Shown: piece by piece, positions 1-64,000 of the stretch
Numbering within the stretch: position 1 is the first letter of the stretch
Layout: each line of letters begins with the position of its first letter
NCBI GenBank assembly: GCA_030622545.1
Contig: JAUXGA010000002.1
Coordinates: 1-64,000 of the forward strand
DNA from: a bacterium
GTDB lineage: Bacteria > Electryoneota > RPQS01 > DYHQ01
Length of the DNA: 64,000 nucleotides
Reading direction: 5' to 3'
Translations under genes and position numbers: made by a program
The notes under the pieces: generated by a model
Database searches by the model: none
The model's input: only the letters and a program-made list of their open reading frames with translations
What the model was told of the DNA's origin: nothing

Positions 1-101
1 GGCAGTTCCGCCGCATTGCCACGCGCTACGACCACTTCGTCGAAAACTACATCGGCTTCCTGCACCTCGGATGTATGATCATTCTCCTACGATGTTTTTA
101 A
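1..101 (+). mobile_element. IS5-like transposase, 3' end only (cut by window edge)
   Basis: Read from base 3, the frame is open to a TAA at 99-101 and gives about 32 residues containing FRRIATRYDHFVENYIGFLH. This is the usual C-terminal signature of IS5-group DDE transposases: an R-[IV]-ATRY block followed by a hydrophobic stretch. The rest of the element lies outside the window, so it is unknown whether it is intact. It sits about 70 bases from the lspA stop and points towards it. Confidence 0.7.
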
Positions 102-114
102 GATACGCTCTAGC

Positions 115-134
115 CAACACGCTCCCGCGTGTTG
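115..134. repeat. Perfect 8-bp hairpin, REP-like
   Basis: CAACACGC-TCCC-GCGTGTTG forms a perfect stem with a 4-base loop, between the transposase stop and the lspA stop. The format (8-bp stem, 4-base loop, no T tract) matches other intergenic palindromes in this window. It could also be part of the IS end or a bidirectional terminator. Confidence 0.5.
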
Positions 135-172
135 CTCGCGAAATCGGTTTTACGAATTTTATGAAATCGTTT

Positions 173-655
173 TTATCCGGAGGAATGTCGCGCGGAGAAT
201 AGCGTCATCGCCGCAAGCAAAATCATGCCGACCGTGACACAACTATCCGCGAGATTGAACACCGGCCACCGCTGCATGATGAAATCAGGAAAGTCAAAGT
301 CGAGGAAGTCCGTGACATGACCGAACCGGATGCGATCAATCAGATTGCCGACCGCGCCCGCCAAAAGAAGCATCACCGGAAAACGCAGCGGTGAGCGTTT
401 ACGGACCAATTGTATCAGAAAAACCGAGAGGACAACGCCGGCAATCAGCGTAATAATGAGCAGGAGGGGTGGGGGGAGGGGGCGCAAGCCAAAAGCGACT
501 CCGGGGTTTTCGACAAGTGTCAGGCGAAAGAACTGCTCCCCAATTACCGGTACGGACAATCCCGGAGAGAGATACGCAAGCGCCGCGGCTTTACTGAGCT
601 GGTCAAGGACAACAAGCACGAAAGCAACTCCGAAAATCCGGAGGACTGGCGCCAT
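173..655 (-). CDS. lspA: Lipoprotein signal peptidase (signal peptidase II)
   Basis: An inner-membrane aspartyl protease that removes signal peptides from diacylglyceryl-modified prolipoproteins. With the start at 655 the product is 160 residues, normal for LspA. The two catalytic aspartates are visible in GNLIDR (Asp107) and FNLAD (Asp137), among four hydrophobic segments. The ATG overlaps the dksA stop (TAATG), which implies translational coupling. An in-frame ATG nine codons upstream, inside dksA, is possible but less likely. It is the last gene of the ileS-dksA-lspA run, and the IS5-like transposase end converges on it. Confidence 0.95.
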   Translation of the reverse strand: MAPVLRIFGVAFVLVVLDQLSKAAALAYLSPGLSVPVIGEQFFRLTLVENPGVAFGLRPLPPPLLLIITLIAGVVLSVFLIQLVRKRSPLRFPVMLLLAGAVGNLIDRIRFGHVTDFLDFDFPDFIMQRWPVFNLADSCVTVGMILLAAMTLFSARHSSG

Positions 656-1071
656 TATTTTTCTTCCAGTTTTGTCTTGCAATCAACGCACATGCGTGCG
701 TGAGGGACCGCTTCAAGCCGCGCTTTGGCAATCGGCTCTCCGCATTCGGCGCAGATGCCGTAGGTGCCATCGTTAATGCGCTCCAACGCCCGATCGAGAT
801 GCGCCAAAAACTTGCCCTCGCGGTGCGCAAATAGGAAAGCTTTTTCGCGTTCCTGAGCGTCTGTCCCTTGGTCGGCCATGTGGAAGCTGTAGGTGGAGTT
901 GTCGCCCGAGTATTCTTCGAGAGTCGTCTCGGACGTTTCTTTGAGGTAGCCGAGTTCCTCCAGAAGCTTAGCGCGCTTGCGCATGATGAGTTCCCGGAAG
1001 GATTCTTTGTCCTCTGGACGATACAGTGCTTCTTTGGTTGGTTGTTTTTTCTTTTTTGCCTTGTCTGGCAT
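655..1071 (-). CDS. TraR/DksA-family zinc-finger protein
   Basis: A 138-residue DksA/TraR-family protein. Relatives bind the RNA polymerase secondary channel or act as small zinc-finger regulators. A lysine-rich N-terminus is followed by a helical region. The C-terminal C4 zinc finger has Cys107-x2-Cys110 and Cys128-x2-Cys131 around GEPIAKARL. I chose the ATG at 1071 because AAAGG precedes it. An in-frame ATG 27 codons upstream would add a Cys-containing leader unlike the family. A dksA-like gene between ileS and lspA is a common arrangement. The exact subfamily (DksA or YteA-like) cannot be settled here. Confidence 0.9.
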   Translation of the reverse strand: MPDKAKKKKQPTKEALYRPEDKESFRELIMRKRAKLLEELGYLKETSETTLEEYSGDNSTYSFHMADQGTDAQEREKAFLFAHREGKFLAHLDRALERINDGTYGICAECGEPIAKARLEAVPHARMCVDCKTKLEEK

Positions 1072-1132
1072 GGTGCTGCCTTTCGGTATACAAAAGCATT
1101 TAATTTCTAATGAAGCAGGTTCACTCGTCAAT

Positions 1133-1258
1133 TTACGCCGATGTCCGTTCAACCCTCAGAATAAATTCTAACCCGTTTGCCTTCAATTTAGTTCCCTCAA
1201 AACGTGCCTCTTCCGTTAGAATTTTCGTTGCGAGAGTCTCGCGGCGAATTTCATATTC
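1133..1258 (-). pseudogene. Stranded native C-terminus of isoleucyl-tRNA synthetase
   Basis: Just after the stop of the ileS-TPR gene, in a different minus-strand frame, 41 codons end in TAA at 1133-1135. They contain EIRRETLATKIL and later GLEFILRVER. This is the pattern that ends type-2 IleRS proteins (a basic I-K/R-x-E-T-L-A block, then a short beta segment of the G-x-E-x-x-L-x-V-E-R type). It also aligns with KIKTEILATKIS inside the fused protein, so two versions of the same tail are present. The fragment has no plausible start of its own. I infer it is the original ileS 3' end, left behind when the AT-rich segment carrying a replacement tail plus TPRs was acquired. Confidence 0.7.
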
Positions 1259-1262
1259 CTTA

Positions 1263-4200
1263 TTAAGCACTTACGAGCTTGATGAAATCTTCATCGTTGC
1301 GGATTCCTTTGAAGTCTGTATCATCCATTGCTAGCTGTTTCAAAGATGGCTGAAGTTCTATCGCTTTACGTAAGTCTTGCAATGTTCTTGCTTTATCTGC
1401 CATTTTGGCATATGCACAGGCGCGATTGTACCACACTTCTGATCTATCAGGTGCGTATTTTAGAGCTTTATTATATTCCTCTACAGCTTCATCCAGTCTA
1501 TTCATTTCGCTCAGAACTTTTCCCTTTTCATTCAGAGCTTCGACAAAGGTAGGTTTAACAATGAGTGCCTCTGTGAATGCATGTAGCTGTTCTTCTAGAG
1601 GACTGTTTAATTTGTGAAGCACGATTCCTTTTTTATACCAAGCCTCGTCCTGATTTGGATCAATAAGGATTACTTTCTCAAACGCAGCAAGAGCTTCGTC
1701 ATATCGCTCTAACTGGCCGAGTGCAACACCTTTATTGTGCCAAGCAGCGACATAATTAGGAGAATGCTCGATAGCTTTTTCACAGGCATGCAGTGCATCA
1801 TTATAGCGTTTGAGCCTATTTAATACATATGCCTTGTTAGCCCATGCATCAGCAAAATCTGCTTTTAGTTCGAGAGCTTTTTTAAAAGCAGATAAAGCTT
1901 GTTCGGCTAATCCGGTTTTACTTAACGCAACTCCCTTGTTAAACCATGCTTGAGCAAGATTTGGATTTTGTTCAATTGCGGTGTTTGAGCACTCATTAGC
2001 TTCTTCATAGCGACCCAACATATTGAGACTTGCTGCCATCTGTGACCATGCCTCTGGGTAATCTTTCCTTATGTTTATTGCTTCTCTGTAAGCATTTAGA
2101 GCTTGAGAGTGGTTTCCCATTCTCCCATGTATCACTCCGATTTGGTATATTGCCTCTGCATAATTTGGTTTGCATTCAACTGCCTTCTGGAAAGCATTAA
2201 GTTGTTCATTTAATGGCCTTCCCAAATTCCCCAATATTCCGCCCATGTTGAGCCATGCAATTGCTAGATCAGGTCTCAATTCGAGGGCTCTTTCACAAGC
2301 ATGTAAAGCATCATTGTAACGTTTGAGCCTATTCAAAGTATAGGCCATGTTAGTCCATGCTTGCGTGTAATCCTCTCTATATTGGATCGCTTTGTTATAT
2401 GAATCGGCAGCTTTCTTAAAGCGCTTAAGTTCTCCAAGAGCCACACCCCTGTTGAACCAAGCTTCGTCATAATCTGGTTTTAACTCAATTGCTTTCTCGA
2501 ATGCGCTCAGCGCCTGATCAGGTTTGCTCATCCCACTAAAAACAACCCCCATTCCAGTCCATGCTTCAGGAACATCTTGCTTAATTTCAATTGTCTTCTG
2601 AAAGGCACTAAGCGACTCATTAAGATTATCCGTCTGCATCAAGAAAACGCCCTTTGCAAGCGATGCCTCAAAGAAATCAGGCTTTAAAACTAAGGCTTTG
2701 TCAATTACCTTTAGTGCTTCTTCTGGTCGCCCAAGTTTGTTGAGAGTAACACTTTTATTGTACCATGCCTCAGCGATATCTGGTTTGATCTCGATAGCCT
2801 TGTCAAAGGCCTGTAATGCCTCAGCGAAACGATTGAGTTTTCCCAAGTCAATGCCTTTGGAATGCCATTTCTTGGCGTCTGTCTCTGTAATTGAATGATC
2901 CTTGACCTTCAATTCAATAGCTTCGTATTTCCACGGTTCTGTTGGATTGTCCGGTTTTTTTATCAACAGAACGAAATTAAATCTTTTAGGCTTATTGTCG
3001 GACCCAGTGATAACAAACGAACCTCTTTCTTCAAAGGGTTCGATTTCCATGAAAACAACTGAATCTGCTTTTCCTTCTATGGAGATCTTTGTTGCTAAGA
3101 TTTCGGTTTTTATTTTTTCCAAATTTTGCGTTAATGCGAACTGGAGCTTTTCAGAGTCCGTTGAAATTAAAGCATGGCCTTCGAACCTATCAATTAATTT
3201 TAATCCCTCCTTCTTTCGTCTGTTTTGTGCGTGATGTACAAACTCGCGCACAAGTCCTTCCGTCACCAGCTCATCCGTCAAATCCGTTTCTAGCGCCACC
3301 GTCATAAATCCGTCGCTTTTTAGCGCTAATCCCGGTTTTTCAATGCGCCGAACCTTAATATCATCATTCGTGATAACGACGGAGTCGATTTCATGGCTTC
3401 CGCCGGCTTCCACCTCGGCAATGGTTTCTTCAGGCAAAGCGGCGATTGCAGATGCGATTTCTTTCATTTTCTTGCCGACTCGCGGGCCTAATGTGCTGAA
3501 ATTCGCCGTCGCGGAAAGCGTAACTAATTCAGAATCATCGGTATGGAACGTGATTTCCTTGATATTCAGTTCCGCGGCCAGAATTCGCAAAAACGGGGCC
3601 AGCTCATCAGACGAAATTTCCTCTCCCGGCACAACCCATCGGAGAGCCGCAAGTGGCTGTCTTACTTTAAGGTTGCGCTCCTGTCTCAGCGCCCTTCCGA
3701 GGCTCGCGGCCTTCATAGCTCTTTCCATCAGCCGTTCAAGTTTTTCATCACGCAACTCATTGTTTGCTTGAGGGTAACGGCACAAATGTACGCTGTCGGG
3801 CGCCTCGCCTCCAAATCCAAGCACGAGGTTCTGGTAAATCCGCTCGGTTAAAAAGGGCAGGAAGGGAGCCAACAGATACATCAGTCCTGTCAGCACCTCG
3901 TAAAGCGTTTCATACGCCGCCGCCTTGTCCTCGTCGCTCTCAGATTTCCAGAAGCGCCGTCGCGAACGCCGAATGTACCAGTTCGTCAAAAGGTCAAGAA
4001 ACCGCGTCACCGCTCCCGCCGCTGTCGCCACATCATATTCGTTAAGCGCATTTGTCACCTGCGACACCAGCGTCTGATATTCGGAGATAATCCAGCGATC
4101 CATCAGTCTGTCGGATGTCGTCGTTCCGGCACTGTTCGGCTGCCAGCCGTCGATGCGCGCATATGTTACGAAAAAACTATATGAATTCCAAAGCGGCAGA

Positions 4201-6359
4201 ATCACACTGCGGATAGGTTCGGCGATTTCGTCTTCATTGAAACGCTTCGTGTTCCACGGATTCGACGCGTAGAAAAGCCACCGCACCGGATCAGCGCCAT
4301 GCTTGTCGAAAAGCCCCATCGGATCAACGACATTACCGCGCGACTTGCTCATCTTCATCCCTTCTTTGTCGAGGATGAGCTCCGTGCAGATGACATTTTT
4401 ATACGACGACCAATTGTGTACATCTTTCCAAAAATCCTCGCGCTCCTCGTTGCCTTCTTCGCGGCATTGTATCGCCTGCGCTTTTGAAACCAACACACTG
4501 CACGCTAAGAGCGTATAAAACCATCCGCGTGTCTGGTCAATCGCTTCGCAGATAAAATCACAAGGATACTGACTTTCGAAAAGCGCGACCGAACCCGGCT
4601 GAGCCGGATGTCCGAACTGTCCCCACGGCATCAATCCCGCGTTGAACCAACTGTCTAATACGAAATTTTCCCGCCGCATTTCATGGCCGTCCGGGCAACG
4701 CAGAATGACATCGTCAATACCCGGCTTGTGTGGATCGAATCCTTCAGGAAGTCCCGCCCCGCCCGACGCGCGCACGCGCTCGTCAAGTTCTTTCAGTGTG
4801 CCCACGCATTCCTGATGGTTGCAGCCTGCGTGCGTGCAGCTCCACACCGGCAGCGGACTTCCCCAGTAGCGCTCGCGCGTGATATTCCAGTCAATCGCGC
4901 CTTCAAGCCACTTGCCGAACCGGCCATCGCGAATGTGACCCGGTCGCCAGCCGATAAGATTGTTCGCTTTCAGCATATCCTCGCGCATCGCTGACGTGCG
5001 AATGAACCACGATGGCCGTGGGAAATACATTAGCTGAGTTTCACATCGATAACAAAATGGGTATGAGTGTGCATAATCTTGAACAGAAACGAGCATGTCT
5101 TTTCCATCAAGATTTTTTATTATCTCTGTTGTGGCTTCATCTTCAAAGAAGGATTTCTTATATAATCCAAATATTTCTTTGGAGACGTAATCTTCGAACG
5201 AACCCTCTTCATTCACAGCCAGAAAAAACTTAATTCCTTTTGCTCTGAGAATTCTCAGATCATCTTCACCATAAGGCGCAAGATGGACAAGACCTGTTCC
5301 ATCAGCCGCTGTTACATATTGATCATGGTAGACTCTATGCATTGCATTATCATGTCGGTTTTGGAACGTCCATAAGGGTTCATAGCTTATTCCGTCCAAT
5401 TCCATCTTGCTGCCATGTGTTGTGTTAATACGCTTAAAATTCCCTAGTAGGGGTTCAAGAGCCGCGCGTCGTGCTTGTGCAACTATAAGGCGGTCACCTT
5501 TATTTCCTGAGGGGCCATCTGCTGTCAATTCAAGTATATCGTAATTAATTGAGGGTCCCACCGCGATCGCTTGATTAGAAAGAAGTGTCCATGGTGTTGT
5601 CGTCCATACTACCAGATATGTAGGTTTTTCACGATATAATCCTGGTCCTTCTATTATCTTGAATTTGACAAAAAGAGATCTCTCTGTTATATCTTGATAT
5701 CCCTGCGCTGTTTCAAAGTTTGACAAGGATGTACCACACCGGCAACACCAGGGTTGAATTCTGTAACCTTCATAAAGATACTTTGGGGATTCTCCTTTGT
5801 GTTGAGCAGCTAGGCGTTCAATGCTTCCAGGTTCAAGTTCAAGATTCCACGCTTGCTTGAGCGTCCACCAGTCCGACTGAATGTAGTATGGCTGATAGGT
5901 CGCGTACGCATTTTCCAAATCGAGAAAACGGCCGATGCGATGAATCGCGTCTTCCCATGTTTTCTTGTAGCGGAAGACCGTCGAGCGGCAGTAGTCGATG
6001 TATTTCTGCACACCGTACGATTCGATTTCGCGCTTGGATTTCAAACCCAATTCGCGTTCCGCGGTCAGTTCCACCGGCAGCCCGTGCGTATCCCATCCGG
6101 CTTTGCGCAGCACGCGATAACCCTGCATCGTCTTGTAGCGCGGCCATAAATCCTTCAGCGCGCTTTGCATCATATGCCCGATATGCGGCTTGCCGTTCGT
6201 CCCCGGAGGGCCGTCATAAAAAACGTAATCGGGTTTGCCTTCACGCTCAGCAATCGAACGTTCAAAGATTTTTTTCTTCGCCCAGAAGTCGAGAATCTCC
6301 ATCTCGTACTTCGGCAAATCAAGTTTCTGTGGTACAGGTTTTAACATGGTATCCGTCAT
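1263..6359 (-). CDS. ileS: Isoleucyl-tRNA synthetase fused to a C-terminal TPR array
   Basis: A 1698-residue protein, where class I IleRS usually has about 1,030-1,080 residues. The synthetase part shows HIGH (59-62), the editing-domain WTTTPWTL (252-259), GTGLVHLAP (354-362) with GEDD (364-367), and KMSKS (669-673). The editing loop reads APYGEDD, one residue shorter than the usual APxxGEDD. The anticodon-binding and C-terminal parts run to about residue 1105. After a linker, about 15 TPR units of 34 residues (AWxNKGxxLxxLxRxxEA pattern) fill roughly 1158-1690. DNA for residues ~177-443 (5030-5830) and from ~1042 to the end (3235-1263) is visibly AT-richer than the rest. The native tail appears stranded downstream. 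What the TPRs bind is unknown. The gene lies upstream of dksA-lspA. Confidence 0.93.
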   Translation of the reverse strand: MTDTMLKPVPQKLDLPKYEMEILDFWAKKKIFERSIAEREGKPDYVFYDGPPGTNGKPHIGHMMQSALKDLWPRYKTMQGYRVLRKAGWDTHGLPVELTAERELGLKSKREIESYGVQKYIDYCRSTVFRYKKTWEDAIHRIGRFLDLENAYATYQPYYIQSDWWTLKQAWNLELEPGSIERLAAQHKGESPKYLYEGYRIQPWCCRCGTSLSNFETAQGYQDITERSLFVKFKIIEGPGLYREKPTYLVVWTTTPWTLLSNQAIAVGPSINYDILELTADGPSGNKGDRLIVAQARRAALEPLLGNFKRINTTHGSKMELDGISYEPLWTFQNRHDNAMHRVYHDQYVTAADGTGLVHLAPYGEDDLRILRAKGIKFFLAVNEEGSFEDYVSKEIFGLYKKSFFEDEATTEIIKNLDGKDMLVSVQDYAHSYPFCYRCETQLMYFPRPSWFIRTSAMREDMLKANNLIGWRPGHIRDGRFGKWLEGAIDWNITRERYWGSPLPVWSCTHAGCNHQECVGTLKELDERVRASGGAGLPEGFDPHKPGIDDVILRCPDGHEMRRENFVLDSWFNAGLMPWGQFGHPAQPGSVALFESQYPCDFICEAIDQTRGWFYTLLACSVLVSKAQAIQCREEGNEEREDFWKDVHNWSSYKNVICTELILDKEGMKMSKSRGNVVDPMGLFDKHGADPVRWLFYASNPWNTKRFNEDEIAEPIRSVILPLWNSYSFFVTYARIDGWQPNSAGTTTSDRLMDRWIISEYQTLVSQVTNALNEYDVATAAGAVTRFLDLLTNWYIRRSRRRFWKSESDEDKAAAYETLYEVLTGLMYLLAPFLPFLTERIYQNLVLGFGGEAPDSVHLCRYPQANNELRDEKLERLMERAMKAASLGRALRQERNLKVRQPLAALRWVVPGEEISSDELAPFLRILAAELNIKEITFHTDDSELVTLSATANFSTLGPRVGKKMKEIASAIAALPEETIAEVEAGGSHEIDSVVITNDDIKVRRIEKPGLALKSDGFMTVALETDLTDELVTEGLVREFVHHAQNRRKKEGLKLIDRFEGHALISTDSEKLQFALTQNLEKIKTEILATKISIEGKADSVVFMEIEPFEERGSFVITGSDNKPKRFNFVLLIKKPDNPTEPWKYEAIELKVKDHSITETDAKKWHSKGIDLGKLNRFAEALQAFDKAIEIKPDIAEAWYNKSVTLNKLGRPEEALKVIDKALVLKPDFFEASLAKGVFLMQTDNLNESLSAFQKTIEIKQDVPEAWTGMGVVFSGMSKPDQALSAFEKAIELKPDYDEAWFNRGVALGELKRFKKAADSYNKAIQYREDYTQAWTNMAYTLNRLKRYNDALHACERALELRPDLAIAWLNMGGILGNLGRPLNEQLNAFQKAVECKPNYAEAIYQIGVIHGRMGNHSQALNAYREAINIRKDYPEAWSQMAASLNMLGRYEEANECSNTAIEQNPNLAQAWFNKGVALSKTGLAEQALSAFKKALELKADFADAWANKAYVLNRLKRYNDALHACEKAIEHSPNYVAAWHNKGVALGQLERYDEALAAFEKVILIDPNQDEAWYKKGIVLHKLNSPLEEQLHAFTEALIVKPTFVEALNEKGKVLSEMNRLDEAVEEYNKALKYAPDRSEVWYNRACAYAKMADKARTLQDLRKAIELQPSLKQLAMDDTDFKGIRNDEDFIKLVSA

Positions 6360-6397
6360 TTTTCCGTGTGTTTGCTAAGGCGCGAAACCATACAGCT

Positions 6398-6403
6398 ATT
6401 ATA
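6398..6403 (-). promoter_or_regulatory. Candidate -10 box for ileS
   Basis: On the minus strand this reads TATAAT, about 39 bases upstream of the ileS ATG, in an AT-rich 60-base gap. No good -35 box is found at the usual distance. It is a weak, sequence-only prediction. Confidence 0.3.
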
Positions 6404-6420
6404 TTAAGCTAAATAACATA

Positions 6421-6810
6421 TCATTCTTGACCCAATACCGAATTTCCATCATTATCCTTAAATATTGTGTTGTCCAAAGATTGGTCAGCACATCTTCGCT
6501 TAAAATAAAGGATTTCATGTGTTTTTAACCCTACACAAGTAGAAGTTGCATTACATAGCTCCCACCCTTCTTTACCCAGATCATTTAGGATATTATCTAT
6601 TCTGATTATCCCTTTACGCTTTTTTCCTCTGAGTTTGGGCATACGTGCAGTAACATCATAACTGTAATAAGCGTCAGTAGAATTTGTGTAAGGATAAAAA
6701 AAGAGTGTTTTGTACTCCCAGCAATCTGATTGATGACTTGGTTCAGAGCCAACTGCCAAAGAGATAACTAATAACGGCAGAGCGATGGTGAATGGAAAGA
6801 TCTTAAACAT
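6421..6810 (-). CDS. Secreted DUF4177-like small protein
   Basis: A 129-residue protein with a hydrophobic N-terminal signal peptide (about residues 1-21). The mature part begins with CWEYKTLFFY, contains LNDLGKEGWELC and ends with ILYFKRR. The WEYK / L-x-x-L-G-x-E-G-W-E-L / Y-F-K-R series is the signature of DUF4177-type domains, whose function is unknown. A GGAG-containing ribosome binding site precedes the ATG. The gene is AT-rich and sits with the next gene between the punA/divIVA block and ileS, which suggests acquired DNA. Confidence 0.65.
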   Translation of the reverse strand: MFKIFPFTIALPLLVISLAVGSEPSHQSDCWEYKTLFFYPYTNSTDAYYSYDVTARMPKLRGKKRKGIIRIDNILNDLGKEGWELCNATSTCVGLKTHEILYFKRRCADQSLDNTIFKDNDGNSVLGQE

Positions 6811-6917
6811 AATAATATCTCCGTCAAAGTTTTCTTCTATGTTGATTCTTGTAGTCCATCTTCTTTCTTATGTTAAAAACAATTTTCATCTGAAAGATCA
6901 AGAAGCTTGTGAATAGT

Positions 6918-7565
6918 TCAATTGCTACTTGCCAACGCAAGTTTCTTTTCGATAAGTTCTCTGACGTTCGGCAAGAGCCTAATAGTCAGTAACTCCCCGT
7001 CTCTATGAATTTCCAAAAGAATATCCTCAAAATTTTTCATGGAAGCGATAATTCCTAAAAGATAGTATCTGACAGTTTCTGCATGATATGGTGGTTCCTG
7101 CCATGATATTGCTTCAGCCAAAGCTCGTACATGCTCTTTAGCACCTAGATTCTTCCCGTCAACATCATATAAATAGCGTAGTGTATCGTTTCTAAGTCTT
7201 CCAATGAACTGCTCCAAAGGGAACTCATCTGGAGTCTTGTCGATTTTTGATTTTATTTTCTTGTTTTCTAGAGTGCGATCATATAACTCAAACGTCAAGT
7301 TGCCAAATTTCAGCGTCCTTATTCGGTTTATCGCTTGTTCCAAATTCTTTCCACCAAATCTTATGACAAATACAATCGCAATTGCTATTAGGATGACCGG
7401 ATTATTAACAAGTTGCCATACTGCCCATAGTAGAGTGGTAGTTACATAATCAAAGCCAGTTAGAAAAGAAGTTTTATCGACAGATGCTCTATATCCTCCG
7501 ATTACAAGAAGAATGATAATGATAATCGGAATGATGAAAGTGATTCTTTTAGTGATTTTCTGCAT
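6918..7565 (-). CDS. Membrane protein of unknown function
   Basis: A 215-residue protein I do not recognise. Residues 8-25 are strongly hydrophobic (IIPIIIIILLVI), and a second hydrophobic stretch lies at about 42-70. A soluble, charged C-terminal domain of about 140 residues follows, rich in Lys, Glu and Leu. It probably anchors in the inner membrane with the C-terminal domain in the cytoplasm, though this is inferred only from charge distribution. The gene is AT-rich like its downstream neighbour, and a composite palindromic repeat separates it from mscS. Confidence 0.55.
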   Translation of the reverse strand: MQKITKRITFIIPIIIIILLVIGGYRASVDKTSFLTGFDYVTTTLLWAVWQLVNNPVILIAIAIVFVIRFGGKNLEQAINRIRTLKFGNLTFELYDRTLENKKIKSKIDKTPDEFPLEQFIGRLRNDTLRYLYDVDGKNLGAKEHVRALAEAISWQEPPYHAETVRYYLLGIIASMKNFEDILLEIHRDGELLTIRLLPNVRELIEKKLALASSN

Positions 7566-7584
7566 TAACTAACTCTCTATTTTG

Positions 7585-7643
7585 TGTCGACTGCTTGCAG
7601 CCGATATTTCCCCGCCGCGAGTGGGTGCCTTGCGCCCCTCGCG
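7585..7643. repeat. Composite palindromic repeat (families B and H)
   Basis: 7585-7605 is a reverse copy of family B (CTGC-TTGCAG core, seen forward at 19598, 43914 and 50010). 7616-7643 is family H: outer stem CGCGAG/CTCGCG enclosing GGGTG...CGCCC. The same B-H pair recurs at 9345-9399 with compensating stem changes (CGCGAA/TTCGCG). Confidence 0.65.
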
Positions 7644-7650
7644 TAACCGA

Positions 7651-8571
7651 CTATTCTTGAGGTTTCGCGCCGGGTTTGCCTTCCGAGGGATTGTCGTAAT
7701 AGCGAACTGTCGGATAGGCGAAGTCGATATCCGGGCAATCGGCGAAAGCTTTCAGAATATCTTCCCAAATCGCTTCGTCGCTGCGGCGGCGTTGTCTGGG
7801 ACTAATCAAGTAACGAAGCGTCAGGAGCACACCGCAGTCTTTCACACTGGTATAGACCGTGGGAGCCAGATCGTAGGTGGAAATCATGAACCGCTTGCTG
7901 GCTTCTTTGAGCCGCTCTTCGACAGACTCGGTCAGATGCGCCGCGTGTTCTTCAGCGATGTTCCGTAGAATCGTTTTCGCTTTCTGCCAATCGCTTTCGA
8001 AGGTGACCAGTACGGCAACTTCATTCCAGATAAATTCAAAACCGACATTATAGTTGGCGATTTTGTCTGTGAAGATGGCGCCGTTGGGAATATCGATGAT
8101 GCGTCCCGTGGTCTGGTCGGCATCCACCCAGTTGCCGATTTCCAGCACCGTGAATTTGAACAACCGAATGTCAATCACATCCCCCGTAAGCTCACCGACT
8201 TGAATCCGGTCGCCCAGTATGAACGGTCGGCGCCATAGAATGAACAGCCAACCGGCCATGCATCGAATCGGGTCTTGAAGAGCAATCGCGAGTCCGGCGC
8301 CGATCAATCCTAAGAACGTCGCGACCGATTGGAAACCGACAAACCACGCTCGCCCAATGATTAGGAATCCCAGGGTGACAGCAACATACGCCGTGCCTTT
8401 TCGCCATCGGTATCTTGTTTGGGAGTTTTCTGATTTATGCCAAAGAATTCGCAGGACAATGAAGCGCAGGAACCAAAGCAGAATGATAACCGCCAGAGAC
8501 GCAAAAAGACGATTTGCGATAGGTGAACTCAGTCCGGTAATCCCGTGAATCCATTCGAAAATTTTATTCAT
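7651..8571 (-). CDS. MscS-family mechanosensitive ion channel
   Basis: A 306-residue small-conductance mechanosensitive channel protein that would release solutes on osmotic downshock. The N-terminal third has three hydrophobic segments. The pore-lining/beta-domain junction contains GAGLAIALQDP and then GDRIQVGELTGDV, with IPNG before the alpha/beta domain, all typical of MscS. The length is slightly above E. coli MscS. It is a single minus-strand gene between two short hypothetical genes; only 12 bases separate it from the gene at 8584. Confidence 0.9.
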   Translation of the reverse strand: MNKIFEWIHGITGLSSPIANRLFASLAVIILLWFLRFIVLRILWHKSENSQTRYRWRKGTAYVAVTLGFLIIGRAWFVGFQSVATFLGLIGAGLAIALQDPIRCMAGWLFILWRRPFILGDRIQVGELTGDVIDIRLFKFTVLEIGNWVDADQTTGRIIDIPNGAIFTDKIANYNVGFEFIWNEVAVLVTFESDWQKAKTILRNIAEEHAAHLTESVEERLKEASKRFMISTYDLAPTVYTSVKDCGVLLTLRYLISPRQRRRSDEAIWEDILKAFADCPDIDFAYPTVRYYDNPSEGKPGAKPQE

Positions 8572-8583
8572 ACGAACACCGAA

Positions 8584-9327
8584 TCATTTTACTTCAGATT
8601 CTGCAGCGCGTTTATAATCCGTGAATCGCTGCTCAACTTGAAAGCGGAATTTAATAAACAGGAATTTTGCCATCCCTCTCGTCCGTGCTCGCGAAGGAAC
8701 ATAGACGCTGTCAATCAAAGGTTCATAGACAACTTCCATCTTCATTTCTTTCATCCGCCTCGGCAAAGGAAACGGCGCACCGGCAATCTTGAGCGGCGCT
8801 CCCGTCGTGGTGTCAATTGTCACTTTCGCCGCGAAACCGTCTCCCTTGAACTTATCCGGATTGCGAGGATTGTACGCAATCGTCGCCGTTCCGTCCTCAT
8901 GGATTTCCAGCAAACGAAACTCGTATTGACCGCGCAGCTCTTTCTTGAAAGCATCCAGCGGCCCGACTTTCATATGCTTGCCGTCATCGTCGTCGGAATC
9001 TTGTCTTTTGCTGTCGAGTGGAGTTCCGAAGCGGTCAGTTTCCGTGATGATTTTCTTGCCGTCCAAATCGCGTTCGACCACAGAAAAAGTCGTATCGCTC
9101 TTCTTGGCATCGCCTTTTTTGCTGACCATCTGATGGATGTCTTCCCTATGGTGAATGGTTCCTTTCAGGGTTTCCGAAATCTTGGTTTTATAAGTTTCGA
9201 CCGCGTCGAGCCATGCCGTCGGGACTTTCTTGGCTTCCTGTCCCCGAGCGTCAAAGGCAAGCAAATTCAACACAACAAAGAGCATCGCAATCGGCCACAA
9301 GCGACCTATCTGGGTTCGACCTGTCAT
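8584..9327 (-). CDS. Secreted/periplasmic hypothetical protein
   Basis: A 247-residue protein with a signal peptide (hydrophobic about 12-25, cleavage near AFDARGQ). A Shine-Dalgarno GAAGAAGG precedes the ATG. The mature part is rich in charged beta-type sequence and has a run of Asp (DSDDDD) near residue 110. The overall look, with alternating strands such as YEFRLLEIHEDGTATIAY, suggests a LolA-like or outer-membrane-associated fold, but I cannot assign a family. It is followed closely by mscS. Confidence 0.6.
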   Translation of the reverse strand: MTGRTQIGRLWPIAMLFVVLNLLAFDARGQEAKKVPTAWLDAVETYKTKISETLKGTIHHREDIHQMVSKKGDAKKSDTTFSVVERDLDGKKIITETDRFGTPLDSKRQDSDDDDGKHMKVGPLDAFKKELRGQYEFRLLEIHEDGTATIAYNPRNPDKFKGDGFAAKVTIDTTTGAPLKIAGAPFPLPRRMKEMKMEVVYEPLIDSVYVPSRARTRGMAKFLFIKFRFQVEQRFTDYKRAAESEVK

Positions 9328-9344
9328 GGTGTCACCTTCTTCTA

Positions 9345-9440
9345 ATTGCTTGCAGCCGACCCATTTACTCGCCGCGAATGGGTGCCCTCACCCTTCGCGC
9401 AAAAAAGGTCGGCCATTGCGGGTCTGGAGACCCACAACGG
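9345..9440. repeat. Three palindromic repeats in series (B, H, A)
   Basis: 9345-9362 is a reverse family B copy. 9373-9399 is family H (CGCGAA-T-GGGTG-CCCT-CACCC-TTCGCG). 9413-9440 is family A (CCATTGCGGGTC...GACCCACAACGG). Family A also occurs at 30247 and 46762. The cluster occupies the whole gap between two hypothetical genes. Confidence 0.7.
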
Positions 9441-9453
9441 CGAGCGATTTGAG

Positions 9454-10023
9454 CTACCATCCCGAACGGCCTTGCCAGCCGAGGGTAATCGAAAAGCCTG
9501 TGAACGCGCGCGACATATCGTCTTCGAATGGCATACCGAAACCGCGCGCTTGGATATAAAGCCGATGAGGCCAATCGCTCCAGCCGCGGCCAACCGTCAG
9601 AAACGGCACGCGCACGATGGCTTCACCCAACACATGGAATTCGTTATCCGTTTCCGGTTCGTAGTACGGATCCCAGTAGGTGTAGCCGCCGTAGTTTGTG
9701 GTTTTAGCGGAGACAGACAGCAAGGTGAACGCTACTCCAGTCGAAACCACAACACCGCTTCGATGGATTTTCCGGGAGAGCAAATTCAGCGGTGTCGCGC
9801 CTAATGAAATCGCGGCGACGGAAAAATTATCCGGGTAGCTCTTATAGCCGGCGATGTTCACTCCCATGTACCACCATCGCCACTGACCGCCAAACTCCAC
9901 CGTCGGCGCGCCATTACCTCGTTCCGGCGTCTGCACTCCTGCCCCAACCCACATGTAATCAGTGGCAAATCCCAGCAGAGTGGGGAGGAGCAGAGCGATT
10001 ATGATTATGAGATATCGTTTCAT
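9454..10023 (-). CDS. Probable outer-membrane/exported protein, function unknown
   Basis: A 189-residue protein starting with a short signal peptide (MKRYLIIIIALLLPTLLGFA). The mature sequence is Gly/Trp/Tyr-rich and of alternating polarity (for example GGQWRWWYMGVNIAGY and HRLYIQARGFGMPF). It ends with an aromatic residue, which would fit a small beta-barrel or barrel-like protein. I do not recognise the family. No clear ribosome binding site is visible. It lies just downstream of punA on the same strand. Confidence 0.55.
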   Translation of the reverse strand: MKRYLIIIIALLLPTLLGFATDYMWVGAGVQTPERGNGAPTVEFGGQWRWWYMGVNIAGYKSYPDNFSVAAISLGATPLNLLSRKIHRSGVVVSTGVAFTLLSVSAKTTNYGGYTYWDPYYEPETDNEFHVLGEAIVRVPFLTVGRGWSDWPHRLYIQARGFGMPFEDDMSRAFTGFSITLGWQGRSGW

Positions 10024-10042
10024 GTCAATTTAGGAGGGTAAC

Positions 10043-10864
10043 CTACATCCGCTCGATGACACCTTTCATGATTTCGGTAAGTTTAGGTTCGGCTTCGCGG
10101 GCGGTGCGTAAAATTTCAGGGATATTTGCTGGTTTCAAACAATCAGCAAAACCTTCGTCTGTGATGACCGACATGCCGAAGACTTCCATGTCCGCGTGGC
10201 GAGCGATAATCACTTCCGGCACGGTGGACATGCCGACGACATCAGCGCCCATAAGGCGGAACATTCGGTATTCGGCGCGCGTTTCCAAATTCGGCCCGGA
10301 TACAGCGGCGAAAACGCCTTTTTGCACGAGCAGTTTTTTATCAAGCGCAACCTGTTCAGCGATTTGAATTAATCTTTGCGAATACGGCTCACTCATATCC
10401 GGGAAGCGCACACCGAGGTCATCATGGTTTGGACCAATCAACGGATTATCGCCGAGCATATTGATATGGTCGTCGATGATCATCAGGTCACCGGAATGAT
10501 AGAGCGGATTGACGCAGCCGCACGCATTCGAAATTAGAAGCGCTTTGACGCCCATCGCTTTCATCACGCGTACGGGAAACGTGATTTCCTGCATCGTATA
10601 GCCTTCATAATAATGAAAGCGTCCCTGCATCGCCATCACTTTCTTACCCGCGAGACGACCGAAATGAAGTTTGCCCGCGTGAAATTCGACCGTCGAAAGC
10701 GGGAAATGCGGGATGTCTTCATAGGAAATCGTTACGGATGTATCGACATCATCCGCGAGTCCTCCCAGTCCGCTGCCGAGGATGATGCCGACCGAAGGCG
10801 CGGTTTTTATTTTCGAGCGAAGGAAGTCGCTGGTCTGTTTAATCTTGTCGAGGAGATTCATCAT
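10043..10864 (-). CDS. punA: Purine-nucleoside phosphorylase
   Basis: A trimeric-type PNP that cleaves inosine or guanosine to base and ribose-1-phosphate in purine salvage. Landmarks include the phosphate-binding GSGLGG, HAGKLHFG, MQGRFHYYEGY, the base-recognition GPNLETRAEYRM and VGMSTVPEV. At 273 residues from the ATG at 10864 (or 10861) the length fits the family. The start lies inside the divIVA 3' end, so the two genes overlap by about 25 bases and are probably co-transcribed with yggS-divIVA. Confidence 0.93.
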   Translation of the reverse strand: MMNLLDKIKQTSDFLRSKIKTAPSVGIILGSGLGGLADDVDTSVTISYEDIPHFPLSTVEFHAGKLHFGRLAGKKVMAMQGRFHYYEGYTMQEITFPVRVMKAMGVKALLISNACGCVNPLYHSGDLMIIDDHINMLGDNPLIGPNHDDLGVRFPDMSEPYSQRLIQIAEQVALDKKLLVQKGVFAAVSGPNLETRAEYRMFRLMGADVVGMSTVPEVIIARHADMEVFGMSVITDEGFADCLKPANIPEILRTAREAEPKLTEIMKGVIERM

Positions 10865-11333
10865 GATGAGGTTCCGATAATGGGGTTTCTTTTTCGAGCA
10901 TATCAATCAGTTCCTGCTGGGAACTCAAGAGAAAACGCAGCCGTTTGATGTAGGCGTCGCGCTGTATGGTGAGCCGCCGGAGTTCTTCGCGGATTTCATG
11001 CACCTGTCGCTGCGCTTCATGCATGATTTGTTCCGCTTCCGCGCGAGCTTCTCGCAGCAGCAAATCGTGTTCGCGTTCGGTGCTGGTACGCGCTTCTTCG
11101 AGAGTTTTTTGCGCGGTCAGCAGGCTTTCACGCAGGGATTTCTCCATCTGCTCATAACTTTCGAGCTGTGTTTTAGCCTTAAGATTCTCCTGCGCGAGCC
11201 GTTTGTTTTCGGCTTCGAGTTCGGCCAATTCATCCGATACTTTTTCTAAAAACGCGCGCACTTCCGCCGTATCGTAGCCGCGCATGGATTTCGAGAATTC
11301 CTGTTTGGAAATGTCTAAAGGGGAAAGCCTCAC
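10839..11333 (-). CDS. DivIVA-domain coiled-coil protein
   Basis: A 164-residue protein. The N-terminus reads MRLSPLDISKQEFSKSMRGY followed by DTAEVRAFLEKV, the conserved membrane-binding DivIVA/GpsB start. A long Glu/Lys/Arg-rich coiled coil spans roughly residues 30-140. DivIVA proteins mark negatively curved membrane and organise pole or septum functions. The start overlaps the yggS stop by four bases (ATGA), and the end overlaps punA. The yggS-divIVA neighbourhood is well known in other phyla. Confidence 0.92.
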   Translation of the reverse strand: MRLSPLDISKQEFSKSMRGYDTAEVRAFLEKVSDELAELEAENKRLAQENLKAKTQLESYEQMEKSLRESLLTAQKTLEEARTSTEREHDLLLREARAEAEQIMHEAQRQVHEIREELRRLTIQRDAYIKRLRFLLSSQQELIDMLEKETPLSEPHHDESPRQD

Positions 11334-12046
11334 AATTTGCTCCTTGCCCCGAAAAGGGCGGTTCCCAACCGGATTTCCGTCGCACCTTCCGCGATGGCGA
11401 TTTCGAAATCGTTGCTCATACCCATCGAGAGGATGTCCACGTCAAATCCGCCGGAATTCAGGTCATCAAAAAGTTTTTTCAATGTACGAAAAGCACCCGC
11501 GATGCGAGAGGTATCGCTGGTCAAAGGGCCGATAGTCATCAGACCTCTCAGGTGCAGATTCGGCTGCTCGGCACTTCGAGCAGCCAGCTCCAAAGCAGCT
11601 TCCGGCTCCACACCGAATTTCTGCAACTCGCCGGAGGTATTGACTTCGATAAGAACGTCTGTTGTGCGCTCGAGTTCGCCGGAGATGCGAGAGAGCGCCT
11701 CAACCAAATGAACACTGTCCACAGCGTCGATGCGGTCGAAAAGCTGCAAAGCTTTGCGTACTTTATTGCGCTGAAGGTGTCCGACCAGATGAAGTATTTC
11801 AGGTTTTTCTGACCCAAGAGGGCGCTGATGTTGCCATTTTTCAAGGGCTTCCTGAATGCGGTTCTCGCCGAAATGGCGCAGTCCCGCGGCATACGCTTTG
11901 CGGGCACTATCCAGCGGGTGGGTCTTCGTGATAGTGACCAGAGTGATGGAAGCGCTGTCGCGCCTGGCTTTTACCGCGGCAGCATCGATTCGCTCTTGGA
12001 TTTGTTCGAGCCGCATAGCAAACGGCTGTTCATTGAGATTTTTCAT
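11330..12046 (-). CDS. yggS: YggS-family PLP homeostasis protein
   Basis: A pyridoxal-phosphate-binding alanine-racemase-like TIM barrel, without racemase activity in studied relatives, that helps maintain PLP homeostasis. TLVTITKTHP carries the PLP lysine. GENRIQEA, LHLVGHLQRNK and GLMTIGP are all family hallmarks, and MGMSNDFEIAI closes the site. I prefer the ATG at 12046; a GTG at 12061 in the same frame is possible. It is the first gene of the minus-strand yggS-divIVA-punA run and is divergent from the lytic transglycosylase gene. Confidence 0.93.
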   Translation of the reverse strand: MKNLNEQPFAMRLEQIQERIDAAAVKARRDSASITLVTITKTHPLDSARKAYAAGLRHFGENRIQEALEKWQHQRPLGSEKPEILHLVGHLQRNKVRKALQLFDRIDAVDSVHLVEALSRISGELERTTDVLIEVNTSGELQKFGVEPEAALELAARSAEQPNLHLRGLMTIGPLTSDTSRIAGAFRTLKKLFDDLNSGGFDVDILSMGMSNDFEIAIAEGATEIRLGTALFGARSKL

Positions 12047-12225
12047 GATTGTATTTTTCACGAACTTAAAATATACATTCTTTTGCTGAGAATCGCAAGC
12101 AGGCGGATGGCATTTGCCGCGGCGAGAGGAGGGATTTCGGGGGGATGAGCGAGTCTATCCCTGTTAGGTCTGAGCGCAAATACCGGACATCCGGGATTCA
12201 GGGAGAGAAATGCCTCTTTTTTTAG

Positions 12226-12254
12226 TTGATTTACTCGAAAAAGATGAGTATCTT
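12226..12254 (+). promoter_or_regulatory. Candidate sigma-70-type promoter for the lytic transglycosylase
   Basis: TTGATT (12226-12231) and TATCTT (12249-12254) are separated by exactly 17 bases, about 88 bases before the gene start, in the 295-base divergent gap. The match to consensus is moderate and FCB-type promoters may differ, so this is tentative. Confidence 0.3.
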
Positions 12255-12341
12255 AGCAAAGAAAAGCGCAAAGAGTAAAATAGAACGGTTCCCGGCCGAT
12301 CTTTTCGGAGATTTCGGGAAGCAGAGAGGAGAGTTCGTCGT

Positions 12342-14264
12342 TTGATAAATCATCGTCAAACGCTTAATAAAAAGGCTCTTACGAGATTTAGCGCCTTTGG
12401 CATCATCGTTCTCTGTTCGGTGGTGGTGTTTATCGGTTGCACCGCCGGGAGAGCGATCCGGCCGGTACCGACGACATCCAAACCAACACCGACGAAATCC
12501 GTCCAAACGGGCACATCATCCGTTTCCAGTATTTCGCCGGATATCAGCGAGCGTGCAAAATGGTCGCGAGCGCGCAAATGCTACAAACGCGCGCTCAAGG
12601 AAGAAAAAGCCGCCAACACGGACAGCGCGGCGTTCTACTACGATATCAGTTTGCAGTATTTCAACGCGATTGATTTAGGCGCGATTGATGTTTCGATGAA
12701 GCATGTCCTGGCAGTTCAGCGGAAAGTTCAGGAAAGCTATGATAATTTCCTGGCGGGATTGGCGGAATTGCCCGCCATTACCGGAGCGCATGCCGTCTTG
12801 ACCGAAATCGCCCCTCCGCCTGAAATCCCACCGGAAACGACCGATGTAATTGCAGAAGAACCTGAACTGTCACCTGAGGAGGTGCGTGACACCTCCGTTG
12901 TGATTGCTTCGCATATCCAGCCGATATCGATGCTGCCTTCGGTGCCGATTTCGCACAATAAGCAGGTGAAAAATGCGATTAAGTTTTATCAGGGACGCGG
13001 GCGAAAAGTCATGCTTGCTTGGATGGCTCGCACCGCAGAGGTTTTCCCGCGCATTTGGCCTATTCTGCGGGAAGAAGGGATCCCTGAGGAAATCATCTAT
13101 CTGGCGATGGTCGAATCGGGTTTGAAATATAAAGCTTATTCACGTTCGAGAGCGTCGGGAATATGGCAATTCATCGCGTCCACTGGCCGTATTTACGGAT
13201 TGCACATTGACCGGCTTTACGATGAGCGGCGCCATGTGGAAAAAGAAACGGTTGCCGCATGCCGCTATTTGCGCAAGCTCCATGGTGATTTCGGAGACTG
13301 GTATCTGGCGATGGCGGCGTACAACTGCGGGGAGGGACGAGTTGCACGCCATATTAAACGGTATGGAACGAGGAACTTCTGGAAACTTCGCCGCCTTCCT
13401 CGGCAGACCCGCAATTATGTGCCCAGTTATTTAGCCACAAGGATAATCTGCGAGAATCCGGAAAAATACGGATTTCCGCCGTTGCCGAAGGAAGTACCGT
13501 GGGATTGCCGGACGGTTTATGTGAATGGCGCGTACAAGCTCGAAGACATCGCGAAAGCCGCGAACGCACCCCTGAAAGAAGTGATTCGTATCAATCCGGA
13601 GTTCATGCATGGGGCGACGTATTCTCCGCATGATTCGGTTATGGTGCGGCTGCCGTCGCACGCGAAGGGTGATGTCAGCGCAGGGCTGGCGGCGATCCCT
13701 AAAGCGAAATTGCCGGATGTGATTCAGCACCGGGTTCGGCGCGGTGAAACGCTTTCGCATATCGCGCAGAAGTATCGCTCGACAGTACGCGAAATATTAT
13801 CTATGCCGCAGAACGCGCGCGTGAAACCCCGGCGCATGAAACCCGGACAAACGATTTATGTGCCGATTTCGCCGCTGCACCTTGCGTCGAAAATGCGCCC
13901 GAAGACAACTAAGACATCCAAATCGGCGCCGGACAGCCGGATTACCTATACCGTTCAAAGGGGACAGACGCTTGGAGGAATCTCGCGCATCTTAGGGGTG
14001 TCGGTTCATAAGCTGTGTTCTTGGAATAATATCCGCAATCGCAATCAGATTTATCCGGGGCAGAAGCTTGTGGTGCGCGTGCCGTCTGACAAGATAAAAT
14101 CGGGGGGAAAGACTCCCAATTACCATACCGTTCGCCGCGGCGACACTGTTTGGGACATCGCGAATCGCTACGGCCGCCGGACGTCGGACATCCTCCGCTG
14201 GAATAACCTCTCGAAGCGTTCTCGCATCTACCCCGGCCAGAAGCTGCGGGTTCGTCCGAATTGA
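12342..14264 (+). CDS. Lytic transglycosylase with LysM repeats (MltD-like)
   Basis: A 640-residue murein-cleaving lipoprotein. A TTG start follows the strong ribosome binding site AGAGGAGAG. The signal peptide ends in a lipobox-like FIGC (Cys33). A helical region precedes the SLT domain (about 235-370), with catalytic Glu258 in AMVESGL and [12 protein letters not shown] and [10 protein letters not shown] downstream. Three C-terminal LysM modules begin with [29 protein letters not shown] and [13 protein letters not shown], and each ends in PGQ-x-I/L-x-V. The enzyme would cut glycan strands from the outer membrane or periplasm. Confidence 0.93.
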
Positions 14265-14615
14265 GACCGCTTTATCGCGCGAAAGTATCATCACTGCGCA
14301 GCGGAAACCACTTCTTCGCTCACATCGTTTAATCGATAGAAGATATAGCCAAGGCAGGGTTTATTCTGATAGAACCCTGATGTGCGCCGATGAAAGGCTC
14401 CACCGGATTTTGCCGGAGAGCGAGGAGTAGGAGACATACACTCATCGGCTGATTTTTTTTCAGCCTGGGACCTTCTTTTCTGTGGTCGCCTTAAGCGCAC
14501 GACAGGCCGCCGCTGGGACTTGCGCCGCTTGTTGCTGTATGAAGGAGAGCGGAGAACTCGCGGGCGCGCCTCCCGAAAAAAGAAAGCATTCACGCAAAGC
14601 GTGGAGGAGGGCATT
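14265..14615. other. 351-base non-coding gap with hairpins
   Basis: I see no convincing gene here. The gap holds a 7-bp hairpin at 14355-14379 (CAGGGTT...AACCCTG) and a GGCTG-T8-CAGCC structure around 14447-14465, which could be a transcription stop. The last 15 bases carry the strong GGAGGAGG site of the HU gene. A minus-strand open frame across the gap looks like random coding. Confidence 0.5.
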
Positions 14616-14900
14616 ATGACAAAGCAGGATTTGGTTGATCAGCTTGCATCTGGAATTGGGCTGCCGAAACCCGAGGTTCAGGCTGTGGTTGACGGCTTTA
14701 TGAGCCTCGTTATGGACTCGGTTTCTTCAGGACAGCGCGTGGAACTGAGACGCTTTGGCGTGTGGAAACCGGTGATGCGAAAAGGCCGCCATCTGCGCAC
14801 CCCCGACGGTGCGCACGAAGTGGATCTTCCCGACCGGATGGTAGCGGTGTTCACCCCCGCCGCCGAATTCCGCGAACGCATGCAGGCCATTGCGGTGTAG
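14616..14900 (+). CDS. HU/IHF-family DNA-binding protein
   Basis: A 94-residue nucleoid protein. It starts MTKQDLVDQLASGIGLPKPE and has the central GQRVELRRFGVWKP, equivalent to the conserved G-x-x-V-x-L-x-G-F-G-x-F beta arm start, followed by the DNA-contacting arm. ATG at 14616 is preceded by GGAGGAGG at optimal spacing. A longer in-frame start upstream is rejected because of this site and family length. The C-terminus (FTPAAEFRERMQA) corresponds to F-K-P-G-K-x-L-R-x-x-V. It may be HU or IHF-like. Confidence 0.92.
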   Translation: MTKQDLVDQLASGIGLPKPEVQAVVDGFMSLVMDSVSSGQRVELRRFGVWKPVMRKGRHLRTPDGAHEVDLPDRMVAVFTPAAEFRERMQAIAV

Positions 14901-14941
14901 AACGCGGGCTTCAAAAATCTATCCCAACACAGGCGAGCAAT

Positions 14942-14975
14942 CTTTTTCGCCGAGCAGGGTCCCCCGACCCTGCCG
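14942..14975 (+). repeat. RAYT-linked palindrome R, copy 1
   Basis: The core GCAGGGTC-CCCC-GACCCTGC is a perfect 8-bp hairpin flanked by CGCCGA on the left and CG on the right. It lies upstream of the RAYT gene in direct orientation with copy 2. Confidence 0.8.
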
Positions 14976-15026
14976 CAATGAAGGGCAATCCGATTACTTT
15001 TGCTGGGCAGGACACATTAACCTTTT

Positions 15027-15056
15027 ATCGCCGAGCAGGGTCCCCTGACCCTGCCG
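15027..15056 (+). repeat. RAYT-linked palindrome R, copy 2
   Basis: Identical to copy 1 except for one loop base (CCCT for CCCC). It ends 11 bases before the RAYT start codon. Confidence 0.8.
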
Positions 15057-15066
15057 ACAAGAAAAA

Positions 15067-15549
15067 ATGCGTCGTCGTCACCAACAATTAGCTTTATCGC
15101 ATAGTATCCATTTCGTAACGACTGTGACTCGAATTCGCGGAAACTGGTTTCTCCACCGAAATATCTGTCGAGAGTTATTGGAATTGTTCGAGTGGTATCG
15201 CGCGAAGTTCTCTGTCGATTGTTTGGGTTATGTTTTAATGCCAGATCATTTACATGCGTTATTATTCCAAGAGGAAGAGGGGGAAATTATTCCTTCGATG
15301 ATAAGGGATTTCAAGAAACTGAGTTCACGGAGAGTTCGTCCTCCGGGCTACAATGGGAATACGCTATGGAGAGATAACTATGATGATGTGCCGGTACCGG
15401 GAATGAACGCAGTGGTAACGAAGTTGGAGTATATGCATCACAATCCTATCCGCCGCAATTTTGTGCAATCCTCTGAAGAATATTTATGGTCAAGTGCGCG
15501 AGATTATGCGGAGATGGAGAGTGGGATTGTTCAGTTAAGGAAGATTTAG
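15067..15549 (+). CDS. REP-associated tyrosine transposase (RAYT)
   Basis: A 160-residue Y1/IS200-like single-strand transposase of the RAYT class, which in other bacteria cuts and joins REP hairpins. The HUH motif appears as MPDHLHALLF (about residues 58-67). The nucleophile tyrosine is in LEYMHHNPIRRNF (about 120-132). The N-terminal strand HSIHFVTTVT and WRDNYDD in the middle also fit. It is bracketed by two direct copies of palindrome R upstream and one inverted copy 12 bases after the stop, the arrangement expected of a RAYT with its own REPs. The catalytic residues look intact, so it may be active. Confidence 0.88.
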   Translation: MRRRHQQLALSHSIHFVTTVTRIRGNWFLHRNICRELLELFEWYRAKFSVDCLGYVLMPDHLHALLFQEEEGEIIPSMIRDFKKLSSRRVRPPGYNGNTLWRDNYDDVPVPGMNAVVTKLEYMHHNPIRRNFVQSSEEYLWSSARDYAEMESGIVQLRKI

Positions 15550-15560
15550 CTGATTGATTC

Positions 15561-15589
15561 CGGCAGGGTCGGGGGACCCTGCTCGGCGA
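15561..15589 (-). repeat. RAYT-linked palindrome R, copy 3 (inverted)
   Basis: CGGCAGGGTC-GGGG-GACCCTGCTCGGCGA is the reverse complement of copies 1 and 2, so the RAYT gene is enclosed by inverted repeats. Confidence 0.8.
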
Positions 15590-15597
15590 GGGAATTC

Positions 15598-15622
15598 CGG
15601 GCGAATCTGGTGATTCGCCGTA
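15598..15622 (+). repeat. Palindromic repeat family E, copy 1
   Basis: The hairpin GGCGAATC-TGGT-GATTCGCC is at 15600-15619. A second copy at 43961-43990 has the same stem and loop TGGG. Confidence 0.7.
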
Positions 15623-15725
15623 GCGAGAGAATGTCGAGCACAGGAAAAGACAAGTTCAAGATAAAAATCATCATTTCATTCAACACACAGCTTCGTAACC
15701 GGAGCTAAGGAAAGGAGAAACGCAT

Positions 15726-15821
15726 TTGCCTTGTGGACGTAAACGGAAACGACATAAAATGTCAACACACAAACGTAAGAAGAGATTACGAAAGAACCGT
15801 CATAAGAAAAAGAATCGGTAG
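15726..15821 (+). CDS. AURKAIP1/COX24 (mS38-like) basic microprotein
   Basis: A 31-residue, extremely basic protein starting with TTG. It begins MPCGRKRKRHKMSTHKRKK and ends in a KNRHKKKNR stretch. This matches the tiny COX24/AURKAIP1-domain proteins of Bacteroidota-like bacteria, homologous to mitochondrial small-subunit protein mS38 and mycobacterial bS22, so it is probably a ribosomal protein. AGGAG at 15713-15717 lies 8 bases before the TTG. An internal ATG at 15759 would give only 20 residues, and the family's N-terminal MP-x-G-x-K-x-K-R-H-K favours the TTG. It is too short for routine gene calling. Confidence 0.85.
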   Translation: MPCGRKRKRHKMSTHKRKKRLRKNRHKKKNR

Positions 15822-15834
15822 ATTTTTTGTAAGG

Positions 15835-15910
15835 TAACCCCCCATATTCCCCCCGCAAACAGGGAGATATCTGACTTTCCCCCCGCTTGCGGGGGGATGA
15901 AGGGGGTCGG
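15835..15910. repeat. Palindromic repeat family G, copy 1
   Basis: C-run/G-run palindrome: CCCCCCGCTTGCGGGGGG at its core, preceded by an AACCCCCC half and followed by GATGAAGGGGGT. Shorter relatives are at 30205-30240 and 54726-54760. It fills the gap between the COX24-like gene and xseA. Confidence 0.65.
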
Positions 15911-15967
15911 TAGATGAGGGCACAATTTCCCACCTTCCGTAGAAACGGATAAATTCACAAACCGTCA

Positions 15968-17179
15968 TTGGAAGCAGAAAAAGTCTATCAGGTCAGTGAG
16001 CTGACCCGAGAAATTAAGCATACGCTCGAAGGAGCGTTTGGCGTTCTATGGGTCGAAGGCGAGATTTCCGGATATAAACGCCATTCGTCGGGACATCACT
16101 ATTTCACGCTGAAAGATAAGAACGCGCAGATTTCGGCGGTGATGTGGCGCGGGCGTGCGTCCAATTTGACGTTTCGCCCCGAAGACGGCATGAAAGTGCT
16201 CGCTTGGGGCAGCATCAACGTCTATGAAGCGGGCGGACGTTATCAGCTTGATGTTTTGATGCTGCGGCCTGCGGGCGTCGGCGAGCTGCAAATCGCTTTC
16301 GAAAAGCTGAAAAAGCGACTGGCAGCCGAAGGACTTTTCGACGAAGCGCGTAAACGTTCCCTGCCGGAATTTCCCGAAAGTATCGGCATCGTCACATCGC
16401 CCACTGGCGCGGTGATTGAAGACATGCGCGCTGTTGCGGCGAAACGTTGGCCTGCGGCGCAGCTTGTTTTGGCTCCCGCGCGCGTGCAGGGAGAAGGTGC
16501 CGCTGCTGAAATCGCCGACGCGATTCGTGCGCTGAATGCGAGCGGCGATGTGGATGTGATTGTCGTCGGTCGTGGCGGCGGTTCGCTGGAAGATTTATGG
16601 CCGTTCAACGAAGAAATCGTCGCGCGAGCGATTTTCACCTCGAAGATTCCGGTGGTTTCCGCGGTTGGGCATGAGATTGATTTTACGATAGCGGATTTCG
16701 TCGCGGATGTGCGCGCACCGACTCCCAGCGCGGCGATGGAAATGATTTTGCCGGACGCTGCGGAAATCACAGAACAGATTGCGACATTGCGCACGCTGCT
16801 TCACAATCGCGTGGAACGAATTATCGGTGATGGACGGGCAGGCTTGCAGGCGCTGGCGACACACTGGGCGCTACGCCGTCCGGCGGAACTTGTGCGCGGA
16901 CACAGGCAGCGCTTGGATGAATTGGTGACGCGGCTGCAGTCGTCCACGACGCATACTGTCGAAAACGCGCGGTTGCGGTTCGAACATTTTCAGGATTTAC
17001 TTCGCGCGCACAATCCGGAGAACGTGCTATCGCGCGGGTTTGCGATTGTCCGGCGTGATGATGGTTCTGTTCTGCGAGATGCGCAGAGCGCGCGGATTCA
17101 AGAAACCCTTCATATCCACCTTCGTCGCGGCGAATTGGACGCGGCGGTGACAACCAAACATTCCCCACAGGAATCTTAA
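15968..17179 (+). CDS. xseA: Exodeoxyribonuclease VII large subunit
   Basis: A 403-residue large subunit of ExoVII, which degrades single-stranded DNA to oligonucleotides. The N-terminal OB fold contains LWVEGEISGYKRHSSGHHYF and LKDKNAQISAVMWR. The catalytic domain has IGIVTSPTGAVIEDM and VIVVGRGGGSLEDLWPFNEE, then PVVSAVGHEIDFTIADFVAD. A helical region follows, and NVLSRGFAIV closes it. The start is taken as the TTG at 15968; its ribosome binding site is weak. The stop abuts the xseB ATG, so the subunits are co-translated. Confidence 0.95.
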   Translation: MEAEKVYQVSELTREIKHTLEGAFGVLWVEGEISGYKRHSSGHHYFTLKDKNAQISAVMWRGRASNLTFRPEDGMKVLAWGSINVYEAGGRYQLDVLMLRPAGVGELQIAFEKLKKRLAAEGLFDEARKRSLPEFPESIGIVTSPTGAVIEDMRAVAAKRWPAAQLVLAPARVQGEGAAAEIADAIRALNASGDVDVIVVGRGGGSLEDLWPFNEEIVARAIFTSKIPVVSAVGHEIDFTIADFVADVRAPTPSAAMEMILPDAAEITEQIATLRTLLHNRVERIIGDGRAGLQALATHWALRRPAELVRGHRQRLDELVTRLQSSTTHTVENARLRFEHFQDLLRAHNPENVLSRGFAIVRRDDGSVLRDAQSARIQETLHIHLRRGELDAAVTTKHSPQES

Positions 17180-17422
17180 ATGACCGATTCCACGTCCCCT
17201 TTTTCCGGTAAAGAAAAAGCCCCCAAAAATTTCGAAGATGCGCTGCAGGAATTAGAAGAACTCGTAGCGAACCTCGAAAGCGGCGATGTTCCGTTGGAGG
17301 ATTCTCTGAAAGCTTTTGAACGGGGGCAGAAGCTTTTACGTTTTTGCGAAACGAAACTGACGAAAGCCGAACAGGTGCTGAAAAAATTATCGCAGAGTGG
17401 AGATAAGGCGGCGCCTACGTAG
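17180..17422 (+). CDS. xseB: Exodeoxyribonuclease VII small subunit
   Basis: An 80-residue small subunit that binds the XseA helical region. The signature FEDALQELEELVANLESGDV is followed by PLEDSLKAFERGQKLLRFCE. The ATG is immediately after the xseA TAA. The expected next gene in many genomes is an isoprenoid gene or nadK; here a nuclease gene intervenes. Confidence 0.95.
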   Translation: MTDSTSPFSGKEKAPKNFEDALQELEELVANLESGDVPLEDSLKAFERGQKLLRFCETKLTKAEQVLKKLSQSGDKAAPT

Positions 17423-17552
17423 CGGCGAATTTTCAGTCAGACCGGGGACGTGTGGGTATGGGAACTTTGAGCCCCGCCGGCAGCCCGCCTTCCGGTTTGT
17501 CGGTCGGGATTTTTTAATTTTAGGGGGTCGGGATGATTCGACAAAAAGAATT

Positions 17553-18734
17553 ATGAATGACATAGAAGCATTAGAAAAGCTTGTTCTTGATGACGATTTC
17601 CAAGAGCTGTCGCGCATTCTTAAATCACGACCGCCGAACATCTTCAGAATTCTTGGGATTGAGTACGATGAAGTGCGATGGTCTGCTTTTCTTGCATGGC
17701 TTTTGGACCCGAATGAAGACCATGGCTTGGGAGATAAGTTTCTGCGGGCTTTTTTGGTAGATATATTGAAAGATGCTCGTGACGAAAAACTTCGAGCTAT
17801 TGATATTTATTTGAAGAAACTGTCAGATGTCGAAGTCAGAGTAGAAGAGGATTTTGGAGAGTACGGGAGAGGGGATATTACGATTCGGTGTCACGAAGAC
17901 AATCTGCTTTGTATCATAGAGAACAAAGTTTGGAGTGCGGAGGGAGAAGATCAGACAGAACGGTACTTTAATGCTGGCGAGGAAATTAAAGTCGATGAAG
18001 GATTTGAGAAGGTTGTTTGCATTTTCCTTACACTCGATGGTACACTCCCCAAGAAAGAAGAATTTATTCCATATAGTTACCGTCAATTAGTCGAAGTATT
18101 GGATAGTACCATTGCTCTGGGTGAGTGGATTCCGAATCAAGCATTGGGATTAATCAAGCAATTTCATCAGAATGTTCGAGAGGTAATCGGAATGCAGGAT
18201 TCAGACGAAGTTAAAGAACTATGCAGAAAAGTTATATCGAAGCATATGCCTGCGATAGAAAAGTTGTATCAATACTGGCCTGATCGCAAAAGATTTTTTG
18301 CTGATTTAGCTAATGCAATCGATGAGAAAGAAGAGATTTTTAATGTGTACATCGGATCATCTTGGATGTTTCTATCTCCTAAAGGCTGGATACGGAATAC
18401 AAAGAATAATTCAGACCTATACTACTTAATTCTTGATTATGGTAAGAATATCATTTTTGTACTTGAGTATGCTACAGGGCGAGAAAATATTGAAATACCT
18501 GAGCCTTTGAAAAACTGTGTCAATAAATTGCTGGAAAAGCAAGAAGGTCATTTCCGAGCTAAGCCACATCCTAATTTGGATTATAAATTGGCAGAAGAGT
18601 GGACGAAGATTCCTGTTCCCACCAATTATACTAATTGGGAGCATAAAATAGAAGAAATTACTAAACGGTTTCTTGATTTTCTTGAGAGATTTCCAATAGC
18701 GACGCTTGAAGAAGTGCCCGGAGTAAAGGGGTAA
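17553..18734 (+). CDS. PD-(D/E)XK nuclease family protein
   Basis: A 393-residue protein of the PD-(D/E)XK superfamily (PDDEXK_4 type). The core reads GRGDITIRCH (Asp108), then LLCIIENKVW (Glu123-x-Lys125), with Gln134 and Tyr138 in DQTERY, the usual D...ExK...QxxxY order. An alpha-helical N-terminus contains RWSAFLAWLLDP. The gene is clearly AT-richer than xseAB and nadK and is inserted between them. 130 bases separate it from xseB, including a G+C-rich stretch ending in a T run (about 17495-17517). Relatives include solitary nucleases near defence genes, but its role here is unproven. ATG at 17553 is chosen as the first start after the non-coding leader. Confidence 0.8.
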   Translation: MNDIEALEKLVLDDDFQELSRILKSRPPNIFRILGIEYDEVRWSAFLAWLLDPNEDHGLGDKFLRAFLVDILKDARDEKLRAIDIYLKKLSDVEVRVEEDFGEYGRGDITIRCHEDNLLCIIENKVWSAEGEDQTERYFNAGEEIKVDEGFEKVVCIFLTLDGTLPKKEEFIPYSYRQLVEVLDSTIALGEWIPNQALGLIKQFHQNVREVIGMQDSDEVKELCRKVISKHMPAIEKLYQYWPDRKRFFADLANAIDEKEEIFNVYIGSSWMFLSPKGWIRNTKNNSDLYYLILDYGKNIIFVLEYATGRENIEIPEPLKNCVNKLLEKQEGHFRAKPHPNLDYKLAEEWTKIPVPTNYTNWEHKIEEITKRFLDFLERFPIATLEEVPGVKG

Positions 18735-18736
18735 CA

Positions 18737-19591
18737 ATGAACATTGGCATTGTGGGGAATTTGGATAAGCCGCATTTCCATGAAGTGCTGCCGCCGTTTT
18801 TGGATGAAGTGCGCAAGCGGGGAGCGTCGGCGATTCTGGATCCGGAAGCGGCGCGTGTGCTGGGCATAAAAGATCTAATCGATATTCTTCCGCTCGATGA
18901 AATTCCCAAAGCTGCTGATATTGTGCTGTCATTCGGCGGCGACGGCACGCTGCTCTCTACGGCGCGGCTTGTCGGTCCGCATGAGAAACCGATTTTAGGA
19001 ATCAATCTCGGCGGGCTGGGGTATTTGACCGAAGTGCCCTATGATAATCTGATTGAACGCATTGACGATATTTTGGAGCGCCGCTATGAAATTCAGCAGC
19101 GAATGATGTTGTGCGCTCAGATGGAAGGCGATGAGGGATTCCCGCATGTCGCGCTGAATGATTTCGTGCTGGAACGTAGCGGCACACCGCGCATGACCCA
19201 TTTGGAGACAACGATTGACGGCAAACCGCTGACAACTTACAGAGCGGATGGTTTAATCGTTGCGACGCCGACAGGTTCGACGGGGTACAATCTTTCGGCG
19301 AGCGGCCCGATTCTCGAACCGACGATGAAGGGAATTATTGTCACACCGATTTGTCCGCACTCGCTGTCGATGCGTCCGCTGGTGATTGGCGCTGACCGCA
19401 CGGTGGAAATTCGACCGACGGCGGATTCGGCTCAGGTTCGCGTCGTGGCTGACGGACAGCGGAGTGTGCTGTTGGAAACCGGGAAAGCGGTTCGTGTTCG
19501 ACGCGCGCCGTTCGTGTGCCGGTTAGCGGTTTTTGCGGGGAGAGTTTTTTATAATACGCTGTCGCAGAAACTGAGGTGGGGGCAGCGGTAA
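18737..19591 (+). CDS. nadK: NAD kinase
   Basis: A 284-residue ATP/polyphosphate-NAD kinase that makes NADP. It shows the GGDG motif (67-70, in LSFGGDGTLLSTAR), INLGGLGYLTEV, the NE/D-type LNDFVLERSG, and TPTGSTGYNLSASGP. The family length is normal. It starts three bases after the nuclease gene. A family B palindrome follows before ftsY. Confidence 0.96.
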   Translation: MNIGIVGNLDKPHFHEVLPPFLDEVRKRGASAILDPEAARVLGIKDLIDILPLDEIPKAADIVLSFGGDGTLLSTARLVGPHEKPILGINLGGLGYLTEVPYDNLIERIDDILERRYEIQQRMMLCAQMEGDEGFPHVALNDFVLERSGTPRMTHLETTIDGKPLTTYRADGLIVATPTGSTGYNLSASGPILEPTMKGIIVTPICPHSLSMRPLVIGADRTVEIRPTADSAQVRVVADGQRSVLLETGKAVRVRRAPFVCRLAVFAGRVFYNTLSQKLRWGQR

Positions 19592-19597
19592 CATCGT

Positions 19598-19625
19598 GGG
19601 TCGGCTGCAAGCAGCCAACACCGCG
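19598..19625 (+). repeat. Palindromic repeat family B
   Basis: GGGTCGGCTGCAAGCAGCC followed by AACACCGCG. The stem is GGCTGC-AA-GCAGCC. Close copies are at 43914 and 50010, and reverse copies at 7585 and 9345. Confidence 0.7.
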
Positions 19626-19647
19626 GTACATTGAAACTGGGAATGAC

Positions 19648-20583
19648 ATGGGAATTTTTAGCAGAATAAAAAAGGGTTTTTCGAAGACACGGGAAGCGCT
19701 GTCGGAAAAGATGGGCGCTGTGTTCAAGCCCGGGCGAAAGATTGATGATGAGCTTTTAGCGGAACTCGAAGAAGTGCTGCTCAGCAGTGATGTCGGGTGG
19801 GAAACGACGGACGAATTGTTGTCGCGTTTGAAAGATGCGGCGAAAGAAGATCGCGGCAAGACCGAGCCGGAAGAGCTGATGCGGCAAGTCATCGCAAGTC
19901 TGCTCGGGGAAGCGGAAGCGGCGACGGAACCTGCAGACAACAACGAAAAACCGCGAGTGATTCTTGTCGTAGGTGTCAACGGCACAGGCAAAACGACGAC
20001 CATCGGGAAGCTGGCGCACTATTACCGGCAGCAGAATAAAAACGTGATGCTGGTTGCCGGTGATACATTTCGCGCGGCGGCGATTGAACAGCTCAAAATC
20101 TGGGCGGAGCGCACTGGTTGCCAGATGGTTTCCAGTATGCACGGCGCGGATGCAGCAGCGGTGGTGTACGACGGTTTCGAATCAGCGATTAATCGAGGGA
20201 TGGATTATCTTATCGCCGACACTGCCGGGCGATTGCACACGAAGAGCAATCTGATGAAGGAGCTCGAAAAAGTCGCGCGCGTCCTGAAAAAGAAACGCGA
20301 AACCGCACCGCATGAAGTGCTGCTTGTGCTGGACGCGACGACCGGCCAGAATGGTCTCGTTCAGGCGAAGGAATTCACGCGGGCGATTCCGATTACCGGA
20401 TTGGTTTTAACAAAAATAGATGGCACGGCGAAGGGCGGGATTTTGCTCTCGATTTCACGCACATTGAATGTGCCGGTGAAATTCGTGGGTTTCGGAGAAG
20501 GGCTGGATGACTTGGCCGTTTTCGACGCCGATACTTTCGCTGCCGGTCTCCTCGGAGATAAAGAAACACTGGAGTCCTCATGA
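19648..20583 (+). CDS. ftsY: Signal recognition particle receptor FtsY
   Basis: A 311-residue SRP-receptor GTPase that docks ribosome-SRP complexes at the inner membrane. A short N-terminal part and the N domain precede the G domain, with GVNGTGKTT (109-117), [25 protein letters not shown], and [11 protein letters not shown] (the TKID guanine-specificity motif). It ends with [15 protein letters not shown]. The acidic A domain is nearly absent. The ATG at 19648 is chosen to give the typical [10 protein letters not shown] start; upstream lies only the repeat. Confidence 0.96.
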
Positions 20584-21044
20584 TGACGACACTCGAAGGC
20601 CAGCTTCAAGCTGGCAAGTACAAATTTGCGATTGTTTGCAGTCGCTTCAATGATTTAGTGACGAACCGCCTTTTGGAAGGCGCGCTCGATTGCCTGAAAC
20701 GTCACGGCGCGAAAGAACAGAATCTTCAAATCGTCTGGGTGCCGGGCGCGTTTGAAATCCCGATGGTGGCGCGCAAAGTCGCGGCATCGAAAAAGTTTTC
20801 GGCGGTGATTTGTTTGGGCGCAGTGGTGCGCGGTGCAACGCCGCACTTTGAATACATCGCCGCGGAAGTCACAAAAGGCATCGCGCAGGCGGCGCTGGCA
20901 ACGGACATGCCGGTCATTTACGGTATCATCACCGCTGACACGCAGGAGCAGGCACTCGAACGCGCAGGTTCCAAGAGCGGTAACCGAGGTTTCCTCGCGG
21001 CGATGAACGCGATTGAGATGGCGGATCTTGCTGGGCAGTTGTAG
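20580..21044 (+). CDS. ribH: 6,7-dimethyl-8-ribityllumazine synthase
   Basis: A 154-residue lumazine synthase, the penultimate enzyme of riboflavin synthesis. [52 protein letters not shown] and [14 protein letters not shown] are all conserved. The catalytic His is in PHFEY. The ATG overlaps the ftsY stop. No other riboflavin genes are nearby, and the gap is too short for an FMN riboswitch. Confidence 0.96.
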
Positions 21045-22232
21045 GTGCCGCAGATAAAAAATGAGGAGGATAAAGCTACTCGAAAGCTCTATCGAGATCC
21101 GAACCTGCTCGTCATTAACAGCATAACACTCATCGCGGTGATGGGTGTGGCGAGTATCGCGCCGGTTTTTCCGAAGCTCACACAGGAACTGAACATTACC
21201 CCGAAAGCCATCGGCTGGCTGATAAGTATTTTTACGATTCCCGGAGTGGTGCTGACGCCGGTGTTGGGGATATTAGCGGATCACGTCGGTCGAAAGCGAG
21301 TTTTAATTCCATCTCTTTTGCTCTTTGCCATAGCCGGAGGCGCATGCGCACTGGCGCAGAATTTCGAGCAGCTCTTAGTGCTGCGATTTTTTCAGGGCGT
21401 CGGCGCTTCGGCGCTGGGCTCGTTGAACGTTACTCTCATCGGTGATTTGTATGCCGGTCAAGAGCGTGCCGCGGCGATGGGATACAATTCAAGCGTTCTC
21501 TCTGTGGGAACGGCGAGTTATCCTGCGATTGGCGGTGCGCTGGCGATGCTTGGATGGCATTTCCCTTTTTTATTGCCGTTGCTCGCGTTGCCCGTCGGTG
21601 GGTTTGTGCTCTTCACATTGAAGGATCCGGAACTGGAAGACGCGCCGCCGATGCGAGAATATCTGCGGGGCGTCTGGCAGGATATCAAAAGACCTCAAGT
21701 CATCGCGCTGTTTTCAGTCAGCGTCGTGACGTTTGTGATTCTTTACGGGCCGTTTCTTACATACTTCCCGATGCTGCTCGGCGGACATTTCGGTGCATCG
21801 ACACTTGTCATCGGGATGATGATGTCGGTGTCGTCGCTCAGCTCTGCGGCATGTTCATCGCAATTGAGAAGGCTCGTGAAAATCGCGTCCGAAAAGAATC
21901 TCATGAAGATAGCGTTCATTCTCTATGCGGTGACGCTGGTGCTGATTTCACTCACAGGAAACATCTGGCTCTTTCTGATTCCCTGCGTGCTTTTCGGAAT
22001 TGCGCAAGGATTGAATCTGCCCAGTTTGATGACGCTTCTGACGGGGATGGCGCCTACGAAGCACCGGGCGGCGTTTATGTCGATTAACGGCATGGTGCTG
22101 CGGTTGGGGCAATCATTAGGGCCGCTTGTCGCGGGAATCGCGTTTAGCATTTGGGGATTCGGCGGAGCCTTTTACGCGGGGGCGGGTTTGGCGATAGCCA
22201 TGCTTGTTGTGTTGGTTGTTGCGGTTAAGTGA
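21045..22232 (+). CDS. Major facilitator superfamily transporter
   Basis: A 395-residue membrane transporter with about 12 hydrophobic segments. The loop 2-3 motif is GILADHVGRKRVLIPS (the MFS G-x-x-x-D-x-x-G-R-K/R signature). The TM4-5 region is LRFFQGVGASALGSLNVTLIGD. GTG start directly after the ribH stop. It may be a drug-efflux or metabolite exporter; substrate specificity cannot be read from sequence. Confidence 0.9.
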   Translation: MPQIKNEEDKATRKLYRDPNLLVINSITLIAVMGVASIAPVFPKLTQELNITPKAIGWLISIFTIPGVVLTPVLGILADHVGRKRVLIPSLLLFAIAGGACALAQNFEQLLVLRFFQGVGASALGSLNVTLIGDLYAGQERAAAMGYNSSVLSVGTASYPAIGGALAMLGWHFPFLLPLLALPVGGFVLFTLKDPELEDAPPMREYLRGVWQDIKRPQVIALFSVSVVTFVILYGPFLTYFPMLLGGHFGASTLVIGMMMSVSSLSSAACSSQLRRLVKIASEKNLMKIAFILYAVTLVLISLTGNIWLFLIPCVLFGIAQGLNLPSLMTLLTGMAPTKHRAAFMSINGMVLRLGQSLGPLVAGIAFSIWGFGGAFYAGAGLAIAMLVVLVVAVK

Positions 22233-22246
22233 TAGAGAAGGATGGC

Positions 22247-23002
22247 ATGAAGCCGCTGGATTTGGATCATCTCTATTTCGATGGTCGGCATTACGACTTG
22301 CAGAACGGCGATTACGAAGATGATATTCCGTTCTATGTGAAAATGGCGGAGACGTATGGCGGGCCGGTTTTGGAACTCGCATGCGGCACGGGACGGATTG
22401 CGATTCCGCTAGCGAAAAAAGGATTTCAGGTCGTCGGTCTCGATGCCATGCCGTCCATGCTCGAGCAGGCGAAGAAAAAGTCAAAGGGACTCGACATCGA
22501 ATGGATTCACGGAGATGCTCGCGATTTTGAACTGCACAAAAAATTCGGCGTGATTCTTTTTCCGTTCAATTCACTCGCGCATCTTTATGACTTGGAGAGT
22601 ATCTCCGGTTGTTTTGCGTGCGTGCGAAAACATTTGATAGACGACGGCAGATTTATTATTGATATGTTTAATCCGTGTTTGGATTGCTTAATGCGAGATC
22701 CCTTAGCGTGTTTTCCTGTGGCGGAATACACGGATCCGGATAGGAAAGGGCGAGTCGTGGTGATGGAAAGCAACGCTTACGACCGCGCCACTCAGATCAA
22801 TCATATCAAATGGTTCTATCGGATCGAAAATCAGCCCGAAGAACATATCGAAGATTTGAACATGCGGATTTTCTTTCCGCAGGAGTTAGATGTGCTGCTG
22901 AAATTTCACGGATTCGAGATAGACAAAAAATTCGGGGATTTTAACGAAACGCCGTTTGATTCGGATTCGGAGAAACAGGTGGTGGTTTGCCGGAAGCGTT
23001 GA
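22247..23002 (+). CDS. Class I SAM-dependent methyltransferase
   Basis: A 251-residue Rossmann methyltransferase. Motif I is VLELACGTGRIAIPLA, followed by VVGLDAMPSMLEQA, the acidic ribose-binding end. DARDF, and IIDMFNP as motif IV, follow. Substrate is unknown. ATG at 22247 with AAGGA upstream is preferred over a GTG at 22229 that would overlap the transporter stop. Confidence 0.85.
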   Translation: MKPLDLDHLYFDGRHYDLQNGDYEDDIPFYVKMAETYGGPVLELACGTGRIAIPLAKKGFQVVGLDAMPSMLEQAKKKSKGLDIEWIHGDARDFELHKKFGVILFPFNSLAHLYDLESISGCFACVRKHLIDDGRFIIDMFNPCLDCLMRDPLACFPVAEYTDPDRKGRVVVMESNAYDRATQINHIKWFYRIENQPEEHIEDLNMRIFFPQELDVLLKFHGFEIDKKFGDFNETPFDSDSEKQVVVCRKR

Positions 23003-23081
23003 TGGAAGTATTTCGTGCGAACTAGCAAGATTTGTTGTGGAGGAGAAGAGACAGGTAAATAGCCATAGATAGGAGTCCATA

Positions 23082-23291
23082 ATGAAAGTATCTATCAAGA
23101 AATTTGACGTCCAAATGGAAGTCAAAAACAAAGGCATTGAATTGGAGATTGCTGACACTAATGGAAAGCAGCAGGGTGACCTTATCATAACGAAAACGAA
23201 AGTTATTTGGTGCAAAGGTCGTACTTCATCTGAGAAAGGCATCGCCATTAAGTGGGACGATTTCATTACAATGATGGAATCTAACAAGTAG
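23082..23291 (+). CDS. Small conserved-looking hypothetical protein
   Basis: A 69-residue protein: MKVSIKKFDVQMEVKNKG at the start, then LIITKTKVIWCKGRT and IKWDDFITMM. It has alternating strands and a C-terminal helix, which look like a folded domain rather than random coding. AGGAG precedes the ATG. I recall similar short ORFs annotated as hypothetical in other bacteria but cannot assign a function. AT-rich, at the left edge of the accessory patch 23003-24835. Confidence 0.65.
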   Translation: MKVSIKKFDVQMEVKNKGIELEIADTNGKQQGDLIITKTKVIWCKGRTSSEKGIAIKWDDFITMMESNK

Positions 23292-23321
23292 TTTCCTGCT
23301 CGAAAGCAGAAGCTATAATCA

Positions 23322-23726
23322 TTGCTCGACGGTCAGCAGACCGCTGACGGCGGCTATATCCTTGGGGGGTATACTTTGTCCTACGGGGCGGGCTGTAATG
23401 ATTTCTGGCTGGTGAAGACGGGGCCGGGACTTTCAGCGGAATCGTCAGAAAATCTCTTGCCGAGCGAGTATGTGCTTTACCAGAATTTTCCGAATCCCTT
23501 TAATCCGGTGATGGAAATTGTGTATGAAATGCCGAAAACGGGAGATGTTTCACTGCGCGTGTTCGATATTCTTGGGCGCGAAGTAGCGACGCTTGCTCGA
23601 GGGCATGTCGGAGCGGGATCGCATCGAGTCATGGTTGATGGGAGTTATCTTCCGTCGGGAATTTATTTTTATCGGCTTCAAGCAGGAGATTTCACGGCGG
23701 CGAAGAAGATGGTGTTGTTGAAGTAA
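23322..23726 (+). pseudogene. 3' remnant of a repeat protein with a C-terminal sorting domain
   Basis: A 134-codon open frame starting at TTG. It begins with one half-unit of the repeat QQTADGGYILGGYT / GAGCNDFWLVKTG and continues into a complete C-terminal domain (NFPNPFNP ... GSYLPSGIYFYRLQAG ... MVLLK). The same repeat and domain occur full length at 35107-36567. It lacks a signal peptide and the N-terminal repeats, so it is probably a 5'-truncated relic left by recombination. Confidence 0.75.
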
Positions 23727-23746
23727 ATAGACCAAAGGAATATTTC

Positions 23747-24727
23747 GTGCAAATTTATGTATCAACTTTTGTTGGCTTTTTTGTATCAGTAGCACTTTTT
23801 TGGTTGACCTATAGGCAAACTGCAGGTGCACGAAAGGAACGTGTTAAAAGTGCAAACACTGATCTTGAAAAGATATTGCTTCGAAGAATTGTATTAGAAT
23901 CTTACCAACCGACTCTTAGAGATTTGTCTTTCATAATTAACGGGAAAGCACGTGATTTTCGTGTTAAATCACGTGATCTTCTTTCTGAAAGTCAATTATT
24001 AGAAACTCTTGTCACAAGAATTAGTGAAAGCGATTTTATCGATGCCTCACGACGCCAAGAAATCCTCGACCGCCTTTCACCGATTCTGATAAGTGCTGAA
24101 GATGCACCGATTGATGAGAGTCGTTTGACAGAATTGCCATCCAAGAAACAGAAAAGAATTCGACTGCTAGTCACTTTATCCGCGGGGATATTTGCTTCAA
24201 TATTGGGTACATTTACAGCACTAATTACTTTGCCTAAAAAGGAACTCGCATTAGATATAAAAGATTCTTCCTTTATTCCGGTGATGATTGCGTTTATTGC
24301 AAGTATGGCAGCGATTATTCTCATGATTATCATAAATCGTTTAAGAGAATCACAAGAGGAAGATAGTGAAACGAATTCACTTCAGTTGGAAATTGATTTT
24401 GAGCAGACTATCCAGCGATTTGTGAGAAAGCACGCAAGAAATATCATTTATGTTCATCCAAAAGTTAATTTTGATTTTATTGCACTATTTGGAGATAGAA
24501 AGATTTTGATTGAGGTTAAGACTTGGGCGCGGCCAGTTCCATCATCCGTTATTTTCCCTATTGTGTCTCGTCTAAACCAAGCGATAAAAGATGAAAATGC
24601 TTCCGAAGCAATAGTTGTGACGAGAGCAGACATGAAAGCCCCCTCAGAATTACTAAAAGATACTCAAGTGCATATTATGTCACTTCGTGAATTTAGGAAT
24701 TATATTGTCCACAAATTCACCAAATGA
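23747..24727 (+). CDS. Membrane-anchored protein with a PD-(D/E)XK-like nuclease domain
   Basis: A 326-residue protein with hydrophobic segments at about 5-21, 140-161 and 176-198. After them a C-terminal domain carries VNFDFIALFGDRKILIEVKTW: Asp243, Glu256-x-Lys258, the D...ExK core of restriction-like nucleases (Mrr/VRR-type). The first soluble part (30-135) is helical and charged. GTG start with AAGGA upstream. Strongly AT-rich compared with the neighbouring methyltransferase and propeller genes. Function is unknown; anchored nucleases of this type could act in defence, but this is inference. Confidence 0.7.
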   Translation: MQIYVSTFVGFFVSVALFWLTYRQTAGARKERVKSANTDLEKILLRRIVLESYQPTLRDLSFIINGKARDFRVKSRDLLSESQLLETLVTRISESDFIDASRRQEILDRLSPILISAEDAPIDESRLTELPSKKQKRIRLLVTLSAGIFASILGTFTALITLPKKELALDIKDSSFIPVMIAFIASMAAIILMIIINRLRESQEEDSETNSLQLEIDFEQTIQRFVRKHARNIIYVHPKVNFDFIALFGDRKILIEVKTWARPVPSSVIFPIVSRLNQAIKDENASEAIVVTRADMKAPSELLKDTQVHIMSLREFRNYIVHKFTK

Positions 24728-24835
24728 AATAACTATTGTTGACTAGAATCGGCCTATATTTCCCGCAAGTTTGGGGAAAAGAAAACAAAACATGGGATGG
24801 AGAAAGTGGTCACAGAGAAAAACAGCAGGCATACC

Positions 24836-27172
24836 ATGAAGAACAAACTAAAAACACTTGCGCTTTTCTTGCTGGCGATTTGTTACGCACCGGCATTGAT
24901 TGCGCAGCCATTTCAATGGCAGACGTTTACGTCCACGTCGGATGTGCGCGATATCGAAACAATCGACGGGCAGCTTTGGGCGGCGACGAGCGGCGGACTG
25001 GTTCATTTTGATCCAACGACAGGTATTTTTGATGCCTATACGAACACGCGAGGGTTGTCGGGGAATCGATGCGTCGCAGTGGGCTCCGACAGTCGAGGCG
25101 GTATCTGGGTAGGGCTCGACGACCGCAGTTTAAATCGCCTTGACCCTGTCACCGGTCGTGTGACGGTTCTGCCGGATTTGCAGGGGGAAGTTTTTGCGAT
25201 TACGGATATTATTTCGTGGGAGGATGTCGTTTATGTTGCGACGGACGTCGGCGCTTACCGGTTAGCTTATTACGAAACTGTGGATGGATTTCGCGTTCAA
25301 GAGAGCTACAGTAAACTTGGCGAATTGTCTCCGCGAACGGAAGTGCGGCGTCTTGCGATTGCGGACGGCTACCTTTGGGCGGCGACGCCGTTTGGACTCG
25401 CGCGCGCGGATTTGAATCAGGCGACGCTGGCTCCTCCGAGTGCATGGGAAAATATCAACGAAGACGACGGCTTGCCGGATAATGATGTTCGCGCACTGCT
25501 CCCGGCGTCGGATGGCGGCATTTGGATTGGGATGCCGGAGGAAGCGGTTCGGTGGAAGGACGGCAATTTTGGGTACTGGTTGAGTTTCGGACCCATAGTA
25601 GATTTCGCGAATGTCAGCGATACGATTTATGCCGTTACAACGAATCGTGCGCACTGGTTTGATTCGAGTTTCAGTTGGCGTTTCGCGAGTGAACCTTTCA
25701 CGATAGACATCCAGCGACTCGCGGCAGCTTCTGCAGGCGGAGACCATAACGTTCTCTGGGCGAGTGTTGCGGACGGAGATGACGGCAGCGGCGGCATAAC
25801 GGCGCTGATTGAAGAAGCGTGGACGGAACCGCTTCATGCGGAAGGCCCCGGCGGAAATGATATATCTGCTTTAGCGGTCAGTCCAACCGGCAAGCTGTGG
25901 GTTGGAGCGAAGGGTGCGCGCGGCGGTGTGTCCACATTTGACGCGGCAGGCTGGACGGATTATACCGCTATGGGGAGCGCTTCGTTTTACACCGGGGAAG
26001 TGCGCGCGTTCGCTTTCGATGATTTTGGAGGCGTGTGGGTGGGGACGCACGGTAATGGATTGGGATGGTTCCGCGAGGATTCGGTGCGCATCTTCAATTC
26101 GCACGATACGACCGGCGCGCGGTTGACCGGAATTCCGGGCGCTGATGGTTTTTGTCTCGTGGACGGAATCGCGAAAGACCCGTTCGGCAACCTATGGCTG
26201 ACGAATCGGCTTTCCAGTCGCAATATGCCGCTCCTACGCATCTCGCGAGAGTGGATTAGCGCGGGTGGGCCGGATAATGATGCGTGGATGGCGTACATCA
26301 ATCCCAATCTGCTTGGCCCCACGGAAATCGAGGAATTGCTGATTGATGACTATGACCGCAAATGGCTCGGTGCTTCATCTGACGGACGCGGTACTCATAT
26401 TTTCGATGACCGGGGAACTCCAACGGATACCGCGGGAGATAATTGGACGTTCATCGTGCCGAATGATAGAGCGGATCCGACGTTCTGCTTTGATGATATT
26501 GATGAGACGACGAATTGCTGGGCATTGGATGCTCAAGGGTATTTATGGGTCGGCACGGTCAACGGCGTCTATTATACACCGACGGGGCTTCCAGAGAATC
26601 TTGACTATTTGCAATTCTCCTGTTTGTATCCGGGGCCGTTGGGGACTCAGGTGTTTGCGATTCATGTGGACGCGGAAGACAACAAGTGGTTCGGCACGGA
26701 TGACGGCGTGAGTGTGATGGATCGTGATTTCAACTGGATTCATTATTTTCGCACGGCGGATGATGTGTTGTATCCTTCGGATTTAATTTCGAATTACGTA
26801 ACGGCGATTACGTCGAACCCGGTTACCGGAGAAGTTTGGATTGGCACTCCTGATGGGTTGTCGCTTCTCAAGACTCCGTATATTATGACGGACGGGCATT
26901 CGGGAGATATCGAACCCTATCCGAATCCGTTCCGACCGGGAGCGCAGCGAATGTATTTGCAGGATAGAGGTGTTTTCGACGGACTGAAAGTGTACACGCT
27001 CAGTGGGCGGTTGGTGTGCTCTCTGACATGGCGGGAAATGATTACACCCGGCATCGGCTGGGACGGGCGCAACTCGGACGGGGACATCGTTTCGGGGGGA
27101 ATTTATATCCTCGTATGCTACACGAACGACGGGAAAACCGCGCGGGGGAAAGTGGCTGTTTTGGGTAGATAG
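24836..27172 (+). CDS. Secreted two-component-regulator-type beta-propeller protein with C-terminal sorting domain
   Basis: A 778-residue protein with a signal peptide (LKTLALFLLAICYAPALIAQ). Many propeller blades of the LWAATSGGLVHFD / IWVGLDDRSLNRLD / KLWVGAKGA type fill the mature chain. The C-terminal module has EPYPNPFRPG, KVYTLSGRLV, WDGRNSDGDIVSGGIYIL, as in FlgD-like/type-A sorting domains of FCB bacteria. No kinase or receiver domain is present, so it is probably an extracellular propeller. ATG at 24836 is chosen because it immediately precedes the signal peptide. Confidence 0.85.
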   Translation: MKNKLKTLALFLLAICYAPALIAQPFQWQTFTSTSDVRDIETIDGQLWAATSGGLVHFDPTTGIFDAYTNTRGLSGNRCVAVGSDSRGGIWVGLDDRSLNRLDPVTGRVTVLPDLQGEVFAITDIISWEDVVYVATDVGAYRLAYYETVDGFRVQESYSKLGELSPRTEVRRLAIADGYLWAATPFGLARADLNQATLAPPSAWENINEDDGLPDNDVRALLPASDGGIWIGMPEEAVRWKDGNFGYWLSFGPIVDFANVSDTIYAVTTNRAHWFDSSFSWRFASEPFTIDIQRLAAASAGGDHNVLWASVADGDDGSGGITALIEEAWTEPLHAEGPGGNDISALAVSPTGKLWVGAKGARGGVSTFDAAGWTDYTAMGSASFYTGEVRAFAFDDFGGVWVGTHGNGLGWFREDSVRIFNSHDTTGARLTGIPGADGFCLVDGIAKDPFGNLWLTNRLSSRNMPLLRISREWISAGGPDNDAWMAYINPNLLGPTEIEELLIDDYDRKWLGASSDGRGTHIFDDRGTPTDTAGDNWTFIVPNDRADPTFCFDDIDETTNCWALDAQGYLWVGTVNGVYYTPTGLPENLDYLQFSCLYPGPLGTQVFAIHVDAEDNKWFGTDDGVSVMDRDFNWIHYFRTADDVLYPSDLISNYVTAITSNPVTGEVWIGTPDGLSLLKTPYIMTDGHSGDIEPYPNPFRPGAQRMYLQDRGVFDGLKVYTLSGRLVCSLTWREMITPGIGWDGRNSDGDIVSGGIYILVCYTNDGKTARGKVAVLGR

Positions 27173-27198
27173 GGTAGCGCCGAACGGCAGTTCGCTTG
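27173..27198 (+). repeat. Palindromic repeat family F, copy 1
   Basis: GGTAGCGC then CGAAC-GGCA-GTTCG then CTT. Same flanks and loop as the copies at 28928 and 44375, with a different stem. Confidence 0.7.
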
Positions 27199-27221
27199 TG
27201 CCAACACTGCATGAATAGGTT

Positions 27222-28901
27222 ATGTTACAAAGGCTCCTCATACAAGATTATCTTCTAATCTCGCGGGCGGAGTTTGAGCCCGGGCGAGGTTTCTGCGTTT
27301 TCACCGGCGAAACCGGCGCGGGGAAATCGATGGTCTTGGGAGCGCTCGCGGTTTTAGTCGGAGAGAAATTCCCGGCGAGCGCCGTCAAACCCGGTGCGAA
27401 GAAAGCGATTATCGAAGGAGAGTTTGAGCGACCGACTGACAAAGACATCGCGCAGATTTTAACGGAAGCGGATGTGGATGACGCGGGTGACACGGTGCTT
27501 CTGCGCCGAGAGATTGCGCAGGGGGGACGGGCGCGATGTTATGTCAATGACAGTCCGGTTGCGCTGGACGTTCTGCTGGCGCTCGGAGAGCGGTTGGTGG
27601 ATTTGCACGGGCAGCATGAACAGCAGGCGCTTTTAAAACGCGGTCGCCATATTGATTTTTTCGACGCCTTTGCAGGAACGCTCGCGCTTCGTTCGGACGT
27701 ATCTTATTTGTATCGAGAGCACGCGCGGCTTCGGACGACTCTCGAAAAACTGCGCAAGCTGCAGGAAGAACGACTTCAAAACGAAGGTCTGATTCGCTTT
27801 CAACTTGCCGAAATCGAGCGGCTCAATCCTCGCGAAGGCGAGGAAGAAGAGCTGGAGCGCGACGTGCGGAAACTTGAAGGTGCGGAACAGCTCGCGCAGG
27901 CCACACGCACAGCTTGGGAAGCCCTGTCGAATGGTGACGTGGCAGCGGAAGGCTTGCTCAAGCAGGCGCAGGATTCACTAACATCGGCCAAAGCGATTGA
28001 CCCGGAATTGGACGCACTCGCGCGCGAAATTTCGGATGCCGCGGCGCAGATTCAAGAACTCGGCAAGCTCGCTCGCGACCGGCATCTCGCGGTGACCTAT
28101 AACCCTGAGCGGCTGGAAGCTTTGCGCGAAAGACTTCATCAATTGGCGAATCTCAAGCGCAAATATAAATTGTCGGCGGGAGAACTTCAGCGGAAAGCGG
28201 AAGAGTGGCGCGCGGTGCTGAGTGAAACAGATACGCTTACGCAGGATATCGAGCGCACCGAACGCGACGTTGACGTATCCGCGAGCACGCTTCAAGCCAA
28301 AGCCGAAGAACTGTCCAAGAAGCGGCTTGCGAAGAAAGATTTGTTCGAGCGCAAAGTAACAAAACAACTGGCGAGTTTGGGTCTCGCCGGAGCGAGTTTT
28401 GAAGCGCGCATGGACACCATCGAGGAAGGTGGTGTCGGATTGAAGGGACTCGACAGGACTGAATTTTATTTCTCGGCGAATCCCGGTGGGGAACTGCGGC
28501 CTCTGGTGGAGGTGGCATCGGGAGGAGAAGCGTCGCGGATTACGCTCGCGCTCGAAAGTGTATTCGCGGGGAAACTGGAACCGGTGACGCTCGTCTTCGA
28601 CGAAATTGACATTGGGATTTCAGGGCGAATCGCTGAGCGCGTCGGGGATGCGCTTCTAACACTCGCGCAGCGTCATCAGGTGCTCGCGATTACGCATCTG
28701 CCTCAGATTGCCAGCCGCGCGACGCAGCATTTTTCGATTGTGAAGCAAACATCCGGCGGGAAAACTGTCACCGAAGTGCGACCGCTTGCCGGGGAAGAGC
28801 GCGTGCAGGAATTGGCGCTTTTGATGGGAGGGGAGAAAGTGACGCCGAAAGTAATCGCCACAGCGCGGGAACTCATGCAGCGCGGTCAGGCGGCGGGTTG
28901 A
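27222..28901 (+). CDS. recN: DNA repair protein RecN
   Basis: A 559-residue SMC-like ATPase for double-strand break repair. The Walker A GETGAGKS is at 29-36. A long coiled coil (about 150-370) is followed by the signature VASGGEASRITLALE and Walker B LVFDEIDIGISG. VLAITHLPQIASRATQHF ends the ATPase. ATG at 27222. Adjacent to nadK in many genomes; here separated by ftsY to the propeller gene. Confidence 0.95.
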   Translation: MLQRLLIQDYLLISRAEFEPGRGFCVFTGETGAGKSMVLGALAVLVGEKFPASAVKPGAKKAIIEGEFERPTDKDIAQILTEADVDDAGDTVLLRREIAQGGRARCYVNDSPVALDVLLALGERLVDLHGQHEQQALLKRGRHIDFFDAFAGTLALRSDVSYLYREHARLRTTLEKLRKLQEERLQNEGLIRFQLAEIERLNPREGEEEELERDVRKLEGAEQLAQATRTAWEALSNGDVAAEGLLKQAQDSLTSAKAIDPELDALAREISDAAAQIQELGKLARDRHLAVTYNPERLEALRERLHQLANLKRKYKLSAGELQRKAEEWRAVLSETDTLTQDIERTERDVDVSASTLQAKAEELSKKRLAKKDLFERKVTKQLASLGLAGASFEARMDTIEEGGVGLKGLDRTEFYFSANPGGELRPLVEVASGGEASRITLALESVFAGKLEPVTLVFDEIDIGISGRIAERVGDALLTLAQRHQVLAITHLPQIASRATQHFSIVKQTSGGKTVTEVRPLAGEERVQELALLMGGEKVTPKVIATARELMQRGQAAG

Positions 28902-28927
28902 TTTCATCTGCGTAGGGAGCATGTTCT

Positions 28928-28953
28928 GGTAGTGTCGCACGGCTGTGCACTTT
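28928..28953 (+). repeat. Palindromic repeat family F, copy 2
   Basis: GGTAGTGTC then GCAC-GGCT-GTGC then ACTTT. It is followed immediately by a family D element and half of the 78-bp element. Confidence 0.7.
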
Positions 28954-28961
28954 GGATTGAA

Positions 28962-29036
28962 AATTCCGGCAGGGTTACGCGCGATTACTTTTATCGTTTG
29001 GGCTGCGGAATTCTGCGCTGAACCCGGCTCGGCGAG
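28962..29036. repeat. Expanded-loop R element (family D), copy 1
   Basis: It begins AATTCCGGCAGGGTTACGCG and ends GCTGAACCCGGCTCGGCGAG. The outer arms match palindrome R around the RAYT gene, but the loop is about 40 bases. The second copy is at 49933-50004. Confidence 0.65.
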
Positions 29037-29039
29037 GAG

Positions 29040-29070
29040 CGGGCGCACACGTGGGAGCGCCCCTACGGCG
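29040..29070 (+). repeat. Half of the 78-bp double-hairpin element
   Basis: GGGCGCACACGTGGGAGCGC then CCCTACGGCG. It is the right half of the element at 30287-30364 and, in reverse, of 36591-36668, ending in CTAC. Confidence 0.65.
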
Positions 29071-29125
29071 AAAATAAATTAAGATTTTCACAGAATATTT
29101 CACCAAGAAAAAGGAGAAGAAAACA

Positions 29126-30196
29126 ATGAAACGCAATTTCAATTTTTTCACGTTTTGTCTGGCATTATTGCTTTGTGCATTGCCCGCTTTGAGCCAGATT
29201 ACGATGACCTCGGGTGATATTCCGCAGACGGTTGGTCAACAGTTCACTGAGATGAGCAGTGCGGGCTTTGCAGTCACAGTCGAGTTGGGCTCCGCGGGGC
29301 CGAACCAGACATGGGACCTTCGCGGCACCGAAGCGACGGTTGAGTCAAATCTCGAAATTGTCAACCATGCCGGAACACCGAACCCGTCGTGGTTTCCATC
29401 GGCGAATCTGATTCTGAAGTCGACCGTTGACGATGGAAGCACTTATGGTTATAGTGAGATAACCAGCGGTTATCTAAAAGGCGTGGGGATGGTTTGGGAT
29501 CTTCCGGATACGACCTATATGACACCTTGGGAAAACGAGCCGCCTCAATATATCTTTCCCATGCAGTATGAAAGCAACTGGATGACAAGACTTTATTGGG
29601 AACAGATCGTTGAAGACATTACGATGACCATGTTAGATACCGCTTGGATTAGCATTGACGGGTGGGGCACCGTCATTATTGACGATGTGGGTTCCGTGTC
29701 CTGTCTTCGCATGAAAGCGCACCATCACATTGTCATGACCGTCATGGGTATGCCCATGTTTGACGGTTGGACTTGGTCCTACTGGTGGTTGGCGCCGGGT
29801 TACATCTTGGTCGCGCACATGGAATCCATGGATGATGATGAGCATTTCACTGAGGGATATTTTGCCCGCGCCGGTTCGGGTGTAGATGCCCAACCACCTA
29901 TTCAAATTCTACCGTTGGCTTTCCAACTTGAAAACGCATTCCCGAATCCGTTTAATCCTGAAACGACAATTCCGTATTCGGTCAATCAGCAAACAGATAT
30001 TCGACTGGCGATTTATAACGCGCTGGGTCAAGAGGTTCAGACGCTGGTGAGCGGACGCGTATTACCCGGCGAATATACGGCGCGGTGGAATGGGCAGGAT
30101 AATTTCGGGTGTCAGGTCGGTACGGGCGTCTATTATTGCCGAATGATAAGCCCCGAAGGAACCAGCGCGTCGCAGAAACTGACGCTGGTGAAGTAG
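29126..30196 (+). CDS. Secreted protein with C-terminal sorting domain
   Basis: A 356-residue exported protein. Signal peptide about residues 1-24 (CLALLLCALPALSQ). The mature part (about 25-265) is beta-rich and aromatic, with many Met and Trp residues (GWGTVIIDD, DGWTWSYWWLAPGYI); I do not recognise a domain. The C-terminal module has NAFPNPFNPETTIPYSVNQQ, IYNALGQEVQTLV and GTGVYYCRM, as in FCB type-A sorting domains. AAGGAGAAG precedes the ATG. Confidence 0.8.
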   Translation: MKRNFNFFTFCLALLLCALPALSQITMTSGDIPQTVGQQFTEMSSAGFAVTVELGSAGPNQTWDLRGTEATVESNLEIVNHAGTPNPSWFPSANLILKSTVDDGSTYGYSEITSGYLKGVGMVWDLPDTTYMTPWENEPPQYIFPMQYESNWMTRLYWEQIVEDITMTMLDTAWISIDGWGTVIIDDVGSVSCLRMKAHHHIVMTVMGMPMFDGWTWSYWWLAPGYILVAHMESMDDDEHFTEGYFARAGSGVDAQPPIQILPLAFQLENAFPNPFNPETTIPYSVNQQTDIRLAIYNALGQEVQTLVSGRVLPGEYTARWNGQDNFGCQVGTGVYYCRMISPEGTSASQKLTLVK

Positions 30197-30204
30197 GGAA
30201 TAGG

Positions 30205-30240
30205 GAACCCCCTTTTATCCCTCCGCAGGCGGGGGGAGAT
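30205..30240. repeat. Palindromic repeat family G, copy 2
   Basis: GAACCCCCTTTTATCCCTCC then GCAGGCGGGGGGAGAT, a degraded C-run/G-run palindrome. Confidence 0.55.
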
Positions 30241-30246
30241 TTTAAA

Positions 30247-30273
30247 CCATTGCGGGTGACACACCCATAACGG
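30247..30273 (+). repeat. Palindromic repeat family A
   Basis: CCATTGC-GGGTG-ACA-CACCC-ATAACGG. The stem differs from the copies at 9413 and 46762 (GGGTC/GACCC), but both arms co-vary, so the hairpin is kept. Confidence 0.7.
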
Positions 30274-30286
30274 CAAGCAATTCGTT

Positions 30287-30364
30287 GTAGGGGCGGACCC
30301 ATGTGTCCGCCCGTGAGTGCGCGTATGAATGCAAAGACGGGCGCACACGCGGGTGTACCCCTAC
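30287..30364 (+). repeat. 78-bp double-hairpin (BIME-like) element, copy 1
   Basis: It starts GTAG and ends CTAC. The first hairpin is GGGCGGAC-CCATGT-GTCCGCCC (30291-30312). The second begins GGGCGCACACGCGGGTGT. A spacer of about 25 bases separates them. An inverted copy with the same layout is at 36591-36668. Confidence 0.75.
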
Positions 30365-30399
30365 GGCGTATTCTGCCCGAATTCGGCGAAGGATGATAG

Positions 30400-31659
30400 A
30401 TGGATAAATTAGTGATTGAAGGGGGGAAGAGACTACAGGGGGAGGTGGTGGTGTCGGGGTCGAAGAATGCGACGCTGCCGATCATAGCGGCGACGCTGCT
30501 CGCTCCCGGACGCTATCATTTAGCGAATGTGCCGAACTTGGTTGATATTCGAACGATGGCGAATGTTCTGCGCGTGATTGGTGCGCAAGTCGAGCACCGG
30601 GCTCACGAGCTGCTCATTGATACCGAGCATGCCAATTTCCCGGAAGCGCCTTACGAACTTGTCAAAACAATGCGCGCCAGTTTTTATGTGCTCGGGCCGC
30701 TGCTGGCAAGGTTCGGACACGCGCGCGTGTCGCTGCCGGGTGGGTGTGCGTTAGGGCCGCGTCCGGTGAATCTGCACATCAAAGCTATAGAAGCTCTCGG
30801 CGCAAAGATAGCGCTCGATGGCGGCTACATCGTCGCCGAAGCGAAGAAACTCGTCGGCACCAAGATTGTCTTTCCGATTTCGAGCGTGGGAGCAACAGGA
30901 AATGCGCTGATGGCAGCGGTGTTGTGCGACGGGGAAACGATTCTGGAAAACGCGGCGATTGAACCGGACATTACATCGCTCGCGGAATTCCTCGTTCGCA
31001 TGGGAGCCAACATCGAAGGCATCGGAACGACGACGCTGCGTATTCGCGGCGTGTCATCGCTGAAAGCTATTGATGCCGAGATGATTCCCGACCGAATCGA
31101 AGCGGGAAGTTTTATCGCGGCGGTAGGTTTGGCCGGAGGCGATGTGACGATAAAGAACGCGCAGCCCGAACATATGCAGGCAACGATTCATGCAGCCCGG
31201 CAAACGGGAATCGATGTTGAAGTGTCGGGAAAGAATTTGCGCGTTCGCTCGAGTGGGAAATTGGAGCCGCTGCATTTGACAACCGCACCGTATCCGGGAT
31301 TTCCGACGGATTTGCAAGCGCCGTTTATGGCGCTGCTGTCAGTTGCGGACGGCAACAGTTCGATTACGGATACGATTTACCCCGATCGGTTTAATCATGT
31401 TTCGGAATTGACGCGTATGGGTGCGAAAATTCATCTGCAAGGGAATTGCGCGCTCATCGAAGGCGTGGACGACCTGCACGGAGCGCCGGTGATGTCCACG
31501 GATATTCGCGCGTCGGTGGCTTTGGTTATCGCTGGGCTTCGCGCGAAAGGACAAACAGAAGTATTGCGAGTATATCATCTGGACAGGGGATATGAAAAAA
31601 TCGAGGAAAAATTTTCGGCGATGGGGGCGACGATTCGGCGTGAGGAGGGAACATTGTGA
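30400..31659 (+). CDS. murA: UDP-N-acetylglucosamine 1-carboxyvinyltransferase
   Basis: A 419-residue MurA, catalysing the first committed step of peptidoglycan synthesis (enolpyruvyl transfer from PEP). Lys22-Asn23 are in GSKNATLP. The catalytic, fosfomycin-reactive Cys116 lies in LPGGCALGPRPVNLH. YPGFPTDLQAP and DRFNHVSELTRMGA are also conserved. The length equals the family norm. Its stop overlaps the dnaE GTG. Confidence 0.97.
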   Translation: MDKLVIEGGKRLQGEVVVSGSKNATLPIIAATLLAPGRYHLANVPNLVDIRTMANVLRVIGAQVEHRAHELLIDTEHANFPEAPYELVKTMRASFYVLGPLLARFGHARVSLPGGCALGPRPVNLHIKAIEALGAKIALDGGYIVAEAKKLVGTKIVFPISSVGATGNALMAAVLCDGETILENAAIEPDITSLAEFLVRMGANIEGIGTTTLRIRGVSSLKAIDAEMIPDRIEAGSFIAAVGLAGGDVTIKNAQPEHMQATIHAARQTGIDVEVSGKNLRVRSSGKLEPLHLTTAPYPGFPTDLQAPFMALLSVADGNSSITDTIYPDRFNHVSELTRMGAKIHLQGNCALIEGVDDLHGAPVMSTDIRASVALVIAGLRAKGQTEVLRVYHLDRGYEKIEEKFSAMGATIRREEGTL

Positions 31660-34600
31660 CCGCGGCTGATTTTGTCCATCTGCACAATCATTCGGATTAC
31701 AGTTTGCTCGACGGCGCCTGCAAGACGTCAGAGCTTGCGAATCTGACAGCGAAGTTTGGCATGAGTGCGGTTGCACTGACGGATCACGGCGCGCTTTTCG
31801 GATGCGTCGAATTTTTTAACGCCGCTGTTGAGGCCGGCGTCAAACCGATTCTCGGCAGCGAGCTCTATATCTGCAAGGATCGTCTTAACAAGGACACCAA
31901 GAGATCAGAGGGGGCCAGTCATATCGTTTTGTTGGCGAAGAATGAAACGGGCTGGCGCAACTTAGTCACGCTTTCTTCGCTGGGCTACACCGAAGGATTT
32001 TATTACAAACCGCGCATCGACCACGCACTTTTGGAAAAACATCACGAAGGATTAATCGCGCTCTCGGCGTGCTGGAAAGGAGAAGTCGTTCAACGCATCC
32101 GGCAGGAAGATGACGAAGCGGCGACGGAAATCGCGGCATGGTACCGCGATGTTTTCGGTGAGGATTATTACATCGAAATTCAGCGGCACGGCATGGAGGG
32201 CGAAGAAGCAGTGAACAATCGTCTGCTTGCATTAGCCAAACGCTTGCAGGTTCCTGTGGTCGCGACGAACGATACGCACTACCTTCTGAAAGAACATGCC
32301 GAAGCGCATGATGCGCTGCTGTGTATCGGCACGGGAGCGAATGTCACCGACGAACAGCGGATGCGTTTTCCCACGCCCGATTTCTATTTCAAATCGCCCG
32401 AGGAGATGATTGAGCTTTATTCGGATATGCCGGAAGTACTTCTTCGCACACGTGAAGTCGCCGAAAAGGTTACACTGGAACTCGATTTTAATCAGCGTTT
32501 CTTGCCGCACTTTCCGCTGCCCGAAGGAGAAACCGACGGCGCTGCATACCTGCGCAAACAAGCGAGTAAAGGACTCGAAAAGCGTTTCGGTTCGGTTGAC
32601 GACAAGCTTCAGGAACGCTTGGATTACGAACTCGAAATGATTGTCCGGATGGGATTCGCCGGTTACTTCCTTATCGTCGCGGATTTCTGCGCTTTCGCTC
32701 GCCGCAGCGAGATAGCGGTGGGCCCCGGTCGCGGGAGCGCTGCCGGGAGTCTGGTGTGTTATGCGTTGGAAATTACGGATATCGATCCGCTGCGGTTCGA
32801 CTTGTATTTTGAACGTTTTCTGAATCCGGAACGTATTTCGATGCCGGATATTGATATTGATTTTCATGACCAAGGCCGCGCGAAAGTTATCGAATACGTC
32901 AAGGAGAAATACGGCAGCGACAGCGTCACGCAGATTATCACGTTTGGAAAGTTGAAAGCGCGGGCAGTCGTACGCGATGTCGGGCGCGTCTTGGGGATTT
33001 CTTATGGCGAAGTGGATCGCCTCGCCAAAAAAATTCCCGAAGGGCCTGGTGTCCGGCTGGACAAGTCGTATGAATCCGTCCCGGAACTGCGCGACATGGT
33101 GGAGAGCAGCGAGAAATTTCAGCAGTTGTGGCGCATCAGTCAGGTACTCGAAGGCGTCAACCGGCACGCATCCACACACGCGGCGGGTGTCGTGATCACT
33201 CCGGGACCGTTGACCGATTATGTACCGCTCTATCGGCAATCGGATGGTTCAGTCACCACGCAATTCGATATGAATATGGTGGACGCTATCGGGCTGCTGA
33301 AAATGGATTTCTTGGGGCTGCGAACGCTGAACGTGCTCGATGCGGCCGTGAAATCCCTGAAAGCTCGCAGCATCGAAATTAACCTGCGCGATTTGCCGAT
33401 GGATGACGAAGAAACCTATGCGATGCTGGGGCGCGGCGAAACGACAGCGGTGTTTCAGTTTGAAGGTCCGGGGATGCGGGACTGGCTGACGAAGCTCAAG
33501 CCCACATGCATTGATGACCTCGTCGCGATGGTGGCGCTTTACCGTCCGGGCCCGATGGAAATGATTGGCGATTTCGTCCGCCGTAAACACGGCAAACAAA
33601 AAATCACCTATCTGCATCCGAAGCTCGAACCGATTCTGAAAAATACCTATGGTGTGATTGTTTATCAGGAGCAGGTGCTGCGCATCACGAGGGATTTAGC
33701 GGGATTTACGCTGGGAAGCGCGGATATTATGCGCCGCGCGATGGGGAAGAAAAAGCGCTCAGAGATGGCGAAGATGCGTAATGATTTCATCGAAGGCTGT
33801 CAGAAGTACAGCAAGATTCGCGCGGAACTCGCTAAGCGCATCTTTGAATTAGTGGATAAATTCGCCGGGTACGGCTTTGTCAAAGCTCATGCGGCATGCT
33901 ACGCGCTGCTGGCATATCAGACGGCGTATCTAAAAGCGCATTACCCCGCGGAATTTATGGCGGCGGAAATGTCGTCATGGCATGGTGACGTCCGGGCGAT
34001 GCCGAAGCTTATCGAAGAGTGCCGGAGGCTTGAATTGAAACTGCTGCCGCCCGATATCAACAAGAGCGGCGAATGCTTTAATGTTATCGAAGGTGAAATT
34101 CGTTGCGGGTTGGGCTCGATTAAAAATGTGGGAAGCGGCGCGGTCGCTTCGACTATCGAAACGCGCGAGAAGGGCGGCGAGTTCAAGTCGTTTTTCGATT
34201 TTGCCGAGCGAGTTGATTCGCGGCAAATCAATCGCAAAGTTTTAGAGAGTCTTATCGGAGCGGGCGCGCTCGATTGTCTCGGCGGGCATCGCGCGCAATA
34301 CATGGCGCTCATCGACGGATTCTTGTCAACAGCGCAGCGCAGCGGTGGACAACAGAATCAGCATTCCCTCTTTGAAGGCGCGCCGGAAACAGCAGTGCAT
34401 CCTGCTTTGCCGGACGTGCCGCACTATGATCACCAGCTTGTTCTCAAGCGTGAGAAGGAGCTTTTAGGTTATTATATTTCAGGTCATCCGCTGGACGCGT
34501 TTCGCAAAGACCTCGAACAGCTCGGTGTGGTCAAGCTCAGTGAAAAAGGAGAATTGACTGACAACGACACGGTACGGTTGGGCGGACTGATTAATGCGGT

Positions 34601-35066
34601 GCGGCGCATTATCACCCGGCGAGGCAATCCGATGGCGACCGTGACACTTGAGGATTTTACCGGCAGCGCGGACGTGCTTGTTTTCGGAGACGCGCTCGAC
34701 GCGGCGACGCCGCTGCTGAAAAAAGAACAGGTCGTGATTATCACCGCGCGCGTCAGCGTTCAGGAGGACAAGGAACCGAAGTTTATCGCACAGGATGTGT
34801 TTACGATTGAACAGGCGAAGATTCATTTTGCGCGCGGGTTGTTTATCTCGCTCAGCCCCGAATGCATGGACGACGAAACGCTGAACACTCTGGAAGATAT
34901 TTTTCTTTCGCACACCGGTGACGTGCCGCTCTATTTCCGTGTCGCCGCGTCCGATGGAAAATCGTATCTGGTGCGTTCGCGCCGCTACCGGCTAAAAACA
35001 TCGGAAGCCGTCGTCCGGCAAATGCAGGAAATGCTTGGCGACGACCGCATTCAGGTATCGCTTTAA
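31656..35066 (+). CDS. dnaE: DNA polymerase III alpha subunit
   Basis: An 1136-residue replicative polymerase. It begins with a PHP domain (HLHNHSDYSLLDGA). The catalytic palm contains GPGRGSAAGSLVCY and MPDIDIDFHD, with further palm/finger motifs QIITFGKLKARAVVRDVGRV. The helix-hairpin-helix region is near LLPPDINKS. A C-terminal OB fold (VRLGGLINAVRRIITRRG, DFTGSADVLVFGD) follows. The GTG start with GAGGAGGG upstream overlaps the murA stop. Confidence 0.97.
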   Translation: MTAADFVHLHNHSDYSLLDGACKTSELANLTAKFGMSAVALTDHGALFGCVEFFNAAVEAGVKPILGSELYICKDRLNKDTKRSEGASHIVLLAKNETGWRNLVTLSSLGYTEGFYYKPRIDHALLEKHHEGLIALSACWKGEVVQRIRQEDDEAATEIAAWYRDVFGEDYYIEIQRHGMEGEEAVNNRLLALAKRLQVPVVATNDTHYLLKEHAEAHDALLCIGTGANVTDEQRMRFPTPDFYFKSPEEMIELYSDMPEVLLRTREVAEKVTLELDFNQRFLPHFPLPEGETDGAAYLRKQASKGLEKRFGSVDDKLQERLDYELEMIVRMGFAGYFLIVADFCAFARRSEIAVGPGRGSAAGSLVCYALEITDIDPLRFDLYFERFLNPERISMPDIDIDFHDQGRAKVIEYVKEKYGSDSVTQIITFGKLKARAVVRDVGRVLGISYGEVDRLAKKIPEGPGVRLDKSYESVPELRDMVESSEKFQQLWRISQVLEGVNRHASTHAAGVVITPGPLTDYVPLYRQSDGSVTTQFDMNMVDAIGLLKMDFLGLRTLNVLDAAVKSLKARSIEINLRDLPMDDEETYAMLGRGETTAVFQFEGPGMRDWLTKLKPTCIDDLVAMVALYRPGPMEMIGDFVRRKHGKQKITYLHPKLEPILKNTYGVIVYQEQVLRITRDLAGFTLGSADIMRRAMGKKKRSEMAKMRNDFIEGCQKYSKIRAELAKRIFELVDKFAGYGFVKAHAACYALLAYQTAYLKAHYPAEFMAAEMSSWHGDVRAMPKLIEECRRLELKLLPPDINKSGECFNVIEGEIRCGLGSIKNVGSGAVASTIETREKGGEFKSFFDFAERVDSRQINRKVLESLIGAGALDCLGGHRAQYMALIDGFLSTAQRSGGQQNQHSLFEGAPETAVHPALPDVPHYDHQLVLKREKELLGYYISGHPLDAFRKDLEQLGVVKLSEKGELTDNDTVRLGGLINAVRRIITRRGNPMATVTLEDFTGSADVLVFGDALDAATPLLKKEQVVIITARVSVQEDKEPKFIAQDVFTIEQAKIHFARGLFISLSPECMDDETLNTLEDIFLSHTGDVPLYFRVAASDGKSYLVRSRRYRLKTSEAVVRQMQEMLGDDRIQVSL

Positions 35067-35106
35067 GATATTGCTGTAACAAGCCGAATTTGCAGGGGAT
35101 AGCATC

Positions 35107-36567
35107 ATGAAAACTCTACGCAAAATCACCTACGCTTACCTTCTTGTTTTGGCTTTTCCGATACTCGGATTACCCCAGCCGCCCTATATCCAAGGGAGTC
35201 GAATCTTTGGGGCAAGTGGCGAAGAACGGTGTTATTCCGTTCAACAGACTTCAGACAGTGGCTATATTTTAGCCGGACTCACTAGTTCCTTTGGTGCCGG
35301 GAACCAGGACTTCTGGCTGATTCGTTTAGATACAAATGGAGATAGCATTTGGACAAAAACCTTCGGAGGAAATTCCTACGATGCCTGCTATTCCGCGTTA
35401 CAGGTTTCAGATGGAGGCTTTGTCTTAGCTGGATATACGAATTCCTTCGGCGCAGGAGATCGTGATTTTTGGTTAGTAAAATCAGATGAAAATGGAGATA
35501 GTCTCTGGAGTCGCACATTTGGGGGAAGTGGCAGCGACGTATGCCAAGTTGTTCAACAGACCTCGGACGGTGGCTACTTTCTGGCGGGATATTCAAGTTC
35601 CTTTGGGAGTACCGGAAACTTCTGGCTAATGAAAACTGATTCTAATGGTGACAGCCTATGGAGTCAGGTCTATGGTGGAGGTGAACAAGAGCTGTGTTTC
35701 TCAGCTCAACAAACTTCAGACAATGGATTCATTCTCGCTGGATTCACTTACTCTTTTGGTACAGGATTCAGAAAAAACTTTTGGCTGGTAAAAACAGATA
35801 GCCTTGGAAATCAACTCTGGAACCGTGCATATGGTGGATCTGAAGAAGAATGGTGTTATTCTGTTCTTCAGGCCTCTGATGGTGGTTTCATCATGGCCGG
35901 ATATGTTCGCTCCCATTGGCCATCGGATTTTGATTTCTTAATCATCAAGACGGATGCGAATGGTGATAGTCTTTGGAGCCGAGTCTTTGGTGGAAGTGCC
36001 ATCGATGAATGTCATTCAATACAATCCGCAGTGGGTGAAGGTTATGTTCTTGCCGGGTATGGAGGTTCTTATGGTAGCCATTTTGATTTCTGGTTATTAC
36101 GAGTGGATACAGATGGCGATAGTCTTTGGAGTCAAACCTATGGTCGAAGTTACGATTTTTGTCGTTCTGTAGCGCAAACTGCCGATGGAGGCTATGTTTT
36201 GGCTGGGGACATCCGTTTTGGTCCTGTAAGTAGCCACGATTTTTTAGTGGTAAAAACCGGACCCGATCCATCAGCGGCTGAACCGCGTGAGGGATTTCTG
36301 CCTGAGGAATATACATTGCACCAGAACTATCCGAATCCGTTTAATCCATCCACGCGGATTTCCTATGATTTGGCGCGGACGGGGCATGTGACGATGAAGG
36401 TTTTTGACTTGCTCGGTCGGGAAGTTGTGACGCTTGTGGATGGAATGCAAGCGACGGGGAATCACAACGCGACTTTCGATGGTTCGGGTTTGGCATCGGG
36501 AATTTATCTTTGCCGTCTGCAAGTAGGAGAGTGGTCGCAGACGAGGAAGATGGTGTTGTTGAAATAG
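35107..36567 (+). CDS. Secreted tandem-repeat protein with C-terminal sorting domain
   Basis: A 486-residue exported protein with a signal peptide (about 1-23). Seven to eight repeats of about 50 residues follow the pattern QQTSDGGYxLAGYxxSFG, DFWLVKTDxNGDSLW, TFGG, and probably form a beta-propeller. The C-terminal domain is NYPNPFNPSTRISYDL, VFDLLGREVVTLVDG, ASGIYLCRLQ. The truncated relic at 23322 has the same repeat and domain. The ligand or role is unknown. Confidence 0.85.
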   Translation: MKTLRKITYAYLLVLAFPILGLPQPPYIQGSRIFGASGEERCYSVQQTSDSGYILAGLTSSFGAGNQDFWLIRLDTNGDSIWTKTFGGNSYDACYSALQVSDGGFVLAGYTNSFGAGDRDFWLVKSDENGDSLWSRTFGGSGSDVCQVVQQTSDGGYFLAGYSSSFGSTGNFWLMKTDSNGDSLWSQVYGGGEQELCFSAQQTSDNGFILAGFTYSFGTGFRKNFWLVKTDSLGNQLWNRAYGGSEEEWCYSVLQASDGGFIMAGYVRSHWPSDFDFLIIKTDANGDSLWSRVFGGSAIDECHSIQSAVGEGYVLAGYGGSYGSHFDFWLLRVDTDGDSLWSQTYGRSYDFCRSVAQTADGGYVLAGDIRFGPVSSHDFLVVKTGPDPSAAEPREGFLPEEYTLHQNYPNPFNPSTRISYDLARTGHVTMKVFDLLGREVVTLVDGMQATGNHNATFDGSGLASGIYLCRLQVGEWSQTRKMVLLK

Positions 36568-36590
36568 GTTGAGCTCGGTGTCCATCTGGA

Positions 36591-36668
36591 GTAGGGGCGC
36601 TCCCACGTGTGCGCCCGCGTTTACATTCGTGCGTGCACTCGCGGGCTGACACATGGGTCAGCCCCTAC
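36591..36668 (-). repeat. 78-bp double-hairpin (BIME-like) element, copy 2 (inverted)
   Basis: Reverse complement of the layout at 30287: GTAGGGGCGCTCCCACGTGT at one end, GGCTGAC-ACATGG-GTCAGCC then CCTAC at the other. Stem bases differ from copy 1 but pairing is preserved on both hairpins. Confidence 0.75.
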
Positions 36669-36681
36669 AGAGTACCCTTAA

Positions 36682-36696
36682 CTCGCCGAGCCGGGT
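36682..36696. repeat. Half-site of palindrome R
   Basis: CTCGCCGAGCCGGGT matches one arm of families R and D. It is followed by AGCTAACACTGCGA, which resembles the end of family B, so this may be a chimera. Confidence 0.45.
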
Positions 36697-36717
36697 AGCT
36701 AACACTGCGATAAGAGG

Positions 36718-38022
36718 ATGATGAAACGGAAGACGAGAGTTGCGATTACGACGCTGGGGTGCGCGAAGAATTTCGTGGACAGTCAAAGACTCGCGCGCGA
36801 GATTCGCTCGGCGGGAGCGGAGTTCGTGCTGCAACCCGGTCGCGCAGATGTGTTGGTGGTGAACACATGCGGTTTCACCGGCGACGCCAGAGAAGAAAGC
36901 GTCAATACGCTGTTGGAAGCTGTCGGGTGGAAAGCGCGCAAACCCGGGCGGCGCGCGATGGCGATGGGATGTTTCACCCAGCGCGATGGAACGGAAATTG
37001 CTAAGGAAATACCGGAACTCGACGGCGTTTTCGGCATCGGCGATTGGACGACGATGCTCGAAGCGCTTGAGCTGAATCCTCTGAAACGCAACGGCTCTTT
37101 TGCATCTTTGTCGTCACCGCTTTCAGCAGGGCCGGGCTATGCTTACCTGCGGATTTCGGACGGCTGTTCGATGGGATGCAGCTTCTGTTCGATTCCTCAA
37201 ATGCGCGGCTATCTTCGCAGTGAACCGATGGAGAAGCTTATCGTTGAGGCGAAAGTGCTTTCTGAAGCGGGCGCTCGCGAGTTGATTCTCATCGGGCAGG
37301 AAACGACCAGTTACGGAGTGGATATTTACGGGCAACGGATGCTGCCGGAGTTGCTGTGGCGGTTGAACGAAATCCCACATATTCACTGGCTGCGATTGTT
37401 ATATTTCCATCCGCCGAGCACGACACCGAAATTTTTGGAAGACATTATGCGCGTGCCGAAGGTGTGTCCGTATCTTGATTTTCCTATCGAACATGCGTCG
37501 AATCGGATTTTAAAAGCCATGAACCGCCGTACGAGCTGTGAACGGATGCGGGAAACGATTGACGCTTTTCGAGCGATGCGAGCGGATGCGTGTGTGCGCA
37601 CAAGCGTCATGGTGGGATTCCCCGGCGAGAGTCCGGAAGTGTTCGACGAGCTGTATCGTTTTATGGAAGATGTACAGTTTGAACGGGCGGGCGCGTTTGT
37701 GTATTCTCCGGAGCCCGGAACACCGGCAGCGGAGTTGCCGAACGTGGTGGAGCAGGGAATCGCGCTGGACAGGTTGGATAAAATCATGAAATTGCAGCGT
37801 TGGATTTGTCGCCGGAAACACGAGCCGTTTGTCGGTAAGACGGTTGACGTTTTAGTGGAACGAACTCGCGGCGCGCGAAGCTGGGGACGGACGATGTGGG
37901 ACGCGCCGGAAATCGACGCGGAAGTGCGAATGGATGCTCCAGTGACTCTTGGGCAAATTGTACCGGTAAAAATCCAGAGCGTTTCTGCGTACGAGTTGCG
38001 AGGTGTTGCGGGGGAAATCTAA
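36718..38022 (+). CDS. rimO: Ribosomal protein S12 methylthiotransferase RimO
   Basis: A 434-residue radical-SAM enzyme that methylthiolates Asp of S12. The N-terminal cluster cysteines are Cys15 (TLGCAKN), Cys51 and Cys85. The radical-SAM triad Cys150-x3-Cys154-x2-Cys157 is in DGCSMGCSFCSIPQ. IGQETTSYGVD and DFPIEHASNRILKAMNRR are family blocks. A TRAM domain ends the protein. The start is ATG at 36718 (or the next ATG). MiaB is excluded by the SCSIP block and gene length. Confidence 0.93.
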   Translation: MMKRKTRVAITTLGCAKNFVDSQRLAREIRSAGAEFVLQPGRADVLVVNTCGFTGDAREESVNTLLEAVGWKARKPGRRAMAMGCFTQRDGTEIAKEIPELDGVFGIGDWTTMLEALELNPLKRNGSFASLSSPLSAGPGYAYLRISDGCSMGCSFCSIPQMRGYLRSEPMEKLIVEAKVLSEAGARELILIGQETTSYGVDIYGQRMLPELLWRLNEIPHIHWLRLLYFHPPSTTPKFLEDIMRVPKVCPYLDFPIEHASNRILKAMNRRTSCERMRETIDAFRAMRADACVRTSVMVGFPGESPEVFDELYRFMEDVQFERAGAFVYSPEPGTPAAELPNVVEQGIALDRLDKIMKLQRWICRRKHEPFVGKTVDVLVERTRGARSWGRTMWDAPEIDAEVRMDAPVTLGQIVPVKIQSVSAYELRGVAGEI

Positions 38023-38036
38023 AGGTGAAAGAACGC

Positions 38037-39281
38037 ATGAAGAAGAATTTTGCGCTGGTACTATTGCTGATTTGCGTCGCGGTTTCCTATGGGCAGATGG
38101 ATAGAGATCCGAATCTTTCCGAAGGAGACGGCCCGGTTTTTCGATGTCGCGTCGGACAGCTCTTGGGAAAAACTCCCGACTCGGTGCGGCTGTTAGTTGT
38201 CGCCGCGCTTCCGTATGATAATTTGCAGTTCGTTCGCAGCGATTCAGGTTTTATCGCGACGTTTGAACTTGTTTCGTCTGTGTATGACAGCAATAATGCA
38301 CTCGTCTCAGAAAAAATCGCCAACCGAATCGCTTTCACCCGAACGTATCGTGAGACGAATCTTCAAACACGGGCGATTATTCATAAGGATGCCTATGATG
38401 TGACTCCGGGAGAGTATCGGGTGCGTGTGGTGTTGACCGAAAAGGAATCGAACGGACAGAGCCGATTTGAAACGGTGGCTACCGTGAATTCTCCGGATTC
38501 GCTTCTGCGAGTGTCGGATGTTTTCTGGACGGGAAACGATTCCACCTCTCAGGAATTTGACGCGCTGCAAATTGTCCGAGGATTTTTCACCGATGAAGCG
38601 TTTGCCATCGCAAGGTTTCAGATAGCGTCAACGGGAGCTGATTCGATTCGTCTGAGTTGGCGGCTCTTGGGTTCCGGCCCCGAGGACGTTTTTCAATCTC
38701 ACGAATTGCAAATCGCGCCCAGTCGGGAGCCAACGCTGCATGAGCTGCGTCTGAGTCTTCAGGAAGTCGGCGCGGGGGATTATACCTTATACATCTCGGC
38801 GGAAGGCAGCGGCCGGCAAGTGGTGCGCGAGTTGCCGTTCACCCTGACGCTTCGCGGACTGCCGAAATCGATTCTTCAATTGGATGTGGCAATCCGGCAG
38901 CTTCGCTATGTTGCCACCGGCAGCGAGTTGCGCCGATTGCGCGACGCTCCGCCGCTGCGTCGCGAAGCGCTCTTTCGCGATTTCTGGAAGCGGCGCGATC
39001 CCAGTCCGGGCACCGAGCAAAACGAACTCATGCAAGAATATTATTACCGCGTCGAATACGCCAACACGCATTTCTCCACGAATCGCCACGGCTGGGAAAC
39101 GGACAGAGGGCGCATCTTCATTCTCTATGGCGAACCGTCCGATGTCGAGCAGCATCCTTTCGAAATTAATTCCAAGCCCTATGAAGTCTGGTATTACAAC
39201 GCGTTGAATCGCCGTTTTGTTTTCGTGGACTACACCGGTTTTGGAGACTACGAACTGGTGGAGCCGGAGTGGTGGCAGTGA
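38037..39281 (+). CDS. GWxTD-domain exported protein
   Basis: A 414-residue protein with a signal peptide (KNFALVLLLICVAVSYGQ). The C-terminal part contains RHGWETDRGRIFILYGEPSD, the GWxTD signature known mainly from FCB-type and related uncultured phyla; its function is unknown. The middle is beta-rich, as in related proteins with a two-domain layout. AAAGGTG precedes the ATG. An in-frame longer start within rimO is rejected. It overlaps the ldcA-like gene by four bases. Confidence 0.88.
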   Translation: MKKNFALVLLLICVAVSYGQMDRDPNLSEGDGPVFRCRVGQLLGKTPDSVRLLVVAALPYDNLQFVRSDSGFIATFELVSSVYDSNNALVSEKIANRIAFTRTYRETNLQTRAIIHKDAYDVTPGEYRVRVVLTEKESNGQSRFETVATVNSPDSLLRVSDVFWTGNDSTSQEFDALQIVRGFFTDEAFAIARFQIASTGADSIRLSWRLLGSGPEDVFQSHELQIAPSREPTLHELRLSLQEVGAGDYTLYISAEGSGRQVVRELPFTLTLRGLPKSILQLDVAIRQLRYVATGSELRRLRDAPPLRREALFRDFWKRRDPSPGTEQNELMQEYYYRVEYANTHFSTNRHGWETDRGRIFILYGEPSDVEQHPFEINSKPYEVWYYNALNRRFVFVDYTGFGDYELVEPEWWQ

Positions 39282-40219
39282 AAGATTTGATTTTACCGCG
39301 CGCGCTTTTGCCGGATGCAACTATCGGTATTTGTTCACCGTCGGGACCGGTGTCGAGAGAAAAACTCGAGGCCGCCGTTCGCGCCATTGAGGCGCGAGGC
39401 TATCGCGTGAAGCTTTCGGAGAACGTTTTCGCCCGACGAGGGTTTTTAGCCGGGGATGACGATACGCGTCTTGCGGAACTTCAGGAAATGTTCCAGCTCC
39501 CGGATGTGGACGCTGTTTTTGCCTCACGCGGCGGTTACGGCATGGGGCGAATCCTGCCGCGATTATTCTGTGAGAGAATTTCCGCGTCGCGCAAATGTTT
39601 CGTCGGCTTTTCGGATTTGACCACGTTTTCATGGCTGCTTTTCGGATGCGACGGCTTCGTGACGTTTTCCGGACCATTGGCGGTGGAATGGAGCGGCGGT
39701 GTTGCGGAAGAAGAACTCGATAAAACTCTGCGGCTTCTTTCGGGGGAAGGCTCGCTCAATTTGCTCGAGGGAGTGCCGAGAGAAAACCTGAAGGTACTCA
39801 AAGATGGAACGTGCGAAGGGGTACTGCTGCCGGGAAATTTGACGATGGTTGCGAGTCTTTTGGGAACGCCTTTCCTGCCGGATCTTTCCGGTGCAATTCT
39901 CGTTTTGGAAGAAGTAGGCGAGGCGCGCTACCGGCTCGACCGGTTGCTGTTTCACCTGCGAAACGCCGGAGTGTTTCGCCGGATAGGCGCGCTAATTATC
40001 GGGGATATGCTGCACGGTGCACCGGATGAGAACGACATGCCGTCCGTGGAGGAAATGGTTCTCGACGCGACGAAGACTTATAATTTCCCGATTCTTTCCG
40101 GGATTCCTTACGGGCACGGGACGCAGAGAATTACGCTGCCGGTGGGTGCGCCGGTGAAGCTGAACACGAACGCTTGCGAGCTTCGGCTCTTGGGGCCAGT
40201 TGTCGAAAGGGCGGCGTGA
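39278..40219 (+). CDS. LD-carboxypeptidase (peptidase S66 family)
   Basis: A 313-residue murein tetrapeptide LD-carboxypeptidase. ICSPSGPVS is at the N-terminus. AVFASRGGYGMGRIL and FVGFSDLTTF are near the nucleophile region. LVLEEVGEARYRLDRLLFHL and GIPYGHG supply the Glu and His region. It releases the terminal D-Ala of cytoplasmic murein peptides during recycling. GTG at 39278 overlaps the preceding stop as GTGA; a GTG nine bases earlier is also possible. Confidence 0.9.
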   Translation: MKDLILPRALLPDATIGICSPSGPVSREKLEAAVRAIEARGYRVKLSENVFARRGFLAGDDDTRLAELQEMFQLPDVDAVFASRGGYGMGRILPRLFCERISASRKCFVGFSDLTTFSWLLFGCDGFVTFSGPLAVEWSGGVAEEELDKTLRLLSGEGSLNLLEGVPRENLKVLKDGTCEGVLLPGNLTMVASLLGTPFLPDLSGAILVLEEVGEARYRLDRLLFHLRNAGVFRRIGALIIGDMLHGAPDENDMPSVEEMVLDATKTYNFPILSGIPYGHGTQRITLPVGAPVKLNTNACELRLLGPVVERAA

Positions 40220-40842
40220 ATCTCGGATTTTTCGCGTCGGGCTCCGGCTCGAATTTTGAAGCGGTGGCGAAGCGCTGCCGGAGCGGGGAGCTTGCAGCCG
40301 AACCGACTGTGGTGATTTGCAATGTTTCGGATGCGGGAGTTTTCGCAAGGGCGAAACGGTTCGGAGTGCCTTGTTTCCTCGTGCGCCGCGATGATTTCAC
40401 ACAGGGACGGGAATTTGCTTCGCGCCTGTTGGAAATTCTTCGCGAGCATCAAGTGGAGTTAGTTTTACTGGCGGGTTATCTTCGAAAATTGCCGCCTGCG
40501 GTAGCGCAAGCGTATCCGAATCGCGTTCTGAATATTCATCCGGCGTTACTGCCTTCTTTCGGCGGCAAGGGAATGTACGGCGCTCGCGTGCATGAAGCGG
40601 TTTTAGCAGCGGGTTGCCGCGTCACCGGCGTCACCGTGCATATTGTTGACAGCGAGTACGACCGGGGACTGATTGTCCTGCAGCGAACCGTTGAGGTCAA
40701 GGACGGAGACGATCCGGCAACTCTCGCGGCGCGTGTTCTGAAAGTGGAACATGAAATCTACGGAGATGTTGTCAAGCTTTTTATCGAAAACCGTGTGCGA
40801 GTCGAAGGCGACCGCGTGCGTATTCTTTCTCAAGTGAGGTAA
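40216..40842 (+). CDS. purN: Phosphoribosylglycinamide formyltransferase
   Basis: A 208-residue GAR transformylase using 10-formyl-THF. The N-terminal GSGSNFEAV binds phosphate. NIHPALLPSFGGKGMYGARV has the catalytic Asn-x-His. VHIVDSEYDRGLIVLQRTV contains the catalytic Asp. GTG at 40216 forms a GTGA overlap with the preceding gene; an in-frame ATG further upstream (40174) would add residues unlike the family. purH follows directly. Confidence 0.96.
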   Translation: MNLGFFASGSGSNFEAVAKRCRSGELAAEPTVVICNVSDAGVFARAKRFGVPCFLVRRDDFTQGREFASRLLEILREHQVELVLLAGYLRKLPPAVAQAYPNRVLNIHPALLPSFGGKGMYGARVHEAVLAAGCRVTGVTVHIVDSEYDRGLIVLQRTVEVKDGDDPATLAARVLKVEHEIYGDVVKLFIENRVRVEGDRVRILSQVR

Positions 40843-40845
40843 CAG

Positions 40846-42381
40846 GTGGAAACAATCAGGAACGCCCTTCTTTCGGTTTTTGACAAGCGGGAACTCGTAG
40901 AACTTGCCCGCGCATTGTATGAAAACAAGGTGCGACTTATCGCGTCAGGTAAGACAGCGAAAGCTTTGCAGGAAGCAGAGTTGCCGGTAGTATCGGTCGA
41001 AGAATTCACGGGCTCGCCGGAGGTGATGGACGGTCGCGTGAAAACACTGCATCCGCGCATTCATGCTGGAATTCTGGCACGTCGCAATGACGCCGACGCG
41101 AAAGACCTCGCGCGTCTGGGCGCAGAGCCGATTGACCTCGTCGTTGTGAATTTCTATCCTTTCTCGGATGCGGTGGCTGTCGGAGAGACGCCCGAAGAGA
41201 TTATCGAAATGATTGACGTCGGCGGGCCTTCTATGGCGCGGGCGGCAGCGAAAAATTTTGAACATGTCGCGGTGCTGTCGGATCCGTCGGACTACAATGA
41301 GTTTCTCGAAAGTTATCGCGAGCATAAAGGCAAGGTGCCGGAAGAACTCCGGCGGCAATTTGCGGCGTGCACGTTCGCCCGGCTTGCCGCTTACGATGCC
41401 AACGTTACCGAGTATCTGATGCCGGAGCAGCATATCGGCGTTGCGCTGCGGCGCGTGCAGGAATGCCGTTACGGCGAGAATCCACATCAAAAGGGCGCGC
41501 TGTATGTCGAAGTCGGAGCGAAGCGTTGTGGACTTGCGGCGCTCGAGCAACTACAGGGGAAGAAGCTGTCGTATAACAATCTTCAGGATGCGAACGCCGC
41601 GCTTCAGCTTGCCCGCGAATTTGAAACCACAGTAGCGGTGATTATCAAACATGCGACGCCTTGCGGCGTGGGATTGGCATTGACTCCGGCGCAGGCGGTG
41701 CGGCGAGCGTTGGAAACGGATCCGGTGTCGGCATTTGGAGGAATCGTCGCGCTGACAAAACCGCTCGACGTGGAAACAGCGCAAATTCTCAGCGAAATCT
41801 TTCTCGAAGTAATTTTAGCGCCGAGCGTGAATGACGACGTACTCAAAATATTTGCGAAGAAAAAATCGCTACGGATTTTGACGTACGATATCGAGGAATT
41901 GAAACGGTTGCGAACCACGCACGAACTCCGGGCTGTCTGGGGAGGATTCCTGCGGCAGGAGAGCGATGAAGGATTTCCGGAGCTTGCCAAATCGAAAGTT
42001 GTCACGAAACGCGAACCGACAAGCAATGAAATGGAAGCGTTGGAACTGGCGTGGCGGGTTTGCAAACATGTACGCTCGAACGCGATTGTTTTTGCCGATG
42101 CGGTACACACATTGGGCATTGGCGCCGGGCAAATGTCGCGCGTGGACAGCGTGGAACTCGCGATTCGAAAAGCAACAAAGTTGGGATTGACACTCGTGGG
42201 TTCGGTGTGCGCCAGCGATGCATTCTTCCCGTTTCGCGACGGACTCGACGCAGCGGTTCGCGTGGGCGCGACGGCAGTAATTCAGCCGGGCGGCAGCGTG
42301 CGCGATGACGAAGTGATTCAGGCGGCGAATGAACAGAATGTCGCGATGGTGTTTACGGGGCGGAGACATTTTCGGCATTAG
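40846..42381 (+). CDS. purH: Bifunctional AICAR transformylase/IMP cyclohydrolase
   Basis: A 511-residue enzyme for the last two steps of IMP synthesis. The N-terminal IMPCH domain (1-195) contains ALLSVFDKRELVELA, TSPEV-like TGSPEVMDGRVKTLHPRIHA, and DLVVVNFYPF. The C-terminal transformylase has RYGENPHQ, SYNNLQDANAAL, IIKHATPCGVG and SDAFFPFRDGLD. GTG start with GAGG upstream. The arrangement purN-purH is operonic. Confidence 0.96.
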   Translation: METIRNALLSVFDKRELVELARALYENKVRLIASGKTAKALQEAELPVVSVEEFTGSPEVMDGRVKTLHPRIHAGILARRNDADAKDLARLGAEPIDLVVVNFYPFSDAVAVGETPEEIIEMIDVGGPSMARAAAKNFEHVAVLSDPSDYNEFLESYREHKGKVPEELRRQFAACTFARLAAYDANVTEYLMPEQHIGVALRRVQECRYGENPHQKGALYVEVGAKRCGLAALEQLQGKKLSYNNLQDANAALQLAREFETTVAVIIKHATPCGVGLALTPAQAVRRALETDPVSAFGGIVALTKPLDVETAQILSEIFLEVILAPSVNDDVLKIFAKKKSLRILTYDIEELKRLRTTHELRAVWGGFLRQESDEGFPELAKSKVVTKREPTSNEMEALELAWRVCKHVRSNAIVFADAVHTLGIGAGQMSRVDSVELAIRKATKLGLTLVGSVCASDAFFPFRDGLDAAVRVGATAVIQPGGSVRDDEVIQAANEQNVAMVFTGRRHFRH

Positions 42382-42412
42382 GAAACCTGCTGATAAAGAC
42401 AAAGGAGATAGA

Positions 42413-43876
42413 GTGGTGGATTTCGAAAACAAAGAAATTAAGGATCACGCGGTCCGATTATTCCCAACGGCTCATATTAAATCACCGAAGGAAGCTGAAA
42501 TACGGGCCACCGCGTCACTGCTGGCAATGATACAGGCGGTATCCGAATTCGGACGTGCTATTGTGCGAGTTGCAGACGGACCAGCAGGAAAGTTGAGCTG
42601 TTATACTGAGGTCAATTTTAAAGTTGAAGGTTCGGAGGGCTCTGAAAACATTCGACCGGACGGAATAATTCGTGCAGTCCGCGGGAAGACAGATTGGAAA
42701 GCGATAGTTGAAGTAAAAGTCGGAAACGCCCCGCTGGAGCAAGACCAGTTTGACTGTTACCATAAAATGGCAAAGGACGAGGGCTTTGATGCGGTAATCA
42801 CAATTAGCAATCAGGCGGCCCTGGCAAATGGCCTTCCACCGCTCTCTGTGGACAGGCGTCGGTGTCGTAAAGTTCCTGTATTCCAATTCTCCTGGGAACG
42901 CCTCATGAGCATAGCTCGCATGCTAAGTCGGAAACAGGAAATTCAGGACCTGGATCAAAGTTGGATGCTTGACGAGTGGATACGCTATGTAGCTGATCCT
43001 GATTCGAAGATCATTGAGCCACCGGATCTCGGAGCACACTGGAAGGACATTCTTAAGGCGGCGCGCGTGGAGATTCTCGATGAAAAATCCCGTATGTTGG
43101 AAGATGTAGCAAAGCACTGGGCTGGTTTCCTTAGAAAATCCGCGCTCCGGTTGAGCGCAAAGCTTGGCGTGGGAGTAGAACCGAGAGTTACCAGGACAGA
43201 GGAAAAGGATCCGAATACGCGAATTAAGAATATTCTCGACGATGCGCTTAAGAACAATCGCCTATCGGGCGCACTGAAAATTCCTCACACTGCGGGCGAT
43301 CTATCGATAGTCCTGGATTTGAAGACAAGGTGTGCCCAATTTGGAGTTGTCATAGATCCGCCAATAGAAGGACGTCAGAAAACACGAGTGACTTGGCTGA
43401 CGCGACAACTCAAAGGTCTCTCGGAAGCTCCCAATGACATGGCTGTAGTCATCAAATGGGCTGGGAAAAGAATGTTTTCGCGGGCAACCATGCGCGACCT
43501 ACGGACAGATGAGTCTCCACTGATGCGAGATACCGATGGCAATCTGATTTCCAAAGATATATTTCCCGGAGAATTTCGGCTTGAGTGGACACCTGCGCTT
43601 GAAACAAGGCGTTCCAGCACAAAAGTTCTTGAAGGAATATCCAATAATCTCGAGCGTTTCTATCAGCAAGTCGTGCAGAAGTTGGACCGTTACGTACCGC
43701 CAACACCAAAATTGTCTGCGGAAGTCATACACCTACCATCTTCTGAGATGAGTGAAGAGGAGCGTACACAAACTCCCGTCACAGAGCATGGCGACAAGCA
43801 GAACGCCCCAGCTACGTCAACAAAGCAAGGTGAAGCATCAGAGTCAGAGAATACCATTGGGCCTAATCCTAAATAA
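42413..43876 (+). CDS. PD-(D/E)XK-like nuclease-domain protein
   Basis: A 487-residue protein. Near the N-terminus RPDGIIRAV (Asp83) is followed by DWKAIVEVKVGN (Glu100-x-Lys102) and Gln110 in LEQDQFDCYH, the D...ExK...Q order of restriction-like nucleases. The remaining 370 residues form a helical/basic region with ARVEILDEKSRM and an unassigned beta-rich domain; the C-terminus is polar and low complexity. GTG start (42413, or the next codon) with AAAGGAG. It follows purH and is bounded downstream by palindromes B and E. Function unknown; possible solitary defence protein. Confidence 0.7.
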   Translation: MVDFENKEIKDHAVRLFPTAHIKSPKEAEIRATASLLAMIQAVSEFGRAIVRVADGPAGKLSCYTEVNFKVEGSEGSENIRPDGIIRAVRGKTDWKAIVEVKVGNAPLEQDQFDCYHKMAKDEGFDAVITISNQAALANGLPPLSVDRRRCRKVPVFQFSWERLMSIARMLSRKQEIQDLDQSWMLDEWIRYVADPDSKIIEPPDLGAHWKDILKAARVEILDEKSRMLEDVAKHWAGFLRKSALRLSAKLGVGVEPRVTRTEEKDPNTRIKNILDDALKNNRLSGALKIPHTAGDLSIVLDLKTRCAQFGVVIDPPIEGRQKTRVTWLTRQLKGLSEAPNDMAVVIKWAGKRMFSRATMRDLRTDESPLMRDTDGNLISKDIFPGEFRLEWTPALETRRSSTKVLEGISNNLERFYQQVVQKLDRYVPPTPKLSAEVIHLPSSEMSEEERTQTPVTEHGDKQNAPATSTKQGEASESENTIGPNPK

Positions 43877-43913
43877 GAAAGGATTGTTTCGCTTTATTAT
43901 TTCAGTGACATCG

Positions 43914-43941
43914 GGGTCGCCTGAAAGCAGTCGACACCGCG
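43914..43941 (+). repeat. Palindromic repeat family B
   Basis: GGGTCGCCTGAAAGCAGTC then GACACCGCG; a diverged copy of the 19598 element with a partly broken stem. Confidence 0.55.
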
Positions 43942-43960
43942 ATAAGTTTGATTGATTGTT

Positions 43961-43990
43961 CCGGGCGAATCTGGGGATTCGCCGCGGCGG
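43961..43990 (+). repeat. Palindromic repeat family E, copy 2
   Basis: The hairpin GGCGAATC-TGGG-GATTCGCC is at 43964-43983. Flanks CCGG and GCGGCG resemble copy 1 (15598). Confidence 0.7.
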
Positions 43991-44014
43991 GTATTTATAG
44001 AAAGTGAATGTGAG

Positions 44015-44359
44015 ATGCCAGCTTGGCCGAAAGGTGTGCCGGCGCCGATGTTTGTAAGGCCGGCGAATAAAGTACGATTCGGGGGGAAGGAATATCTTGT
44101 GAAGCGGGATATTCACGGAGCGATTATTAAAATTGTCGGTCGCGTTCAGCGCAAAATTCACACGGTGAAAGATGCCGCTCTGGCGGTGATTAATAAAAAA
44201 CCCGTCGCGCAATGGGGGAGTCAGTATATTTTGTATGTGCGTGTGGAGATAGAAGATCAGCCGCTGATTCTTGAATCGCTCTGGGCGGAAGATGAAAAAC
44301 GGGGTGTTCCCAGGCCGGATTTATCCGAAGGCGGAACGTTGGGTGAAGATTTCTATTAG
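44015..44359 (+). CDS. Hypothetical protein upstream of mreB
   Basis: A 114-residue soluble protein that I do not recognise. It starts MPAWPKGVPAPMFVRPANK and contains GGKEYLVKRDIHGAIIKIVG and QYILYVRVEIEDQPLILESL, alternating strand segments that look like a small beta domain. Base composition resembles the local housekeeping genes. ATG at 44015; earlier in-frame TTG would read through palindrome E. The relation to the mre genes is only positional. Confidence 0.6.
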   Translation: MPAWPKGVPAPMFVRPANKVRFGGKEYLVKRDIHGAIIKIVGRVQRKIHTVKDAALAVINKKPVAQWGSQYILYVRVEIEDQPLILESLWAEDEKRGVPRPDLSEGGTLGEDFY

Positions 44360-44365
44360 CAATAA

Positions 44366-45448
<1,083 letters not shown>

Positions 45449-46288
45449 GTGCCGCGAATGGTGCGGGTGCTTTCACGCAGACGGATTTTTGGAATTGACT
45501 GGCTCGTTTTCGGGATAGCTGTCGGTATTTCGCTGCTCTTCCTTCTTTTCGGAAGAGCGCCGGCGCTGCAAGTTGCCCGGCAGGAAGGACGCGATATCGC
45601 CAGTTTTTTCTTGCAGCCGTTCCGGTTTATTCCTGAGATGTTTACGCTGTGGCATGATAATCAGGTTCTGCGCGAACACGCCATGAGACTCGCTGCCGAG
45701 AACAGCCGACTGCGTGAAGCGGCTCTCGAAAACGAACGACTACGAGGGATGATAGATTTTCGCAAGGTGGCTTCGTGGCCGCTTTTATCGGCGGAAGTGA
45801 TTGGACATCCGGGACCCGGCATCGGCGGCGGCGTTATCTTGAACGTGGGTGCAAGACAAGGCGTGACGCGAAACGCCGCTGTGATTTCTCCGCGGGGCTT
45901 GATTGGAAAAGTCGCGCGAATTGCGCCGCATACGTGTCTGGTGCAAACGATACGCGGTAAAAGTTTTGGAGTATCGCTCACGATTGAACGCACGCGCGTG
46001 CAGGGTATCCTGAAATGGCTCGAAGCGGATGTATGGATTCTTGACGGCGTCCCGACGGGGGCTGACGTGAATTTAGGTGATTTAGCGATTACGACAGGTC
46101 AGGGAGATGTTTTTCCTGCGGGAATTCGCGCGGTGGTCGTCAGCGAACTGCCGGATGAACCGCGAGAGCAGTTTAAAGATGTTCGCGTTCAGCCTTTGGC
46201 GAATTTGCAGACCATCGAAGAAGTTTTTGTGATTATACCCGAAGAGGAAGATGCTATCATCGAGACCAATGAGGAGGGCGGGGAGTAA
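45449..46288 (+). CDS. mreC: Rod-shape-determining protein MreC
   Basis: A 279-residue inner-membrane scaffold of the elongasome. One membrane segment (about 15-33) is followed by a coiled coil (LAAENSRLREAALENERLRG) and the beta-domain with HPGPGIGGGVILNVGARQGV and GLIGKVARIAPHTCLV. The acidic C-terminus is EEEDAIIETNEEGGE. GTG start immediately after the mreB stop; an ATG at 45458 is an alternative. Confidence 0.94.
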   Translation: MPRMVRVLSRRRIFGIDWLVFGIAVGISLLFLLFGRAPALQVARQEGRDIASFFLQPFRFIPEMFTLWHDNQVLREHAMRLAAENSRLREAALENERLRGMIDFRKVASWPLLSAEVIGHPGPGIGGGVILNVGARQGVTRNAAVISPRGLIGKVARIAPHTCLVQTIRGKSFGVSLTIERTRVQGILKWLEADVWILDGVPTGADVNLGDLAITTGQGDVFPAGIRAVVVSELPDEPREQFKDVRVQPLANLQTIEEVFVIIPEEEDAIIETNEEGGE

Positions 46289-46758
46289 TGTTTTGGCTTC
46301 CTCGATTCGGGTGGGCGGTTCTGCTTTTTCTGGTTCAGCTTTCGCTGGGAGGAATCCTGACGATTGGCGGCGCGAAACCGGATTTGCTGCTGCCGTTCGT
46401 CGTCTATCAGGGGCTTCGCTATGGAGCGGTCGCGGGAACCATCAGCGGAATGCTTTGCGGACTCGCGCTGGATATGATGGGCTCGGGTCCGATTGGCGTG
46501 ACGATGCTCGCGCTTACCATCGTCGGATTTACCGTTGGAAAATTATGGCAGGAAGGTCCGTTCCGACTCCACTGGCCGTGGGCGACGATGCTGTTGGCAG
46601 GCGGACTGTTCGAACAGATTATCGTTTTCTATTTCCATTCGCGAGACATCGGCTTGCCGTTCGGCGAATTATTTTTTCGCTACGGAATCGCCAGCGCGTT
46701 TTATACGATGATACTCGGCATCATCTGGTTCCTGTCGCCGTTGTACAAGTCAAAGTAA
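46288..46758 (+). CDS. mreD: Rod-shape-determining protein MreD
   Basis: A 156-residue polytopic membrane protein with about five hydrophobic segments. KPDLLLPFVVYQGLRYG and GTISGMLCGLALDMMGSGPIG match the MreD family (the P-D-L-L and G-x-x-G-L-x-x-D pattern). The ATG overlaps the mreC stop by one base. Right after its stop the shape operon is interrupted by a repeat and accessory genes. Confidence 0.92.
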   Translation: MFWLPRFGWAVLLFLVQLSLGGILTIGGAKPDLLLPFVVYQGLRYGAVAGTISGMLCGLALDMMGSGPIGVTMLALTIVGFTVGKLWQEGPFRLHWPWATMLLAGGLFEQIIVFYFHSRDIGLPFGELFFRYGIASAFYTMILGIIWFLSPLYKSK

Positions 46759-46761
46759 AAG

Positions 46762-46790
46762 CCATTGCGGGTCCATGAGACCCACAACGG
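46762..46790 (+). repeat. Palindromic repeat family A
   Basis: CCATTGC-GGGTC-CATGA-GACCC-ACAACGG, at the left edge of the DNA that separates mreD from mrdA. Confidence 0.7.
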
Positions 46791-46954
46791 CGGGAAAAGA
46801 GGATGGGCACTCCAGCGGTGCATGAAGACCTGTCTATCGTTGCGCAGCGAATAGGCCGACAGGGGGACAAGAGTGAGTGAAATGTAGTCTGTTAACTGGC
46901 AGGAACGGCTACAAATTATCCGTGTTCTTTCATTTTTTCTTCGGAGGAAAAACT

Positions 46955-48010
46955 ATGAAGAAGCTGCTGATTATCCACGTAATTGCGATGAGCGTACTGA
47001 TTATGTCGTTGCCCAAAGAAGCATGTTGTCAAGCCATCCAGAAGGAAGACTGCATTTTCCTTTCCGGGTTACACCATACATGCAAGGGCATGGCTTATTG
47101 GTATGACAAATCGAATGGCGGCATCGAATCCATTACCGGCATTCCCTATTCTGAGCTTGGATGTCAAAACTGTCATGTGAATTCGTGCGATGTGTGCCAC
47201 AAAAGCGAGACGTTGGGGAAGATTTCCTACTCGACGGAAATGGCTCGGAATCCCGAGCTATGCCTGAAGTGCCACGCGCGCGAGGCTTCCATGTTGAAGA
47301 TTGACAAAGCGGCAGGTCAAGAGGATGTTCATTTTGCCAATGGAATGCAATGTATGGATTGCCACTCTGGGAAAGAAATACATGGGGATGGTGTGGAATA
47401 TAACTCCATGAAGCAAGCCGGTGCGATGGATACGAAATGCGAGGATTGCCACGAAACCGTTTCAGAAAGTGTTTCCCATACGATTCATCAGGAGAAGTTG
47501 GACTGCAAAGCCTGCCATGTCCGCCATGTTGTGAGCTGTCTCAACTGTCACTTCGAGACAATGGTTACGCAGGGCAAGCGTGTTGCCACGCCGGTCTCCG
47601 ATTGGGTTTTTCTTATGAACGATAAGGATGGCAAGGTCACTTCCGCGAACACGCAGACATTTGTCGTGGAAGACAACAAAACCTTCCTTATGTTTGCTCC
47701 CCAGAATAGCCACTCGATTCAAAAGGATGGAAGAAAATGCAATGACTGCCATGCCACAGAAATCGTCAAACAGCTCCAAGAAGGAGAAACAGATTTGACG
47801 TGGCGTGAAAACGGCGAAATACGACAAGCACATGGGGTCATTCCAGTGGTGGCAGATGTGAAATACAACTTTATCTATCAGGCTTACGAGGATGGGAAAT
47901 GGGTTCCTGTTTCCGAGCCTCTCCCGCCCGGTCTCCAATACGTCGGTTTCGGTGAGCCTCTTTCGAGAGAGCAATTGGACAAATTGACAAAGCTCAAACT
48001 CAGCAAATGA
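46955..48010 (+). CDS. Exported octaheme c-type cytochrome
   Basis: A 351-residue periplasmic multiheme cytochrome with a signal peptide (KKLLIIHVIAMSVLIMSL). Eight CXXCH sites: CQNCH, CDVCH, CLKCH, CMDCH, CEDCH, CKACH, CLNCH and CNDCH. No CXXCK site is seen. A block LHHTCKGMAYWYDKSNGG / ITGIPYSELGC precedes the first heme, a pattern I associate with multiheme cytochromes of anaerobic respiration. No transmembrane anchor. CGGAGG precedes the ATG at 46955. Electron partner and substrate are unknown. It interrupts the mreD-mrdA junction. Confidence 0.85.
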   Translation: MKKLLIIHVIAMSVLIMSLPKEACCQAIQKEDCIFLSGLHHTCKGMAYWYDKSNGGIESITGIPYSELGCQNCHVNSCDVCHKSETLGKISYSTEMARNPELCLKCHAREASMLKIDKAAGQEDVHFANGMQCMDCHSGKEIHGDGVEYNSMKQAGAMDTKCEDCHETVSESVSHTIHQEKLDCKACHVRHVVSCLNCHFETMVTQGKRVATPVSDWVFLMNDKDGKVTSANTQTFVVEDNKTFLMFAPQNSHSIQKDGRKCNDCHATEIVKQLQEGETDLTWRENGEIRQAHGVIPVVADVKYNFIYQAYEDGKWVPVSEPLPPGLQYVGFGEPLSREQLDKLTKLKLSK

Positions 48011-48076
48011 GAAGTCGCCGATTGCTCTGTCTCATAAAGGTTCGGAAATCAGATCGTGAGATGAAAGGAGTGACTC

Positions 48077-48247
48077 ATGATGAAGAGAGAATTTCAGTGC
48101 GCGGGCACATATGGGAAGTTCCCCATGGCGCTCCCAGACCCGCTGCGTATCCCAACGCCAAAGCGACTGGAATCTCTCCTGCAGGAAGCGAATGAGATTA
48201 AGGCAATATTGATCACGATGTCCACAAAAGCCCGCCGCCGGCTATAG
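48077..48247 (+). CDS. 56-residue hypothetical protein
   Basis: A short frame below usual cut-offs: MMKREFQCAGTYGKFPMALP followed by LESLLQEANEIKAILITMST and a basic end. AAAGGAG lies 7 bases before the ATG at 48077, an ideal ribosome binding site, and the second half is a plausible amphipathic helix. No family is recognised; a link to four-helix-bundle tails is only an impression. It lies between the cytochrome and the methyltransferase-nuclease gene. Confidence 0.5.
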   Translation: MMKREFQCAGTYGKFPMALPDPLRIPTPKRLESLLQEANEIKAILITMSTKARRRL

Positions 48248-48250
48248 GAA

Positions 48251-48270
48251 CAAGGGGCTTAAGCCCCTTG
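48251..48270. repeat. Perfect 20-bp palindrome
   Basis: CAAGGGGCTTAAGCCCCTTG is fully self-complementary. It lies between the micro-ORF and the 28-bp direct repeat before the methyltransferase gene. It may be a terminator or REP-like remnant; no T tract follows. Confidence 0.6.
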
Positions 48271-48290
48271 CTATGCCCCTTGTATTTGGA

Positions 48291-48318
48291 TTTTGGATTT
48301 TCAATTTCGGATTTTCTA
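48291..48318 (+). repeat. 28-bp direct repeat, left copy
   Basis: TTTTGGATTTTCAATTTCGG then ATTTTCTA, ending directly before the methyltransferase ATG. An exact second copy is at 50056-50083, just before mrdA, so the two bracket the gene. The sequence is of low complexity, which weakens but does not remove the significance of an exact 28-base match. Confidence 0.7.
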
Positions 48319-49932
48319 ATGGAAAACACCCTCTACTACGGTGACAACCTCGACATCCTGCGGCGCTACGTCAAGGACGAATCGGTCGATTTGATTTACC
48401 TCGACCCGCCGTTCAAGAGCAGTCAGGATTACAACGTGCTCTTTGCCGAGCAGAACGGCACGCGCGCAGCAGCGCAAATCATGGCGTTCGAGGACACGTG
48501 GCGATGGGATGAGGCGGCGGCTTCCGCGTTCGAGGAAATCGTCGTCGCAGGTGGCAGAGCCTCACAAGTGATGCAAGCCTTCCGCACGTTCCTCGGCGAG
48601 AACGACATGATGGCGTATCTTTCCATGATGGCCCCGCGCCTCGTCGAGTTGCGCCGCGTTTTGAAATCCACCGGTTCTATCTATCTTCACTGCGACCCCA
48701 CAGCGAGCCATTATTTGAAGATGTTGATGGATGCGGTGTTTGAGCCTATAAACTATCGTAATGAGATATCTTGGAAAAGGTCAAATCCAAAGAGTCATGG
48801 CAAAATAAATTTTCCTAATTGTCGAGATATTATTCTTCGATTCTCTAAATCAAAAGACAGTAGATTCAACAAGGTATTTGGTGAGCATGATCCTGAATAT
48901 GTTTCAAGGGCTTATCGATATGAAGATAAAAAAGGGCGTTATCGACTATTGCCATTACTGAATCCGAATGATAATCGCCCGAATCTAACTTATGAATTTC
49001 TGGGAGTCACGCGCGTCTGGAGATGGACGAAAGAAAGGATGGGGAAGGCTTACAAAGATGGATTAGTAGTCCAACTTAAGCCCGGTGCTGTACCTCAATA
49101 TAAACTCTATTTGAGTGAATCAAAGGGTCGTACGATTACGAATGATTGGAATGACATTCAACAAGCAGCTGGCAATGAATCATTAGGTTACCCCACCCAA
49201 AAGCCCGAAGCTCTCTTAGAGCGGATTATTCAAGCGAGTTCCAATGAAGGCGATGTCGTTCTTGATCCGTTCTGCGGATGCGGGACGGCTGTGGCGGTCG
49301 CGCAGAAACTGAATCGAAATTGGATTGGGATTGATATTACGCACCTCGCAATTTCGCTGATTAAACAGCGGCTGTTCGATTCCTTTGGTGATAAGGTTCA
49401 ATATGAAGTTGTCGGTGAACCGGTTGCGCTTGCCGGTGCTGTCGAACTCGCCAAGCAGGACAAGTTTCAGTTTCAATGGTGGGCGCTTGGACTGGTGAAC
49501 GCGCGGCCTGTCGAACAGAAGAAGGGAGTGGACAAGGGCATTGACGGAAGACGCTACTTCGTTGACGGGCAAGACCGCCACACCGAATCCATCATCTTCT
49601 CGGTGAAAGGTGGACATACAGGCGTGAAAGATATTCGTGATTTGCGCGGTGTGATTGAACGGGAGAAAGCGGCCATCGGTATATTCATCACGCTGGAAAA
49701 ACCGACGGCTCCCACGCGCAAGGAAGCGGCTGCGGCGGGCTTTTATCATTCCGATTATCAGGGAACCAAACATTCGCGGCTGCAGGTTTTCACGATTGAG
49801 GAGCTGTTGGAAGGGAAGGAGTTGGACTTGCCGCATCTGGCGCGAGTGCCCAGCGCTGATTTGACGTTTAAGAAGGCTCCAAAAGCGAAGAAGAAGCAAG
49901 TTAAACCTGAGTCGTTGGATTTTGATAAATGA
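48319..49932 (+). CDS. DNA methyltransferase with C-terminal restriction-nuclease-like domain
   Basis: A 537-residue protein. The beta-class amino-methyltransferase order is visible: DPPF (29-32, motif IV), a target-recognition region (about 143-290), YPTQKPEALLERII and motif I VVLDPFCGCGT (313-323). After about residue 380 a second domain has WWALGLVNARPVEQKKGVDK then GIDG (407-410) and IIFSVKGG (425-432), the D...(S/Q)xK core of Mrr-like nucleases. It may therefore modify and cut DNA in one chain, as type IIG-like systems do; cleavage is inferred. DNA for residues ~141-311 is AT-richer than its flanks. The ATG follows the left 28-bp repeat. Confidence 0.82.
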   Translation: MENTLYYGDNLDILRRYVKDESVDLIYLDPPFKSSQDYNVLFAEQNGTRAAAQIMAFEDTWRWDEAAASAFEEIVVAGGRASQVMQAFRTFLGENDMMAYLSMMAPRLVELRRVLKSTGSIYLHCDPTASHYLKMLMDAVFEPINYRNEISWKRSNPKSHGKINFPNCRDIILRFSKSKDSRFNKVFGEHDPEYVSRAYRYEDKKGRYRLLPLLNPNDNRPNLTYEFLGVTRVWRWTKERMGKAYKDGLVVQLKPGAVPQYKLYLSESKGRTITNDWNDIQQAAGNESLGYPTQKPEALLERIIQASSNEGDVVLDPFCGCGTAVAVAQKLNRNWIGIDITHLAISLIKQRLFDSFGDKVQYEVVGEPVALAGAVELAKQDKFQFQWWALGLVNARPVEQKKGVDKGIDGRRYFVDGQDRHTESIIFSVKGGHTGVKDIRDLRGVIEREKAAIGIFITLEKPTAPTRKEAAAAGFYHSDYQGTKHSRLQVFTIEELLEGKELDLPHLARVPSADLTFKKAPKAKKKQVKPESLDFDK

Positions 49933-50004
49933 ATTTCGGCCGGGTTACGCGCGTTGGTTTCATTGTTTAGCATACGGGAATCTGCGCTGAACCCGGCTCG
50001 GCGA
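49933..50004. repeat. Expanded-loop R element (family D), copy 2
   Basis: Starts ATTTCGGCCGGGTTACGCGC and ends GCTGAACCCGGCTCGGCGAG. The stem is GCCGGGTT/AACCCGGC. It begins at the base after the methyltransferase stop. Confidence 0.65.
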
Positions 50005-50009
50005 GAATA

Positions 50010-50037
50010 GGGTCGGTTGCAAGCAACCAACACCGCA
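50010..50037 (+). repeat. Palindromic repeat family B
   Basis: GGGTCGGTTGCAAGCAACC then AACACCGCA. Compared with 19598, the stem is GGTTGC/GCAACC instead of GGCTGC/GCAGCC: a compensated change on both arms. Confidence 0.7.
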
Positions 50038-50055
50038 AGAAGCAAAACCTCCTAT

Positions 50056-50083
50056 TTTTGGATTTTCAATTTCGGATTTTCTA
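50056..50083 (+). repeat. 28-bp direct repeat, right copy
   Basis: Exact match to 48291-48318. It ends 7 bases before the mrdA ATG. Confidence 0.7.
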
Positions 50084-50090
50084 TTAGATT

Positions 50091-51902
50091 ATGGCGGGAA
50101 TTCGTACTTTTGGGAATTGGCAGCGCTCGTGGACATTTATTTTGGTTGCGGGGCTGCTTTTTGGTCTGTTGGTGTTCCGACTGGCTCATTTGCAGCTCAT
50201 TTTCGGAAGCGAGCTTCGAGACCGTTCCGAAAGCAATCGAATTCGACTCATTGAAATCAGTCCTGTGCGCGGCGTGATGTTGGATCGCACCGGCCGTCTT
50301 CTCGTCAGCAATAGGCCAGCTTCGACGCTCTACGGCGTTCCGTCGGAAATGGAAAAGGATTCGGTCGCGTTCGCTCAAATCGCTCGCATCCTCGGCTACG
50401 ATGCGGAGACGTTGCGGAAAAATATTTCCAAGACGGGACGTTATCTTTTCCTGCCGCAGCGTCTGCAGCGTGATTTAAGTTTCGAGTGTCTTTCAAAAAT
50501 CGAGGAGCAACGCGACGCTCTGCCCGGCATCTTCCTTCAGGTGGAACCGAAACGCTATTATCTATCAAATATCGCCCCACATCTTTTCGGTTATGTCGCG
50601 GAGGTTTCTCCAGAAGAGTTGTCTCACTTTCCGAATTGTAAAGCAGGCGATTTAGTGGGCAAACGCGGACTCGAACGAACGTATGATAAATTTCTGCGCG
50701 GACAAAAAGGCCATCGCCTCGCCGTCGTGAATGTCTTTGGTCAGGAAGTCGGCGAACTGAAAAAGAGCCGCCGTTTAGCGCCGATTCCCGGAAAAGATTT
50801 GCATTTGACATTGGACTTCGAGCTGCAAGCGCTGGCCGAATCGCTACTCGTTGGCAAGCTTGGTGCGATTGTCGCGATGGAACCCTCGACGGGTGAAGTT
50901 CTGGCGATGGCGAGCTCACCGACGTATGAACCGGATATTTTCGCGGGAACGGTGACGGCATCGGATTGGCAGCGGTTGCTCTCGGATACCGCCCGTCCGA
51001 TGTTGAATCGCGCGATGCAGGCGATGTACCCTCCTGGTTCTACATTGAAGATGGCGATTCTTTTGGAAGGACTCGAAAGCGGGGAAATCGATTCGAACTG
51101 GAGCGTTCGCTGTCACGGGTCATTGCGCGTGGGTAATCGCCGTTTTTCCTGCTGGCGCAAGTCTGGTCACGGGCGTGTGGGAATTTATGATGCCATCGAG
51201 CGCAGCTGCGATGTTTTCTTTTATACGCTGGGCTTGAAGATGGGTCCGGACGGCATCTACCGGGCGATGACGCGTTTCAATCTTGCCGAAAAAACCGGAA
51301 TCGATATCGGGGGAGAAGCTTCAGGGAATGCGCCGTCGGTGGACTACTACAATCGCCGTTACGGGCCGGATGGTTGGACACGCGGATATATTCCGTCGAT
51401 TTCCATCGGGCAGGGTGAAGACCTGACCACGCCCTTACAGATGTGCGCTTACATCGCGGCGATTGCCGATGGAAAAGTCTGGCGGCGGCCTCATCTGGTT
51501 CGAGAAATCAAGGATAACGACACCGGAGAAATTCTGGTGCCGGATAACACACTCGAAAAACCGATTGAAGCGCTTCCGGTGAATATCCGGCAGATACGCG
51601 AAGGCACGAGGCGAGTTGTCATGGGAAACCGCGGGACAGCTCGTTTTCTCCGCGATGACAAGCTTCCGATGGGAGGAAAAACAGGCACGTCTCAGAATCC
51701 TCATGGAGAAGATCATGCATGGTTCGTGTGCTTTGCGCCCTATGATACTCCTCAGATTGCGGTGTGTGTGTTAATCGAATTCGGTGAACACGGTTCCAGC
51801 GGCGCGGCGCCTCTGGCGGGCAAAATTGTGCGCAGGTATTTTGAAACTCAAGCATGGCCGTTTGGTCCGGTCGCGATGGGTGTCGCGAGCGAAGTGAACT
51901 GA
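50091..51902 (+). CDS. mrdA: Penicillin-binding protein 2 (elongasome transpeptidase)
   Basis: A 603-residue peptidoglycan DD-transpeptidase. One N-terminal membrane segment (about 14-37) is followed by the dimerisation domain (ISPVRGVMLDRTGRLLVSNR) and the transpeptidase domain. SxxK is Ser317-Thr-Leu-Lys320 in YPPGSTLK; the second motif is SCD in ERSCDVFFYT, as common for PBP2; KTG is in GGKTGTSQNPHG. With RodA it polymerises and cross-links side-wall murein. The stop overlaps the rodA ATG (TGATG). Confidence 0.96.
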   Translation: MAGIRTFGNWQRSWTFILVAGLLFGLLVFRLAHLQLIFGSELRDRSESNRIRLIEISPVRGVMLDRTGRLLVSNRPASTLYGVPSEMEKDSVAFAQIARILGYDAETLRKNISKTGRYLFLPQRLQRDLSFECLSKIEEQRDALPGIFLQVEPKRYYLSNIAPHLFGYVAEVSPEELSHFPNCKAGDLVGKRGLERTYDKFLRGQKGHRLAVVNVFGQEVGELKKSRRLAPIPGKDLHLTLDFELQALAESLLVGKLGAIVAMEPSTGEVLAMASSPTYEPDIFAGTVTASDWQRLLSDTARPMLNRAMQAMYPPGSTLKMAILLEGLESGEIDSNWSVRCHGSLRVGNRRFSCWRKSGHGRVGIYDAIERSCDVFFYTLGLKMGPDGIYRAMTRFNLAEKTGIDIGGEASGNAPSVDYYNRRYGPDGWTRGYIPSISIGQGEDLTTPLQMCAYIAAIADGKVWRRPHLVREIKDNDTGEILVPDNTLEKPIEALPVNIRQIREGTRRVVMGNRGTARFLRDDKLPMGGKTGTSQNPHGEDHAWFVCFAPYDTPQIAVCVLIEFGEHGSSGAAPLAGKIVRRYFETQAWPFGPVAMGVASEVN

Positions 51903-53122
51903 TGCCGCGTAAATTCAAATATCCCGATGTCGCAATCGTCATTGCGGTCTTGGCGCTGATTGCTGTCGGACTTGTTGCGAACTATTCCACGTCTTTCGCG
52001 GCAACGGGCGGCGCGGAACTTTTTCATTTTGACCGGCAGTTGTTATGGGCAGCAGTAGGGATGGGATGTCTGTTGCTGGCGATGTTGATGCCGACGCGCG
52101 TGATTCAATCGCTCGCGTATGTCTTTTACGGTCTCGGTGTGCTCCTGCTAATCATCGTTCTTTTTACAGGGAAAGGAGGAGCCGGTTCGGCACGATGGTT
52201 CGCTATCGGGCCAGTGCATTTTCAGCCATCAGAGTTGATGAAGGCCGCTCTGATAATTGGATTAGCCAGACTCTTGGCGGACAATATAAAAACCATCGCT
52301 CGGCCTCGCGTGTTTTTAGGAGCGTTTGCGCTGGCGCTTGTTCCGATGGGTTTGGTTATCATCGAGCCTGACTTAGGAACGTCCATCATCTTTCCGGCAA
52401 CGGCGCTTTGCATGCTCGCATGGGCGGGAGTTCCGGCGTACCATCTGATACTCGTCGTGATGCCGGTTGTCGCGGTCATCACGAGTTGGTCTTTGCCCCT
52501 GCACATAGCGGTGCTGATTGTTTTTCTGCTACTGCTTTGGCGGCAACGGCTGCGACTGATGCCTCTGGTAAGCGCTGCCGGAGTGTATTTAATTGCGGGA
52601 GCGGTCGCGCCGCGATTGTGGATGCAGCTTCATGAATATCAGCGGAAACGCATCCTGACGTTTCTCGACCCGGAAGCGGATCCGCTTGGCTCAGCGTACC
52701 AGATAATCCAATCCAAAATTGCCATCGGCTCCGGCGGTATGACCGGCAAGGGTTTTCTCCACGGCACGCAGACACAATTGAAATTCCTGCCGGAGCAGCA
52801 TACGGATTTTATCTTTTCCGCCTGGGGTGAAGAATTCGGTTTTTTAGGAGCGATTTTTGTTGTAGCGATGTTTGGTTTGATTGTTTTCCGAGGGCTCCGT
52901 ATTGGAGCGCGGGCGCATAATCCCTTCAACAGTTTGCTTTCGGCGGGGATTGTATGCACGTTAGCGTTTCAGGCGCTGATGAATTTGTTTGTCGCAGTGG
53001 GATGGCTGCCGGTGACTGGATTGCCGCTGCCGTTTGTCAGCTACGGAGGATCCTCGATGCTTATTTACATGACGATGATGGGTTTGCTTTTAGGAGTGAC
53101 GATGCGATGGAGAGAACATTGA
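51902..53122 (+). CDS. rodA: Rod-shape-determining protein RodA (SEDS glycosyltransferase)
   Basis: A 406-residue SEDS-family peptidoglycan glycosyltransferase with about ten membrane segments. ARWFAIGPVHFQPSELMKAALI and EPDLGTSIIF are SEDS hallmarks. YQIIQSKIAIGSGGMTGKGF then LPEQHTDFIFSAWGEEFGF, with PLPFVSYGGSSML near the C-terminus, complete the set. It overlaps mrdA at its start and the M23 peptidase gene at its end, so all three are coupled. Confidence 0.96.
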   Translation: MPRKFKYPDVAIVIAVLALIAVGLVANYSTSFAATGGAELFHFDRQLLWAAVGMGCLLLAMLMPTRVIQSLAYVFYGLGVLLLIIVLFTGKGGAGSARWFAIGPVHFQPSELMKAALIIGLARLLADNIKTIARPRVFLGAFALALVPMGLVIIEPDLGTSIIFPATALCMLAWAGVPAYHLILVVMPVVAVITSWSLPLHIAVLIVFLLLLWRQRLRLMPLVSAAGVYLIAGAVAPRLWMQLHEYQRKRILTFLDPEADPLGSAYQIIQSKIAIGSGGMTGKGFLHGTQTQLKFLPEQHTDFIFSAWGEEFGFLGAIFVVAMFGLIVFRGLRIGARAHNPFNSLLSAGIVCTLAFQALMNLFVAVGWLPVTGLPLPFVSYGGSSMLIYMTMMGLLLGVTMRWREH

Positions 53123-54720
53123 TGATTTTTCGTTTGTGGGGAACATGCTTTCTCATTTTCTTGATTCAAACGATTGCAGCTCCGGCGGCGGAGTTGCAAT
53201 GGCCGCTTCCGGATTCGCGCGAATTGACGTCGGGTTACGGCGAGCGGCGTGGCGCGCATTTTCATGGGGGAGTTGACATACGGACGCGCGGGGAAACGCT
53301 GCCGTGCATCGCTGTGGATAACGGATGGGTGGAGCGCGTGGCGATTTCTCCCACGGGCTATGGCAAAACCGTTTACATGCGGCTTCCCGATGGACGCACG
53401 GCGGTCTATGGGCACCTGTCTCGCTTTGCATCCAGACTTGATTCCGTCGTGAGAAGAAGGCAACTCGCGGCGGGCATTTACCGCGTTGATTTTCCTTTGG
53501 AGCCGGACGACGTTGCGTTCGAGAGAGGAGAGACACTCGGTTGGACAGGCGCGTCGGGTATCGGAGCGCCGCACCTGCATTTCGAAATTCGCCGGGATGC
53601 TGTTCAATTGGATCCGTTTCTAAGTTTAGGAAAGGACGACCGGAAGCAACCGGTGGTGCGCGGCCTGCGTGTAGTTGATGCGTCGAACGAACATGAAGCC
53701 GCTTATGACGCGGGTACACCCATACAACTTGAAAAAGGAGCCGCAGGCAACTGGAACGGTTACGGCTTCGTTCGAGAGGATGCGCCGTTCGCGCTGCTGC
53801 TCCGAGCTCAGGATCCGATGCCGCATAATCAGCATCGCCCTTGGACGCGAGCGGTTCTCATACAGGACGGAGATACCCTCGCCGACGTGCGCCGGGATGG
53901 AATTGATCTTTTAAGGCCAACGACAGTGTACGCGCTTGTCGATTACAGTGCTTGGCGCTATAAGAAACAAGAATGGTTTCGGTTTCATGCGGGTTCTTCA
54001 GGGAACTTCAAACCGTTTCGTGCGCTTCGTGCGGATACGGAAGATTTTACGCTCGATGTTTATGATGCCGCCGGCAACAGCACGCGAATATGGCTGCGAC
54101 TCCATCAGGAAAAAGAGAGCTTTGTCCGTAAGGATAATCCCGGCGCCAATGAAATTGCAGGTCAGGGTTTGATGGGTTATGAACTCGCGCTCAATCTCAA
54201 AGAACGAGCATCTGTGAAAATAACCGCTGCCGAATCGAAGAACGAAGTTATCATCAAACCGGAAATCGGTTTCTACTACAAAGCGAATCTTACCTTTACA
54301 GCGCTTGGCGATGCGATGAAAAAGGGAACGTACCTCTACGAACGAAACGGCGCAAAGAAACGGTTTCGGGCAACCGTGAAGAAAGAAGGCGCGCTGCAAA
54401 TTCACGCGAGGATTTCAAGAACAGGTACATTCGGCATCGCTCAGGATATTGAAAAGCCCAAGCTTTCGCTGTGGGTCAATGGCGGCGTGTTGCGTTTCGA
54501 GGCGAAAGACACTCAAACGGGAGTGAATGATCGGAATGTGCGCTGCCGTGTTGACGGTCAAACCGCAATCGCCGAGTACGAACCTGAGGAAAATGGGGGA
54601 AGTATCTGGACGCCGTTTCCGCTGGAGCCCGGCGAGCATGATGTAGTGCTGCGAGCCAAAGATAAAGTCGGCAATGAAGCGGTGCTCCGACGAACGGTAA
54701 CGATTGGAAAGCGGCGCTGA
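53122..54720 (+). CDS. M23-family metallopeptidase, secreted
   Basis: A 532-residue protein with a signal peptide (FRLWGTCFLIFLIQTIAAPA). The LytM domain near the N-terminus has His48-x3-Asp52 in HFHGGVDI, YGHLS (His98) and His151-Leu-His153 in APHLHFEI, all zinc ligands and catalytic residues of active endopeptidases. A large beta-rich C-terminal region (about 170-530) is unassigned. It probably trims cross-links for the elongasome. The ATG at 53122 overlaps the rodA stop (TGATG) with GGAGAG upstream; an ATG at 53107 is possible. Confidence 0.9.
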   Translation: MIFRLWGTCFLIFLIQTIAAPAAELQWPLPDSRELTSGYGERRGAHFHGGVDIRTRGETLPCIAVDNGWVERVAISPTGYGKTVYMRLPDGRTAVYGHLSRFASRLDSVVRRRQLAAGIYRVDFPLEPDDVAFERGETLGWTGASGIGAPHLHFEIRRDAVQLDPFLSLGKDDRKQPVVRGLRVVDASNEHEAAYDAGTPIQLEKGAAGNWNGYGFVREDAPFALLLRAQDPMPHNQHRPWTRAVLIQDGDTLADVRRDGIDLLRPTTVYALVDYSAWRYKKQEWFRFHAGSSGNFKPFRALRADTEDFTLDVYDAAGNSTRIWLRLHQEKESFVRKDNPGANEIAGQGLMGYELALNLKERASVKITAAESKNEVIIKPEIGFYYKANLTFTALGDAMKKGTYLYERNGAKKRFRATVKKEGALQIHARISRTGTFGIAQDIEKPKLSLWVNGGVLRFEAKDTQTGVNDRNVRCRVDGQTAIAEYEPEENGGSIWTPFPLEPGEHDVVLRAKDKVGNEAVLRRTVTIGKRR

Positions 54721-54725
54721 TAGAA

Positions 54726-54760
54726 ATATCCCCCCGTTTACGGGGGGATATAAGGGGGGT
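54726..54760. repeat. Palindromic repeat family G, copy 3
   Basis: ATATCCCCCCGTTTACGGGG then GGATATAAGGGGGGT; a perfect CCCCCCG/CGGGGGG hairpin between the M23 peptidase and rhomboid genes. Confidence 0.65.
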
Positions 54761-54775
54761 AGGGATATATCATAA

Positions 54776-55438
54776 TTGATACCGATTCGCGATGAAAATC
54801 CGACGAGGCGGAAGCCGTTTGTAACGGTTGCACTGATTGCAGGCAATGTCGCAGTTTTTTTCTTTCAGCTCATGCTTGGATCAGATGCCGCCGTGGATTT
54901 TTATCTGAACTACGGCGCGATTCCCGCGGTGTTGATGTTTGATTTGTATGCGCTTCCCGCATTACCGATCAGTTGGATGACGTTCGTGACATCGATGTTT
55001 CTGCACGGCGGACTTCTGCATCTGGCCGGAAACATGCTCTATCTCTGGATTTTTGGCAACAACATCGAGGATCATTTAGGGCATGTGCGTTTTCTTTTGT
55101 TCTATTTGCTCTCCGGGATTATTGCGGCGATAACTCATACGGTTATTTTTTCAGGTTCACTCGTGCCGATGGTCGGAGCGAGCGGAGCGATTTCGGGAGT
55201 CTTGGGAGCCTACGCGATTACATATCCGAAAGCGCGCGTGGTCGTGATGATTTGGCTTCTTATCATCATCAAGTTCGTGCGCATACCGGCGTTCATCGTT
55301 TTAGGGCTCTGGTTTTTGTTTCAAATAAACGGGGGATTCGGGAGTTTTTCGGGGGAGGATCAGGGTATCGCCTGGTTCGCACATATTGGAGGATTTGCGG
55401 CGGGAATCGGACTTGTTCTGTTGCTGCGCCGCCGCTGA
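54776..55438 (+). CDS. Rhomboid-family intramembrane serine protease
   Basis: A 220-residue membrane protease with six hydrophobic segments. It starts MIPIRDENP, typical of the family. The catalytic Ser136 is in MVGASGAISGVLGAY and the catalytic His203 in WFAHIGGFAAG. The oxyanion-side LHGGLLHLAGNMLYLWIFG is conserved. TTG start; the ribosome binding site is weak. Substrates are unknown. Confidence 0.93.
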   Translation: MIPIRDENPTRRKPFVTVALIAGNVAVFFFQLMLGSDAAVDFYLNYGAIPAVLMFDLYALPALPISWMTFVTSMFLHGGLLHLAGNMLYLWIFGNNIEDHLGHVRFLLFYLLSGIIAAITHTVIFSGSLVPMVGASGAISGVLGAYAITYPKARVVVMIWLLIIIKFVRIPAFIVLGLWFLFQINGGFGSFSGEDQGIAWFAHIGGFAAGIGLVLLLRRR

Positions 55439-55466
55439 ACATACATTCTATCATGAAGAGACGTCT

Positions 55467-58160
55467 ATGCCGGAATTGAAACTCAGTAAAACTTACGACC
55501 CCTCAGCGATTGAGGACAGACTGTACCACACATGGGAAGAACGCGGTTACTTTGTCGCGCCGATTCACTCGGACCGAAAGCCGTTTGTGATTATGATGCC
55601 GCCGCCGAATGTAACAGGCATGCTGACGATGGGACATGTTTTGAACTTGACGCTTCAGGATATTCTTATCCGGTGGCACCGGATGCAGGCGGAGGATACG
55701 CTGTGGCTTCCGGGTACGGACCATGCCGGTATCGCCACGCAGGCGAAAGTAGAAGCGGCGCTGGCGAACGAAAACACGACGCGACACGATTTAGGCCGGG
55801 AAAAACTCATCGAGCGTATTTGGAAATGGCGAGAAGAATACGGCGGTATTATCCTGCAGCAACTGCGTAAACTCGGAGCATCGTGCGACTGGTCGCGTGA
55901 ACGTTTCACAATGGACGAAGGACTTTCGAGAGCCGTTCGCGAGATTTTCGTTCGGCTCTACGAGAAGGGCCTCATCTATCGAGGTAAGCGCATCGTGAAT
56001 TGGGATCCCGCATCGCAAACAGCACTTTCGGAGGAACAGGTACAGTACCGCGATGTGCAATCGCATTTGTGGTACCAGCGTTATCCGTTGGCGGAGGGCG
56101 ACGCCCATCTCACGGTCGCCACAACACGACCGGAAACGATGCTCGGCGACACCGCCGTCGCTGTGAATCCGAATGATGAACGGTTTACTCATCTGATTGG
56201 GAAAAACATCCTCTTGCCGCTGTGCAATCGCGAGATTCCGATTATCGCCGATGAGCTTGTGGAGATAGAATTCGGGACGGGAGTCGTGAAAGTGACCCCG
56301 GCGCATGACCCGAATGATTTTGACATCGGCGAGCGACATCATTTGGAATTTATCAGCGTTATCGGCAAAGACGGACGCATGACCGATGAAGCTCCGGAAA
56401 AATATCGCGGCATGACGCGGGAAGATTGCCGCAAAGCAGTCGTCGCGGATTTGGAAGCGCAGGGTTTCCTTGAAAAGATTGAAGACTACAGCCACAGCGT
56501 CGGACACAACGAACGAACGGGAACGAAGATTGAGCCGCTGCTTTCCGAACAATGGTTCGTGAAAATGAAACCGCTTGCCGAACCCGCGATTAAGGTGGTG
56601 CGTGAAGGCAAGATTCGTTTTCATCCGGCTCACTGGGAGAAAACATATTTTCACTGGCTGGAAAATGTTCGCGACTGGTGTATTTCGCGGCAAATTTGGT
56701 GGGGGCACCGGATTCCTATCTGGTATTGCCAGGATTGTGGCGAGATTATCGTGGTTGCGAAAGCGCCTTTGATGTGTCCGAAATGTTCATCGGAAAATCT
56801 CAAGCAGGACCCGGACGTTCTCGATACATGGTTCAGCAGTTGGCTCTGGCCGTTCTCCACGTTGGGTTGGCCGGACGACACGGAGGATTTGCAGCATTTC
56901 TTCCCGTCAGATGTTTTGATTACGGGGCCTGATATTATTTTCTTATGGGTGGCGCGGATGATTATGGCATCGCTGGAAGTAAAACAGGATGTGCCGTTTC
57001 ATGATGTCTATTACACGGGAATGGTGCGCGACATGCGCGGGCGCAAGATGTCGAAATCACTGGGGAATTCGCCGGATCCACTCGATGTTATCAAAACCTA
57101 CGGAACGGATGCGCTCCGATTTACGGTGGTGGCGCTGACGCCTCACGGAGGAGATGTTCTCTATGATAACTCTCTGTGCGAAACCGGCCGCAACTTCGCC
57201 AATAAAATATGGAATGCGACGCGTTTCATGTTGATGCATGTGGAGCAGGTTGGCGACATTTCGTTTGAACCGATTGAAACTTGGACGAAGCCGCCTGAAG
57301 CACTCGTGGATCGCTGGATTGTTTCGATGTTTTTCTCCGCAGTGAAAGAAACGAATCGCAATATGAAAGAATTCCGCTTCAACGAGGCGGTGAAAACGAT
57401 AAACACATTTTTCTGGTCGCAACTCTGCGATTGGTATATCGAACTTATCAAGACGCGGTTGGCGGTGGCGTCCGCAGAGCAAAAGCGGGAGATTCTGAAT
57501 ACGGCGCTGGCGGTTTTGGACGGTTCGCTGCGGCTCCTGCATCCGTTTATGCCATTCATTACTGAGGAAATCTGGCAGACGTTGCGAGCACTTTCCGTGA
57601 AGGCGTGGCCCAAGGAATATCAGCAAGAAACGATTATGTGGGCTCCATATCCTCAGGTGCGCGAGGAGATGATTGATGCGGCTGTCGAAGAAGAGTTTGC
57701 AATTCTCGAAGCGACAATTTCGGCGCTGCGCAATATCCGCGGAGAACTTGGAATTCAACCGAATGTCAAAATTCGACCGGTAGTCGTGGGAACCACAGCG
57801 AAGCAAAAAGCGTTTCTTGAGGAGACGATGCCCTATATCTGCGACCTCTCTCGCGCGGAGAGCCTCGAATTTTCAGATGAAAAGCCGAAAGGTTCTGCGT
57901 CGGCGATGGTGGAGGATTTCGAGATTTTCGTGCCATTAGGTGGACTCATTGATGTAAACGCTGAGAAGACTCGATTGGGTAAAGAAAAAGAACGCTTGAC
58001 GAAACTCTCGAACGCGACGCGAAAAAAGCTCGCCAACGAAAATTTTGTGAACCGTGCGCCATCGGATGTCGTGGAGCGGGAACGGGAGAAATTAGCAGAA
58101 TTCGAAGCGGCTCTGGAGAAAGTGGGGCGGCATTATTCTGAGATTTGCGATTTATCTTAA
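55467..58160 (+). CDS. valS: Valyl-tRNA synthetase
   Basis: An 897-residue class I synthetase. The HIGH box reads TMGH in PPPNVTGMLTMGHVLN (54-57), with Thr at the usual first His. The editing domain has TTRPETMLGDTAVAVNP. A zinc-like CQDCG...CPKCSSE pair lies before DVLDTWFSSWLWPF. KMSKS is in RGRKMSKSLGN. A C-terminal coiled coil (about 820-890) is the ValRS tRNA-binding arm. ATG at 55467 is preferred over longer in-frame starts inside the rhomboid gene. Confidence 0.96.
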   Translation: MPELKLSKTYDPSAIEDRLYHTWEERGYFVAPIHSDRKPFVIMMPPPNVTGMLTMGHVLNLTLQDILIRWHRMQAEDTLWLPGTDHAGIATQAKVEAALANENTTRHDLGREKLIERIWKWREEYGGIILQQLRKLGASCDWSRERFTMDEGLSRAVREIFVRLYEKGLIYRGKRIVNWDPASQTALSEEQVQYRDVQSHLWYQRYPLAEGDAHLTVATTRPETMLGDTAVAVNPNDERFTHLIGKNILLPLCNREIPIIADELVEIEFGTGVVKVTPAHDPNDFDIGERHHLEFISVIGKDGRMTDEAPEKYRGMTREDCRKAVVADLEAQGFLEKIEDYSHSVGHNERTGTKIEPLLSEQWFVKMKPLAEPAIKVVREGKIRFHPAHWEKTYFHWLENVRDWCISRQIWWGHRIPIWYCQDCGEIIVVAKAPLMCPKCSSENLKQDPDVLDTWFSSWLWPFSTLGWPDDTEDLQHFFPSDVLITGPDIIFLWVARMIMASLEVKQDVPFHDVYYTGMVRDMRGRKMSKSLGNSPDPLDVIKTYGTDALRFTVVALTPHGGDVLYDNSLCETGRNFANKIWNATRFMLMHVEQVGDISFEPIETWTKPPEALVDRWIVSMFFSAVKETNRNMKEFRFNEAVKTINTFFWSQLCDWYIELIKTRLAVASAEQKREILNTALAVLDGSLRLLHPFMPFITEEIWQTLRALSVKAWPKEYQQETIMWAPYPQVREEMIDAAVEEEFAILEATISALRNIRGELGIQPNVKIRPVVVGTTAKQKAFLEETMPYICDLSRAESLEFSDEKPKGSASAMVEDFEIFVPLGGLIDVNAEKTRLGKEKERLTKLSNATRKKLANENFVNRAPSDVVEREREKLAEFEAALEKVGRHYSEICDLS

Positions 58161-58173
58161 GGAGGAATAAATC

Positions 58174-59517
58174 ATGCGTCTAATCATTGTGAGCTTGATG
58201 CTCGCGCTGGCCGTGGCGGCTTTTGCAGCGCCGGGAGTGAACATCACGATTTATAACGACAATCTCGCGCTGGTGCGTGATGTGCGCGACATGGAATTTC
58301 AGCGGGGCGTAGGAGAAGTTCTCTTCCGTGATGTGGCGGGGCAAATTGACGCGACATCGGTCCATTTTAGCGCACCGGGTGTTCAGATGCTCGAACAGAA
58401 TTTCGATTATGATCTCGTCAGCACAGACAAACTGATGCGAAAATATGTCGATGAACAAGTGCAGCTTGTCACGGAAGATGGAAGTGTCTTCAATGGGACG
58501 CTGCTTTCTGCGTCTTCCAAGGGAACGGGAGAAATCATTATTCAGGATTCGCGCGGGCGAGTACAGCTTATTCGGGGTCGGCAAATCCGCGATATCTCGT
58601 TTCCATCATTGCCGGAGGGACTCATCACGCGCCCAACCTTAAGGTGGCTTGTGGATGCGCCTTCGGAAGGACCACTGCAAACGGAAGTCTCGTATCTAAC
58701 CGGCGGCATCGAATGGCGCGCGGATTATGTGGCGGTTATCGGTGCGGACGACAAACATCTTAGTCTTTCGGGCTGGGTGACGATTAACAACAAGAGCGGC
58801 GCGACTTATAAAGATGCCAAAGTGAAATTGATGGCGGGTGAGGTGCATCGCGTGGAAGAGAGACGTCATTTGAAGGGTCGAGCTTATGATGTGATGACGA
58901 TGGAAGCTGGCGCCCCACAGTTTGAAGAGAAAGCATTCTTCGAGTATCACCTCTACACGCTGCAGCGTCCTTCGACAATCAAGGATAATCAGACGAAGCA
59001 ACTTTCGCTTTTCCCGCCTGCTGAAGTCGAAGCAAAACGCATCTATGAATATGACCCTCGCCGGGACGCAAAGAAAGTGCGGGTTTCTTTCGAGTTCGAG
59101 AATTCCCAAAAAGCTGGCTTGGGCATGGCGCTTCCCGCGGGACGCGTGCGCGTGTATATGCAGGACGACGACGGTGCTCAGGAATTCGTCGGTGAAGATA
59201 ATATTGACCATACACCGAAAGATGAGAAAGTGCGTGTCGCCGTCGGGAAAGCGTTCGATATCGTTGTCGCTCGTAAGCAGACCGATATGCGGCGCATCTC
59301 GGATCGCGTCCGCGAAGAAAGCTACGAAGTGAAGCTGCGCAATCATAAAGAGGACGCTGTCGAGATTTCCGTGCTCGATTACTTCTGGGGAGATTGGGAA
59401 ATTCTAAACAGCTCGCTGCCCTATAACAAGAAATCGTCACGGCAGGTGGAATTCAAGGTGCCGGTAAATCCTGATGAAGAAGTCATTCTGACCTACCGTG
59501 TTCTCATCACCTACTAA
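58174..59517 (+). CDS. DUF4139-domain exported protein
   Basis: A 447-residue protein with a signal peptide (RLIIVSLMLALAVAAFA). It begins the mature chain with VNITIYNDNLALVRDVRD, typical of DUF4139. Other blocks are SYLTGGIEWRADYVAVIGAD and GWVTINNKSGATYKDAKVKL. The family is extracytoplasmic and of unknown function. AAGGAGG is ideally spaced before the ATG. recG starts 20 bases before its stop. Confidence 0.9.
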   Translation: MRLIIVSLMLALAVAAFAAPGVNITIYNDNLALVRDVRDMEFQRGVGEVLFRDVAGQIDATSVHFSAPGVQMLEQNFDYDLVSTDKLMRKYVDEQVQLVTEDGSVFNGTLLSASSKGTGEIIIQDSRGRVQLIRGRQIRDISFPSLPEGLITRPTLRWLVDAPSEGPLQTEVSYLTGGIEWRADYVAVIGADDKHLSLSGWVTINNKSGATYKDAKVKLMAGEVHRVEERRHLKGRAYDVMTMEAGAPQFEEKAFFEYHLYTLQRPSTIKDNQTKQLSLFPPAEVEAKRIYEYDPRRDAKKVRVSFEFENSQKAGLGMALPAGRVRVYMQDDDGAQEFVGEDNIDHTPKDEKVRVAVGKAFDIVVARKQTDMRRISDRVREESYEVKLRNHKEDAVEISVLDYFWGDWEILNSSLPYNKKSSRQVEFKVPVNPDEEVILTYRVLITY

Positions 59518-61633
59518 GCAAAAAACGACTCCGCAGAATTTCAAGAGCGCTCTGACAAGGAGTATCCAATATATCAAGGGTGTCGGGCCGATTCGAGCGG
59601 AGGCGTTCGAGAGTGTCGGTGTCAGCACCTTGGAGAATCTCCTTGAGTACTACCCGCGCGGCTATCTGGACAGGCGCAACATTGTCGCGATACGAGATCT
59701 GCATCTGACCGAATGGGAAGTCACAATTGTCGGGCGGATTGCTTTCGCTGACCTCGTGCGAGGTCGCCGCGGACGTCACCGGTTGATTGCAGTTATCAGC
59801 GATGGCACAGGGTCGGTTCAATGCGTCTGGTTTCAGGGGACAAGTTACTGGCATCGCATTCTGCGTTCGGGATTGACCGTGGCCGCCAGCGGAGTGGTTC
59901 GCGATTATGACGGTTTTCAATTCACACATCCCGCGATTGATATTTTAGGTGAAGACGATGACAACCGGCTTTATCAGACCGGGCAAATCGTTTCACTGTA
60001 TCCTTCCAAACTTGAACTGCGCAAAGTGGGTCTCGACAGTCGCTCGATTCGGCGGAGCATTCACGCGGCGCTGGAAATTGTCAAAGACGATCTGACCGAA
60101 CCTTTCCCCGATGAGTTTTTAAAAGCGGCGAACGTGCCTCACAAAGCTGAAGCGGTCGCCGCGATTCATTTTCCGCAAGACGAAGACGCGCTTGCCAGTG
60201 GATGGAATCGGATTAAATATGAGGAGCTGTTTTTCTTCCAGCTCCTCTTTGCACTCCGGCGGCGAGCGGTCAAGGCTCCCGAGCGCGGCTTGCCGTTTGA
60301 AACCGTGGGTGCTGTCACGCGCAAAGTTCTGAAGAGTCTCCCGTTTGAACTCACCGAAGGGCAAAAGGACGTGCTCCATGAGATTCGTGAGGATTTGCAG
60401 AGTCCGGTGGCGATGCAGCGGCTTTTGCAGGGAGAAGTTGGCTCGGGAAAGACAACGATTGCCGTGCTCGCGATGGCGATGGCCGCTGACAGTGGCTACC
60501 AGTCCGCGATGATGGCGCCGACGGAACTTCTCGCGCAGCAGCATGCCGAGAATCTGCTGCCCTTAGCGGAAGCTGCCGGTTTGGAATTGCGTTTGGTTCG
60601 AGGTAAACAAAAGGTAGCCGAACGGCGCGAGATTCTTACCGCGATTGAAAACGGTCGGACAACGCTTGCCATCGGCACGCATGCGTTGATTGAAGAAAAG
60701 ATAAAATTCCATAAGCTTGGGCTTGTGATAATTGATGAGCAGCATCGTTTCGGTGTCGTACAGCGAACACTGCTGCGTCAGAAAGGGCCGATGCCGCATC
60801 TGCTGCTCATGACAGCGACGCCGATTCCGCGAACATTGACACTGTCGCACTTCGGAGATATTGATGTTTCGATTCTGCGCGAGTTGCCCGTCGGGCCGCG
60901 CAAAGTAAAGACGCTGTTGCGCACCGGCGCTGACCGCGATAAAATTTATCAGTTCATTATCGAGAAAGCGCAGGCGGGCGGGCGCGTTTTTATTTTGTGC
61001 CCCTTGGTGGAAGAATCCGAAAAGATCGACACGGAAGCCGCGATTGATTATCATAAGCGCGTGACGAGCGGCGTGTTTCGCGATTTCAAAGTGGGGCTGC
61101 TGCACGGACGCTTGAAGCCGGAAGAAAAATCGAAAACGCTGCGCAGCTTTCGCTCGGGCGACATCAACATTTTGGTAGCAACGCCGGTGGTGGAAGTAGG
61201 CGTGGATGTGCCCGATGCGACGGTGATGCTGATTGAAAACGCCGAGCGTTTCGGGCTGTCGCAATTGCACCAACTTCGCGGACGCATCGGCCGCAAAGGA
61301 CAACCCGCTTTTTGCATCCTGTTGCCGGGAGCGCAAATCACCGAAGAAGCGCGAGCGCGAATGGATGCGCTTTGCGAGACCGATGACGGATTCGAGCTCG
61401 CCGAACGCGATCTGACATTGCGCGGCGGCGGCGAGTTTTTCGGAACACGTCAGCATGGCGAAATCGAACTTCGTTGGGCGAATCCTGAACAGGATAAAGC
61501 GCTGCTGCTGCTGGCGCGGGAACAGGCATTTTCTTTGCTCGAAAATGATCCGGAATTGAAGAGTGTTCCGCAGTTGCGTGAGCGTTTCAAACAGCGGCAT
61601 GCGCATCGATTACAGTTTGTGTCGGCGGGATAG
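59498..61633 (+). CDS. recG: ATP-dependent DNA helicase RecG
   Basis: A 711-residue fork-remodelling helicase. The N-terminal wedge/OB domain includes IKGVGPIRAEAFESVGV and VQCVWFQGTSYW. Walker A GEVGSGKTT is in LLQGEVGSGKTTIAVLAM. DEQHRFGVVQR is the DEAH-type box (DEQH). LLMTATPIPRT and ATPVVEVGVDVPDATVM, then LHQLRGRIGRKGQ, complete the helicase core. GTG start overlapping the DUF4139 gene. Confidence 0.95.
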   Translation: MFSSPTKQKTTPQNFKSALTRSIQYIKGVGPIRAEAFESVGVSTLENLLEYYPRGYLDRRNIVAIRDLHLTEWEVTIVGRIAFADLVRGRRGRHRLIAVISDGTGSVQCVWFQGTSYWHRILRSGLTVAASGVVRDYDGFQFTHPAIDILGEDDDNRLYQTGQIVSLYPSKLELRKVGLDSRSIRRSIHAALEIVKDDLTEPFPDEFLKAANVPHKAEAVAAIHFPQDEDALASGWNRIKYEELFFFQLLFALRRRAVKAPERGLPFETVGAVTRKVLKSLPFELTEGQKDVLHEIREDLQSPVAMQRLLQGEVGSGKTTIAVLAMAMAADSGYQSAMMAPTELLAQQHAENLLPLAEAAGLELRLVRGKQKVAERREILTAIENGRTTLAIGTHALIEEKIKFHKLGLVIIDEQHRFGVVQRTLLRQKGPMPHLLLMTATPIPRTLTLSHFGDIDVSILRELPVGPRKVKTLLRTGADRDKIYQFIIEKAQAGGRVFILCPLVEESEKIDTEAAIDYHKRVTSGVFRDFKVGLLHGRLKPEEKSKTLRSFRSGDINILVATPVVEVGVDVPDATVMLIENAERFGLSQLHQLRGRIGRKGQPAFCILLPGAQITEEARARMDALCETDDGFELAERDLTLRGGGEFFGTRQHGEIELRWANPEQDKALLLLAREQAFSLLENDPELKSVPQLRERFKQRHAHRLQFVSAG

Positions 61634-61656
61634 TAGAGAATTGTGTGAGGTAGTTT

Positions 61657-63735
61657 TTGCATAGAATTCTTTTTGTCATCGTCATTATCTTAGCATCGTC
61701 AGCGTTTGCGGACGATTCGCTGCGGTATTTTTTACCGGAGCAGACCATCACAGCGACACGTTCGAATGCAAGCTGGCTTGAAGCGCCGACGGCGTTTACG
61801 GCTGTGAAGACTCGGGAACAACCGAAAGCGCGCGGGTTGGGTGTTTCTGATTTGTTGCTGCTTGTTCCGGGAGTGGTGGCTGATTCGCGCTATGGGACGG
61901 ATGATTTGCGGCTGTCTATTCGTGGAATGGGTGCGCGAAGCAACACGGGCGTGCGCGGCGTGCGTGTTTTGTATGATGGCATTCCGGAATCCGAACCCGA
62001 CGGACAGGCGCGACTCGAAGCGATTGATCCGGGCACGGTTGACCGCATCGAAGTTCTGCGCGGTGGAGGATCGGCGCTTTATGGCAACGCAGCGGGAGGC
62101 GTGGTGAATTTTCGCACGCCGCAGACGCTGCCGGTGCCGGGAATTCGCGCGGGATTTATCGCGTCGGGTTACGGCTATTCGAAGTTGTCATTGACCGCCG
62201 GAACGGGACGGTCCCGCAGCGACAGCGCATTTTATGTCAGTTTCGATTTCGAGAATCTCCAAATCGGAGCGGGAGAACCCGGCGGCGAAGGGGGAATGAT
62301 GACACTATCGCGAACGGTCGCCGATGGCTGGCGCGAGCATTCATCCTATGAAGGCTATAACGTTCATGGAACGTGGACGGTTCACGCCAGCGCAAAATCG
62401 TCGCTGCGAACGCTTTTGTATTTTGTCAATGTCCGAAGCGAACTTCCCGGAACATTGACACGCGCACAATTCAATACGGATCCGTTTCAAGCGGACAGCG
62501 ATTATGTAGCGCTTGATGTGCGGCGAATCACGCGCAAAGGGCGGCTTGGTTTGCAGTACAAAAGACGCTTTTCTGATAATCTCTCTGTCGAATTTACGCC
62601 CTATGTCGCGCTGAAAAAATTTGATCGCCCACGTGTGCAGGGACCAGACTACCGGCTGATTACCCGCTACATGCTCGGCGGAACATTGCAGGGGCAATGG
62701 AACGGTATTATCGCTGGTCGCGCGTCGAAGATTGTCGCTGGAATCGATGAACAGTTTCAGGATGGGCCTATCAGTACCTATGAGAATATTGGCGGCACGC
62801 GCGGCGATTCACTCTTGAAAGAAGAACAGAAAGCTCAGTGGGGACAAGGCGCGTTTGCGGAAGGCGAGATGTCTGTCACAGAACGCGTCACGGTTTCGGC
62901 GGGCGCACGCTGGGATAAAGTGCGCTATATTGAAGAGACTCTGACAACGGGCGAGCGTTTGACGAATGATGAGCAAGCCGTGACGCCGCGTTTCGGTCTG
63001 CGCTATCGAGCCCACTCAGACGTAATCCTATTTGGTTCGATGTTCGGAGGCTTTGAAACGCCGTCGCGCAAGGAACTCGAAAACAGCACGGGTTTCGATG
63101 TGAAACCGCAGAAAACATGGACGGCGGAACTCGGCATGCGCGGCGCGTGTGTGACCCACGGAGCAGCGGTTCAGTGGGAAGCGACAGCTTATCGAATGGT
63201 CGTGACAGATATGATTGTCCCGGATGTGCTTGCCGGTGAAGAGCTGTTCACGAACGCCGGGGAAGCGGTGCATCAGGGAATGGAGCTTTCAGGTCGATTA
63301 TCGCGACCGCATCTGGGATTCATAGGATTGGCGGCGAGTTTCGGTGAATATCGTTTCACGGATTATGTCACAGCGCTTGGAGATTATTCGGATAAGAAGC
63401 TGCCGGGAGTATCGCCGGATTTAATCCGTGTGGTGGTTCGCTGGACTCCGGATGATTTGTTCTACGCGGAATGTTCCGCGCGCGCAACCGGCGCGGCTTG
63501 GGCGAATACTGAGAATTCGGAAAAGGCGGATGGATGGACGGTGTTTAATGCAGCCATCGGCGGAGAGTTGCCGGTTGATTTTCTGTCAGGTTCGTGGCAT
63601 GTTGCAATAAATAATATAACAGACCAACGCTACATTTCATATATCCAGGTCAACGATTCGGCGCAGAAATATTTCGAGATGGGAATGCCGCGCACGCTTG
63701 TTATGGGTTTTCAAATCGGTACAAAGGGGTTGTAG
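61657..63735 (+). CDS. TonB-dependent outer-membrane receptor
   Basis: A 692-residue outer-membrane transporter. Signal peptide about 1-18 (HRILFVIVIILASSAFA). A TonB-box-like start, EQTITATRS, precedes the plug domain (LLLLVPGVVADSRYGTDD, IDRIEVLRGG-type VDRIEVLRGGGSALYGNAAG). A 22-strand-type barrel ends in VMGFQIGTKGL. TTG start; the ribosome binding site is poor, so a different start upstream cannot be excluded. It probably imports a siderophore, cobalamin or similar ligand; specificity is unknown. Confidence 0.92.
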   Translation: MHRILFVIVIILASSAFADDSLRYFLPEQTITATRSNASWLEAPTAFTAVKTREQPKARGLGVSDLLLLVPGVVADSRYGTDDLRLSIRGMGARSNTGVRGVRVLYDGIPESEPDGQARLEAIDPGTVDRIEVLRGGGSALYGNAAGGVVNFRTPQTLPVPGIRAGFIASGYGYSKLSLTAGTGRSRSDSAFYVSFDFENLQIGAGEPGGEGGMMTLSRTVADGWREHSSYEGYNVHGTWTVHASAKSSLRTLLYFVNVRSELPGTLTRAQFNTDPFQADSDYVALDVRRITRKGRLGLQYKRRFSDNLSVEFTPYVALKKFDRPRVQGPDYRLITRYMLGGTLQGQWNGIIAGRASKIVAGIDEQFQDGPISTYENIGGTRGDSLLKEEQKAQWGQGAFAEGEMSVTERVTVSAGARWDKVRYIEETLTTGERLTNDEQAVTPRFGLRYRAHSDVILFGSMFGGFETPSRKELENSTGFDVKPQKTWTAELGMRGACVTHGAAVQWEATAYRMVVTDMIVPDVLAGEELFTNAGEAVHQGMELSGRLSRPHLGFIGLAASFGEYRFTDYVTALGDYSDKKLPGVSPDLIRVVVRWTPDDLFYAECSARATGAAWANTENSEKADGWTVFNAAIGGELPVDFLSGSWHVAINNITDQRYISYIQVNDSAQKYFEMGMPRTLVMGFQIGTKGL

Positions 63736-63745
63736 AACTGCGTTC

Positions 63746-63770
63746 GTACTCTCTCAATTTGTGAGAGTAC
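63746..63770. terminator. Hairpin between convergent genes
   Basis: GTACTCTC-TCAATTTGT-GAGAGTAC has a perfect 8-bp stem 10 bases after the TonB receptor stop. There is no T tract, so it may be a bidirectional stop or a repeat. A second hairpin (CCCTC...GAGGG, 63822-63839) serves the opposing gene. Confidence 0.45.
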
Positions 63771-63844
63771 TCTTCGTCTACATTTGAGAAGTGGAAAGAT
63801 TCAGGATTAGCTGTCGACTCTCCCTCTAATGATTGAGGGCGGTT

Positions 63845-64000
63845 CTATCTCCAGGTTCTGGCAGGATCCGCGTAGATTTTCGTTCCAACTCTATCGCGAG
63901 CTGTGACCGTTATCAGGTAGGTGTCACCGTTTTGTTGAGAATCGTAGGTGAAGTCGGCAAAATTTGATCCTTTAGGCAGGGTCATATAGCGTGACCCGTT
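63845..64000 (-). CDS. C-terminal part of an exported-type protein (partial at window edge)
   Basis: On the minus strand the frame is open from the window edge to TAG at 63845. It gives 51 residues with GSNFADFTYDSQQNGDTYLI, ITVTARDRVGTKIYADPA and a final TWR. The alternating strand pattern YLITVTARD is typical of fibronectin-III or Ig-like domains. The start lies beyond the window. It converges on the TonB receptor gene, with hairpins between them. Confidence 0.55.
   Translation of the reverse strand, partial: NGSRYMTLPKGSNFADFTYDSQQNGDTYLITVTARDRVGTKIYADPARTWR

Follow-up and report, generated by a model that had tools for sequence, protein, structure and literature searches.

Layout of the ileS-TPR Gene

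The window analyzed here, a 64,000-nt stretch of contig JAUXGA010000002.1, carries on its minus strand (1263–6359) one long reading frame in which ileS is fused to a TPR array. The encoded protein has 1,698 aa and a mass of 193.9 kDa, its Pfam domains follow each other in the order tRNA-synt_1, Anticodon_1, DUF5915, and TPRs, and a genome-wide profile scan (TIGR00392, 801.7 bits; the genome is 96% complete) identified it as the only ileS of this genome. The initial annotation had described an IleRS frame running without a stop into about 530 residues of some 15 TPRs. The open frame is real, the TPR part and its cap together spanning 539 residues, and the repeats number exactly 15 by repeat count and by the helix pairs of a structure model.

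Read from the N-terminus, the gene is divided into several parts, all on the minus strand. A native tract of residues 1–171 (5847–6359) contains the first half of the Rossmann fold, and is followed by a foreign-looking tract of residues 172–449 (5013–5846), which from the known structure of class I synthetases and the positions of the motifs we take to be essentially the CP1/editing region. A second native tract of residues 450–1039 (3243–5012) covers the anticodon-binding domain and most of DUF5915. The end of the IleRS C-terminal domain, residues 1040–1135 (2955–3242), again looks foreign and closes with a modeled β-strand at 1124–1134; behind it lie a linker of about 24 residues (1136–1159; 2883–2954), the 15 TPRs (1160–1671; 1347–2882), and a C-terminal cap (1672–1698; 1266–1346). 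Beyond the stop codon and out of frame, positions 1133–1258 hold 41 codons and a stop that read as a stranded native 3' end of ileS.

The Synthetase Part Is a Type-2 IleRS

Profile and structure comparisons indicate that residues 1 to ~1135 are a type-2, eukaryote-like IleRS (IleRS2). The score against the ileS profile TIGR00392 (797.9 bits) is above the cut-off of 621.4, and the nearest solved structure is IleRS2 of Priestia megaterium (8c8v, 766 bits), compared with 254 bits for IleRS1 of the same species (8c9e). A model of residues 1–1190 (pLDDT 86.3) matches 8c8v over 1,139 columns with a TMt of 0.85, versus 0.77 to 8c9e, and given this match a normal IleRS2 fold is predicted for the patchwork enzyme. 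The C-terminal Cys4 zinc motif is absent, residues 901–1160 containing no Cys at all. The class I motifs HIGH (at 59) and KMSKS (at 669) are present, the editing residues are intact (WTTTPWT at 252 and GTGxVH/GEDD at 354–367), and W252–T258, N262, H359, and D367 are invariant in an alignment of the CP1 editing region. Because all these motifs are intact, charging of tRNA-Ile and editing of mischarged tRNA should have been kept. Like the fusion protein, P. megaterium IleRS2 has a catalytic core, a CP1 editing domain, and a zinc-free C-terminal domain; unlike it, the 1,032-residue P. megaterium enzyme has no TPR tail (PMC10485003, PMC4861432).

The Tail Is a Long TPR Superhelix

The tail matches TPR_1 with 294 bits, exceeding the Pfam cut-off, and consists of tandem 34-residue helix pairs; the TPR end-of-group domain NF047558 is complete in the cap region (residues 1642–1696, profile positions 1–55 of 56). 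In a model of residues 900–1698 the last IleRS strand stops at 1134, residues 1144–1156 within the linker have a pLDDT below 50, and 15 helix pairs with a pLDDT of mostly ~90–95 lead to the cap, whereas the pTM of 0.55 does not fix the placement of the enzyme relative to the tail. Among solved TPR superhelices, that of O-GlcNAc transferase (OGT; 1w3b, TMt 0.82) comes closest, at 24% identity, which is the level of consensus TPRs. The two share the fold and a long uninterrupted array, but the array of OGT sits on a glycosyltransferase and the present one on IleRS. TPR superhelices generally bind protein partners, and in view of this usual role the 61-kDa superhelix on its linker is probably a docking arm, by which the synthetase would be held in a complex or at a cellular site.

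TPR arrays are common here as C-terminal modules, and in this genome they also form the tails of a receiver-domain protein and of coiled-coil or membrane proteins. Because the other TPR genes of the genome have a low GC3 as well (0.43–0.53), the AT-richness of the TPR part by itself proves little about its source.

A Native 3' End Is Stranded behind the TPR Stop Codon

The 41 out-of-frame codons had been read initially as an IleRS C-terminus. We compared them with the IleRS of a sister genus (G001), the sole other genome of the family in the comparison, which is ~1,100 aa long and free of TPRs. The frame aligns with the final 35 residues of that protein (residues 1068–1102 of 1,103) with a Smith–Waterman score of 82, against a mean of 29.7 and a maximum of 46 in 2,000 shuffles, and thus matches the native gene end. 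Homology at the DNA level starts ~12 nt past the TPR stop codon. Since the DNA identity of the fragment to G001 (~70%, calculated from the alignment score) resembles that of the native tracts (72% for residues 450–1039), the fragment shows no visible decay. A GTG that overlaps the TPR stop (1263–1270) shares its frame with the stranded tail, so that a 45-residue peptide could formally be made by coupled translation.

The in-frame and the stranded ends align with each other (KIKTEILATKIS with EIRRETLATKIL), which bears out the proposal that two alternative tails of one gene sit side by side. On this alignment, the in-frame C-terminus (residues 1040–1135) is another, diverged copy of that gene end.

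Composition, Identity, and Trees Suggest a Mosaic

Sharp changes of GC3 occur at residues 171, 449, and 1039, with successive values of 0.66, 0.30, 0.60, and 0.36, and of the window's 47 ORFs none has a larger GC3 break than ileS. Amino acid identity to G001 changes along the gene as well, from 91% (residues 20–171) to 47% (192–440), 85% (450–510), 71% (511–1039), and 39% (1040–1090). An AT-rich imported segment had originally been placed at about 3235 to 1262; the import and the recombinant segment at the 3' end hold up, but the left boundary moves to ~3242 (residue 1039/1040), and the second AT-rich, foreign-looking tract at 5013–5846 had been missed. The 3' tract comprises the end of the C-terminal domain, the linker, and the TPRs, and its GC3 is similar throughout, which fits a single donor. 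The second strongest GC3 break in the window (log-likelihood gain 13.7) is found at 48202–49929, in what looks like a DNA methyltransferase frame, and may partly be an artefact of the stop-to-stop frame.

Residues 192–440 are equidistant from all relatives in the phylum, with 47% identity to the sister genus, 48% to the neighboring family, and 46% to the rest of the phylum. In a tree of the backbone the window joins G001 (support 98, end branch 0.16), whereas in a tree of residues 192–440 it is unplaced, with an end branch of 1.75–1.81. AU tests of the CP1 tract rejected neither the grouping with G001 (p 0.41) nor that with the order (p 0.31), so topology alone is no proof of an import of CP1, and accelerated evolution of this tract is possible. 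The argument for an import of CP1 is carried by composition and the abrupt edges of the tract and not by topology. The CP1 of G001 itself (L009) is 54% identical to the neighboring family and 55% to the rest of the phylum and, unlike its flanks, shows no order signal, a hint that the CP1 region may have been exchanged repeatedly, or may drift more, in this family.

Distribution and Search for a Donor

The fusion is known from one genome. The TPR tail is absent from all ileS genes found in the 39 genomes of the phylum that were compared, a few of these genes being contig fragments, and none was seen among the ~150 ileS matches listed for a sample of 386 genomes. The only other frame above 1,300 aa among those matches, of 1,443 aa in G062, has its extension on the N-terminal side and was set aside. 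Searches for a donor of the CP1 tract (the 386 genomes and five genomes of a nearby phylum) and of the C-terminal tract with the linker (the 386 genomes) gave no full-tract match above ~52% identity, which is no closer than the phylum's own members; of the five nearby-phylum genomes one was new beyond the 386, and it had no strong match to the CP1 tract. The best-looking match to the linker (L046 in G016) was discarded as TPR similarity only. In a plasmid search no match covered at least 80% of the linker/TPR query, and the matches shown were TPR proteins or had other annotations, e.g., CHAT-domain protein and serine protease. The initial annotation knew of no described IleRS-TPR protein, and our search of papers under open licences likewise found none.

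Genome Context

Directly upstream of ileS, at 6421–7565, two AT-rich genes (GC 0.36–0.37) encode proteins of 129 aa and 215 aa to which no function is assigned. They may have arrived with the same foreign DNA; as a pointer to the donor they were abandoned, the 215-aa protein having no homolog in 242 genomes. More AT-rich genes are present at 17382–18731 and 23639–24724 (GC 0.41 and 0.38) against a background of 51% GC. The contig starts within what appears to be the end of an IS transposase (window 1–100; QFRRIATRYDHFVENYIGFLHLG), and this may be why the contig breaks off there.

Relatives differ in what lies between the purine nucleoside phosphorylase gene and ileS. G062, which belongs to another phylum, likewise has a purine nucleoside phosphorylase gene as the immediate upstream neighbor of ileS (L122), and this gene order is therefore old or recurrent. 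Shortly upstream of ileS, G012 and G007 encode a TPR-tailed protease of the HtrA/trypsin type (L034:8400–10298; L035:10355–11815). In these proteins, at the same locus, a TPR array of the same consensus type forms the C-terminal module of another enzyme, but their gene is separate from ileS and not fused to it.

Origin of the Fusion

The composition break at 3242, the fall in identity from 71% to 39%, and the position of the native 3' end, immediately after the TPR stop, together support the original proposal that an AT-rich ileS end with a TPR array recombined into the gene. Because ~45 native codons are missing, the event was a replacement. The left edges of the foreign tracts fall in regions of the gene that are conserved among relatives, no att-like direct repeats of at least 14 nt were found at the junctions, and no integrase is encoded in the insert, which encodes IleRS and TPR sequence only; these features fit recombination with a related ileS, and site-specific integration of an element into the 3' end of the gene was rejected for want of junction repeats and an integrase. 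From the uniform composition and the missing start site we infer that the donor already carried the fusion.

In the history that we consider probable, AT-rich ileS2-type sequence from a relative would have taken over two parts of the gene, the CP1/editing tract and the final portion of the C-terminal domain, with the in-frame linker and the complete 15-TPR array arriving along with the second tract. A right-hand breakpoint within ~20 nt of the TPR stop would have left the 41 native codons as a remnant. The recombinant product, as the sole IleRS, would charge tRNA-Ile and edit mischarged tRNA, and its TPR arm would dock the enzyme to partners. A more specific source, an unsampled AT-rich lineage in which an IleRS-TPR scaffold is fixed for a multi-synthetase or ribosome-linked complex and from which the module and the editing-domain swap were transferred here, seems rather unlikely.

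The main rival accepts the recombination and holds that the TPR array is a passenger without a role, tolerated on a normally working enzyme. The tail occurs in one genome only, TPR tails are found on unrelated proteins in the phylum, and the event may be recent because the stranded tail is as similar to G001 as are the native tracts. Against this stand 539 stop-free residues in which all 15 repeats are well formed and the cap is complete, as well as the cost, for an abundant and essential enzyme, of carrying 61 kDa of tail to no use, and we regard a tail of this kind as somewhat improbable. It is very unlikely that nothing was imported, the tracts being native but fast-evolving or hypermutated and the TPRs taken over from a TPR gene of the same genome. 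Such a view draws on the nonsignificant AU test and the AT-leaning composition of those genes, but GC3 shifts abruptly, the genome's own TPR genes reach only ~40–56% protein identity over short stretches, DNA matches to the genome are at most 72% over 86 bp, and the coexistence of two alternative ileS ends marks the C-terminal tract as a second copy. A chimeric assembly of sequence from two organisms might be suspected since the gene lies ~1.2 kb from the contig end (window position 1 is contig position 1); it would need three switches between native and foreign sequence within one frame and, past the stop, a switch back to native sequence, no repeat of the junctions that could misjoin the assembly exists elsewhere in the genome, and contamination is 0.27%, making it extremely unlikely. 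That the TPR part is produced or cleaved off as a separate protein, as the low-confidence linker might suggest, is barely credible, as TTG codons are the only candidate starts between residues 1105 and 1240, with no ATG and no Shine–Dalgarno-like site, or any good ribosome-binding site, ahead of the repeats.

Comparison with Other Extended Synthetases

Class I synthetases of cyanobacteria, IleRS included, have gained the noncatalytic CAAD domain in species that have no paralog, and CAAD-bearing IleRS was found in 11 species (PMC4893482). In ValRS this domain brings the enzyme to the thylakoid membrane, and in the cyanobacterial synthetases its addition altered location and hardly kinetics (PMC4893482). 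The CAAD domain is an internal, membrane-anchoring insertion, whereas the tail described here is a C-terminal soluble TPR superhelix; a CAAD/CURT1 domain is not among the families listed for the fusion protein, and the tail models as TPR. The CAAD synthetases are the closest functional precedent. NCBIfam NF040702 likewise describes IleRS with an unrelated domain, although a different one (N-acetyltransferase/GNAT), and the fusion protein scores 229.3 against its cut-off of 1999. Domains appended to IleRS are thus already known (CAAD, GNAT), and no precedent with TPRs turned up.

To our knowledge, essential synthetases are rarely remodeled. The present gene records its own remodeling, with the old and new ends adjacent, the native backbone intact, and no backup copy, and it indicates that an essential synthetase can swap its editing region and C-terminus while an in-frame scaffold of 539 residues is added. 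Should docking be the role of the tail, the fusion would be a bacterial, nonmembrane equivalent of the CAAD synthetases and would offer a tractable way to ask whether synthetases are channelled.

Follow-up and report, generated by a model that had tools for sequence, protein, structure and literature searches.

The RAYT gene and its flanking hairpins

The window, by which we mean the whole 64,000-nt stretch of DNA analysed here, contains an uninterrupted open reading frame of 160 aa on the forward strand (15067-15549) that encodes a RAYT (TnpAREP) protein and is enclosed by short hairpins. Hairpin R, GCAGGGTC-N4-GACCCTGC, has three exact copies in the window (14954-14973, 15035-15054 and 15563-15582); with up to two mismatches allowed, shuffled windows average 0.01 matches, and none of 100 shuffles reached three. 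Oriented by the asymmetric foot CGCCGAG, the first two copies are forward and the third is inverted, and the arrangement described in the initial annotation, an intact RAYT gene with two direct copies of R upstream and one inverted copy downstream, is thus borne out by the reading frame and the hairpin scan. The R elements extend beyond the palindrome, to 14947-14979 (+ strand; 38.5 bits with the covariance model described below), 15028-15060 (+; 38.1 bits), which ends 6 bp 5' of the start codon, and 15557-15589 (-; 41.5 bits). A fourth element, at 15594-15626 (-; 29.6 bits), belongs to another stem family (F2, GGCGAATC-N4-GATTCGCC), lies 4 bp past the downstream R copy and is likewise inverted. 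Away from the RAYT, the window holds a dispersed F2 element at 43958-43990 (-; 41.9 bits) and two probable REP elements of family W, GCGGTGTTGGCTGCTTGCAGCCGACC, at 50006-50038 (-; a weak model score, E = 0.72) and, with 1 mismatch, at 19599-19626 (-). Within the window R itself is confined to the RAYT locus and therefore cannot be counted among the window's dispersed repeats. Two copies of another hairpin type, with C5-6 G runs, occur at 15878-15897 (CCCCCCGCTTGCGGGGGG) and 54726-54751 (CCCCCCGTTTACGGGGGG). Rfam searches with gathering scores as threshold gave no hit in the window or at three loci of relatives.

The encoded protein scores 33.6 bits against Y1_Tnp (cut-off 23) and 84 bits against the RAYT model NF047646, above its curated cut-off of 80, but 21.4 bits against the IS200 transposase model NF033573, whose cut-off is 55. 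The HUH motif (D60-H61-L-H63), the catalytic tyrosine (Tyr122 in Y-M-H-H-N-P) and W141-S-S can be read in the sequence, and the signature is that of class 2, Y---NP, not Y---Q. Among 27 proteins of the clade to which this RAYT belongs, Y122 and P127 are present in all 27 and N126 in 26, and the HUH motif is kept. Among solved structures, E. coli TnpAREP (4er8) gives the best profile match (E 6.8e-10), and an AlphaFold model of the protein (pLDDT 92.7) is nearest in fold to the same structure, which contains bound REP (TM 0.75 and 0.73). This is the one clade RAYT of the whole genome. Two more, distant Y1 genes score below the RAYT cut-off (C1:65483-65929 and C4:132189-132659, the second in two pieces), and the covariance model has no match within the searched loci around them.

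All 11 relatives in which xseA was found (12 were queried) have a LysM gene, a short basic ORF and xseA in place with no RAYT between them, and in an alignment with three relatives HU adjoins the short ORF and the RAYT-hairpin unit is missing. The absence of the unit from these loci indicates a lineage-specific insertion in this genome; the exact ends of the insertion are unreadable because the intergenic DNA has diverged. The short ORF lies 5' of xseA at 15726-15821 in the window, encodes 31 residues rich in Lys and Arg from a TTG start, and has 87-94% identity in the 11 relatives that share the locus; its product may be a tiny ribosome-associated protein.

Hairpin families in the genome and across the RAYT clade

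The genome-wide count proposed in the initial annotation places five exact copies of R in the 2.66-Mb genome, three of them at the RAYT locus, so that R is not absent elsewhere; a longer R pattern with up to three mismatches finds seven more or less convincing places and two doubtful ones in the whole genome. R is one of several stem families of a single architecture. Beside related RAYTs the common build consists of YCG, a 3-bp lower stem (CCG/CGG or, flipped, CGG/CCG), a single bulged base (A or C), an upper stem that is 8 bp long in most cases and a loop of mostly 4 nt, often with AAT behind. We captured this build in a covariance model, R1, made from 26 hand-picked elements of relatives, none of them from this genome. 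Standard pairs fill 96.2% of the pair cells in these elements, and 66 of 286 cells are double-changed, against 18.8 after shuffling; the hand-picking favours paired stems, but not double changes. A simpler pattern for the foot, CGCCGM-N18..40-CGSAA, was set aside in favour of the model: its 445 + 363 matches, against 193 + 189 in the reversed control, amount to an excess that is too noisy for counting, and a scan of the window along the same lines gave mostly noise.

In this genome the model finds at least 80 places at E <=0.01, a count that rests on the scoring of 150 of 1554 candidates. Across the window and 44 stretches around matches (653,927 bases) we collected 101 elements at E <=0.05, which fall by 5' arm into families A (31), D (21), E (15), R (11), F2 (8), H (6, with an arm one base off that of F2), K (3), G (3) and others (3). 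Pairing in these elements is 96.7%, a figure that depends on an alignment fitted to the model, and 193 of 877 cells carry double changes against 56.7 after shuffling. The foot reads CGCC in nearly all 101 elements, the window elements read YCG-CCG-A, and 81 of the 101 lie outside crude ORFs of at least 100 codons. For family W, which the model scores weakly, a search allowing up to three mismatches finds 31 places genome-wide. The 15 E-family elements are 71-74 nt long, with nearly constant arms and a highly variable interior of ~35 nt (L261:4299-4369, L266:205-276, L293:8807-8879 and others). Apart from the gene in the window, the window and the 44 stretches showed neither a RAYT nor a remnant of one next to the abundant families (next best E = 1.2); these families could be relics of lost RAYTs.

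The repeated unit can be read from the 23 singlets of family A. On average the elements are 93% alike, with identical cores in sets of 10 and 6, whereas the 25 nt upstream are 27% alike, which is at chance, and the 25 nt downstream 33% (56% over the first five); base frequencies over all 101 elements agree with this picture. Alike elements between unrelated flanks indicate that what is repeated is one hairpin, about 33-38 nt long. Singlets, with no other model match within 400 bp, make up 76 of the 101 elements. Neighbours within 300 bp are direct in 12 cases, with two direct pairs at the RAYT, and inverted in 1; the five W copies within 100 bp of a model match, read by eye, are all direct, and among neighbours more than 300 bp apart 51 share a strand and 21 do not. 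Element strand clusters by contig, the sum of |plus minus minus| being 54 against a random mean of 27.0, with 0 of 100,000 randomizations as high; elements on contigs C2, C18 and C20, for instance, are nearly all on the plus strand and those on C4 mostly on the minus strand. Replication-strand bias was tried as an explanation and set aside: the clustering follows neither plain GC skew and gene direction in any simple way nor fourfold-site skew, in which C4 and C20 are alike while their element strands are opposite. A different palindrome family, in Caldithrix abyssi, is described as strand-specific, with a possible preference for the leading or lagging strand, in the relevant passages of PMC5317091, and may be related in kind to the REPs reported here.

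Close relatives of the window RAYT, 44-61% identical to it, occur in the single relative from the same family and in 8 of the 11 examined from the same order, frequently as several copies per genome. A quick tree that combined 27 clade proteins with the proteins of the best 65 non-clade loci places the clade on one side of a branch (SH-aLRT 98). A model match (E <=1) lies within 300 bp of the gene at 27 of the 28 clade loci, L065 being the exception with no match; 25 have a forward match upstream, 24 an inverted match downstream and 22 both. Among 16 distant Y1 loci, counted by eye, two (L033 and L039) have a match within 300 bp (E 0.0098 and 0.037). Over the 26 loci compared, relatedness of the RAYTs correlates weakly with similarity of the hairpins (Mantel r 0.26, 4 of 10,000 permutations), an effect that would be consistent with RAYTs and stems evolving together. 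Two clade RAYT genes carry an internal REP hairpin that separates the HUH motif from the Tyr motif and leaves the frame unbroken (L075:1508-1547 and L078:1628-1667); in genome G004, more than 20 direct tandem hairpin units with a 47-bp period stand on both sides of a clade RAYT on contig 3 (L026), and contig 12 holds a tandem direct array with a period of about 107 bp.

The association extends to whole genomes. Among 61 genomes, the 10 with a close RAYT (E < 1e-25) carry 7 to 107 hairpin matches each, whereas 48 of the 51 without one carry none, the other three being G002 (1 match), G018 (10 weak matches) and G007 (25); all these counts are lower bounds, because 116 candidates were scored in each genome. 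Seven of the 10 genomes with a close RAYT contributed sequences to the covariance model; the three that gave none, namely this genome, G009 and G012, have at least 59, 97 and 70 matches. It had been proposed that the link between enzyme and repeat would fail if the hairpin were equally common in relatives that lack the RAYT; hairpins of this build are instead far commoner where a close RAYT is present, with the exception of G007. That genome, from the genus of G009, has only a distant RAYT match beside its 25 hairpins and is given as 97% complete in ~240 contigs. It runs against a simple one-to-one rule of RAYT and hairpin, and a close RAYT may have been lost or left unassembled, or another enzyme may serve its hairpins.

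The GT[AG]G guide and its contact residues

The 5' foot of a canonical REP hairpin has the tetranucleotide GT[AG]G, as described in the relevant parts of PMC6006769, PMC3733652 and PMC2817692, and the E. coli residues placed near the GTAG guide in PMC6006769 and PMC8266576 are W94, Q95, E100, H101 and R104; PMC8266576 also names contacts to the guide in the C-terminal part of the protein. A strict scan within ~200 bp of the gene found a GT[AG]G hairpin at 26 of 65 non-clade loci, at 1 of 28 clade loci (L064) and, in two sets of background stretches, in 1 of 58 and 0 of 22. The build with a CG foot and a bulge, scanned as strictly, showed the converse distribution: it was present at 17 of 28 clade loci and at 3 of the 65 others, but in none of the 58 and none of the 22 background stretches. 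The strict GT[AG]G scan was designed after the result of a looser regular expression was known, which had not discriminated (49 of 65 non-clade loci, 16 of 29 clade loci) and was dropped as too permissive, since it already matched 35 of 48 background stretches.

In a profile alignment with 4er8, the five E. coli residues correspond to positions 101, 102, 107, 108 and 111 of the window RAYT. In the 26 proteins flanked by GT[AG]G hairpins, position 102 is Q (22) or E (4), position 108 R (13) or H (13) and position 111 R (25). In the 27 clade proteins, R prevails at position 102 (16; Q in 3), V at position 108 (24) and P at position 111 (24), and two positions are unchanged, W101 (27) and D107 (26). 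Q and R are mostly retained in the other 39 proteins, although the strict scan saw no GT[AG]G hairpin beside them. Since these proteins keep the residues without the strict tag, the change of residues follows the clade, and as the swap of guide is seen in this one clade it counts as one evolutionary event and not as a repeated correlation. Judged from the alignments, the lineage seems to have swapped the usual hairpin tag together with the enzyme residues that read it. The initial annotation had drawn on the knowledge that RAYTs in other bacteria cut and spread REP hairpins. Because the REPs here are without GT[AG]G, that knowledge transfers only with a changed recognition.

A REPtron and its relation to known systems

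Since hairpins flank 27 of 28 related RAYTs and largely track the clade, the arrangement is a REPtron: the gene lies between REP hairpins, and further copies occur elsewhere in the genome. The hairpin-enclosed RAYT at 14947-15626 is real, and it represents a known kind of arrangement with departures. Enclosed by its own REPs, the RAYT most likely binds the single strand of R, reads the bulge and the YCG foot, cuts, and spreads single hairpins. As a Y1 HUH single-strand DNA nuclease, the protein would bind the folded strand of the R element, and GT[AG]G would be replaced as recognition tag by the bulged base together with the YCG foot and the 3-bp GC lower stem of that foot. A cut beside the hairpin would then be made by Tyr122, and single hairpins of about 33-38 nt would be copied or moved into intergenic single-stranded DNA. 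Cutting of single-stranded hairpin DNA through Tyr122 should follow from homology to TnpAREP and the IS200/IS605 transposases, and the asymmetry of the element in foot, bulge and tail fits recognition of one strand. Binding, cleavage and mobilisation, like the identity of the new guide and the extent to which one RAYT would serve several families, are what we infer from these comparisons. The RAYT had been put forward as the likely source enzyme for at least one repeat family of the window. In favour of this, the protein is a RAYT and the hairpin build accompanies its clade, but R is found in the window at the RAYT locus only and is a minor family genome-wide (11 of 101 elements), so that copy numbers give poor support for activity on R. 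More tentatively, this RAYT lineage of an uncultured candidate phylum may have switched its recognition code to a bulged GC hairpin with a CG foot, read through changed residues of the guide pocket, with a single strand-polarised hairpin of ~33-38 nt as the replicating unit; if so, inverted REPIN doublets would not be needed for RAYT-driven spread.

One alternative, which we regard as unlikely, is that the RAYT and its inverted flanking hairpins form an IS200-type mobile element that moves as a cassette and whose leftover ends are the scattered hairpins. The unit does stand inserted where 11 relatives have none, and clade relatives have several RAYT copies per genome, each between inverted hairpins. 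However, the copies of one genome are not near-identical but very unlike in sequence and stem (in G001 they are 61, 55, 56 and 48% identical to the window RAYT), the IS200 model score of 21 falls far below the cut-off of 55, and single hairpins with unrelated flanks are far more numerous than RAYTs.

Two further explanations would leave the hairpins unprocessed. That they act chiefly as RNA, the upstream one controlling translation of the RAYT and the others serving as terminators or stabilisers of mRNA ends, is improbable, although the stems are GC-rich and the forward hairpin lies close to the gene. With start codons estimated, it is within 30 bp of the start at 20 of 25 clade loci (median 14 bp), against 4 of 25 for the GT[AG]G REPs of other RAYTs (median 61 bp), which hints at autoregulation in the clade. 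Yet the 75 intergenic places that could be classified, by crude ORF calls, are 58 co-directional, 9 convergent and 8 divergent, with no convergent enrichment; Rfam finds no family in the window, and near-identical copies at unrelated sites require a copying mechanism. Still more improbable is a relict, in which an ancestor had an active RAYT here and the hairpins have since become passive repeats. A single clade RAYT faces at least 80 hairpins of several families, and R copies are few, but the catalytic residues and the reading frame are intact, many A-family copies are exact or nearly so, and the locus is specific to the lineage. The REPtron with an enzyme that acts on its own hairpins is the reading that we prefer.

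Related systems differ from this REPtron in several respects. TIRtrons, with their TIRYTs, have long terminal inverted repeats that are unrelated to REPs and often read GGGGWSAS, whereas the flanking repeats here are short hairpins. With the E. coli-type REPtrons (TnpAREP subclass 2.2), as far as these are set out in the parts of PMC6006769 and PMC8266576 concerned, the locus shares a ~160-aa HUH-Tyr protein with DHLH and Y-x-H-x-N-P, a gene between REP hairpins, an irregular stem and many dispersed copies; it differs from them in the absence of the GT[AG]G foot, in the changed positions matching Q95, H101 and R104, in belonging to another phylum and in single direct copies in place of inverted pairs. 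Like REPINs, the hairpins are short REP repeats tied to RAYTs and mostly intergenic. In Pseudomonas, by the account in PMC3116915, 93% of 430 REP doublets are inverted and singlets are regarded as defunct remnants, whereas here the inverted doublet is not the repeated unit (76 of 101 singlets; 12 direct neighbours to 1 inverted). In the A-bulge families the upper stem is directly preceded by CCGA, which would match the atypical CnGA foot assigned to Class 3 TnpAY1 in PMC6006769, but the C-bulge families read CCGC or CGGC, and the Class 3 signature is Y----Q, not the Y---NP (class 2) of the window RAYT. The CGTC-tagged REPs of family 1 likewise have an 8-bp stem and a 4-nt loop; the foot here is CGCC, not CGTC, and CGTC REPs are reported in the relevant part of PMC3733652 without a transposase, whereas these adjoin one. 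Subclass 2.4 RAYTs have in-frame REP insertions comparable to the in-gene REPs of the clade loci L075 and L078, but the description in PMC6006769 gives them REPs tagged with GT[AG]G and the motif NH[IFV]H. Unspecified atypical structures are mentioned there for subclass 2.6 and, taken with the CnGA foot of Class 3, mean that the absence of GT[AG]G is not new in itself. In our literature search, conducted mostly outside subscription journals, neither this hairpin build nor RAYTs in this lineage were found described, and the same holds for a RAYT clade of this kind without GT[AG]G.

GT[AG]G is the shared mark on which REP searches rely, and REPtrons without the tag would therefore be missed. The joint change of the tag and of the residues that contact it makes this clade a natural experiment on the choice of cleavage site by Y1 nucleases, and with near-identical single hairpins between unrelated flanks the need for a doublet in the spread of REPs becomes testable.
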